A stretch of DNA of 32,537 nucleotides from assembly GCA_017540505.1 (NCBI GenBank), contig JAFYAW010000009.1, forward strand, positions 1 to 32,537. The letters are read 5' to 3'. A program made the position numbers and the translations under genes. The stretch is from Bacteroidales bacterium (GTDB lineage: Bacteria > Bacteroidota > Bacteroidia > Bacteroidales > WCHB1-69). Below, one piece after another: positions 1-32,537 of this stretch (its first letter is position 1; every line of letters begins with the position of its first letter). The notes under the pieces were generated by a model. The model ran no database searches and was not told the DNA's origin. It was given only the letters and a program-made list of their open reading frames with translations.

Positions 1-17
1 GTGTTCGTGAGACGGTA

Positions 18-158
18 TCAGCGCTGGCGTGACCTGACAGGCAAAGCCAGAAAAAACGTTCGCAGCCCTGTCAGTCCCGCCCAAAAGGTCGCTCTTTTAA
101 AGCCTGTCGTCTGAAAATGTGGGAGTTCTTCAGCAGGTTCGTCATGGCACGTCTCTAC
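18..158 (+). repeat. Left copy of 141-bp inverted repeat ending in a half palindrome
   Basis: This stretch matches the reverse complement of 32397-32537 with two differences in 141 bp, both in the last 18 bases of this copy. Its right end, CATGGCACGTCTCTAC (143-158), is half of the 28-bp palindrome family found elsewhere in the window. It contains an 8-bp internal inverted repeat, CTGACAGG (34-41) with CCTGTCAG (67-74). The other copy runs into the window end, so the full repeat may be longer. It ends 12 bp before the probable pstC start. No transposase or long ORF is visible in it. The repeat is a direct observation; a dispersed mobile element is inference. Confidence 0.9.
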
Positions 159-170
159 AAAACCGACAAT

Positions 171-1067
171 ATGCAGAAAACACGCATTATCAAAGACAAA
201 ACCGCGCAAGCTGTCATGTTTGCCCTCACCCTCATCTCCATCCTCATGGTGGTGGTGATGTTCGTGGGGCTATATCTGAAATCGGCACCGGTGTTGGAGG
301 AGCGCTCGCTATGGAAGCTGCTGACCTCTTCGGAATGGCGGCCCATGAAGGGGGAGTTTGGCTTCCTGCCTTTCATCGCAAGTACGCTGTGGGTGACATT
401 TGTCGCCATCCTCATTGCGCTGCCCATCTCGCTGCTCACAGCGGTTTTCCTCACCGAATATGCCAAATCCTATGTTAAGAAATTCGTTTTCCCAGCCTTG
501 GATATACTGGCCGCTCTCCCTTCTGTCATTTATGGTGTATGGGGTGTGCTGGTCATTGTGCCTTGGATTTCAAAGCACGTGGCGCCGTATTTTATGGATT
601 TCTCAACGGGCTACACCGTCTTGGCTGCCGGTATCGTGCTGGGGGTTATGGTGATACCGCTGCTGGTAAGCCTGTTCATCGAAGTTTTCTCCTCCGTCTC
701 CATGGAGTTGCGCGAGTGTTCATTGGCCTTGGGCGCGACGCGTTGGCAGACCACTAAGAAAGTGCTCTTCCGACGGACCTATCCGGGCATCATCGCCGCC
801 ACAGTGCTGGCCATTTCGCGCGCCATGGGCGAGACTATTGCGGTGCTGATGGTCTGCGGATGCGTCATCGGTATTCCGAACAACTTCCTCGACCCCTGTT
901 ACCCGATTCCCGCCCTCATCGCCAACAATTACGGCGAAATGCTCTCCATGCCCATGTACGAGGCCGCCCTTATGTTCGCCGCCCTCATCCTTTTCTTCGT
1001 CGTCCTCGTCTTCAACCTCATCTCCCGCATCGTACTCTACCGGTTAGAGAAACGACTCGGAAGTTAA
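171..1067 (+). CDS. pstC: Phosphate-type ABC transporter permease PstC
   Basis: This is an inner-membrane permease of the high-affinity phosphate importer; it pairs with PstA to form the channel energised by PstB. The 298-residue product has a cytoplasmic start, a first membrane segment at about residues 15-35, and a MetI-type permease domain with further hydrophobic segments. The coupling loop that contacts the ATPase is visible as ELRECSLALGATRWQTTKKV. An in-frame start exists at 117, but its extra 18 codons lie almost wholly inside the 141-bp repeat, so the ATG at 171 (MQKTRIIKDK) is preferred. pstA follows after 42 bp. The binding protein PstS is not in the window; whatever lay upstream is cut off at the repeat. 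Family assignment is firm; phosphate rather than another oxyanion is inferred. Confidence 0.93.
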   Translation: MQKTRIIKDKTAQAVMFALTLISILMVVVMFVGLYLKSAPVLEERSLWKLLTSSEWRPMKGEFGFLPFIASTLWVTFVAILIALPISLLTAVFLTEYAKSYVKKFVFPALDILAALPSVIYGVWGVLVIVPWISKHVAPYFMDFSTGYTVLAAGIVLGVMVIPLLVSLFIEVFSSVSMELRECSLALGATRWQTTKKVLFRRTYPGIIAATVLAISRAMGETIAVLMVCGCVIGIPNNFLDPCYPIPALIANNYGEMLSMPMYEAALMFAALILFFVVLVFNLISRIVLYRLEKRLGS

Positions 1068-1109
1068 CGGAGGACGTAATAGTTCCAAATTTCAAGTCTC
1101 AATATCAAA

Positions 1110-1964
1110 ATGAAAGTATCAACAATAAAGAAACTACGGGAATCCATCGCCAAAGCCTTCATGTGGATAGCGATGCTCATTGTGTTCGGCTTTGTCATCA
1201 GTGTCATCTGGACAGTTTTCTCCAAAGGGATGAAGGCCATGAGTTGGGACATGATTAGCAAGCTGCCAGGCGGAGGCTTTTACATCGGGAAGGAGGGCGG
1301 TTTCCTGAACGCCATCGTCGGGTCGCTTTACATTGTGGGGGCCTCCACAGTATTGGGGCTGATTATCTCCATTCCTGTGGTCTTCTTCCTCAATGTGTAT
1401 CTGAAGAGGGATTCTAAGCTGGCATACACCGCCCGGATGGCTTTCGATGTGCTGTTCGGGGTGCCTTCCATCGTCTATGGGGCCTTCGGCTTCACCATCA
1501 TGATCTATTTCGGATTACGAACATCGCTGTTGGGTGGAATTATCGTCATCACACTGCTCATTATCCCCATCTTCATCCGCACGATGGACGAGGCCACGCG
1601 CAACTTTCCCGGCGACATTTTGGATGCCAGTTTTTCGCTCGGGGCCACGCGCTGGGAGACCTTGCGGGTGGTGCTCCGCCAAATTGCGCCCGGCATCGCC
1701 ACCGCCACCCTGCTCTCCATCGGTCGCGCCATCGGTGACGCTGCCAGCGTGATGTTCACCGCCGGCTACACCGACAGCATCCCGACATCCTTGTCGCAGC
1801 CCGCTGCTACATTGCCCCTCGCCGTCTTCTTCCAACTCCAAAGCCCTATCCCTGAGGTCGTGGATCGCGCTTATGCCGCCGCCCTCGTCCTTACCGTCAT
1901 CGTCCTGATTCTCAGTATCTCCGGCCGATTCATTACCAATCGTTTCTCAAAAAATAAAATCTAA
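1110..1964 (+). CDS. pstA: Phosphate-type ABC transporter permease PstA
   Basis: This is the second permease of the importer, 284 residues, close to the usual PstA length. It has a first membrane segment at about residues 18-40, then a periplasmic loop with LPGGGFYIGKEGGFLNAIVG, which resembles the PstA loop that usually has GGI/PAIVGT, and a MetI-type domain. The coupling motif is DASFSLGATRWETLRVVLRQ, and the following segment, GRAIGDAASVMFTAGYTDSI, is typical of PstA. It lies between pstC and pstB on the same strand and should be co-transcribed with them. The start is the first ATG of the frame, and no competing start extends the family match. Confidence is high for PstA-like permease, lower for the exact substrate. 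Confidence 0.93.
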   Translation: MKVSTIKKLRESIAKAFMWIAMLIVFGFVISVIWTVFSKGMKAMSWDMISKLPGGGFYIGKEGGFLNAIVGSLYIVGASTVLGLIISIPVVFFLNVYLKRDSKLAYTARMAFDVLFGVPSIVYGAFGFTIMIYFGLRTSLLGGIIVITLLIIPIFIRTMDEATRNFPGDILDASFSLGATRWETLRVVLRQIAPGIATATLLSIGRAIGDAASVMFTAGYTDSIPTSLSQPAATLPLAVFFQLQSPIPEVVDRAYAAALVLTVIVLILSISGRFITNRFSKNKI

Positions 1965-1972
1965 AAAACTAT

Positions 1973-2009
1973 TTCCTTGAGCAGCCCCGATAGGGGCAAG
2001 AGCTCGGTA
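1973..2009 (+). repeat. 37-bp hairpin repeat, copy 1 (pstA-pstB spacer)
   Basis: The element matches 3797-3833 at 36 of 37 positions, in the same orientation. Its core is GCCCC-GATA-GGGGC, a 5-bp stem with a four-base loop. In this copy it is flanked by an outer GAGC...GCTC pair. It ends 15 bp before the pstB ATG. It can be read as an N-terminal extension of PstB from a TTG at 1977, but the second copy upstream of cysN shows that it is a mobile or dispersed spacer element rather than protein-coding sequence. Confidence 0.85.
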
Positions 2010-2024
2010 AAAAAAATAGATACA

Positions 2025-2774
2025 ATGATAGAGGTCAAAGAATTAAACGTCCATATCAAAGGCAATCACATTTTGAAGAATGTGAATGTCACATTGCCGG
2101 AAAAGCAGATCACCTGCATCATCGGGCCGTCAGGCTGCGGGAAATCCACCCTGTTGCGCACGCTCAACCGCCTGATAGATACCACGGAAGGGGTGAAGTT
2201 AGAGGGCAAAGTGCTCGTGAACGGACAGGATATCCTCAGCAGCGATGCCGATGTCACCGATTTGCGCCGCAAGATTGGGTTGGTGAGCCAGCGTCCGTGT
2301 CCGCTGCCCATGTCCATTTTCGACAATGTGGCCTACGGCTGTCGCATCAACAAGATGTTCAACAAGCGCCGCCAGCTGGTCTATCAGGTGCAGAAAAACC
2401 TTAAAGCTGTGGGACTGTATGACGAAATTCGAGGACGTATCCGCACCCCAGCGGCGCGGCTTTCCATCGGACAGCAGCAGCGGCTCTGTCTGGCGCGATC
2501 ATTGGCAGTGGAGCCCGACTACATCCTCGCTGATGAAGCCACGAGCGCCCTCGACCCCATCTCCGCCAAAACCGTGGAAGACCTCTTCGTGTCGCTTAAG
2601 GAACAGTATTCCATCATCATGGTCACCCATACCCTAAGACAGGCCCTCCGCATCGCCGACCACGTAGTCTTCATGTACCTCGGCGAAATCATCGAACAAG
2701 GTTCCGCCGAACAGGTTTTTCACAATCCCAAAGAGGAACTAACCCAAAAATACCTCGCTGGTGCCTTCAGCTAG
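2025..2774 (+). CDS. pstB: Phosphate-type ABC transporter ATPase PstB
   Basis: This is the cytoplasmic ATPase of the importer, 249 residues. Walker A is GPSGCGKST (34-42), the Q-loop is at Q89 (VSQRPCPLPMSIFDNVAYG, as in PstB), the Walker B acidic pair is D170-E171, and the H-loop histidine is H202 in VTHTLRQA. Two departures from textbook PstB are visible: the signature is LSIGQQQR (146-153) instead of LSGGQQQR, and the D-loop region reads DEATSALDP instead of DEPTSALDP. A longer frame opens at TTG 1977, but it runs through the 37-bp repeat, so the ATG at 2025 is chosen. A 28-bp palindrome lies 15 bp after the stop. The non-consensus signature may be a Bacteroidota subfamily trait; I cannot check this here. 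Confidence 0.92.
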   Translation: MIEVKELNVHIKGNHILKNVNVTLPEKQITCIIGPSGCGKSTLLRTLNRLIDTTEGVKLEGKVLVNGQDILSSDADVTDLRRKIGLVSQRPCPLPMSIFDNVAYGCRINKMFNKRRQLVYQVQKNLKAVGLYDEIRGRIRTPAARLSIGQQQRLCLARSLAVEPDYILADEATSALDPISAKTVEDLFVSLKEQYSIIMVTHTLRQALRIADHVVFMYLGEIIEQGSAEQVFHNPKEELTQKYLAGAFS

Positions 2775-2788
2775 CGGAAATGCAATGT

Positions 2789-2816
2789 GTAGAAACGCAA
2801 AATTTTGCGTCTCTAC
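2789..2816. repeat. 28-bp palindrome family copy after pstB
   Basis: The arms are GTAGAAACG and CGTCTCTAC with centre CAAAATTTTG; there is one mismatch between the two halves. It lies between the pstB stop and cysD, where the stem-loop could attenuate or stabilise the pst transcript. No T-run follows, so it is not called a terminator. Confidence 0.85.
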
Positions 2817-2864
2817 GACTAGATAATCTCTATTATCTTAAACCCTAAACCTTAAACCAAATAA

Positions 2865-3764
2865 ATGTACAAATTAACCCATCTAAAAGAATTGGAATCG
2901 GAGTCCATCTACGTCCTGCGGGAGGTGGCGGCGCAGTTTGAGAAGCCCGCCATCCTATTTTCCGGCGGCAAGGATTCCATTGTGGTCACCTATCTGGCAT
3001 ACAAGGCGTTCTATCCCGCCAAGATACCATTCCCGTTGCTGCACATCGACACGGGGCACAACTTTCAGGAGACCCTCGACTACCGCGATGCGCTCGTGGA
3101 AAAGTTAGGGGCACAGCTGGTTGTAGGTTCCGTACAGGAGAGCATAGACAAAGGACGTGTGAAAGAGGAAAAGGGGTACAATGCCAGTCGTAACCGCCTG
3201 CAGACCACCACGTTGTTAGACACCATTGAGGAATACAAGTTCGATGCCTGCATTGGTGGGGCGCGGCGCGATGAGGAAAAGGCCCGTGCCAAAGAGCGTT
3301 TCTTCTCCCACCGCGACGAGTTCGGCCAGTGGAACCCAAAGAACCAGCGTCCGGAATTGTGGAACATCTTCAACGGGCGCAAGAACATGGGCGAGCATTT
3401 CCGCGTGTTCCCCATCAGCAACTGGACGGAAATGGATGTCTGGCAGTACATCTACCAGGAGAACATCCCGCTGCCGTCGCTCTACTTCACCCATGAACGT
3501 CGCTGCTTTCTCCGCGATGGGCAATGGCTGGCCGCCGAACCGTGCATGACGCTGAAGCCCACAGAGGAGGTGGTCACCCGCCGTGTGCGCTGTCGCACCA
3601 TCGGCGACATCACCTGCACCGGGCTCACCATCTCCGAAGCCAACGACCTGGAGGACATCATCCGCGAAATCGCTGCCACCCGTGTTACCGAACGCGGCGG
3701 CCGCGCCGACGACAAACGCAGCGAAACAGCGATGGAGGACCGGAAAAAGGAAGGATATTTCTAA
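2865..3764 (+). CDS. cysD: Sulfate adenylyltransferase subunit 2 (CysD)
   Basis: This is the catalytic subunit of ATP sulfurylase. It forms adenosine 5'-phosphosulfate (APS) from ATP and sulfate in the cytoplasm, with GTP hydrolysis by CysN driving the reaction. The product has 299 residues, the usual length. The PP-loop SGGKDS is at residues 33-38, followed by LLHIDTGHNFQETLDYRD. The family signature GGARRDEEKARAKER and the C-terminal RTIGDITCTG segment are present. The start is the first ATG; upstream lies the AT-rich stretch TAAACCCTAAACCTTAAACC and no clear -7 box, so it may be transcribed from the pst operon or from a promoter not recognised. cysN follows after a 141-bp spacer with two repeat elements. 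Confidence 0.97.
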   Translation: MYKLTHLKELESESIYVLREVAAQFEKPAILFSGGKDSIVVTYLAYKAFYPAKIPFPLLHIDTGHNFQETLDYRDALVEKLGAQLVVGSVQESIDKGRVKEEKGYNASRNRLQTTTLLDTIEEYKFDACIGGARRDEEKARAKERFFSHRDEFGQWNPKNQRPELWNIFNGRKNMGEHFRVFPISNWTEMDVWQYIYQENIPLPSLYFTHERRCFLRDGQWLAAEPCMTLKPTEEVVTRRVRCRTIGDITCTGLTISEANDLEDIIREIAATRVTERGGRADDKRSETAMEDRKKEGYF

Positions 3765-3769
3765 ATGTA

Positions 3770-3796
3770 GAATGCAGAATTATGAATTATGAATAA
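3770..3796. repeat. AT-rich low-complexity spacer repeat
   Basis: GAATGCAGAATTATGAATTATGAAT-type iterations follow directly after cysD. Similar iterations occur at 5173-5210 and, in reverse orientation, at 29711-29731. They appear to be a recurrent Bacteroidales spacer motif rather than a coding or regulatory site, though no function can be assigned from the sequence. Confidence 0.55.
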
Positions 3797-3833
3797 TTCC
3801 TTAAGCAGCCCCGATAGGGGCAAGAGCTCGGTA
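3797..3833 (+). repeat. 37-bp hairpin repeat, copy 2 (cysD-cysN spacer)
   Basis: This is the same element as 1973-2009, differing only by A for G in TTAAGC. The GCCCC-GATA-GGGGC stem-loop is intact. It lies 72 bp upstream of the cysN ATG. Having both copies in the leader regions of internal operon genes suggests either an insertion preference for spacers or a role in mRNA processing; the latter is speculative. Confidence 0.85.
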
Positions 3834-3905
3834 GTAAAGCAAGTAACCACACACAAGCGGAGCGCAATGTGGGGATGAACCAACAAATCACAAAAAACAA
3901 CGATT

Positions 3906-5180
3906 ATGTCAGGATATTTAGATATGGAGCTGCTGCGCTTTACGACGGCGGGCAGCGTGGACGACGGTAAAAGCACGCTGATAGGTAGGCTTTTATATGA
4001 TAGTAAGTCGATATTTGAGGACCAGTTGGAGGCGGTGGAGCAGGCCTCCCGCAACCGTGGCAACGAGGAGGTGAACCTTGCGCTGCTCACCGACGGACTG
4101 CGCGCCGAACGCGAGCAAGGCATCACCATAGATGTGGCCTACCGCTACTTCGCCACCCCGAAGCGCAAGTTTATCATCGCCGACACCCCCGGTCACATCC
4201 AATACACCCGCAATATGGTGACGGGCGCTTCAACCGCCGACCTCGCCATCATCCTCATTGATGCCCGAAATGGAGTGGTGGAGCAGACCGTGCGCCACTC
4301 CTGTATCGCCTCGCTGCTCGGCATCCCTTATATCACCGTGTGTGTCAACAAGATGGACTTGGTGGATTTTTCCAAACAGGTCTTTGCGGAAATACGCGCA
4401 AACTACGAGGAGATGGCCTGTAAATTGGGCATCCGCGCCACCTTGCATTTTATCCCCATCTCGGCCAAGTACGGCGACAACGTGGTGGAGAAATCGGCCA
4501 ATATGCCGTGGTTTTCGGGCGGGCCGCTGATGCAGTGGTTAGAGGATGTCTCCATCGAACATAAGATGGGCTACGACAGCCAACCTTTCCGTTTCCCCGT
4601 GCAGTACGTCATCCGGCCCATCTCCGACAAATTCCCAGACTATCGTGCCTACGCGGGACGAATGTCGGGCGGGGTGTTGCACAAAGGCGACCGTGTGCGT
4701 GTGCTGCCCTCTGGATTGGAAAGCACTGTGAAGGCCATCATGCAGACTGACAAGGAACTGGATACAGCTCATACACCAGATTCCGTCTCAGTGCTGCTAG
4801 AGGACGACATTGACATCAGTCGCGGCGACATGCTCGTAGGCACCGAAGGGCCGCAACCGACTGTCACGCAAGTGCTCAAGATGCACTGTTGCTGGTTCAA
4901 TGAAGCGGAGTTGCAGCTGCGCAAACGTTACCTTATCCGAACCGCCGTGCAGGAGACCATCGGAATGGCACAAAGCGTTGACTACAGGTTGGATATCAAC
5001 ACGTTGGAGAAGATCGAAAACGTTTCATCGCTGAAGATGAACGACATCGCCGCCATCACGGTAAAGTGCGCCAACCCGTTGGTGGTGGACAACTATGCCG
5101 ACAACCGCACCACCGGATCAGTCATTTTCATTGATCCTGATAGCTTTGAGACGGTGGGAGCCGGAATGGTTCAATTATGA
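3906..5180 (+). CDS. cysN: Sulfate adenylyltransferase subunit 1, GTPase (CysN)
   Basis: This is the regulatory GTPase of ATP sulfurylase; GTP hydrolysis drives APS synthesis by CysD. The product has 424 residues. GTPase motifs are G1 GSVDDGKST (16-24), G3 DTPGH (93-97) and G4 NKMD (148-151), followed by EF-Tu-like beta-barrel domains 2 and 3. It ends without the C-terminal APS-kinase (CysC) domain seen in CysNC fusions. That fits a pathway that reduces APS directly, as the following cysH also suggests. The start ATG gives MSGYLDMELLRF, the normal CysN N-terminus. cysH begins 21 bp after the stop, so the two are surely co-transcribed. Confidence 0.97.
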   Translation: MSGYLDMELLRFTTAGSVDDGKSTLIGRLLYDSKSIFEDQLEAVEQASRNRGNEEVNLALLTDGLRAEREQGITIDVAYRYFATPKRKFIIADTPGHIQYTRNMVTGASTADLAIILIDARNGVVEQTVRHSCIASLLGIPYITVCVNKMDLVDFSKQVFAEIRANYEEMACKLGIRATLHFIPISAKYGDNVVEKSANMPWFSGGPLMQWLEDVSIEHKMGYDSQPFRFPVQYVIRPISDKFPDYRAYAGRMSGGVLHKGDRVRVLPSGLESTVKAIMQTDKELDTAHTPDSVSVLLEDDIDISRGDMLVGTEGPQPTVTQVLKMHCCWFNEAELQLRKRYLIRTAVQETIGMAQSVDYRLDINTLEKIENVSSLKMNDIAAITVKCANPLVVDNYADNRTTGSVIFIDPDSFETVGAGMVQL

Positions 5181-5210
5181 ATTAAGAATTAAAAATTAAG
5201 AATGATGAAT
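5173..5210. repeat. AT-rich spacer motif with AATTAAAAATTAA
   Basis: The spacer between cysN and cysH consists of iterated GAATTA/AAATTAA units that overlap the end of cysN and the start of cysH. AATTAAAAATTAA at 5187-5199 recurs in reverse orientation at 29717-29729. It probably reflects a common intergenic motif of this genome. Confidence 0.55.
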
Positions 5211-5915
5211 GTCTTGGATAATATTGATGAATTTAATAAACGTTTCAAAGATGCCACACCAGAGAAGGTGTTGCGGTATTTTTTGGATGAGTTTGGTGAC
5301 AGGATTGCATTGTCGTCCAGTTTGAGCATTGAGGATCAGACTTTGACAGACATCTTGTTGAAAATCAACCCAAAAGCGAGGATTTTCACGTTAGACACGG
5401 GGCGGCTTTTCCCGGAGACATACCAGTTGATTGACAAGACCAACCTGCACTACAGCATAAAGATGGAGATTTTCTGTCCGCAGACGGAGAGTTTGCAGCG
5501 GTTTGTGCGCAACGAGGGCATCAACCCTTTCTACGAAAGCATCGAGAAACGGCACGCTTGCTGTCAGGTGCGCAAGTTGGAGCCGTTAGGTCGTGCGTTC
5601 CAGACGCTGGATGCCTGGATTTGTGGGTTGCGCCGCGAGCAGTCCGTGACCCGCGCCGACATGAAGAAAATCGAATGGGATGAGAATCATCATGTATTGA
5701 AAATCAACCCACTGATTGACTGGACGGAAAAACAGGTGTGGGAGTACATCAAGACCAACCATGTGCCTTATAACACGCTTTACGACAAGGGTTATCCGAG
5801 TATCGGTTGCGAGCCGTGTACGCGGGCGGTGAAACCCGGCGAGGACATCCGCGCCGGTCGCTGGTGGTGGGAGTCGCCGGAGCATCGGGAGTGCGGGCTG
5901 CATCAAAGGCAATAG
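5202..5915 (+). CDS. cysH: Assimilatory APS reductase (CysH family, Fe-S type)
   Basis: The enzyme reduces adenylylsulfate to sulfite using thioredoxin or a similar donor in cysteine biosynthesis. The product has 237 residues. The PP-loop-like segment SSSLSIEDQTL is at residues 38-48, and LDTGRLFPETY is the family nucleotide-binding stretch. Two cysteine pairs, C120-C121 in HACCQVRK and C203/C206 in GCEPC, mark the [4Fe-4S] APS reductase type rather than the cluster-free PAPS reductase. The catalytic cysteine is C231 in the ECGLH motif near the C-terminus. This agrees with the absence of an APS kinase. A second ATG at 5205 is equally possible as start. A terminator follows. No sulfite reductase genes are in the window. 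Confidence 0.95.
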   Translation: MMNVLDNIDEFNKRFKDATPEKVLRYFLDEFGDRIALSSSLSIEDQTLTDILLKINPKARIFTLDTGRLFPETYQLIDKTNLHYSIKMEIFCPQTESLQRFVRNEGINPFYESIEKRHACCQVRKLEPLGRAFQTLDAWICGLRREQSVTRADMKKIEWDENHHVLKINPLIDWTEKQVWEYIKTNHVPYNTLYDKGYPSIGCEPCTRAVKPGEDIRAGRWWWESPEHRECGLHQRQ

Positions 5916-5944
5916 ACGAAAATTACAGTGTGTGACTATTACCA

Positions 5945-5980
5945 CCGCAAGGGTCTCCGTGACCTTTGCGGCGTTTTTGT
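5945..5980 (+). terminator. Rho-independent terminator after cysH
   Basis: CCGCAAGGGT (5945-5954) pairs with ACCTTTGCGG (5962-5971) with one G-U pair and a seven-base loop, followed by a T-rich run. It closes the cys operon. Its sequence closely resembles the terminator at 14884-14924. Confidence 0.85.
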
Positions 5981-6009
5981 TTTCCATTTACTAAAAATGA
6001 CTATTTTTG
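5976..6009 (+). promoter_or_regulatory. Promoter of the AraC-type regulator gene
   Basis: The -7 box TATTTTTG is at 6002-6009, with a TTTG (5976-5979) 22 bp upstream that may act as the -33 element. It lies 17 bp before the ATG at 6027 and overlaps the T-run of the cysH terminator. Confidence 0.65.
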
Positions 6010-6026
6010 CAAATTAAAATCAGTCT

Positions 6027-6896
6027 ATGGCCGACTCTATTCCCGTCATAAAATTCCACAAGCGCAAATACGGCGACGAGCTGCTGGTGGATGTCGTCAC
6101 ACTCGACACCATCCGCAACAGCAAGACGTTTGCCGAAGTGATGAGGCAGTCGTTTTACGGACTGATGCTCACCACTGGAGGCGAGGGCGATGTGGAGGTG
6201 GACGGCGTGCCGGCGGTAGCCCGCAAGGGCATGGTGGCCTGTGCGCGTCCGGGAGATGTCTGCACCATCACCGATGACCGAGGTCTGACCTCTTTGGAAC
6301 TGATCTTCGAACGGGATTTCCTGCTCTCGTTCTTCTCCGACCCGCATTTCCTCGACGGAATCGCCTACCTGTCATCACAGCGCACTTCCCCCTACCTGAT
6401 GCTGGACGAGCCCCTCTATAACAACATTGTCGGGCTTTACGACTCCATCCTCATCGAATTGCACAGCGCGGGAAAGAAAAACCATCACCTGCTCCGCGCC
6501 ATGCTCTACCAAGTGCTGATGCTACTGCAGAAGGCGGCTCCTGTGGAGGGCAACACGGTGACCGGAACCGACCGTGTGGCTCGTTTCCGCCAGCTGGTGG
6601 ACGAGCATTTTCTCTCAGAAATCGGGGTAGAGTTCTATGCCGACAAACTGTGCGTCACATCGAATTATTTGAACCGCCTTGTGAGACAAAGTCTCGGAAA
6701 GTCCACCAAGCAATACATCCAGAACCGTCGCGTTGAGGAGGCCAAACGCCTGCTGCGATATACTTCGCTGCCCATCGCCGACATCGCCGAGAAGCTCAAA
6801 TTCGACACATCCTCCTATTTTGTTCGTGCATTCGCGAAAGCGGAGGGGGTGACGCCGCTTCAATTTCGCCAACGGCAAAACTGTCCCGAAAAGTGA
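6027..6896 (+). CDS. AraC-family transcriptional regulator
   Basis: This is a 289-residue cytoplasmic regulator. The N-terminal part (about 1-150) looks like a cupin-type sensing domain (GEGDVEVDGVPAVARKGMVACARPGD). The C-terminal part (about 190-285) holds two helix-turn-helix motifs, including VEFYADKLCVTSNYLNRLVR and the conserved PIADIAEKLKF...SYFVRAFAKAEGVTP. It has its own promoter and lies 78 bp upstream of the SnoaL-like lipoprotein gene on the same strand, which is therefore a likely target. The effector is unknown. The second AraC-type regulator in the window (9692-10510) has the same architecture but is clearly a different protein. Confidence 0.93.
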   Translation: MADSIPVIKFHKRKYGDELLVDVVTLDTIRNSKTFAEVMRQSFYGLMLTTGGEGDVEVDGVPAVARKGMVACARPGDVCTITDDRGLTSLELIFERDFLLSFFSDPHFLDGIAYLSSQRTSPYLMLDEPLYNNIVGLYDSILIELHSAGKKNHHLLRAMLYQVLMLLQKAAPVEGNTVTGTDRVARFRQLVDEHFLSEIGVEFYADKLCVTSNYLNRLVRQSLGKSTKQYIQNRRVEEAKRLLRYTSLPIADIAEKLKFDTSSYFVRAFAKAEGVTPLQFRQRQNCPEK

Positions 6897-6917
6897 CATT
6901 TCCTGCCGCTTAATTCC

Positions 6918-6948
6918 TTGGTCACCTTCTGAATACTTCGCATTTTTG
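6918..6948 (+). promoter_or_regulatory. Promoter of the SnoaL-like lipoprotein gene
   Basis: CATTTTTG at 6941-6948 is a one-base variant of the TAnnTTTG -7 box. TTG at 6918-6920 is 20 bp upstream, a good -33 spacing. The start codon follows at 6975. Confidence 0.5.
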
Positions 6949-6974
6949 CATCGTCAAATTAAAACATCAGAACG

Positions 6975-7838
6975 ATGCAAAAAACGTTAGTATTCACCCT
7001 TGTCGCCGTTATGCTGTGCGCTTGCGGCGGCAACAAAAAGCAACAAGAAATGAACAACATCAGCAACAAGGAGAAGGCAGTGGCCCTTCTGAAATCCATC
7101 GAGACCGGTGCGAGCGAGCCCATCGCCTACGTCAACGCCGAGAACTACAAACAGCACAACCTCGGTGTCGAGGACGGATTGGACGGCTTTGGCCGCGCCC
7201 TCGCTGGACTCGTCAACTACCCTGAAGCAGCGAAGGTGAACACCGTCCGCGCTTTCGAGGACGGTGACTATGTGGTCTGCCAGACCGACTACAACTTCTT
7301 CGGCCCCAAGGCGGGTTTCGACATATTCCGCTTTGAAGACGGCCTTATCGTGGAACACTGGGACAACCTGATGCCCTACGACGGCAAACCGAATCCCAGC
7401 GGCCACACCCCCTTCGACGGCACCACCGAGATGAAGGACTTCGACAAGACCGATGCCAACAAAGCCATTGTCCGCAACTTTGTGCAGGACGTGTTGATGG
7501 GTCAGCATCCCGAAAACTTGCCTAACTACTACGACGGCAACAACTACATCCAGCACAACGTCAGCATTGCCGACGGTTTGGACGGTCTCGGAGCAGCCCT
7601 TGCCGCGATGGCCGAGCAGGGCATCAAGTTGGAGTACTTCACCATCCACAAAATTCTTGGTTGTGGCAACTTTATCCTGGCGGTCAGTGAAGGTGCCTTT
7701 GCTGGACAGCCCACCTCCTATTACGACCTCTTCCGCATCGAGAACGGCAAGATTGCCGAGCATTGGGACGTGATGGAGACCATCGCCCCCGAAAGTGAGT
7801 GGAAACACCAGAACGGCAAGTACAACTTCCCCAAATAA
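6975..7838 (+). CDS. Lipoprotein with two tandem SnoaL-like domains
   Basis: This 287-residue exported protein has an N-terminal signal peptide ending in the lipobox LCAC, with the acylated cysteine at about residue 17. Two homologous NTF2/SnoaL-like units follow. The first (about 32-145) contains NYKQHNLGVEDGLDGFGRAL and FRFEDGLIVEHWDN. The second (about 155-285) contains NYIQHNVSIADGLDGLGAAL and FRIENGKIAEHWDV. The repeat of QHN, DGLDG and EHWD shows an internal duplication. Proteins of this group are often described as SnoaL-like or predicted ester cyclases, but no reaction is established and none is claimed here. It follows an AraC-type gene and ends before a terminator, so it is probably a single-gene unit controlled by that regulator. 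Confidence 0.85.
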   Translation: MQKTLVFTLVAVMLCACGGNKKQQEMNNISNKEKAVALLKSIETGASEPIAYVNAENYKQHNLGVEDGLDGFGRALAGLVNYPEAAKVNTVRAFEDGDYVVCQTDYNFFGPKAGFDIFRFEDGLIVEHWDNLMPYDGKPNPSGHTPFDGTTEMKDFDKTDANKAIVRNFVQDVLMGQHPENLPNYYDGNNYIQHNVSIADGLDGLGAALAAMAEQGIKLEYFTIHKILGCGNFILAVSEGAFAGQPTSYYDLFRIENGKIAEHWDVMETIAPESEWKHQNGKYNFPK

Positions 7839-7875
7839 TATCCCGTCGCGGAGACAATCTTCAACAACATAATGC

Positions 7876-7914
7876 AAAACGGGCGGGCTCCAGCGAAAAA
7901 GTCTGCCCGTTTTT
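7876..7914 (+). terminator. Rho-independent terminator after the SnoaL-like gene
   Basis: AAAACGGGC (7876-7884) pairs perfectly with GCCCGTTTT (7905-7913), extended by G-U pairing at the base of the loop, and ends in a T-run. Confidence 0.8.
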
Positions 7915-7926
7915 CGGTAAATATAG

Positions 7927-7934
7927 TATTTTTG
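7927..7934 (+). promoter_or_regulatory. -7 box of the sirtuin-macrodomain operon
   Basis: TATTTTTG lies 19 bp before the sirtuin ATG at 7954 and just after the preceding terminator. No good TTTG -33 element is seen. It implies that the sirtuin and macrodomain genes form their own transcript. Confidence 0.65.
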
Positions 7935-7953
7935 CACTTTCAAACAAGGAATC

Positions 7954-8829
7954 ATGACGGAAATAGAAAAACTACATAAAGCCTTGCGCGAAGCCGATGC
8001 CGTGGTCGTCGGTGCGGGTGCGGGACTGTCAACCGCAGCGGGGTTCACCTACTCCGGCGAGCGTTTCCAGCAGCACTTTGCCGACTTCATCCGCCAATAT
8101 GGCTTCACCGACATGTACTCAGCGGGCTTCTATCCGTTTCCCACCGAGGAGGAGAAGTGGGCCTACTGGAGCCGCCATATCTACTACAACCGCTATGTGC
8201 CCGCCCCGAAGCCCGTCTATGACAACCTGCTCAAACTGCTGAAAGACAAGGACCATTTCGTCATCACCACCAATGTCGATCACCAGTTCCAAAAAGCGGG
8301 TTTTGACAAAAAGCGGCTGTTCTACACGCAAGGTGACTACGGTCTGTTCCAATGCGCAAAACCTTGTCACCCAAAGACCTACGACAACGAGGAATTGGTG
8401 AAACGGATGATTGCGAAACAAATGGATATGCGGATTCCGTCGGAATTGGTACCGAAATGCCCCGTGTGTGGCGGTCCGATGGCGATGAACCTGCGGTCGG
8501 ACGAAACCTTCGTGGAGGACGAAGGCTGGCACGCGGCATCGAAACGGTATGAGGATTTCATCAGGCGGTATTTGAACGTAGAGACGCGCCATGGCACGTC
8601 TCTACCGAACGGCAAAATATTGTTTCTGGATTTGGGCAGCGGCGGGAACACCCCCATCGTTTTCAAAATCCCGTTCATCCAATGGACGATGCAAAACCCG
8701 AATGCCATCTACGCCACCATCAACCTCGGCGAGGCGTTCACCGTGGACCAGATCAAGGACAGGTCGATTGTGATTGACGGGGATATAGGGGAGGTGTTGG
8801 AAACATTGATTGCCCGTAGGGGCGAATAA
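7954..8829 (+). CDS. Class M sirtuin (SirTM-like), probable protein ADP-ribosyltransferase
   Basis: This 291-residue cytoplasmic protein has a Rossmann-type NAD site at GAGAGLSTAAGF (20-31). In place of the deacetylase motifs it has TTNVDHQFQKAG (N107) and FYTQGDYGLFQC, so glutamine Q126 stands where canonical sirtuins carry the catalytic histidine. This pattern is known for SirTM enzymes, which ADP-ribosylate proteins. A zinc ribbon is formed by C134, C138, C169 and C172. Residues 209-218 (VETRHGTSLP) come from a palindromic element inserted between a helix and the strand NGKILFLDLG, and the last residues and stop come from a second palindrome. The macrodomain gene starts 48 bp downstream. 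The substrate is unknown; the GcvH-like carrier gene of characterised systems is absent here. Confidence 0.88.
   Translation: MTEIEKLHKALREADAVVVGAGAGLSTAAGFTYSGERFQQHFADFIRQYGFTDMYSAGFYPFPTEEEKWAYWSRHIYYNRYVPAPKPVYDNLLKLLKDKDHFVITTNVDHQFQKAGFDKKRLFYTQGDYGLFQCAKPCHPKTYDNEELVKRMIAKQMDMRIPSELVPKCPVCGGPMAMNLRSDETFVEDEGWHAASKRYEDFIRRYLNVETRHGTSLPNGKILFLDLGSGGNTPIVFKIPFIQWTMQNPNAIYATINLGEAFTVDQIKDRSIVIDGDIGEVLETLIARRGE
8578..8605. repeat. 28-bp palindrome inserted in frame in the sirtuin gene
   Basis: The arms are GTAGAGACG and CGTCTCTAC, with centre CGCCATGGCA and one mismatch between halves. It is identical to the copy at 9107-9134. Read in frame with codon 209 it encodes VETRHGTSL. GAAC flanks it on both sides (8574-8577 and 8607-8610); removing 33 nt would restore the family-like YLNGKILFLDLG. 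This suggests an insertion with a short target duplication. Confidence 0.92.
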
Positions 8830-8843
8830 TTATTCGCCCCTAC
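8816..8843. repeat. 28-bp perfect palindrome spanning the sirtuin stop codon
   Basis: The arms are GTAGGGGCG and CGCCCCTAC with centre AATAATTATT; the two halves are perfectly complementary. This is a variant of the family with GGGG in place of GAGA. It supplies the last codons (ending RRGE) and the TAA of the sirtuin gene and forms a strong hairpin in the sirtuin-macrodomain spacer. Confidence 0.92.
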
Positions 8844-8877
8844 CACATTCGTCCCAACAAAATAAAAAACATTGATT

Positions 8878-9681
8878 ATGAACCGTTTGGATTGTTTGAT
8901 ACAATATTTGATAAACGAAAATCCGCAATATTCCGAAATGGAAATCCCCACGACCGAACAGGGAAAGCACGATCTTTTCCGTGCCTTGCGCAACATGCGT
9001 GAACCGCAACCCGTCAGCGAGGAATTTTTGCGTTTGCAGGACGAGGAATTGCAGGCGCAATTACAGGAAAAAGGAATTGTGGAATTGGTTGATATTATGG
9101 ACGTTGGTAGAGACGCGCCATGGCACGTCTCTACAGGAAAACAATTGTTGTTGTGGCAGGGCGACATCACCCGTCTCCGCGTCGATGCCATCGTGAATGC
9201 CGCCAATGCGCAGATGTTGGGCTGTTTCCATCCGTTGCATGGGTGCATCGACAACGCCATCCATTCGGCGGCGGGCGTGCAGCTGCGTGAGGAGTGTCAC
9301 CGACTGATGCAGCAACAAGGACATTTGGAACCCACGGGGACTGCCAAAATCACGAAAGCGTACAACCTTCCTTGCAAACACGTCATCCACACGGTCGGCC
9401 CGATAGTCCCGACGGGTATTCCGACACCAATGCAAAAGGAGCAGTTGGCCTCGTGCTATCGCTCCATTATGCAGCTGGCCGATGAGAACCATCTTGAAAG
9501 CATTGCCTTCTGCTGCATCTCCACGGGCGAGTTCCGCTTCCCGAACCAGCTGGCCGCTGAAATCGCCGTGCGAACCATCAAAGACTACCTGAACGCACAT
9601 CCTGATTGCAGCGTCAAGCATGTGGTTTTCAATGTATTCAAAAATTTGGACAAGGACATTTACGGCCGTTTGCTCCAATAA
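8878..9681 (+). CDS. Zinc-type macrodomain protein, probable ADP-ribosyl hydrolase
   Basis: This 267-residue cytoplasmic protein has an N-terminal helical extension (1-75) and a macrodomain (about 89-267). The ADP-ribose site shows WQGDITRLRVDAIVNAAN (93-110). Next comes GCFHPLHGCIDNAIHSAAG, whose C116, H121 and C123 fit the zinc-binding loop of macrodomains linked to SirTM. GPIVPTG and the CCISTGEFRFP loop complete the fold. Known members remove ADP-ribose added by the neighbouring sirtuin, so this is the likely eraser of the pair. Residues 77-86 (GRDAPWHVST) are encoded by a palindrome inserted just before the domain. The start is ATG 8878; a TTG at 8872 is less likely. It converges on an AraC-type gene with only 10 bp between them. 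Confidence 0.9.
   Translation: MNRLDCLIQYLINENPQYSEMEIPTTEQGKHDLFRALRNMREPQPVSEEFLRLQDEELQAQLQEKGIVELVDIMDVGRDAPWHVSTGKQLLLWQGDITRLRVDAIVNAANAQMLGCFHPLHGCIDNAIHSAAGVQLREECHRLMQQQGHLEPTGTAKITKAYNLPCKHVIHTVGPIVPTGIPTPMQKEQLASCYRSIMQLADENHLESIAFCCISTGEFRFPNQLAAEIAVRTIKDYLNAHPDCSVKHVVFNVFKNLDKDIYGRLLQ
9107..9134. repeat. 28-bp palindrome inserted in frame in the macrodomain gene
   Basis: It is base-for-base identical to 8578-8605 but read in another frame, giving RDAPWHVST. Excising 30 nt (the 28-bp element plus AG) would leave an uninterrupted DVGKQLLLWQGDIT. It sits between the N-terminal extension and the macrodomain core, where an insert is likely to be tolerated. Confidence 0.92.
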
Positions 9682-9691
9682 AATCGGCTTT

Positions 9692-10510
9692 TCATCCCCT
9701 CGGCTGCAAGCTTCTCCTGTATTCGCTGGGTGACTGGTCGAGGTGCTTGGTGCAGTAGCGGCTGAAATAGGAGAGAGAGGTGAAGTTCATGCGGTCGGCA
9801 ATCTGCGTGAGTGAGAGCCGTTCGTCGTTGAGATATTTCTTCAGGATGGGCACCGTGTGGCGGTCGATGAAGCTGCTGACGCTGTGGCCGGTGACGCGCT
9901 TGACCGTGGCGGAGAGGTACTTCGGCGACACGTGCAGTCGCTCAGCGTAGTAGCTCACCTCGCGCTCGGTGCGGCTGATTCCCGTGGAGAGCAAATCCAT
10001 CAGCTGCTTGACAATATAGGCCGTGCGGTCGCTGTGAGGGTCAGTGGAGTCGCGCTGCGCGTGCGGCTCGAAGATGTCGTACATCATCGTCAGGCAGAGG
10101 CTGCCCATCAGCTCACGGTAGAACAGCAGGTCGCGGTCGTCCATGCGGTCACGGAGGCGGTGGAAGTCTGCGAGGAGAATGTCCGCCTGCCTGTCGGTGA
10201 GCTTGATGACAGGGTCGTGGTTGAGCGAGATGCTGCCCCCGATGCTGTAGTTGTTCGACGGCAGCAGTCCCCCGAGGTACTTGTTGTCGGCGGCGAACCA
10301 CTCGACTTGCATCCCCGGTGCCGCCGCGAGGTTCTTCGCCCGCGTGGGGTTCGGCATCACCACAAGGTCGTTTTTCACGATGTGGTAGCATTTTTCGTTG
10401 AATACAAAACTGCCTTCCCCCGCCGTGCACAGCAGGTGCATGCAGGTGTGGCTCAGTTCCGGCGCGTTCATCGCGAGGAAATCGGTGGAATAGAGGAAGT
10501 CGGGTTTCAT
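9692..10510 (-). CDS. AraC-family transcriptional regulator, divergent from the redox cluster
   Basis: This 272-residue regulator has an N-terminal cupin-like sensing part (about 1-140; SFVFNEKCYHIVKNDLVVMP) and a C-terminal double helix-turn-helix (about 175-270; REVSYYAERLHVSPKYLSAT, then SLTQIADRMNFTSLSYFSRY with KHLDQSPSEYR). The open frame extends to 10588, but a -7 box at 10515-10522 lies within that extension, so the ATG at 10510 (MKPDFLYS) is the start. It is transcribed away from the acetyltransferase to oxidoreductase cluster at 10657-14853. By the common arrangement it probably controls that cluster and itself. The effector is unknown. Confidence 0.92.
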   Translation of the reverse strand: MKPDFLYSTDFLAMNAPELSHTCMHLLCTAGEGSFVFNEKCYHIVKNDLVVMPNPTRAKNLAAAPGMQVEWFAADNKYLGGLLPSNNYSIGGSISLNHDPVIKLTDRQADILLADFHRLRDRMDDRDLLFYRELMGSLCLTMMYDIFEPHAQRDSTDPHSDRTAYIVKQLMDLLSTGISRTEREVSYYAERLHVSPKYLSATVKRVTGHSVSSFIDRHTVPILKKYLNDERLSLTQIADRMNFTSLSYFSRYCTKHLDQSPSEYRRSLQPRG

Positions 10511-10514
10511 AGCG

Positions 10515-10522
10515 CAAAAGTA
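10515..10522 (-). promoter_or_regulatory. -7 box of the divergent AraC-type gene
   Basis: On the minus strand this reads TACTTTTG, matching TAnnTTTG. It ends only 4 bp before the ATG, so the transcript would have an extremely short or no leader. No convincing -33 element is visible. Confidence 0.6.
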
Positions 10523-10590
10523 CAATTTTTTTTCTGCAATTTGTGAAAGTTTTGATGTTTTTTGTGAAACTTTTATAATAAGAAACACTG

Positions 10591-10598
10591 TATTTTTG
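10591..10598 (+). promoter_or_regulatory. -7 box of the redox cluster
   Basis: TATTTTTG lies 58 bp before the acetyltransferase ATG. The region between it and the opposite -7 box (10523-10590) is AT-rich, with repeated TTTGTGAAA (at 10541 and 10561), TTTGTGAAA being a candidate regulator-binding half-site. Confidence 0.6.
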
Positions 10599-10656
10599 CC
10601 TCGTCAAATTGGCAAGGACAGTAAGGATATTATAAAATAAAGAAAACCAATACGTT

Positions 10657-11199
10657 ATGCAAGAAATTATCGTTGACCCGAGACAAAGCACGCCCGAGGA
10701 ATTGGCGGAAGGGATGCGTCAGGCGCAGACCTTGTTCAAACTCAACCACACGATGCCCTATACCGACGAGTACAACGCCCTCGCCGAAGAGCTGTTCGGC
10801 CATGATGTGTTTGCCGACGGCGGCTTCGTGATGCCCGGACTCACGGGTGTCTGTTTCGACCGCGTGAAGCTGGGCCGCGGTGTGAAAATCATGAACAACT
10901 GCCTGATGATGGCCCGCGGTGGCATCATCCTTGAGGAGGGAGCGATGGTCGCCGCCAACGCACAGCTCATCAGCAACAACCACGACCTCCACGACCGGAT
11001 GCTACTTATCTGCAAGCCCGTCCACATCGGCAAAAACGCTTGGATCGGGGCAGGCGCCACCATCTTGCCGGGTGTTACTGTGGGCGAGAACGCCGTGGTA
11101 GCCGCTGGTGCCGTTGTCACCAAAGATGTGGCTCCAAATACTATCGTGGGCGGCAATCCTGCGAAGTTTATCAAGAATATTCCCACTAAAGAGCAATAA
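10657..11199 (+). CDS. Maltose O-acetyltransferase-like sugar acetyltransferase
   Basis: This 180-residue protein has a left-handed beta-helix fold typical of acetyl-CoA-dependent O-acetyltransferases (LacA, Maa, NodL group). An N-terminal helical part (1-65) is followed by hexapeptide repeats such as VKLGRGVKIMNNC, IILEEGAMVAANAQLISN, PVHIGKNAWIGAGATILPGV and TVGENAVVAAGAVVTKDV. The catalytic histidine is probably H109 in NNHDLHDR. The C-terminal IVGGNPAKFIKNI is characteristic of the family. It is the first gene of the cluster facing the AraC-type regulator, and the flavodoxin gene starts 4 bp after its stop. The acceptor substrate cannot be told from the sequence. Confidence 0.9.
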   Translation: MQEIIVDPRQSTPEELAEGMRQAQTLFKLNHTMPYTDEYNALAEELFGHDVFADGGFVMPGLTGVCFDRVKLGRGVKIMNNCLMMARGGIILEEGAMVAANAQLISNNHDLHDRMLLICKPVHIGKNAWIGAGATILPGVTVGENAVVAAGAVVTKDVAPNTIVGGNPAKFIKNIPTKEQ

Positions 11200-11202
11200 A
11201 CT

Positions 11203-11853
11203 ATGAGCGCAAAAACCATCATCACAGCAGCCCTCGTACTGATTATGGCAGGCTGCAACGGACAAAACAACAACGTAGAGACGTTTCATGAAACGTCTCT
11301 ACAAGACAACAAACAAGAATCTAATAATCAAAACAATACGAATATGAGCAAATCCATCGTCATCTTCTTCTCCCACGCGGGCGACAACTACGCCGTGGGG
11401 AACATCGAGGTCGGAAACACTAAAATTGTGGCCGACTACATCACGGAAATCACCGGTGCGGCGCAGTACGAAATCGTCACCCACAAGTACGACGGTATGG
11501 CTTACAACCCGCTGATTGAACTGGCCAAAAAGGAGGCAAAGAACGGTGAGTTGCCGCCCTACGAGGGTTCGGCTCCCGACCTCTCGCAGTATAACACCGT
11601 CTTCATCGGCGGTCCCGTCTGGTGGGGAACCTATCCGCAGGTGATGTTCACGCTGTTCAAGGACATTAACCTCGATGGCAAAACCGTGATCCCCTTCACC
11701 ACCCACGAGGGCAGCGGCCTTGCCAGTTGCGAGAGCGACGTGCGCAAAGCTTTCCCCAAGGCCAACGTCCAGAAAGGCTGGAGCATCTATGGCCACGAGG
11801 TGCGAACGGGAAGAGCGAAGGTAGAGAAGTGGCTACAAGGATTAGGTTATTAA
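11203..11853 (+). CDS. Flavodoxin-like protein with lipoprotein signal
   Basis: This 216-residue product begins with a short signal peptide and lipobox MAGC (acylated C18). A low-complexity N/Q-rich linker (19-47) follows, then a flavodoxin domain. FMN-loop features are IVIFFSHAGDNYAVG (51-65), GGPVWWGTYPQ and FTTHEGSGLASCE. Residues 25-34 (VETFHETSLQ) are encoded by a perfect palindromic element inside the linker. An internal ATG at 11344 (MSKSIVIFF) would yield a cytoplasmic 169-residue flavodoxin of ordinary size, so a dual or alternative start is possible. It is translationally coupled to the acetyltransferase and followed closely by an aldo/keto reductase. Whether the exported form holds FMN and meets a redox partner is not known. 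Confidence 0.87.
   Translation: MSAKTIITAALVLIMAGCNGQNNNVETFHETSLQDNKQESNNQNNTNMSKSIVIFFSHAGDNYAVGNIEVGNTKIVADYITEITGAAQYEIVTHKYDGMAYNPLIELAKKEAKNGELPPYEGSAPDLSQYNTVFIGGPVWWGTYPQVMFTLFKDINLDGKTVIPFTTHEGSGLASCESDVRKAFPKANVQKGWSIYGHEVRTGRAKVEKWLQGLGY
11275..11302. repeat. 28-bp perfect palindrome inserted in frame in the flavodoxin gene
   Basis: The arms are GTAGAGACG and CGTCTCTAC with centre TTTCATGAAA; the halves are perfectly complementary. It is read in the same frame as the sirtuin copy (VETFHETSL against VETRHGTSL). It lies in the flexible linker between lipobox and flavodoxin domain. ACAAC occurs on both sides, but the linker is too repetitive to claim a target duplication. Confidence 0.92.
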
Positions 11854-11860
11854 AAGCAAT

Positions 11861-12712
11861 ATGATTATGGAACATATCAGATTATCAAACGGAGTGGAGA
11901 TGCCGTTGCTGGGTTACGGGGTGTTCCTCGTAAGCCCTGATGAATGCGAACGTTGTGTGACGGATGCGCTGAGTGTAGGCTACAGGCTCATCGATACTGC
12001 GCAGGCGTATCGGAATGAGGAGGCCGTGGGCAATGCCTGGCGTAAGAGCGGAATCAGGCGTGAAGACCTGTTCCTCGTGACAAAGGTGTGGATTTCGAAT
12101 GCTGGCGAGGAGAAAGCCTACAAGAGCATCGACGAGAGCCTGCGCAAGTTGCAGACGGAGTACATCGACCTGTTGCTGATCCATCAGGCCTACGGCGACG
12201 TGTTCGGCACGTGGCGGTCAATGGAGAAAGCTTATCGTGAGGGCAAGGTGCGGGCTATCGGCGTGAGCAACTTCCAGGCGGGCCGCTTCTTCGACTTTGC
12301 ACACTACGTGGAGCTGAAGCCGATGGTGAACCAGTTGCAGTGCAACGCCCTTGCGCAGCAGAAGGGAATCGAGTCGATTCACGCAGAGTTCGGCACGAAG
12401 ATGATGGCTTGGGGACCGCTGGGCGGACAGGGCGCTGAAGGTATCGTGAAGAGCGAGGTGCTGGCTGGCATCGGAGCGAAGTATGGTAAGACTGCCGCAC
12501 AGGTCGCCCTCCGCTGGCTTACTCAGCGTGGCATCGTAGCCATCCCCAAGAGCACTCACAAAGAGCGCATGGCGCAGAACTTTGACATTTTCGACTTCAC
12601 TTTGAGTGACGACGATATGGCGCAGATAGCCACCCTAAACCAACAGGACGCAGGCTTCATCAATTTCGGCGACCCGCAGTTTGTGAAGTATTTGATTGAG
12701 AATTATGGATAA
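11861..12712 (+). CDS. Aldo/keto reductase
   Basis: This 283-residue NADPH-dependent cytoplasmic oxidoreductase has a TIM-barrel fold. The catalytic tetrad is visible as D45 and Y50 in LIDTAQAYRNEEAVG, K75 in LVTKVW, and H108 in LLLIHQAYGD. The family motifs GVSNFQ and MVNQLQCN are present, as is the NADP-binding IPKSTHKERMAQN. It resembles the 2,5-diketogluconate reductase group, but the real substrate is unknown. A second ATG at 11867 would shorten it by two residues and is equally plausible. It is the third gene of the cluster, and its stop overlaps the start of the cupin gene. Confidence 0.95.
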   Translation: MIMEHIRLSNGVEMPLLGYGVFLVSPDECERCVTDALSVGYRLIDTAQAYRNEEAVGNAWRKSGIRREDLFLVTKVWISNAGEEKAYKSIDESLRKLQTEYIDLLLIHQAYGDVFGTWRSMEKAYREGKVRAIGVSNFQAGRFFDFAHYVELKPMVNQLQCNALAQQKGIESIHAEFGTKMMAWGPLGGQGAEGIVKSEVLAGIGAKYGKTAAQVALRWLTQRGIVAIPKSTHKERMAQNFDIFDFTLSDDDMAQIATLNQQDAGFINFGDPQFVKYLIENYG

Positions 12713-13175
12713 GATTATGAGGAGAATCGTAATACTATTAGTAGCACTTTTGACGATGGCAACAATACAAGCACAGACATTTGAATCATTGGACAGCCCA
12801 TGGCCGAAGGGCGAACCCAACACGGGCTATGCCCAGTATTTCATCGGCAACAGCTACCTAGCCCCGATGGATGGTGGCTTGGTTAATGTCACCTTCGAGC
12901 CTCGCTGTCGCAACAACTGGCATATCCACCACAAGCAGGTACAGGTACTGATCTGCGTTGCAGGTCGCGGGTGGTATCAGGAATGGGGCAAGGAGCCGGT
13001 GGAACTGAAACCCGGCATGGTGATTGAAATCCCCGAAGGCGTGAAGCATTGGCATGGTGCCGCCAAAGACAGTTGGATGCAGCATCTGACGTACCATAAA
13101 GATGTGCAGCAGGAAGGAGCTTCTAACGAGTGGCTGGAGCCGGTGACGGATGAGATTTACAATAAACTAAAATAG
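12705..13175 (+). CDS. Secreted cupin-domain protein
   Basis: This 156-residue product begins with a Sec signal peptide (RRIVILLVALLTMATIQAQ; cleavage probably after AQA at about 23). A single small cupin domain follows. Metal-ligand candidates are H73, H75 and H76 in NNWHIHHKQ, with H115 and H117 in VKHWHGAAKDSW. The segment GYAQYFIGNSYLAPM is typical of the cupins linked to carboxymuconolactone decarboxylases. Two starts are possible, ATG 12705, overlapping the previous stop, and ATG 12717. The overlap implies translational coupling. The function is likely a metal-dependent periplasmic enzyme or binding protein; no substrate can be named. Confidence 0.88.
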   Translation: MDKIMRRIVILLVALLTMATIQAQTFESLDSPWPKGEPNTGYAQYFIGNSYLAPMDGGLVNVTFEPRCRNNWHIHHKQVQVLICVAGRGWYQEWGKEPVELKPGMVIEIPEGVKHWHGAAKDSWMQHLTYHKDVQQEGASNEWLEPVTDEIYNKLK

Positions 13176-13177
13176 CA

Positions 13178-14320
13178 ATGAGAAAAGCAGCATTATTGGC
13201 AGTAGCGGTATTGATGCTTGCCGCCTGCGGTAACAAAAATCAAGAACAAACACAGGACAATATGAATCAGGAACTGACATTGACACAGGAGTGGGACAAG
13301 GTGTTCCCCAAGAGTGACAAAGTTGACCACAAAAAGGTAACCTTCAAGAACCGCTTCGGCATCACGCTGGCGGCCGATTTGTACACACCCAAGAACGCTG
13401 AGGGCAAGCTGCCGGCCATCGCCGTCTCAGGTCCCTTCGGTGCCGTAAAAGAACAATCGAGCGGATTGTATGCTCAAACGTTAGCTGAACGCGGCTTTAT
13501 CACTATCGCCTTCGACCCTTCATATACTGGTGAAAGCGGCGGTGAACCGCGCTATGTGTCGTCGCCCGACATCAACACGGAAGACTTCAGTGCTGCCGTC
13601 GATTTCCTCTCCTTGCAGGAGAATGTGGATGCCGACCGCATCGGCATCCTCGGCGTGTGCGGTTGGGGTGGCATAGCCCTTAACGCCGCCGCTCTCGACC
13701 CGCGCATCAAAGCCACCGTGGCAACAACGATGTATGATATGAGCCGCGTGTCGCAGAACGGCTACCACGATGACGGCGACAGCAAGGAGGCGCGCGATGC
13801 GATGCGCAAAGCGATGGCCGAACAACGTCTCACCGACTATCGCAACGGCTCGTACGAACGTGCAGGGGGTGTGGTGGAAGACTCGACCGATGCACCGTGG
13901 TTCGTCCAGCAGTATTACGCATACTACAAGACCTCGCGTGGCTACCACAAACGCAGTCTCAACAGCAACGAGGGTTGGAACAAGACCTCCATCCTGTCGT
14001 GGCTCAATGCCGGTTTCCTCAAGTTCACCAACGAGATAGACAATGCCGTGCTGATTCTACACGGAGAGAAAGCCCACAGTCGCTATTTCGGCATCACTGC
14101 CTACGAGAACATGACGGGCGCAAAGGTTGATTTGCAGGGACAGGACGCGAATTTGCAACCGCTGAACAAACCTCTTGCCGAGCCGTTCATTGTTACTCGC
14201 GGCAACAAGCAATTATACATTGTCCCGAATGCCACCCACTGCGACCTCTACGACGGAGGTGAAGGAAATTACATTCCGTTTGATTATATTGAAAATTTCT
14301 ACAAGGAGAACCTGAAATGA
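13178..14320 (+). CDS. Alpha/beta hydrolase lipoprotein
   Basis: This 380-residue exported protein has a lipobox LAAC (C17), a short linker, and an alpha/beta-hydrolase domain from about residue 52. The nucleophile elbow reads GVCGWGG with cysteine C161 as probable nucleophile, as in dienelactone-hydrolase-like enzymes rather than the usual serine. The acid is probably in LILHGEKAHSRYF and the base histidine in PNATHCDLYD near the C-terminus. Its first line of homology would be the YcjY-like hydrolases common in Bacteroidales. It starts 3 bp after the cupin stop and overlaps the next gene by ATGA. The substrate is unknown. Confidence 0.9.
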   Translation: MRKAALLAVAVLMLAACGNKNQEQTQDNMNQELTLTQEWDKVFPKSDKVDHKKVTFKNRFGITLAADLYTPKNAEGKLPAIAVSGPFGAVKEQSSGLYAQTLAERGFITIAFDPSYTGESGGEPRYVSSPDINTEDFSAAVDFLSLQENVDADRIGILGVCGWGGIALNAAALDPRIKATVATTMYDMSRVSQNGYHDDGDSKEARDAMRKAMAEQRLTDYRNGSYERAGGVVEDSTDAPWFVQQYYAYYKTSRGYHKRSLNSNEGWNKTSILSWLNAGFLKFTNEIDNAVLILHGEKAHSRYFGITAYENMTGAKVDLQGQDANLQPLNKPLAEPFIVTRGNKQLYIVPNATHCDLYDGGEGNYIPFDYIENFYKENLK

Positions 14321-14853
14321 AGAAAGTAGTCGTTATATCCACCAGCCTCCGTCCTGGTTCGAACAGCAACATGCTGGCGGAGCAGTTTGCCGAAGGGGCG
14401 AAAGCCGCTGGCAACAAAGTGGAATTCATCTCGCTGCGAGGCAAGGAAATCAAGTTCTGCATTGGGTGTCTCTCCTGCCAGAAGACGGGTGCTTGCGTCA
14501 TCAAGGACGATGTGCCCGCCATTATGGAGAACGTGCTGAACGCCGATGTCGTCTGTTGGGCCACCCCCATCTATTACTACGAGATGAGCGGCCAGATGAA
14601 GACCCTCATCGACCGTATGAACGCCATGTACCCCAAGGATTACAAATTCCGCGATGTCTATCTGCTGACCACGGCGGCCGAGAACGAGGATTTCACCCCA
14701 AAGCGCACCGAAAGTGGTCTGATGGGCTGGATTGAATGCTATGAGAAATCCGCGCTCAAATGCCACCTTTTCTGCGGTGGCGTTGGCGGTCCGAAAGAGA
14801 TTGAAGGCAACGCTAAGTTGCAAGAGGCATTTGAGATGGGTAAACAGGTTTGA
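14317..14853 (+). CDS. NAD(P)H-dependent FMN oxidoreductase (flavodoxin fold)
   Basis: This 178-residue cytoplasmic flavoprotein has an FMN phosphate loop STSLRPGSNSNMLAE (8-22), the cysteine-rich stretch FCIGCLSCQKTGAC (C48, C51, C54, C60), and the isoalloxazine-side motif WATPIYYYEMSGQMKTLIDR. This fits the NADPH-dependent FMN reductase / iron-sulfur flavoprotein superfamily; CxxCxxC with a fourth cysteine could bind a cluster, though many members lack one. It overlaps the hydrolase stop by 4 bp (ATGA) and ends the cluster before a strong terminator. It may supply electrons to the reductases upstream, which is inference. Confidence 0.93.
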   Translation: MKKVVVISTSLRPGSNSNMLAEQFAEGAKAAGNKVEFISLRGKEIKFCIGCLSCQKTGACVIKDDVPAIMENVLNADVVCWATPIYYYEMSGQMKTLIDRMNAMYPKDYKFRDVYLLTTAAENEDFTPKRTESGLMGWIECYEKSALKCHLFCGGVGGPKEIEGNAKLQEAFEMGKQV

Positions 14854-14883
14854 TTATCGCTTATTGAAAAACAAGATTGTATT

Positions 14884-14924
14884 CCGCTGCAAGGGTTTTT
14901 CGTAACCTTTGCGGCGGTTTTGTT
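14884..14924 (+). terminator. Rho-independent terminator of the redox cluster
   Basis: CCGCTGCAAGGGTT (14884-14897) pairs with AACCTTTGCGGCGG (14904-14917) over 14 bp with two G-U pairs and a six-base loop, then TTTTGTTT. It is similar in sequence to the terminator after cysH. Confidence 0.9.
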
Positions 14925-14986
14925 TAAAAACACATTGTCCACGATCATCACTAAACTCTACACGCTCAACTCTAAACTATTTTTCG

Positions 14987-14994
14987 TATTTTTG
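14987..14994 (+). promoter_or_regulatory. -7 box of the MscS-like channel gene
   Basis: TATTTTTG, 37 bp before the ATG at 15032. It lies inside the 5' extension of the open frame (which opens at 14909), which supports the later start. Confidence 0.65.
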
Positions 14995-15031
14995 CCGCCG
15001 TAAATCACAAATTTTGAAACATATAGATAAT

Positions 15032-17752
15032 ATGAAAAAGATATTCGCATTTTTGCTGCTATGTCTGTTAACTACATTCCAGGCGCAAGCGGTTTTGAAG
15101 GAAAAAGACTTGCCCCAAACATTGGGCGTGTTGCGTGCGGAGCTACAACGCTCCTACAACCAACAGCAAGCCATGATGGCCCGCTTTGAGAAGCGTAACG
15201 GGGAACAGCATGCTGCCCTCATTCGTATGATGCAGAACAGTAATCAGATAGCGCTGATGCTCTACTCGCAGAATTCCGATTTCACCTTTGATATGGCCTA
15301 CGCGTGTCAGGCAGCCACGGAACAGTACCGTAGCATGAAAACACGCCACATGCCGTACAACAAGATGAAAGAGCGTATCAAATCCGAGATTGAACGGTAT
15401 GACGCACTTATCAAGGCCCTGCAAGCCTTGCCGCCCAGGATGCTGCCAAACGGGGAGTTGGCGAAGCTGCCCGACTCCATCCGGCAGATGCTGCCCAAAA
15501 CGGTGCTTGACACGGCGGCCAAGAACCTCTTCATCCTGGACCAGCAGGGGCTTGACGACCGCGAGGCGTGCGTGGAGTACGCCACTGCCCTGCGCGACAA
15601 CTACATCACCATGCTGGAGAATGTGGAGCGCGACCAGGAGCATTACGAGCGTGTGACTAAGCGTGTGGAACAGCTCAACGCCTACGCCATGTCGCGGTAC
15701 GAGAAAATCCAGAAGAGCATTTTCGTGAACGGCAGCGGCAACTATTTCCAGACCCTCAAACGCCTCCGGATGTACTATATTCTGGCCAAGAAGGATGTGG
15801 ACGACAAGTACAAGCCTTTCAGCCGGAAGTCAGAATGGCGCGGCCCTGTCATCTACTCCATTACCATCTTCATGCTCTTTTACATCCTGTTTGCCAGCCT
15901 GTTGAGTTATGTCATCATGCGCTGGGTGCTGCCGAAGAAGTGGCGCCGCTATTTCAAGGAAAACAATAAACGCCTGTTTGTCATGCTCGCGTGCGGCGTG
16001 GCCATCTTTGCCATCTCCATCTCCATCGCGAAATTCTTCGTGCATCAGAATTTTGTGCTGATGGCCATCAGCCTGATGATCTTCTTCTCCTGGTTGGTGG
16101 AGGTTATCCTGGTGTCGCTTCTTATCCGATTGAGTGACCGTCAGATACGGGCTGGTGTTCGTTCCTATACGCCGTTCATCCTCATGGCCTTCATCGTGGT
16201 AGTCTTCCGCATCATCTTGATTCCCAACAATGTGGTGAACCTCATTTATCCGCCTATCCTGCTGGTCTTCACCATCTGGCAGTTCCTCGTGATGAAGCGC
16301 AAAATCGAGAAGTTGCCCGACAGCGACATGATTTACACATTGGTGTCGTTTGTGGCGATGGTGGTGGCTTGTGTGGCTTCCTGGTTCGGCTTTGTGCTGC
16401 TGGCGGTGCAAATCATGCTTTGGTGGGCCATTCAATTGGCTGCCATCCAGAGCATCACCTGCTTCTATGATCTGGCCAAGATGTACGAATCACGTCGTCT
16501 GACACGCAAGATTGCCCGGGAGAAAGGGGTGGAGTTGCAAAATGATACAGAGATAGATAAGTATTTCAAGAAGATCCGGCCTCAGATGGTCAAGGGCGAA
16601 TACATTGCCCAGACTTGGTTCTACGATTTCCTGTTCAAGGCCCTTTTGCCCATATTGGCCGTACTGTCTGTGCCGGCCAGCGTCTATTGGGCTACCGGCA
16701 TTTTCGAGATGTCCGCCGTGTGCCGCAAAATCTTCACCTTCGTCTTCTTGAACAAGCCCGGCGTCATTGAAGTCTCCTTGTACAAGCTCTGTCTGATTCT
16801 GGAGCTGTATTTCCTGTTCCGCTATTTGAACTATGCAATCAAAGCCTTCTATCAGATGCTCCGCAAGCGCCGCAAATCCGACCTTCACGGGCCGGGCAAT
16901 GCTACGCTGGTCAACAACGTCATCAGCATCTTGGTGTGGGGCAGCTACGTCATCTCCGCGCTGATGATCTTGAAGGTTTCCAGCAGCGGCATCTCCATTG
17001 TGATGGCCGGCTTGGCTACCGGTCTTGGTTTTGCTATGAAAGACCTGTTGGAGAATTTCGTCTATGGCGTCTCGCTGATGGCCGGACGTTTGCGGGTAGG
17101 CGACTATATCGAGTGCGATGGCGTGCAGGGCAAAGTTGAAAGCATCAACTACCAGAGCACGCAAGTGGTGACACTTGACGGCAGTGTGATTGCTTTCCAG
17201 AACGCGACACTCTTCAGCAAGAACTTCAAGAACCTGACACGCAACCACGGATACGTGCTCGTGAAGGTGCCCGTGGGCGTGGCATACGGCGTCAATGTGG
17301 AGCGGGTGCGCAAGATGCTGGTGGACAGCCTGCAATCGCTCATCGTCAAGAACAAGGCCGGCAAACATGTGGTGGACACCAAACAGGGATTCTCCGTGGT
17401 GTTCAACGACTTCGGCGACAGTAGTGTTGACCTGTTCGTCGTTTTCTGGGTATTGGTGGAAGAGAAAGCCGCTGTGATAGCCAAAGTCAAGGAGGTTGTT
17501 TATAACACATTGAATAAAAACCATATAGAAATCCCGTTCCCGCAGCGTGACGTATATGTGCGCCATGTGGAGATGCCCAAGGAGGGTAAGAAATCCCGCG
17601 AGGAGAAGTCCAAAGCCAAAGAGTTGGAGGCGGTGGACAGCCCTGAGAGTGCCGAGGTGACGGAACCGACACCCACAGCGGAGCAACCCGCCAAGCGGAA
17701 GCGCAGAAAACCGTCACGGAAACCGGAGACGAAAGCGGGAACGGCGGAATAA
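15032..17752 (+). CDS. Large MscS-family mechanosensitive channel
   Basis: This 906-residue inner-membrane protein has a signal peptide (1-20, MKKIFAFLLLCLL, cleavage after QAQA). A periplasmic helical region (about 25-260) follows that is rich in E, Q and R and likely coiled coil. Many membrane segments lie between about 270 and 660. The MscS pore helix and beta domain start at GLATGLGFAMKDLLENFVYG (about 660-680), then GRLRVGDYIECDGVQGKVES and LDGSVIAFQNATLFSKN. A charged, proline-rich C-terminal tail (about 845-906) looks disordered. The size suggests the MscK/MscM-like class with extra domains rather than small MscS. The start was moved from 14909 to the ATG before the signal peptide. It probably releases solutes on osmotic downshock. 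Confidence 0.92.
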   Translation: MKKIFAFLLLCLLTTFQAQAVLKEKDLPQTLGVLRAELQRSYNQQQAMMARFEKRNGEQHAALIRMMQNSNQIALMLYSQNSDFTFDMAYACQAATEQYRSMKTRHMPYNKMKERIKSEIERYDALIKALQALPPRMLPNGELAKLPDSIRQMLPKTVLDTAAKNLFILDQQGLDDREACVEYATALRDNYITMLENVERDQEHYERVTKRVEQLNAYAMSRYEKIQKSIFVNGSGNYFQTLKRLRMYYILAKKDVDDKYKPFSRKSEWRGPVIYSITIFMLFYILFASLLSYVIMRWVLPKKWRRYFKENNKRLFVMLACGVAIFAISISIAKFFVHQNFVLMAISLMIFFSWLVEVILVSLLIRLSDRQIRAGVRSYTPFILMAFIVVVFRIILIPNNVVNLIYPPILLVFTIWQFLVMKRKIEKLPDSDMIYTLVSFVAMVVACVASWFGFVLLAVQIMLWWAIQLAAIQSITCFYDLAKMYESRRLTRKIAREKGVELQNDTEIDKYFKKIRPQMVKGEYIAQTWFYDFLFKALLPILAVLSVPASVYWATGIFEMSAVCRKIFTFVFLNKPGVIEVSLYKLCLILELYFLFRYLNYAIKAFYQMLRKRRKSDLHGPGNATLVNNVISILVWGSYVISALMILKVSSSGISIVMAGLATGLGFAMKDLLENFVYGVSLMAGRLRVGDYIECDGVQGKVESINYQSTQVVTLDGSVIAFQNATLFSKNFKNLTRNHGYVLVKVPVGVAYGVNVERVRKMLVDSLQSLIVKNKAGKHVVDTKQGFSVVFNDFGDSSVDLFVVFWVLVEEKAAVIAKVKEVVYNTLNKNHIEIPFPQRDVYVRHVEMPKEGKKSREEKSKAKELEAVDSPESAEVTEPTPTAEQPAKRKRRKPSRKPETKAGTAE

Positions 17753-17796
17753 TGCGTTTTTGGGAAGGATTGTCGAAAACATAAGCAGGTTTGGAT

Positions 17797-18996
17797 ATGA
17801 AAAGATTCAGCTTTGCAATGTTGTTGCTTGTGGCTATGGCCCGCTGCTTTGCCATTGACGGTATTCTTGTTCAAACTATTGATTATTCCATAAGGGAAAA
17901 ATGGGCTTGCACTCCTGCTGCTTCTATGCCTATGATTCCCAATAGTGACACGGTTTTCAGAGGTCAAACAATCTATCTATCCGCCATAGTTGGCGATTAT
18001 AGGCTTGACACGAAAGGTTGTGCTGATGTGGTCCTGTCCGTGGAAGTGTTCCGGCCAGACGGGAGCGAATACTATTCTGTGAAAGAGCAACCCTTTATGG
18101 ATGGCTATGCCGGCTACATGGATGGCCGTTTCCAGATGAGCAGCACTTTCTTAAGTGTAACATTCGAGAATAAAGACCCCCTGGGATCCTATGGTATCAA
18201 GATGCTCATTACGGACAGGGTGTCCCATACATCCAAGATGTTGGAATCGAAGGTGGAACTCGTGGAATTGCCTGCATACGACCATTTCACGTTCACGGAT
18301 GAAGAACGGCTTATGGATTGGGTAAACAATTATCATCGGTGTCCCCAACCAGAAAAGGCATTGGCCGCCTACCTATATATTTGTCCAAAGTATGGTGATG
18401 ACGAAACAGCGCTCATACCACTGTTAGGGCTAATGCTTGAGATATTCCAGCATAATCAATTCCTATATCCGCAACTTTCGGAATGTTACGATAAGCAAAG
18501 CGAAGATATTCAGAACTATTTGGACTTACTCATGTATTATCTTGGCATCGGACGCGAGGATTTCACCCAATCGGTAGGGGAAGAGGTACAATTGATATTA
18601 GATCTGCTTCAAGAGACTCTTTATCCGGAGAAGTCTGGAGTTATTGTTACCCCCATACAATTGGACGTGTTATGGGGAAAATTCCTGGCATCGGGAAGTT
18701 ACGAACCCGTGTTGAAGCTGATTAAGACATTGGACTATGTGAAATATCGCGGAAGCATGAAAAAAGTCAATTGGAAGAATTGGTACCATGTTTCCGACCA
18801 GAAAAAGCAAGAAGCCCTCAACGAAATGATTTACGAAGCGTTGAGATGGTCGTTGCACAGCAATTGTAAGCAGTTTCCGTTGGTGCGGCAATATTGTGAA
18901 TGGGCGTTGTCTGATGGCAATCTGACGGGTACACAACGCAGGGAACTCCAGAAGGTATTATCCGCGAAAAATATTGCGAAACCTTCGGTGTTCTAA
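17797..18996 (+). CDS. Secreted protein of unknown function
   Basis: I do not recognise this 399-residue protein. It begins with a hydrophobic signal sequence (KRFSFAMLLLVAMARCFA, cleavage probably near residue 18-20). The N-terminal half (about 45-155) has beta-rich segments such as TVFRGQTIYLSAIVGDYRL and VVLSVEVFRPDGSEYYSV, resembling an Ig-like or beta-sandwich domain. The C-terminal half (about 165-395) is helical, with many tyrosines and leucines. The start is the ATG at 17797; the frame opens two codons earlier at TTG. It starts 44 bp after the channel gene and may be co-transcribed with it. Base composition is more AT-rich than the neighbours, so the gene may evolve fast or be recently acquired. 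A periplasmic partner of the channel is possible but unsupported. Confidence 0.75.
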   Translation: MKRFSFAMLLLVAMARCFAIDGILVQTIDYSIREKWACTPAASMPMIPNSDTVFRGQTIYLSAIVGDYRLDTKGCADVVLSVEVFRPDGSEYYSVKEQPFMDGYAGYMDGRFQMSSTFLSVTFENKDPLGSYGIKMLITDRVSHTSKMLESKVELVELPAYDHFTFTDEERLMDWVNNYHRCPQPEKALAAYLYICPKYGDDETALIPLLGLMLEIFQHNQFLYPQLSECYDKQSEDIQNYLDLLMYYLGIGREDFTQSVGEEVQLILDLLQETLYPEKSGVIVTPIQLDVLWGKFLASGSYEPVLKLIKTLDYVKYRGSMKKVNWKNWYHVSDQKKQEALNEMIYEALRWSLHSNCKQFPLVRQYCEWALSDGNLTGTQRRELQKVLSAKNIAKPSVF

Positions 18997-19048
18997 TACG
19001 TTACATATGATGCTAATCCGGACCGCGTCACGGCATTATTTTCCTCTT

Positions 19049-19076
19049 TTTGAGACGCGATGAATCGCGTCTCTAC
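19049..19076. repeat. Divergent copy of the 28-bp palindrome
   Basis: GAGACGCGAT (19052-19061) pairs with ATCGCGTCTC (19064-19073) across a two-base centre. The right arm keeps the family end CTAC while the left arm reads TTTGAGACG. It lies in the spacer between two convergent genes. Confidence 0.75.
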
Positions 19077-19090
19077 GAACATAAAAATAA

Positions 19091-19124
19091 AAAAAAGACG
19101 AAGCATTTCTGCTCCGTCTTTTTT
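19091..19124. terminator. Bidirectional terminator between convergent genes
   Basis: AAAAAAGACG (19091-19100) pairs with CGTCTTTTTT (19115-19124), with an inner AGC/GCT pair, one mismatch and a six-base loop. T-runs occur on both strands, so it can stop the unknown secreted-protein gene and the ornithine aminotransferase gene. Confidence 0.88.
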
Positions 19125-19144
19125 CATTATGGGAAATGGTAGGT

Positions 19145-20371
19145 TTATTCGAAGGAAAGGATAGCCTCCGTGATTTTGGCGATGGCGTCGCGGAGTTCCT
19201 CTTCGGTGATGACCAACGGGGGAGCGAAGCGGATGATGTGCTGGTGGGTCGGTTTGGCGAGCACGCCCAGCTCTTTCATCTTCACGCACACGTCCCAAGC
19301 CTCTTTGCCGTTGGTGGGTTGGATGATGATGGCGTTGAGGAGGCCCTTGCCGCGGATCTGTTTGATCATCGGGCTGTTCACCTTGTTCATCTCATCGCGG
19401 AAGATTTTGCCGAGGTATTCGGCGCGTTCGGCGAGTTTCTCTTCCTTCACCACTTCGAGGGCGGCGATGCCCACGCGGCAGGCGATGGGGTTGCCACCGA
19501 AGGTGGAACCGTGCTCACCCGGCTTGATGTTGAGCATGATGTCGTCATCGGCCAGCACAGCAGACACCGGCATGGTGCCGCCGGAGAGGGCCTTGCCCAG
19601 GATCAGGATGTCAGGACGCACGCCTTCGTGGTCGCAGGCCAGCATCTTGCCCGTACGGGCGATACCCGTCTGCACCTCGTCGGCCATGAACAGCACGTTG
19701 TGGGCCTTGCAGAGGTCGTAGCATTTCTTCAGATAACCATCGTCCGGCACATAGACACCGGCCTCACCTTGGATGGGTTCCACGAGGAAACCGCAGACCA
19801 TGGGATCCTCGAGGGCCTTGGCCAGCGCGTCCACATCGTTGTACGGGATCTTGATGAAGCCCGGGGTGAAGGGACCGAAGCCTCCGTATGCTTCAGGATC
19901 GATGGAGAGGGAGATGATGGTGATGGTACGTCCGTGGAAGTTGCCTTCGCAGACGATGATCTTGGCCTGGTTCTCGGGGATGCCTTTCTTGTCGTAGCCC
20001 CAGCGGCGGGCGAGCTTCAAGGCGGTCTCGTCAGCCTCGGCACCGGAGTTCATGGGCAGCACCTTGTCGTACCCGAACGTCTCCGTGACGTATTTCTCGT
20101 AAGGTCCCAGACAATCGTTGTAGAATGCGCGGGAGGTCAGGCAAACCTTCTGGCACTGGTCCATCATGGCGGCGATGATCTTGGGGTGGCAGTGACCCTG
20201 GTTGACGGCGGAATAGGCGGAGAGGAAATCGTAGTATTTCTTGCCTTCCACGTCCCATACGAACGGACCTTGGCCGCGCGATATGACGACATCCAGCGGA
20301 TGATAGTTGTGGGCGCCATATCTGGCTTCCATGTCAATAGCTTGCTGACTTGTAGTAATTTTTTCTACCAT
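19145..20371 (-). CDS. rocD: Ornithine aminotransferase
   Basis: This 408-residue PLP enzyme converts ornithine and 2-oxoglutarate to glutamate semialdehyde and glutamate. The class III aminotransferase features are [30 protein letters not shown], the cofactor-contacting [12 protein letters not shown] (D231, E232), and the Schiff-base lysine K260 in [10 protein letters not shown]. Diagnostic ornithine aminotransferase segments include the N-terminal [14 protein letters not shown] and [17 protein letters not shown]. The open frame extends to 20455, but a minus-strand -7 box lies at 20423-20430, so the ATG at 20371 ([10 protein letters not shown]) is chosen. It is a single-gene transcript. Identity is strong; acetylornithine aminotransferase is less likely because of the N-terminal signature. 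Confidence 0.95.
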
Positions 20372-20422
20372 AGTGATTTGTATTAAAATATTAATTGTGT
20401 GAATTTCACAAAGAAACGGCTG

Positions 20423-20430
20423 CAAATATA
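20423..20430 (-). promoter_or_regulatory. -7 box of the ornithine aminotransferase gene
   Basis: On the minus strand this reads TATATTTG, matching TAnnTTTG, 51 bp before the ATG at 20371. It lies back to back with the plus-strand -7 box at 20444-20451. Confidence 0.65.
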
Positions 20431-20443
20431 GAATTTTTTTTTG

Positions 20444-20451
20444 TATTTTTG
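20444..20451 (+). promoter_or_regulatory. -7 box of the lipoprotein-psd-glycosyltransferase operon
   Basis: TATTTTTG, 26 bp before the lipoprotein ATG at 20478. The upstream sequence is T-rich, without a clear -33 TTTG. Confidence 0.6.
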
Positions 20452-20477
20452 CCACCGATTATTAAAAAGTGAATACT

Positions 20478-21380
20478 ATGAAGAGATGTTTCTTTCTCCT
20501 TGTATGTGCTGCTGCACTGCTGGCAACCCTCTCGTCCTGCCAGCCCAATGTGGAAGTCTATAACCCCAAATGCAAAATCAGCAAGATCTGGTACCGCAGC
20601 GAAGTGGGCGATCCGGCTGAGGTTTACCAGTATGACAAGAAAGGCATGCTGACGAACATCACCATCGATTCCGTGGAGACATACGACTTCACCTATAACA
20701 AGGATAAAACGGTAGCCAGAGTGGTCCATGTGGGCGACAAATATACTGAGGCCATCGATATGACCTACGATGATGACGGCCTTATCAAGAAGATGACCTA
20801 TTCCATGGATGATACGGTACGTCAGGAGGCGGAGTTCACCCGCGATGAGGAGACCGCCCGCATCAAGCATGTGGAGGAGACTTATGACAAGTCCTTCTTC
20901 GACCGTTATTATATAATGTATAAGAGCAAACTCTACAATTCCTATATGGGCAATGCCGAGCGTATCTGCAAGATGGTTGAGGAGAGCGGTGCGAAGGGCC
21001 TTACCCTCCACTGTAGCATGGATATCAAATATTATCCCGGAAAGAAAGAGAAGGAATACAAGAATATCGCCTCCATCGTGCAAAGATTCCCTGATCTCCG
21101 TCAGGAGGTGACGCGCACCTTCACGTACGACACCACGACCTACAACCCCTTCTACGGCTTGACATACGCCTATGCGGGATTCGCCGGATATTATGTCAAC
21201 AACAAGGCCACGGAGGAGGAAATCGTGCGCACCGACGGCATCGTTACCCGCCAGGTGTCCTATACATATAAATATGAAGGGGAGCATTTCCTCAACGACA
21301 AACGCTACCCGCGGCAGTTCATCACCATATCTTCTGAAAATTACATTCCCATCAGAACGTATATCCTGTACGCCAAGTAG
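20478..21380 (+). CDS. Lipoprotein with YD-repeat-like segments
   Basis: This 300-residue exported protein has a signal peptide and lipobox LSSC (cysteine at about residue 21). The mature part is beta-rich and repeats short units such as VYQYDKKGMLTNITID, YDFTYNKDKTVARVV and MTYDDDGLIKKMTY. These resemble YD/RHS-like or DUF4595-type repeats of Bacteroidales lipoproteins. No enzyme motif is seen. The frame opens at GTG 20469, but ATG 20478 gives the better signal peptide. It is the first gene of an operon with phosphatidylserine decarboxylase (9 bp downstream), so it may act in the cell envelope. The function is unknown. Confidence 0.85.
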   Translation: MKRCFFLLVCAAALLATLSSCQPNVEVYNPKCKISKIWYRSEVGDPAEVYQYDKKGMLTNITIDSVETYDFTYNKDKTVARVVHVGDKYTEAIDMTYDDDGLIKKMTYSMDDTVRQEAEFTRDEETARIKHVEETYDKSFFDRYYIMYKSKLYNSYMGNAERICKMVEESGAKGLTLHCSMDIKYYPGKKEKEYKNIASIVQRFPDLRQEVTRTFTYDTTTYNPFYGLTYAYAGFAGYYVNNKATEEEIVRTDGIVTRQVSYTYKYEGEHFLNDKRYPRQFITISSENYIPIRTYILYAK

Positions 21381-21389
21381 CCATCCCTC

Positions 21390-22046
21390 ATGAAACTGCA
21401 TCAGGCCGGAAGAATGATCATCATCGTCAGTCTGCTGACGATAATCCTGGCAACCATCTGCTACGTACTGTTCCTCGCCAACCTGTGGTGGGTGAACGTG
21501 GTGTTCTATGCCGTGATGATTGTTCTGGGTGCGCTGATTGTGCGTTTTTTCCGCGTCCCGTACCGTATTGTCAACAAGGTGGACAACGGGGTGCTTGCTC
21601 CGGCGGACGGCACCATCCTCTCGGTCGGGCCGGCCTTCGAGTACGAGTATTTCAAGGACGAGCGCATCAAGATTTCCATCTTCATGTCCATCAACAATGT
21701 GCATGTGAACAGCTACCCGATTGACGGCACCATCGAATACACCGCCTATCATCCTGGAAAATATGTGCTGGCCAAGCTGCCCAAGTCGTCGGTGGACAAC
21801 GAGCACAACACCATCGTGGTGGCCCGCAACGAGCAGGAGAAGGTCCTGTTCCGCCAGATTGCCGGCTTCATCGCGCGTCGTATCATCAGCTACCCTGAGG
21901 TGGGCGATGTCGTCAAACAGGGCGATGAGGTCGGGATGATCAAATTCGGCTCCCGGGTGGATGTCTTCCTCCCTCTTGACGCGCAGGTGGCTGTATCCAA
22001 GGGCGACAGGGTGGTGTCGAAGAAGACTGTGCTGGCCTATTTCTAA
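21390..22046 (+). CDS. psd: Phosphatidylserine decarboxylase (archaeal-type, short)
   Basis: The enzyme makes phosphatidylethanolamine from phosphatidylserine in the inner membrane. The 218-residue proenzyme has two hydrophobic segments near the N-terminus (about 8-30 and 33-53). The conserved LAPADGTI (69-76) and IFMSINNVHVNSYP (97-110) follow. The self-cleavage site is G187-S188 in KFGSRVD; the serine becomes the pyruvoyl group. The length fits the short PSD type of Bacteroidales, not the E. coli type of over 300 residues. Phosphatidylserine synthase is not in the window. The glycosyltransferase gene starts 9 bp after the stop. Confidence 0.95.
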   Translation: MKLHQAGRMIIIVSLLTIILATICYVLFLANLWWVNVVFYAVMIVLGALIVRFFRVPYRIVNKVDNGVLAPADGTILSVGPAFEYEYFKDERIKISIFMSINNVHVNSYPIDGTIEYTAYHPGKYVLAKLPKSSVDNEHNTIVVARNEQEKVLFRQIAGFIARRIISYPEVGDVVKQGDEVGMIKFGSRVDVFLPLDAQVAVSKGDRVVSKKTVLAYF

Positions 22047-22055
22047 CCGTAGCGT

Positions 22056-24023
22056 ATGAAACTCAGCATCGTCATTGTCAATTACAACGTCTCATGTTTC
22101 CTGGAACAGGCTTTGAACTCGGTGTTCAAGGCCCTGAAGGATGTGGAGGGCGAGGTTTTTGTGGTGGACAACCACTCCGCCGACAACTCGTTAGAGATGC
22201 TGGCCTCCCGTTTTCCGCAAGTGCATGTCATTGCCAATGAGGAGAATGTTGGTTTTGCTCGTGCCAACAACCAAGCTATCCGTCTGGCTACGGGCGAGTA
22301 TGTGCTTCTGCTCAATCCCGACACGCTGGTGGAGGAGGACACGTTTGTGAAATGTATCCGTTTTATGGATGAAACGCCGGATGCCGGTGGGCTAGGGGTG
22401 AAGATGGTGAACGGCAAGGGCGAGTTCCTGCCCGAGTCCAAACGCGGAATCCCGTTCCCGGCAGTGGCGTTCTACAAACTCTTCGGCTTGTCGAAACTGT
22501 TCCCCAAATCGCGGCGGTTCGGCACGTACCACCTGACCTACCTCAGCAACGATGAAATCCATTCCGTAGAGGTGTTGTCGGGTGCTTTCATGATGCTGCG
22601 CCGCAGCGTGCTCGACAAGGTGGGACTGTTAGATGAGGATTATTTTATGTATGGCGAGGATATAGATTTGTCATACAGGATTTTACAAGGAGGTTATAAG
22701 AACTATTATTTTCCGGAAACCCGGATTATCCATTATAAGGGCGAAAGCACCAAGACGGGAAGTCTGAATTATGTGTATGTCTTTTATAAGGCGATGCAGA
22801 TATTCGCCCGCAAGCATTTTTCCCAGAAGAATGCGAAACTGTTTAATTTCTTGATTGATTGTGCGATATGGTTCCGGGCGGCGTTGGCGGCCTTGAAGCG
22901 GATTGCCAGCAAACTGCTGTTGCCCTTCTTGGACTTCGTGGCGGTATATGCGGGCATGTTGCTGTTGGCTTTCTATTGGCAGAGCAACGTGCTGGCACAG
23001 CGCCACAGTGCCTATCCCGCCTACTATTTCTACGCGGTGATACCCGCCTACGTGCTGGTGTGGCTTGTGTCGGTGGCGCTGTGCCAGGGCTATCGCAAAC
23101 CCATCAAGATGCAGAATGTGAATAAGGGCATCTTTGCTGGAACGGTGGCTATCTTGTTGGTTTATGCATTGTTGCCGGAGACGATGCGTTATTCGAGAGC
23201 TGTGGTGCTCTTCGGGGCCATGTGGTCGGTGATGGTTATCAACCTGATCCGTTATGTGCTTCGCCGGCTGCCCTTGGGCGCGCGCTATTTCGACCATCAG
23301 GGCTTGCGCCGCGTGGCGGTGGTGGGTGGCCCCGAGGAGGTGGAGCGCGTACTTTCGATGGTGCGGATGATGGGCGAGAACAGTGAGTTCACGGGTGCGG
23401 TGCTGACATCTCCCGCCGACGAGCCCTCGCAGGCCCATATCGGGCGTGTGGACCAGCTGCCGGACCTGATCCGCCTCTACCGCCTTAACGAGGTGATTTT
23501 CTGCGCTAAGGATGTCCCCTCCGACCAGATTATCGATTGGATGGGCCGTCTGCAGGAGTTTCAGGTGGAATACAGGATTGCCCCGGAGGACAGCCGCTCC
23601 GTTATCGGCAGCAACTCGATTTTCTCCACGGCAGATTTCTATACGATTCCAGTCCAGACCATCGTCCAGAAGCAGAACCTCCGCAGCAAGCGCCTGTTGG
23701 ATGTGATTGTGGCTTTGTTGCTGCTATTGTTTGTGTGGGCGGATATTTGGTTTGTAAAAGATAAACAAGGTTTTATAAAAAATATCTTTACGGTCCTTGC
23801 AGGTAAGAAAAGTTGGGTGGGCTGCCATGCAGGAAGTCGAAATCCGGCTGCCGCCCGGTTGAAGCCTGGCGTTCTCCACCCGGAGGATGCCTTTCCGGAG
23901 TGCACGTTCTCGGACGATATGCTGGAGTTAGCGGAAACGCTATACACTCGCGATTATAGTATCCGCTTGGACATGGCCACCATCTGGAAGGGCTTTTCCA
24001 GACTGGGACAAATGGACAATTAA
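22056..24023 (+). CDS. GT2 glycosyltransferase fused to a degenerate sugar-transferase region
   Basis: This 655-residue membrane protein has an N-terminal GT-A family 2 domain (about 1-235), with VIVNYN at 5-10, the metal/nucleotide motif LLLNPDTLVEED, and EDIDLSYRI. Hydrophobic segments follow (about 285-400). Next is a Rossmann-like domain (about 415-525; RRVAVVGGPEEVERVL), as in undecaprenyl-phosphate hexose-1-phosphate transferases. The KRLLDVIVALLLLL membrane entry (about 545-560) is characteristic of such transferases. After it the usual catalytic core is missing, and only a short remnant (VLAGKKSWVGCH, LKPGVLHP) remains. It probably acts in surface glycan or lipid-linked glycan synthesis, with the fused region possibly structural. 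This arrangement seems common in Bacteroidales. It is the last gene of the operon. Confidence 0.88.
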   Translation: MKLSIVIVNYNVSCFLEQALNSVFKALKDVEGEVFVVDNHSADNSLEMLASRFPQVHVIANEENVGFARANNQAIRLATGEYVLLLNPDTLVEEDTFVKCIRFMDETPDAGGLGVKMVNGKGEFLPESKRGIPFPAVAFYKLFGLSKLFPKSRRFGTYHLTYLSNDEIHSVEVLSGAFMMLRRSVLDKVGLLDEDYFMYGEDIDLSYRILQGGYKNYYFPETRIIHYKGESTKTGSLNYVYVFYKAMQIFARKHFSQKNAKLFNFLIDCAIWFRAALAALKRIASKLLLPFLDFVAVYAGMLLLAFYWQSNVLAQRHSAYPAYYFYAVIPAYVLVWLVSVALCQGYRKPIKMQNVNKGIFAGTVAILLVYALLPETMRYSRAVVLFGAMWSVMVINLIRYVLRRLPLGARYFDHQGLRRVAVVGGPEEVERVLSMVRMMGENSEFTGAVLTSPADEPSQAHIGRVDQLPDLIRLYRLNEVIFCAKDVPSDQIIDWMGRLQEFQVEYRIAPEDSRSVIGSNSIFSTADFYTIPVQTIVQKQNLRSKRLLDVIVALLLLLFVWADIWFVKDKQGFIKNIFTVLAGKKSWVGCHAGSRNPAAARLKPGVLHPEDAFPECTFSDDMLELAETLYTRDYSIRLDMATIWKGFSRLGQMDN

Positions 24024-24048
24024 AAGTCGGCTGACGGTTAGTCTCCCT

Positions 24049-24924
24049 TTATCCTTTCAACGCCTCCGCGCCGCTGACGATTTCAATCAGTTCGTTGGTG
24101 ATGGAGGACTGGCGGGCGTTGTTGTACTTGAGTCGCAGGTCGCGCAGGATTTCCGTGGCGTTGTCGGTGGCCTTGGTCATGGAGATCATGCGGGCACCGT
24201 GCTCCGAGGCAACGGAATCACAGAGTGTCTTGTAAAGCTGGGTTTTCAGAATCTTTGGGATAAGCTCGGTGAGCAGCTCCTCCGGCGAGGGCTCGATGAT
24301 GTAGTCGTGCTTGGCGGAAGAGGTTTCCTCCTCGCTGCTGGCGATGGGCAGGAACGGCTCGACCGTCACCCGCTGCGTGGCCGCGTTGAGGAACTGGTTA
24401 TAGACGATATCAATCTTGTCCACCTCATGCTTGAGGAAACGTTCGGTGAGCATTGTGCCGATGGATGACAGGGCGGAAAAATCCGGATTGTCGATGATCT
24501 CCTCATTGGACAACAGGATGGGATAGGTCTTGCTGAGTTGTTCACGGCCTTTCTTCCCAAGGCAGATCAGCTGCACACGACCCTCTTTATGTTGCGCGGC
24601 GTATTGGTCCTCCACTAAATGATGCACGGCCTTCACGATGTTGGCGTTGAAGGCGCCGCATAAGCCTTTGTTGGAGGTGATGGCCACGATGATGATGTTG
24701 CGAGGCTCGCGTTTCTCCACCAATGGCATCTCCTCCATGGATTCGGCGGACACGGACAGGTTGTGCAGGATGTCGTTCAGCTTCTCGGAATAGGGGCGCA
24801 GGTACTGTATGGCCGTCTGGGCCCTCCGGAGCTTGGCCGCCGACACCAGCTTCATGGAGCTGGTGATCTTCTGCGTGGACTCGATGGAGCTGATGCGGGT
24901 TCGTATTTCCTTGAGATTGCCCAT
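24049..24924 (-). CDS. atpG: ATP synthase F1 gamma subunit
   Basis: The central stalk subunit of F1F0 ATP synthase, 291 residues. The N-terminal helix shows MGNLKEIRTRISSIESTQKI and MKLVSAAKLRRAQ; the Rossmann-like part includes ITSNKGLCGAFNANIVK; the C-terminal helix reads MTKATDNATEILRDLRLKYN and ARQSSITNELIEIVSGAEAL, the standard gamma ending. It lies 2 bp after atpA in the order atpH-atpA-atpG. No atpD or atpC follows; the downstream gene converges from the other strand 25 bp away. Confidence 0.97.
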   Translation of the reverse strand: MGNLKEIRTRISSIESTQKITSSMKLVSAAKLRRAQTAIQYLRPYSEKLNDILHNLSVSAESMEEMPLVEKREPRNIIIVAITSNKGLCGAFNANIVKAVHHLVEDQYAAQHKEGRVQLICLGKKGREQLSKTYPILLSNEEIIDNPDFSALSSIGTMLTERFLKHEVDKIDIVYNQFLNAATQRVTVEPFLPIASSEEETSSAKHDYIIEPSPEELLTELIPKILKTQLYKTLCDSVASEHGARMISMTKATDNATEILRDLRLKYNNARQSSITNELIEIVSGAEALKG

Positions 24925-24926
24925 GA

Positions 24927-26525
24927 CTATCTTACTTCGTAGTTTTTAGACACTTCGTGACATGCCTGTTGGAGCTGCTGCATGACCTCGTCGTCAATCT
25001 TGCCGGACCGCAAGGTGTCCAGGACGTCCTGATGTTGTTCGTGCATGAAATGGATGAATTCCGTCTCGAAGTTGCGGATGTTCTGGACGGGGATATTCTG
25101 GAGCAGTCCGCGCGAACCGCAGAAGATGATGGCAATCTGCTCTTCCACCTTGTAGGGCGTGTATTGGGGTTGCTTCAGGATTTCCACGTTACGGATACCC
25201 TTGTCGAGGACGTACTGGGTGGCGGCATCCACATCCGAACCGAATTTGGCGAAGGATTCCATCTCGCGGAACTGCGCCTGGTCGAGTTTCAGGGTGCCGG
25301 CCACTTTCTTCATGGACTTGATCTGGGCGTTGCCACCCACACGCGACACGGAGATACCGACGTTGATGGCCGGGCGCACGCCGGCGTTGAACAGGGAGGT
25401 CTCCAAGAATATCTGGCCGTCGGTGATGGAGATCACGTTAGTGGGAATGTAGGCGGACACGTCGCCGGCCTGTGTCTCGATGATGGGGAGTGCGGTCAGA
25501 GAACCGCCGCCCTTCACAAGGGGCTTCAAGGCTTCGGGCAGATCGTTCATCTGTGCGGCAATCTCATCCGATTCGATGATCTTGGCGGCTCTTTCCAGAA
25601 GACGGGAGTGGAGGTAGAAGACGTCGCCGGGGTAGGCCTCACGTCCGGGCGGACGACGCAGCAGCAGCGAGACCTCGCGGTAGGCGACAGCTTGCTTGGA
25701 TAGGTCATCGTAGATGATGAGGGCGTTGCGTCCGGTGTCACGGAAATATTCGCCGATGGCGGCACCCGCGAAGGGGGCGTAGAACTGCATGGCCGCGGCA
25801 TCGGAGGCCGTGGCGGTGACCACGATGGTGTAGGGCATGGCACCCTTCTCCGTCAGGGTCTTCACCAAGGCGGCTACGGACGAACCCTTCTGTCCTACAG
25901 CCACGTATATACAATAGACAGGATTCCCCTGCTCGTAAAATTCTTTCTGGTTGATGATGGTGTCCACCGCGATGGCTGTCTTGCCGGTCTGGCGGTCGCC
26001 GATGATGAGCTCGCGTTGGCCGCGCCCGATGGGGATCATGGCATCCACGGCTTTCAAGCCGGTCTGCAGCGGCTCTTTGACGGGCTGGCGGAAGATGACG
26101 CCCGGGGCCTTGCGCTCGATGGGCATCTCGTAGAGGGTCCCCTCAATGGGCCCTTTGCCGTCGATGGGCTCACCTAAGGTGTTGATGACGCGGCCCAGCA
26201 GGCCTTCGCCCACTTTGATGGATGCGATGCGTCCCGTGCGCTTGCACAAGTCTCCTTCGTTCAAGCTCTTGGAGTCGCCCAAGAGCACGGCACCCACATT
26301 GTCTTCTTCGAGGTTCAAAGCGATACCGGTGACGGTCTCCCCGCCGGATTGGGTCTCAAAGGTGAGCAATTCCCCGGAACGGACGTTCTGCAGTCCATAT
26401 ACGCGAGCGATGCCGTCGCCCACCAGCAGGACAGTGCCGGTTTCTTCCAAATCAGTCTTCAGATTGAGATTCTGCAGTTGTTGACGCAGGATGGATGTTA
26501 CTTCAGAGGGCTTTATTTCTGCCAT
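24927..26525 (-). CDS. atpA: ATP synthase F1 alpha subunit
   Basis: The non-catalytic nucleotide-binding subunit of F1, 532 residues, with P-loop GDRQTGKT (176-183), the beta-barrel domain ([17 protein letters not shown] start, [11 protein letters not shown]), and family motifs [40 protein letters not shown] and [19 protein letters not shown]. The C-terminal helical bundle is complete. It lies between atpH (20 bp upstream) and atpG (2 bp downstream). Confidence 0.98.
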
Positions 26526-26545
26526 ATCCTATATAATAATAAATG

Positions 26546-27103
26546 TTAAAAATTCACTTGATAAACGTTGTGGGCGAACTCCTGTTTCAGCTTGTTGATG
26601 CGTGCAAGCACCGACGCGTCGAAATAGTAGTCGTCCATTTTGACGATGATGCCGCCGATGAGGTCGGGCTGGACCACCTCGTTGATTTCAATTGTATAGC
26701 CGGTCTGTTCGGCCAGCATGGTGCGGATCTGCTCCAGCAGCTGGGCATCTAACGGTTGTGCGGTGGTCAGCGTCACGCTCTTGATGCGGTGATGCTGGTT
26801 GTAAAGGGTCTGGAACTCGTCGCAGATGGTGGCTAAGGCCGGTTCGCGTTTCTTCCGGATGATGGTGTCTAAGAACAGGAAGGTCGTCTCGTGGACATTC
26901 CCCTGGAAGATGGCGGCGAAGACGGCATGTTTCTTGGCGGGGGTGATGACGGGGCTGTTCAGGACGCTGAGCAGCTCGCGGTTATCCCGCAGCAGAGAAC
27001 GTATGTTATTAAGATCCTTGGACACCTCCTCCAGCTCGTTGCGCTCCAGGGCGAAGTCGAACAGTGCTTTGGCGTATCGTTGGGCTAATCTTGGATTTTT
27101 CAT
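26546..27103 (-). CDS. atpH: ATP synthase F1 delta subunit
   Basis: The peripheral stalk (OSCP) subunit, 185 residues. The N-terminal helical domain starts RLAQRYAKALFDFALERNEL, and the C-terminal domain ends with NEVVQPDLIGGIIVKMDDYYFDASVLARINKLKQEF, diagnostic of the family. It is the first ATP synthase gene of this operon. The genes that usually precede it (atpB, atpE, atpF) are replaced by pyrE, 30 bp upstream. Confidence 0.96.
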   Translation of the reverse strand: MKNPRLAQRYAKALFDFALERNELEEVSKDLNNIRSLLRDNRELLSVLNSPVITPAKKHAVFAAIFQGNVHETTFLFLDTIIRKKREPALATICDEFQTLYNQHHRIKSVTLTTAQPLDAQLLEQIRTMLAEQTGYTIEINEVVQPDLIGGIIVKMDDYYFDASVLARINKLKQEFAHNVYQVNF

Positions 27104-27133
27104 TGTGAGAAATCGGATTGTGGAACGATGGGA

Positions 27134-27688
27134 TTAGAATTTCCGGCTGCCGGGCTTCACGAAGGGGATGCCTTTCTGGCAGAGCGGGCACTGGTCCGCC
27201 TCCCAGCTTTGGATGTTCAGCTTGGTGGCGCTGTAGATAGGGTAGGGGAAGTCGCCGGCGCTGCGGTCGGCCAGACAGGCCACGCCGATCACTTCGGCCC
27301 CGAAGGCGCGCAGCACCTCGATGGTCTCCAACGAGGACTTGCCGGTGGTCACCACGTCTTCCGTGATGAGCAGCTTCTGTCCGGGTTTCACCTCAAAGCC
27401 GCGGCGCAGGGTCATCTGATTGTCCACCCGTTCCGTGAAAATGGCGGGCACGCCAAGCTGGCGGCCCAGTTCGTAGGCTACGATGATGCCGCCCATGGCC
27501 GGGCCCACCACCATGTCGATGGGCAGGTCCTTCACCTGCTCGGTGATGACGGCGATGACGCGCTCGGCGCGGTCCGGATATTGCAGCAGTTTGGCACACT
27601 GGCAGTAACGGTCGCTGTGACGACCGGAGGAGAGAAGGAAATGGCCCTCCAACAGGGCTTCCGATTGCTTGAGTTCTTCTATGACCAT
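27134..27688 (-). CDS. pyrE: Orotate phosphoribosyltransferase
   Basis: The enzyme forms orotidine 5'-monophosphate from orotate and PRPP in de novo pyrimidine synthesis. The 184-residue product is the compact type (E. coli PyrE is longer). The PRPP-binding motif is [13 protein letters not shown], preceded by [32 protein letters not shown] near the N-terminus fits the orotate side. A C-terminal CPLC pair precedes the ending [13 protein letters not shown], as in thermophile- and Bacteroidota-type enzymes. It has its own -7 box and is followed closely by atpH, so the ATP synthase genes may be read from the same promoter. Confidence 0.95.
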
Positions 27689-27712
27689 AGTAGGTGGTAT
27701 TTAAATAGGGCG

Positions 27713-27720
27713 CAAAGATA
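27713..27720 (-). promoter_or_regulatory. -7 box of the pyrE-atpHAG operon
   Basis: On the minus strand this reads TATCTTTG, 24 bp before the pyrE ATG. No other -7 box is seen upstream of atpH, so this is the candidate promoter for all four genes. Confidence 0.65.
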
Positions 27721-27761
27721 CAAAAAAAACATATTTCCGTTTCGTCTGTTGATGTCAAAAT

Positions 27762-27796
27762 TTTGCAGCGGCATATAAAAAAAAAACTTATCTTTG
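27762..27796 (+). promoter_or_regulatory. Promoter of dnaN
   Basis: TATCTTTG at 27789-27796, with TTTG at 27762-27765 upstream (spacing 23 bp, slightly long). The ATG follows at 27823. Confidence 0.65.
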
Positions 27797-27822
27797 CCGT
27801 CTGAATTTTAAAATGAAATAGC

Positions 27823-28953
27823 ATGAAATTTATTGTATCCCGTGATGTCCTGTATCGTAATCTGAGTGCCATCAGTGGCGTAATGAGTTCCAACAGCTCG
27901 ATGGCCATTTTAGGCAATTTCCTGTTAACCATCAAGGATGACAAGCTGAAGCTGACGGCCTCGGATTTGGATTCCACGATGACGGCGGAAATAGAATTGG
28001 AGAACGTGGAGGGCGAGGGTGCTGTGGCTGTGCCCGCCAAAACCCTCTTGGAAACGTTGAAGCTCATCCCGGAAACCCCGCTGGTCTTCGCCATCGACGA
28101 GGAGAAGAACATCTTCAAGTTCACCGCCGCCAACGGCGAGTATGACGCCCCCTGCTTCGACGGCAACGAGTATCCGCAAATCAAGGAGATGACCAACCCC
28201 AGCTTCTTCGATATCGAGGCCTCCATCCTCCAACGGGCTATCAGCAAAACACTCTTCGCTACCGGCACCGACGAGCTGCGTCCCACCATGATGGGTGTGC
28301 TGTGTGAGCTCTCCGGCGAGGGCATCACCTTCGTCTCCACCGATGCGCACAAACTGGTCCGCTATCGCAATACGAAGGTGAAATCCGATGATCCCACCTC
28401 GTTCATCCTGCCGAAAAAACCGATCGCCCATCTGAAAAATATCCTCACCGGTCTCGATGAGAACGTACATGTGGAGTATTCCAAGGAACAGAACCATATC
28501 CGCTTCTCGTTCGACAATCTGGTGCTGTACTCTTCCCTGAAAGAGGGCAAATATCCGGATTATGAGAAGGTCATCCCGAAAGAGAATCCGAATAATCTTG
28601 TCGTTTCGCGCGAGGACTTCCTGAAGTCCATCCGCCGTGTCGGCATCTATTCCAACCAGTCCACGTTCCAGATCCGCGTCTCCCTGTCGCAGGAGGCCAC
28701 CAATATCACGGCGGAGGATATGGACTTCTCCAACAAGGCGGTTGAGGTCATCAGCGGCGAATATGCTGGCGAGAAGATGGATATCGGCTTCAACTCCAGA
28801 TTCCTGCGTGAAATGCTGGAGAACATGGATGGCGACCAGATCCGCATCGAGATGTCCAAGCCCAACCGTGCGGCCCTGATTCTCCCGATGGAACAATTCG
28901 ATGAGAATGAGGATCTTCTGATGCTGATCATGCCGGTGATGCTGAATTACTAA
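27823..28953 (+). CDS. dnaN: DNA polymerase III sliding clamp (beta subunit)
   Basis: The processivity clamp that encircles DNA and holds the replicative polymerase. The 376-residue product spans the three clamp domains: MKFIVSRDVLYRNLSAISGVM at the start, TGTDELRPTMMGVLCEL and STDAHKLVRYR in the second, and FNSRFLREMLENMDGDQIRIEM with the C-terminal LILPMEQ...LMLIMPVMLNY in the third. It is transcribed with the RNase P RNA gene immediately behind it. It is not beside dnaA, and no origin-like DnaA box cluster was seen. Confidence 0.97.
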   Translation: MKFIVSRDVLYRNLSAISGVMSSNSSMAILGNFLLTIKDDKLKLTASDLDSTMTAEIELENVEGEGAVAVPAKTLLETLKLIPETPLVFAIDEEKNIFKFTAANGEYDAPCFDGNEYPQIKEMTNPSFFDIEASILQRAISKTLFATGTDELRPTMMGVLCELSGEGITFVSTDAHKLVRYRNTKVKSDDPTSFILPKKPIAHLKNILTGLDENVHVEYSKEQNHIRFSFDNLVLYSSLKEGKYPDYEKVIPKENPNNLVVSREDFLKSIRRVGIYSNQSTFQIRVSLSQEATNITAEDMDFSNKAVEVISGEYAGEKMDIGFNSRFLREMLENMDGDQIRIEMSKPNRAALILPMEQFDENEDLLMLIMPVMLNY

Positions 28954-28957
28954 ACCC

Positions 28958-29297
28958 TATAGGGAAAACCGGGTTGTCGCTGCCACAGTCATGTGGGGGA
29001 GGAAAGTCCGGGCAACACAGAGCACCATACTTCCTAACGGGAAGGCATTCTCGGAATGACAGACAGTGCCACAGAAAAGATACCGCCCGAAAGGGTAAGG
29101 GTGAAAACGCGAGGTAAGAGCTCACGACGCCGTCAGTGATGCCGGCGATGGTAAACCTTATGGGTTGAAAGACCAAATAAACCGAGGCTTGAGGGCTGCT
29201 CGTCCGACTCGGAGGGTAGGTTGATGGAGGCCTGCGGTGACGCAGGTCCTAGATAAATGACAACCGAACACAGAACCCGGCTTATAGGTTTTCCCTG
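28958..29297 (+). ncRNA. rnpB: RNase P RNA
   Basis: This is the catalytic RNA of RNase P, which removes tRNA 5' leaders. The universal conserved regions are present: GAGGAAAGTCCGGGC near the 5' end (29000-29014) and ACAGAACCCGGCTTATAG near the 3' end (29269-29286). The closing helix P1 is AGGGAAAACC (28961-28970) with GGTTTTCCCT (29287-29296). The internal GCGAGGTAAGAGCTCAC (29110-29126) is the typical specificity-domain motif. Length is about 340 nt. It starts about 5 nt after the dnaN stop, with no visible -7 box of its own, and ends just before a terminator. Exact ends are approximate. Confidence 0.95.
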
Positions 29298-29300
29298 TTA

Positions 29301-29335
29301 TAGCGGATGCGTGAATGCGCATCCGCTATTTTTTT
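29301..29335 (+). terminator. Rho-independent terminator after rnpB
   Basis: TAGCGGATGCG (29301-29311) pairs perfectly with CGCATCCGCTA (29318-29328), loop TGAATG, followed by seven T. The T-run touches the stop codon of the oppositely oriented yraN gene. Confidence 0.95.
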
Positions 29336-29700
29336 CACCATCGGGGCTTGAAGGCATCCTCGATGTGCTTCACCCCCTGCATGCCCTGTTGCAACACCAC
29401 GGAGATGATGTCGAAGCGCACCTCCTTCACATGCTGCGTGCGCCGTATGTAGGCTGCTGCCGCCCGAATCAGATTCCGCTGCTTCTGCAACGTGACGAAA
29501 TCCTCCGGCTCGCCAAAGAGCGTGTTCTTGCGCGTCTTCACCTCCGCAATCACCAACCACCGATCGTTTTCGGCAATCAGATCCACCTCCAAATGTCCCA
29601 CCCGCCAGTTGCGCTCCAGTATCCGATAGCCCTGCGAAACCATGTAATCGGCGGCAATTTCCTCGCCTGTGTTTCCTGTTCTCTTCTTCTCGGTCTCCAT
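29335..29700 (-). CDS. yraN: YraN/UPF0102 family nuclease-fold protein
   Basis: This 121-residue cytoplasmic protein has the UPF0102 signature: TGNTGEEIAADYMVSQGYRILERNWR at the start, then HLEVDLIAENDRWLVIAEVKTRK, which carries the E/D...ExK restriction-endonuclease-like catalytic residues. Its biological role is not settled; a Holliday-junction or DNA-repair nuclease role has been suggested for the fold. The start is the ATG at 29700. Upstream is an AT-rich spacer of 160 bp without a clear minus-strand -7 box. Confidence 0.92.
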   Translation of the reverse strand: METEKKRTGNTGEEIAADYMVSQGYRILERNWRVGHLEVDLIAENDRWLVIAEVKTRKNTLFGEPEDFVTLQKQRNLIRAAAAYIRRTQHVKEVRFDIISVVLQQGMQGVKHIEDAFKPRW

Positions 29701-29710
29701 TTTTAACTAT

Positions 29711-29731
29711 TAATTGTTAATTTTTAATTTA
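29711..29731. repeat. AT-rich spacer motif, reverse copy
   Basis: TTAATTTTTAATT (29717-29729) is the reverse complement of the motif at 5187-5199. The rest of the 29701-29860 spacer is AT-rich and contains a 9-bp inverted repeat, ATTTTCGTT (29745-29753) with AACGAAAAT (29788-29796), of unknown meaning. Confidence 0.5.
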
Positions 29732-29808
29732 TTGATACACTTATATTTTCGTTTAATATGCTATAATTAAACATATTGTAATTTTATAACGAAAATTATG
29801 TTTTATTA

Positions 29809-29839
29809 TTGCAAAATATAAAATAAAAATGTATCTTTG
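29809..29839 (+). promoter_or_regulatory. Promoter of the DUF2851 gene
   Basis: The -7 box is TATCTTTG (29832-29839), with TTG at 29809-29811, 20 bp upstream. The ATG at 29861 is preceded by AAGGAG, an unusually clear Shine-Dalgarno sequence for this window. Confidence 0.75.
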
Positions 29840-29860
29840 CTTCTGAAAAAACAAGGAGAT

Positions 29861-31156
29861 ATGAAGGAGGTGTTTTTGCAGTATGTGTGGCGGAATCGGT
29901 TGTTCAGGGACGAGGGTGTGCGGACAACATCGGGAGAACCATTGAGGATAGTGTTTCCCGGCTATCTCAACAGCGATGCCGGGCCTGATTTCCGGCAGGC
30001 GGTAATCCGGATTGGGAACATCACGTGGGCGGGCGATGTGGAGATCCATCTCCGCAGCTCCGACTGGTACCGGCACCGGCATCAGGAGGATGCCAAGTAC
30101 CGCTCGGTGATTCTGCATGTGGTGTATGAGCATGATGCGGAGGTGGAACGGCAGCCCAACGAATGCTATCCCACGTTGGTTTTGCGAGGATTGGTGCCGG
30201 AGGAGATCTTCCGCCGTTGTGACGAGCTGCTCGGGTCGCCGGAACTGTTAGCCTGCCGCTCGAAGATCGCAGCCTGCGACCCGCTGACACTGCAGGCCTT
30301 CGTCTCCACGATGGCCATGGAACGGCTGCTTCGCAAGCAGGAATGGGTGCTTGACACGGTGCGTCAGTGTCAGGGCGACTGGTATGAGGCCCTGTACCGA
30401 CTTCTGGCGGTGAGCTTCGGATTCAAGACCAACGGCGACGCGTTTGAGCTGCTGGCCCGAAGCCTGCCGTATCGTATTCTGTCGCGCCATTTGGACTCCG
30501 CCCTGCAGGCGAACGCGCTCCTGTTCGGGCAGGCGGGCATGTTGGGGAATCCCTTGGGCGACACCTATTACTCCAAGCTGAAGTACGAATACGATTATTT
30601 GCGCTACAAATACAACCTCCAGCCCATCGGGGAGGAGCGTTGGAATCTGCTGCGGCTGCGCCCCTCCAATTTCCCCTGCCTGCGGATAGCACAGTTGGCA
30701 GCCTTGCTCATCCGCAACAAGGATCTGTTGGACATGCTGTTGCACACCTCCGATTTGGAAGCGTTGCGGCGGTGTTTTGCGGTATCGGCAGACAGCTACT
30801 GGCGCACGCACTATCATTTCGGCCGCGAGACGGAGCCGCATGGGGTTGCCTTGGGCGCATCCACGGCCGACTCGTTGCTCATCAACACGGTGGTCCCGTT
30901 CCTGTTTGCCCATTATAAATTCTTTGGGGTTGATGAAAAATTGGAATCTGTCATGATGGTCTGGGACCGTTTGCCGTTTGAGGACAACAGGCTTACGCGT
31001 GTGTGCGAGGGCACGCCCATACCCCGTGGGAGCGCGTTGGACTCGCAGGCGGTGATCGAGCTGTTGGGACAATACTGCACAAAAAAACGGTGCATGGAAT
31101 GCACCGTAGGGGATAGGATTATTCAGAAAGAGGGACCGGATGAAGGTCCCGGATGA
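29861..31156 (+). CDS. DUF2851 family protein
   Basis: This 431-residue cytoplasmic protein belongs to the uncharacterised DUF2851 family, conserved in Bacteroidota. Family features are the N-terminal EVFLQYVWRNRLF, the segment VFPGYLNSDAGPDFRQAVIRI with GDVEIHLRSSDWYRH, LHVVYEHD, and the cysteine-containing end CTKKRCMEC. The N-terminal part (VEIHLRSSDW) resembles a nuclease-like core, but no activity has been shown. The frame opens at a TTG inside the promoter (29837), so ATG 29861 with its Shine-Dalgarno sequence is the start. Its 3' end contains the hairpin that serves as the terminator of the oppositely oriented downstream gene. Confidence 0.92.
   Translation: MKEVFLQYVWRNRLFRDEGVRTTSGEPLRIVFPGYLNSDAGPDFRQAVIRIGNITWAGDVEIHLRSSDWYRHRHQEDAKYRSVILHVVYEHDAEVERQPNECYPTLVLRGLVPEEIFRRCDELLGSPELLACRSKIAACDPLTLQAFVSTMAMERLLRKQEWVLDTVRQCQGDWYEALYRLLAVSFGFKTNGDAFELLARSLPYRILSRHLDSALQANALLFGQAGMLGNPLGDTYYSKLKYEYDYLRYKYNLQPIGEERWNLLRLRPSNFPCLRIAQLAALLIRNKDLLDMLLHTSDLEALRRCFAVSADSYWRTHYHFGRETEPHGVALGASTADSLLINTVVPFLFAHYKFFGVDEKLESVMMVWDRLPFEDNRLTRVCEGTPIPRGSALDSQAVIELLGQYCTKKRCMECTVGDRIIQKEGPDEGPG
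31080..31107 (-). terminator. Terminator of the DUF4328-like gene, inside the DUF2851 coding region
   Basis: On the minus strand, ACGGTGCA (31107-31100) pairs with TGCACCGT (31094-31087), with a five-base loop, followed by seven T. It lies about 55 bp after the stop of the minus-strand gene and within the last 26 codons of the plus-strand DUF2851 gene. Confidence 0.85.
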
Positions 31157-31161
31157 TCTGC

Positions 31162-32118
31162 TTAGAATTTGTCGGCGTTGTCCACCAGCATTTTGTTCTT
31201 CTTGTTGTAGGAAAGGATAAGGTAGGCTTCCTCCACAATGCAGAGCAGAAGAATGACAATGGCGATGATGGCGATGAAGCCGTGGCTGGCTTTCAGGAAG
31301 AGCGGGCCCACGGTGAAGAAGGTCTTGTACAGGACGAAACTCATCAGCCATGTGCTGCACAGCAGTAAAATCCACCAGATGGCGATATGCAGGCCGCTGT
31401 TGTCCACCATCGTGTCTTTCTGTTCAGCGGTGTAGGTGACGATGCCTTTGTCTTCCAGGATATAGTCGGTTTCTTCCCAAATCTCTTTGAAGAAGGAGAG
31501 GGGTTTGAAGAGATTGTACAGCGGGATGATCCAGGACACGTAGGCGAGCCATGACGGCATACCCACTTTCATGTAGTCGGCGATGGCGTGCAGGTTCTTG
31601 GAGTTTTTGTAGTTGTAATGGGCGAAGACGAAAATCTTGGCTAAAAAGACGATTAGGGTGATGACGCACATCACGATGAAGGCGGAGCGTGTCTTGTCGT
31701 TGGCGGCGTTGATCTCGTCCCAATGGGTTTTGGCGGGAGCGTATGTGGCCTCGCTCTTAGCCAACTCGTCCAGATGGGTGTCCATGAGTTTCTGCTTTTC
31801 GGAAAGGGTGTTCTTGGTCACCTCGATAGCGTCGGCCAAGGTCTTCTTCTCGTCGCGGGTGGCAGCCGTCTTCAGCTTGAGGGTGTCGAGTTTGTATTGG
31901 TAGTAGGCCACCTCGGCACTGTCCTGCTTCAGCGGATGCTGGGCCATGATGAAATTCTCGTAGGTCTTGTCGTAGGCGGCACGCTCATAGACAACCGCCT
32001 TATTGGTCTTGTCAAACCGCATCAGGAAGATCATGGAAAGGATGAAGAACACCAATAAAAGGACGTTCAGAATCAGCGTCAGCTTGCCCCAGAATGTGTT
32101 GTCAGTGATTTTTTTCAT
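31162..32118 (-). CDS. DUF4328-like integral membrane protein
   Basis: This 318-residue inner-membrane protein has a first membrane helix at about residues 12-33 and then a long helical extracytoplasmic region (about 40-145), rich in K, E, A and T and probably coiled coil. Further membrane helices lie at about 148-168, 195-210, 245-270 and 275-305. The segment SWLAYVSWIIPLYNLFKPLSFFKEIWEETDY is the DUF4328 hallmark. The function is unknown. The open frame extends to 32160, but the ATG at 32118 (MKKITDNTFWGKL) is favoured. It is a single-gene unit with its own promoter and terminator. Confidence 0.82.
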   Translation of the reverse strand: MKKITDNTFWGKLTLILNVLLLVFFILSMIFLMRFDKTNKAVVYERAAYDKTYENFIMAQHPLKQDSAEVAYYQYKLDTLKLKTAATRDEKKTLADAIEVTKNTLSEKQKLMDTHLDELAKSEATYAPAKTHWDEINAANDKTRSAFIVMCVITLIVFLAKIFVFAHYNYKNSKNLHAIADYMKVGMPSWLAYVSWIIPLYNLFKPLSFFKEIWEETDYILEDKGIVTYTAEQKDTMVDNSGLHIAIWWILLLCSTWLMSFVLYKTFFTVGPLFLKASHGFIAIIAIVILLLCIVEEAYLILSYNKKNKMLVDNADKF

Positions 32119-32186
32119 ACTAATATTTTTTATGTTATTAATTATCAAACAAATATGCATAGAAACCCAATAAGAGTAACTTGTTG

Positions 32187-32194
32187 CAAAAGTA
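32187..32194 (-). promoter_or_regulatory. -7 box of the DUF4328-like gene
   Basis: On the minus strand this reads TACTTTTG, 68 bp before the ATG at 32118. It is the only TAnnTTTG match in this spacer on that strand. Confidence 0.55.
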
Positions 32195-32241
32195 AAAAAA
32201 ATAATTTAAATCGGATAGGTGCCGACATAATAAAAAAAATG

Positions 32242-32249
32242 TATTTTTG
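32242..32249 (+). promoter_or_regulatory. -7 box of the tRNA-Pro gene
   Basis: TATTTTTG, 16 bp before the tRNA 5' end, which implies a very short leader. Confidence 0.7.
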
Positions 32250-32265
32250 CGGCCTCAAATCACGG

Positions 32266-32338
32266 CGGGGTGTAGCGCAGTTGGTAGCGCGCTACGTTCG
32301 GGACGTAGAGGCCGGAAGTTCGAGTCTTCTCACCCCGA
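32266..32338 (+). tRNA. tRNA-Pro (anticodon CGG)
   Basis: The 73-nt cloverleaf has acceptor stem CGGGGTG (32266-32272) with CACCCCG (32331-32337) and discriminator A at 32338. The D-arm is GCGC...GCGC with loop AGTTGGTA. The anticodon stem is CTACG/CGTAG around loop TTCGGGA, so the anticodon is CGG (reads CCG, proline). The T-arm contains GTTCGAGTC. The 3' CCA is not encoded (CT follows). Confidence 0.97.
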
Positions 32339-32345
32339 CTGTCAG

Positions 32346-32376
32346 AAAGAGACGCAGAGCGCGTCTCTTTTTTTTG
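32346..32376 (+). terminator. Terminator of tRNA-Pro, related to the palindrome family
   Basis: AAAGAGACGC (32346-32355) pairs perfectly with GCGTCTCTTT (32361-32370), loop AGAGC, followed by a T-run. The GAGACGC/GCGTCTC core is the same as in the 28-bp palindromes, so the terminator may have arisen from one. Confidence 0.9.
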
Positions 32377-32396
32377 TGTCGTTCCTAATGTTATTC

Positions 32397-32537
32397 GTAG
32401 AGACGCGCCATGGCGAACCTGCTGAAGAACTCCCACATTTTCAGACGACAGGCTTTAAAAGAGCGACCTTTTGGGCGGGACTGACAGGGCTGCGAACGTT
32501 TTTTCTGGCTTTGCCTGTCAGGTCACGCCAGCGCTGA
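32397..32537 (-). repeat. Right copy of 141-bp inverted repeat, cut by the window end
   Basis: This is the reverse complement of 18-158 with two differences. It starts with GTAGAGACGCGCCATGGCG (32397-32415), one full arm and centre of the palindrome family, then continues into AACCTGCTGAAGAACTCC and beyond. The repeat reaches the last base of the window, so its outer end is not seen. An open frame runs through it (ending LPVRSRQR), but the same frame in the other copy shows only what any repeat would give; coding is not supported. Confidence 0.9.

Follow-up and report, generated by a model that had tools for sequence, protein, structure and literature searches.

The window, the whole 32,537-nt stretch of Bacteroidales DNA that was analysed, contains three forward-strand genes in which a 28-bp palindrome lies within the coding sequence. 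The first gene (7954..8829) encodes a putative SIR2-family protein, which scores only as a remote member (23.2 bits against a cut-off of 24) and whose nearest solved relative is 5a3a; its neighbour (8878..9681) encodes a Macro domain, and a flavodoxin (Flavodoxin_4) gene lies at 11203..11853. The palindromes were found exactly where the first-pass annotation had placed them: at 8578..8605 within the sirtuin gene (interior CGCCATGGCA), at 9107..9134 in the N-terminal linker preceding the macrodomain (interior CGCCATGGCA, the sequence being the same as at 8578), and at 11275..11302 in the N-terminal linker of the flavodoxin (interior TTTCATGAAA). The frames reported through them are indeed open, with translations giving VETRHGTSLP, GRDAPWHVST, and VETFHETSLQ. 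Two copies had been overlooked, one at 8816..8843 (arms GTAGGGGCG, interior AATAATTATT) that overlaps the sirtuin 3' end and holds its TAA stop codon, and an intergenic one at 2789..2816 (GTAGAAACG-CAAAATTTTG-CGTCTCTAC). A degenerate copy whose left foot is gone (interior CGATGAATCG) lies at 19050..19076. Arm GTAGAGACG with at most one mismatch was matched 15 times in the window, compared with a mean of 4.0 in shuffles, and 0 of 100 shuffles reached 15. When the three genic copies were folded as RNA together with flanks of 30 bp, a hairpin was predicted in all three; only the flavodoxin stretch folded clearly better than its shuffles (z −3.9; sirtuin z −1.7, macrodomain z −0.3), so no case is made for a role in mRNA.

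Genome-wide, exact 9-bp arms gave 36 copies and relaxed arms 42, with the reversed control pattern giving 0 in both searches; a far looser pattern gave 58 matches, a count that carries no meaning because its control gave 405. Copies are far more numerous than those of the window, and the refuting condition set in the first-pass annotation, that the latter be the only ones, did not apply. Distinct copies in the source genome, 47 in number, were examined with their flanks, five of them being palindromic places among the matches listed for the looser pattern. Ten of the 47 lie within genes (nine recognisable genes, including a RAYT), and one further copy forms the sirtuin stop codon; the long element-bearing frames L013, L015, L065, L072, L084, L085, and L090 were judged antisense or upstream of a start and hence non-genic, calls that rest on reading frames. 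The element was found in 44 of 60 genomes and in all 36 of the genus, the source genome included, at 2 to 261 copies per same-genus genome. Distinct interiors number 82 overall. The two identical copies in the window had been taken as a sign of recent spread, but CGCCATGGCA is simply more frequent in this genome than any other interior, occurring in 14 of its 41 copies of 28-bp length, and the sirtuin copy is shared with genome G024, where it has decayed. Pyrimidines occupy position −1 at 88% of the 94 sides, compared with a background of 48%; at insertion sites outside the GH97 slot described below, flank preference is weak.

The palindromes fit double-foot REPs of the RAYT subclass 2.4 kind, a known family to which they add a member. 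REPs of this subclass, which occurs in Cyanobacteria and Bacteroidetes, have a GT[AG]G foot 5' and a C[TC]AC foot 3', and they both flank the RAYT and occur as in-frame copies within it, as a rule between HuH and Y; the motif table gives HuH as NH[IFV]H, followed by WQ and YIxNNP (Quentin et al. 2018, PMC6006769). Here, a hairpin with a GT[AG]G 5' foot and the complementary C[TC]AC 3' foot is dispersed in 47 own copies, and cognate RAYTs flanked by or containing a REP were found, those for the window's two types in related genomes. The first-pass description of a dispersed palindromic element in frame in three genes stands, with a change of family: the Rickettsia palindromic elements that it named as a parallel also lie in frame in protein genes, but one of their ends is described as CGTC (cited in Di Nocera et al. 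2013, PMC3733652), whereas the ends here are GTAG and CTAC. That parallel is loose, and a double-foot REP fits better. The exact arm pattern was also present in several cyanobacterial genomes, and the small dispersed repeats of cyanobacteria are a possible parallel. The GTAG families of Di Nocera et al. 2013 (PMC3733652) are described there with the tag at one end, whereas feet stand at both ends here; according to the same source, GTAG/CGTC REPs occur inside unrelated genes, GTAG ends give TAG stops, and Bacteroidetes are among the hosts of CGTC repeats. Text matching of arm GTAGAGACG to the literature gave nothing on bacterial repeats among the matches listed. The 5-bp repeat TGAAC that flanks the sirtuin copy prompted target duplication as a general rule, which was ruled out by an exact 5-mer flank repeat in 0 of the 47 own copies, with a slight excess at 1-3 bp only; a MITE of a DDE transposon, marked by regular target-site duplication, was rejected on the same count, one site having a 5-bp repeat.

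An order-wide protein-profile search for RAYTs yielded 27 loci that satisfy the motif rule among the best 30, and the palindrome is held by 20 of the 27 (in 19 of them 3' of the HuH motif) and by all three others, profile A1 having been made mostly from RAYTs located beside palindromes. The A1 consensus agrees with the subclass 2.4 motifs. A separate RAYT-association count of 10/12 comes from stretches picked for their palindrome. Among 30 RAYT loci of the genus, a set sharing 3 loci with the order-wide one, the palindrome is internal in 10, inside or within 700 bp in 21, and on both sides in 7, so that 20 are without an internal copy and 9 without any copy within 700 bp. At ordinary Y1 control loci the palindrome was found within ~600 bp at 0 of 33, three palindromes lying farther away; all Y1 transposases as partners were rejected, since palindromes do not lie close to the genus's ordinary Y1 genes. 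The RAYT of the source genome (L022) has DHIH, WQ, and YIEQNV instead of NHxH and YIxNNP, and it scores under the cut-offs of PF01797 and NF047646 (45.2 bits for the latter, cut-off 80). In this genome, which is 91% complete, no RAYT was found for either of the window's two interior types; RAYTs flanked by or containing them occur in related species (L375-L377 for CGCCATGGCA, L381 for TTTCATGAAA), and RAYT locus L382 is of type CACGGCCGTG. The 10-bp interior tracks the RAYT tree, with 21 label changes across 51 RAYTs (minimum 19, shuffled 38.9, 0 of 200 shuffles), the tree being made of those of 68 loci with an element nearby, some of them near-copies (L272 is identical to L201), and the unlike 29-bp element of L293 being merged into another label. 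Interiors are not placed on the RAYT tree in the text available of Quentin et al. 2018 (PMC6006769). RAYT presence was rejected as a predictor of REP density, which is 14.8/Mb in the 20 genomes now with a RAYT vs 11.0/Mb in the 16 without (p=0.36).

Insertion is clean in the sirtuin. Seven of the nine sirtuins compared (nine rows of 14 places, L032-L036 being omitted as partial, distant, or deleted) are without the element and show a 33-bp gap, seen in four of the seven also in the protein as 11 residues; the element and its 5-bp flank repeat amount to 11 added codons. The first-pass refuting condition, homologues that retain the peptide without the palindrome, did not refute the insertion. 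The claim of insertion at all three genes held for the sirtuin and only partly for the flavodoxin, where 15 of 19 homologues retain the element or a remnant and 4 are without; for the macrodomain there was no clean empty site among the relatives compared, other repeats occupying the same linker. Synteny of the window with genome G029 was considered and rejected, since the stretches compared align in patches only. The wide occurrence of the flavodoxin linker is what favours taking the peptides as old protein parts and the palindromes as products of chance or codon-level selection; we give this next to no credence, as it is refuted by the occurrence of identical 28-mers both within unrelated genes and in intergenic DNA and by the clean sirtuin gap. 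On the flavodoxin gene tree (19 of 28 places, the omitted ones being partial or distant, plus L062, the same gene as L053), the slot interiors require 10 changes compared with 10.2 when shuffled (122 of 200 shuffles).

A GH97 gene (27 of 34 places found) carries the element at one exact left junction in 19 of 27 homologues, 8 being without it. Nine interiors occupy this slot, scattered across the gene tree as in shuffles (16 changes, shuffled 16.9, 68 of 200 shuffles); many forks are weak in both this tree and that of the flavodoxin. Sisters L310 and L313 (starred support 100/99; branches 0.029 and 0.055) have unlike interiors, TTTCATGAAA vs TGCCATGGCG. Because the GH97 interiors scatter over the gene tree at a fixed junction, unlike those that follow the RAYT, we infer from sequence comparison that one REP probably replaces another in place within host genes. 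The genome count of one type gave no clear prediction of slot type at GH97 in a by-eye comparison. Base pairing was preserved in 14 chosen slot elements, with 26 double-change cells vs 6.8 when shuffled, although the number of pairs showing double change was not striking (5 vs 3.4, 55 of 500 shuffles); the elements are all distinct, 11 from the GH97 slot and 3 from a ketoacyl synthase slot (13 places compared, more distant ones omitted), and the decayed forms L305, L312, L332, L333, L335, and L339 were excluded.

Three other routes to such a pattern were weighed. Homologous recombination between species may have shifted alleles of gene segments, with no RAYT exchange beyond one old insertion per type: L309 and L310 have the same interior and next base, 12 of the 24 internal branches in the GH97 tree are left open, and some GH97 homologues have a non-palindromic loop in common that is almost identical although they belong to separate branches. 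Sisters L310 and L313, however, differ in interior with their flanks in place, so that tracts would need to be short, and something must still have placed the types at one junction; we regard this route as rather doubtful. It is unlikely that different REPs inserted independently at the same hot spot following loss of earlier ones, given the exact left junction common to 19 GH97 copies and the weak flank preference elsewhere, although homologues without the element exist (8/27 GH97, 4/19 flavodoxin) and different REPs are reported at roughly one position of recB in two Xanthomonas species (Di Nocera et al. 2013, PMC3733652). It is quite improbable that the interiors drift where they stand through point mutations copied between the two sides of the hairpin (quasi-palindrome correction): the common interiors turn up in more than one genome and go with particular RAYT clades, and the close relatives L310 and L313 differ at five of ten positions, even if pairing is preserved, there are variants that differ by one base, for example TTTCAGGAAA and TTTCCTGAAA, and the tally of 82 interiors indicates that rare variants do arise.

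As an overall explanation, we consider it highly probable that the palindromes are double-foot REPs, RAYT-dependent, type-matched, and replaced in place inside genes; that the RAYT carries out both the move and the swap is what we infer. Each RAYT lineage would pair with its own 10-bp interior, and the RAYT, a HuH nuclease that acts on single strands, would make its cut next to the foot, at a flanking base that is mostly a pyrimidine, and would ligate hairpins into single-stranded DNA. Genic copies would persist only in tolerant loops or linkers where the total length gain is divisible by three. The feet of a REP in a gene may then act as a docking slot at which the hairpin is replaced, either by a RAYT of a different type or by recombination via the arms, altering chiefly the middle residues of VET-xxxx-SLQ. 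The 5-bp flank repeat of the sirtuin copy is unlike single-strand transposition and counts against this explanation. That genic REPs are landing slots where RAYTs swap hairpin cassettes at the feet, in frame and with the VET and SLQ ends kept, so that the host position changes more quickly than the sequence on either side diverges, is put forward tentatively, with somewhat more doubt than confidence.

A related process, the orthoswitch, changes REP types at orthologous RAYTs, where new may partially replace old (Nunvar et al. 2013, PMC3686654); as set out there, it sits at the RAYT locus while old REPs elsewhere decay, whereas here distant genic REPs appear to be replaced. Replacement of interiors in place within host genes is not treated in the text available of Quentin et al. 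2018 (PMC6006769), and that of Di Nocera et al. 2013 (PMC3733652) describes intragenic REPs without a measure of turnover. Slot replacement of REPs in place was not found in the REP literature among the matches listed. The initial remark that such elements are not well described holds only in part, since intragenic REPs and subclass 2.4 double-foot REPs had both been described already. The new part would be in-place replacement in genes; the element itself belongs to a known family.

How REPs spread is, in the REP literature as available, poorly understood. Genic sites with a changing hairpin type and a fixed junction are a natural assay of that spread, and the correspondence between interiors and RAYT lineages offers a recognition code open to test in a tube. 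In proteins of Bacteroidales, short in-frame peptides of the VET-xxxx-SLQ form can come from mobile DNA rather than from conserved protein sequence. If true, RAYT-driven cassette exchange would constitute a natural record of how REPs move in place, and it would supply variable loops and joints between fused genes.

The three 28-bp palindromes that the first-pass annotation had reported inside the sirtuin (8578-8605), macrodomain (9107-9134) and flavodoxin (11275-11302) genes of the window were recovered at exactly these positions, with open frames and above chance expectation. Their use of two reading frames was also borne out and is explained by GTAG, which sets a TAG stop in one of three frames so that at most two per strand stay open. 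The window also holds a full intergenic REP (2789-2816) and a GTAGGGGCG variant (8816-8843) that overlaps the sirtuin gene end and includes its stop codon. Across the window's own genome (G000), exact 9-bp arms gave 36 copies and relaxed arms 42, each with 0 for the reversed control pattern; a much looser pattern gave 58 vs 405 for its control, so its count carries no information. Its matches did supply five places that were clearly palindromic, and the resulting 47 copies were examined with their flanks. Forty-one were 28 bp long and six 29 bp, with arms almost invariant and the 10-bp interior variable yet still palindromic. Four of these REPs folded as single-stranded DNA gave hairpins of -8.4 to -12.9 kcal/mol.

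The proposed count of copies inside and outside genes placed 10 of the 47 inside nine recognisable genes. In the window these were the sirtuin, macrodomain and flavodoxin genes; the others were a ketoacyl synthase (L002), a GH97 glycosidase (L006), a GH2 glycosidase (L086) that holds two copies, a pair of FISUMP proteins (L011, L092) whose copy falls within the T9SS sorting domain, and a RAYT (L022). REPs still avoid long frames: an open frame of at least 200 codons holds 19/47 copies vs 701/940 random stretches. Inverted repeats of about 60 bp, with two mismatches seen, lie at the contig ends (window 99-158 and 32397-32456) and include a portion of a CGCCATGGC-type REP. At the window's ends the contig seems to stop within a longer repeat. 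The window also encodes a class A RNase P RNA (28961-29300) and tRNA-Pro (cgg) (32266-32339).

Insertion had been expected to appear as a clean gap in homologues, and this held for the sirtuin. Two of nine sirtuin homologues carried the element and seven did not, and the closest (96% protein identity) differed by exactly 33 bp, made up of the 28-bp element and a 5-bp repeat (ancestor TGAAC, judged from homologue L024). The frame is kept because the gain equals 11 codons, and the solved sirtuin relative 5a3a has no extra residues at this position. Two flavodoxin homologues lacking the element (L051 and L059) gave a 30-bp difference within a linker with other gaps, and no clean empty site was found among the macrodomain relatives compared because these hold other repeats in the same linker. 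Other filling sequence with TTTCAATTTTCAA runs was seen in the macrodomain linker of L025-L028 and L031. Deletions fuse the sirtuin and macrodomain genes in L032 (G027), where the joining deletion lies at a REP, and in L035 (G017), where it lies at a shared CAGGGCGAC. A regular target duplication was not seen: an exact 5-mer repeat flanked 0/47 own copies, with a slight excess of 1-3 bp repeats. A pyrimidine lay directly outside the feet on 88% of 94 sides of the own copies, where CT was 4.3-fold above expected, and on 76% of 288 sides in the public set. Cleavage by the E. coli RAYT at CT adjoining the REP is reported in PMC8266576.

The REP pattern was present in 44/60 genomes including G000, namely in every one of the 36 genus genomes (between 2 and 261 copies each) and in 8 of the 24 genomes from elsewhere in the order. 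When named public genomes were scanned for the exact pattern, at least 118 stretches matched; among the 80 matches listed, many were from Bacteroidota and Cyanobacteria and a few from Spirochaetes, Chloroflexi, Planctomycetes, Acidobacteria and others.

Five Y1 transposase genes of G000 matched, four above the cut-off, the fifth being L022, which has a palindrome in frame directly after the HuH motif and another upstream. Across about 100 kb, the 33 ordinary Y1 loci of the own and genus genomes had 3 palindromes, all of them more than about 600 bp away from the match. Another Y1 transposase gene, L021 (G000:C13 near 48904), lies amid different repeats, GGAGAGGCGC...GTGCAATTAACACC. RAYT-like frames in the 118 public stretches held the palindrome in 10/12 cases, a result favoured by fetching the stretches for the palindrome itself; one of the ten palindromes probably precedes the start codon and one frame is a fragment. 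A profile built from 12 such RAYTs matched in 131/295 genomes of the order, and 27 of the best 30 loci passed the motif rule, of which 20 held the palindrome, 19 after HuH. Within the genus, 23/40 genomes matched; of 30 loci, 10 had an internal palindrome, 21 had one internally or no more than 700 bp away, 7 were flanked on both sides and 9 had none near. RAYTs with the type of the sirtuin and macrodomain copies (CGCCATGGCA) were found in G062, G023 and G008, one with the flavodoxin type TTTCATGAAA on both sides in G015, and the window's exact 28-mer 48 bp from a Planktothrix RAYT frame. No RAYT of the window's REP types was found in G000, and REP density in genus genomes does not track the RAYTs present today; both count against a simple RAYT model.

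The RAYT tree was built from the 51/68 loci with an element inside or within 500 bp and retains near-copies and one mislabelled row. It required 21 interior-label changes for 20 labels, compared with 38.9 after shuffling (0/200 shuffles as low); the interior therefore behaves like a recognition code that tracks the transposase. The CGCCATGGCA type keeps a C-A mismatch, which reads as a T-G pair on the opposite strand, so the element has a direction; C-A lies on the coding strand at window 8578 and 9107, and T-G in GH97 slot copies and RAYTs L286 and L377.

The element itself is not new, since double-foot REPs, intragenic REPs and orthoswitches have been described. In the portions available, Quentin 2018 (PMC6006769) describes double-foot REPs of the subclass 2.4 RAYTs of Cyanobacteria and Bacteroidetes and in-frame REPs within these RAYTs, Di Nocera 2013 (PMC3733652) reports that unrelated genes contain REPs and that two Xanthomonas carry different REPs at roughly the same position of recB, and Nunvar 2013 (PMC3686654) reports orthoswitches at RAYT loci. 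In those portions and in the paper titles listed, exchange of one REP type for another at a fixed genic junction was not found.

In host genes the interiors show the reverse of the RAYT-tree pattern. In GH97 the element sits at one left junction in 19/27 homologues, with nine interiors and some small arm changes. A gene tree built without the slot gave 16 label changes vs 16.9 shuffled (68/200 shuffles as low), and the flavodoxin slot gave 10 vs 10.2 (122/200). In 14 distinct slot elements chosen for a pairing test, 97.4% of pairs were kept and double-change cells numbered 26 vs a shuffled mean of 6.8; pairs with a double change numbered 5, a less striking result (55/500 shuffles). The GH97 slot lies inside residues 466-513, a stretch absent from the solved GH97 enzymes 8wg0 and 8wg1 (two shown). 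The GH97 loop of L304, L326 and L370 holds one nearly identical non-palindromic sequence on three separate tree branches. The ketoacyl synthase copy (L002, G000:C4:10580-10607) lies at a fusion joint. Across the 13 places compared (L002 and homologues L332-L343), the seven readable ones with the element or a remnant are fused to the next protein, five without it have stop codons at the joint and separate frames, and one has the element with fusion unjudged owing to N.

Recombination between species with short tracts is a serious alternative explanation of the slot differences; against it, the well-supported GH97 sisters L310 (TTTCATGAAA) and L313 (TGCCATGGCG) differ in interior at the slot. 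We infer that REP types are exchanged at fixed genic junctions.
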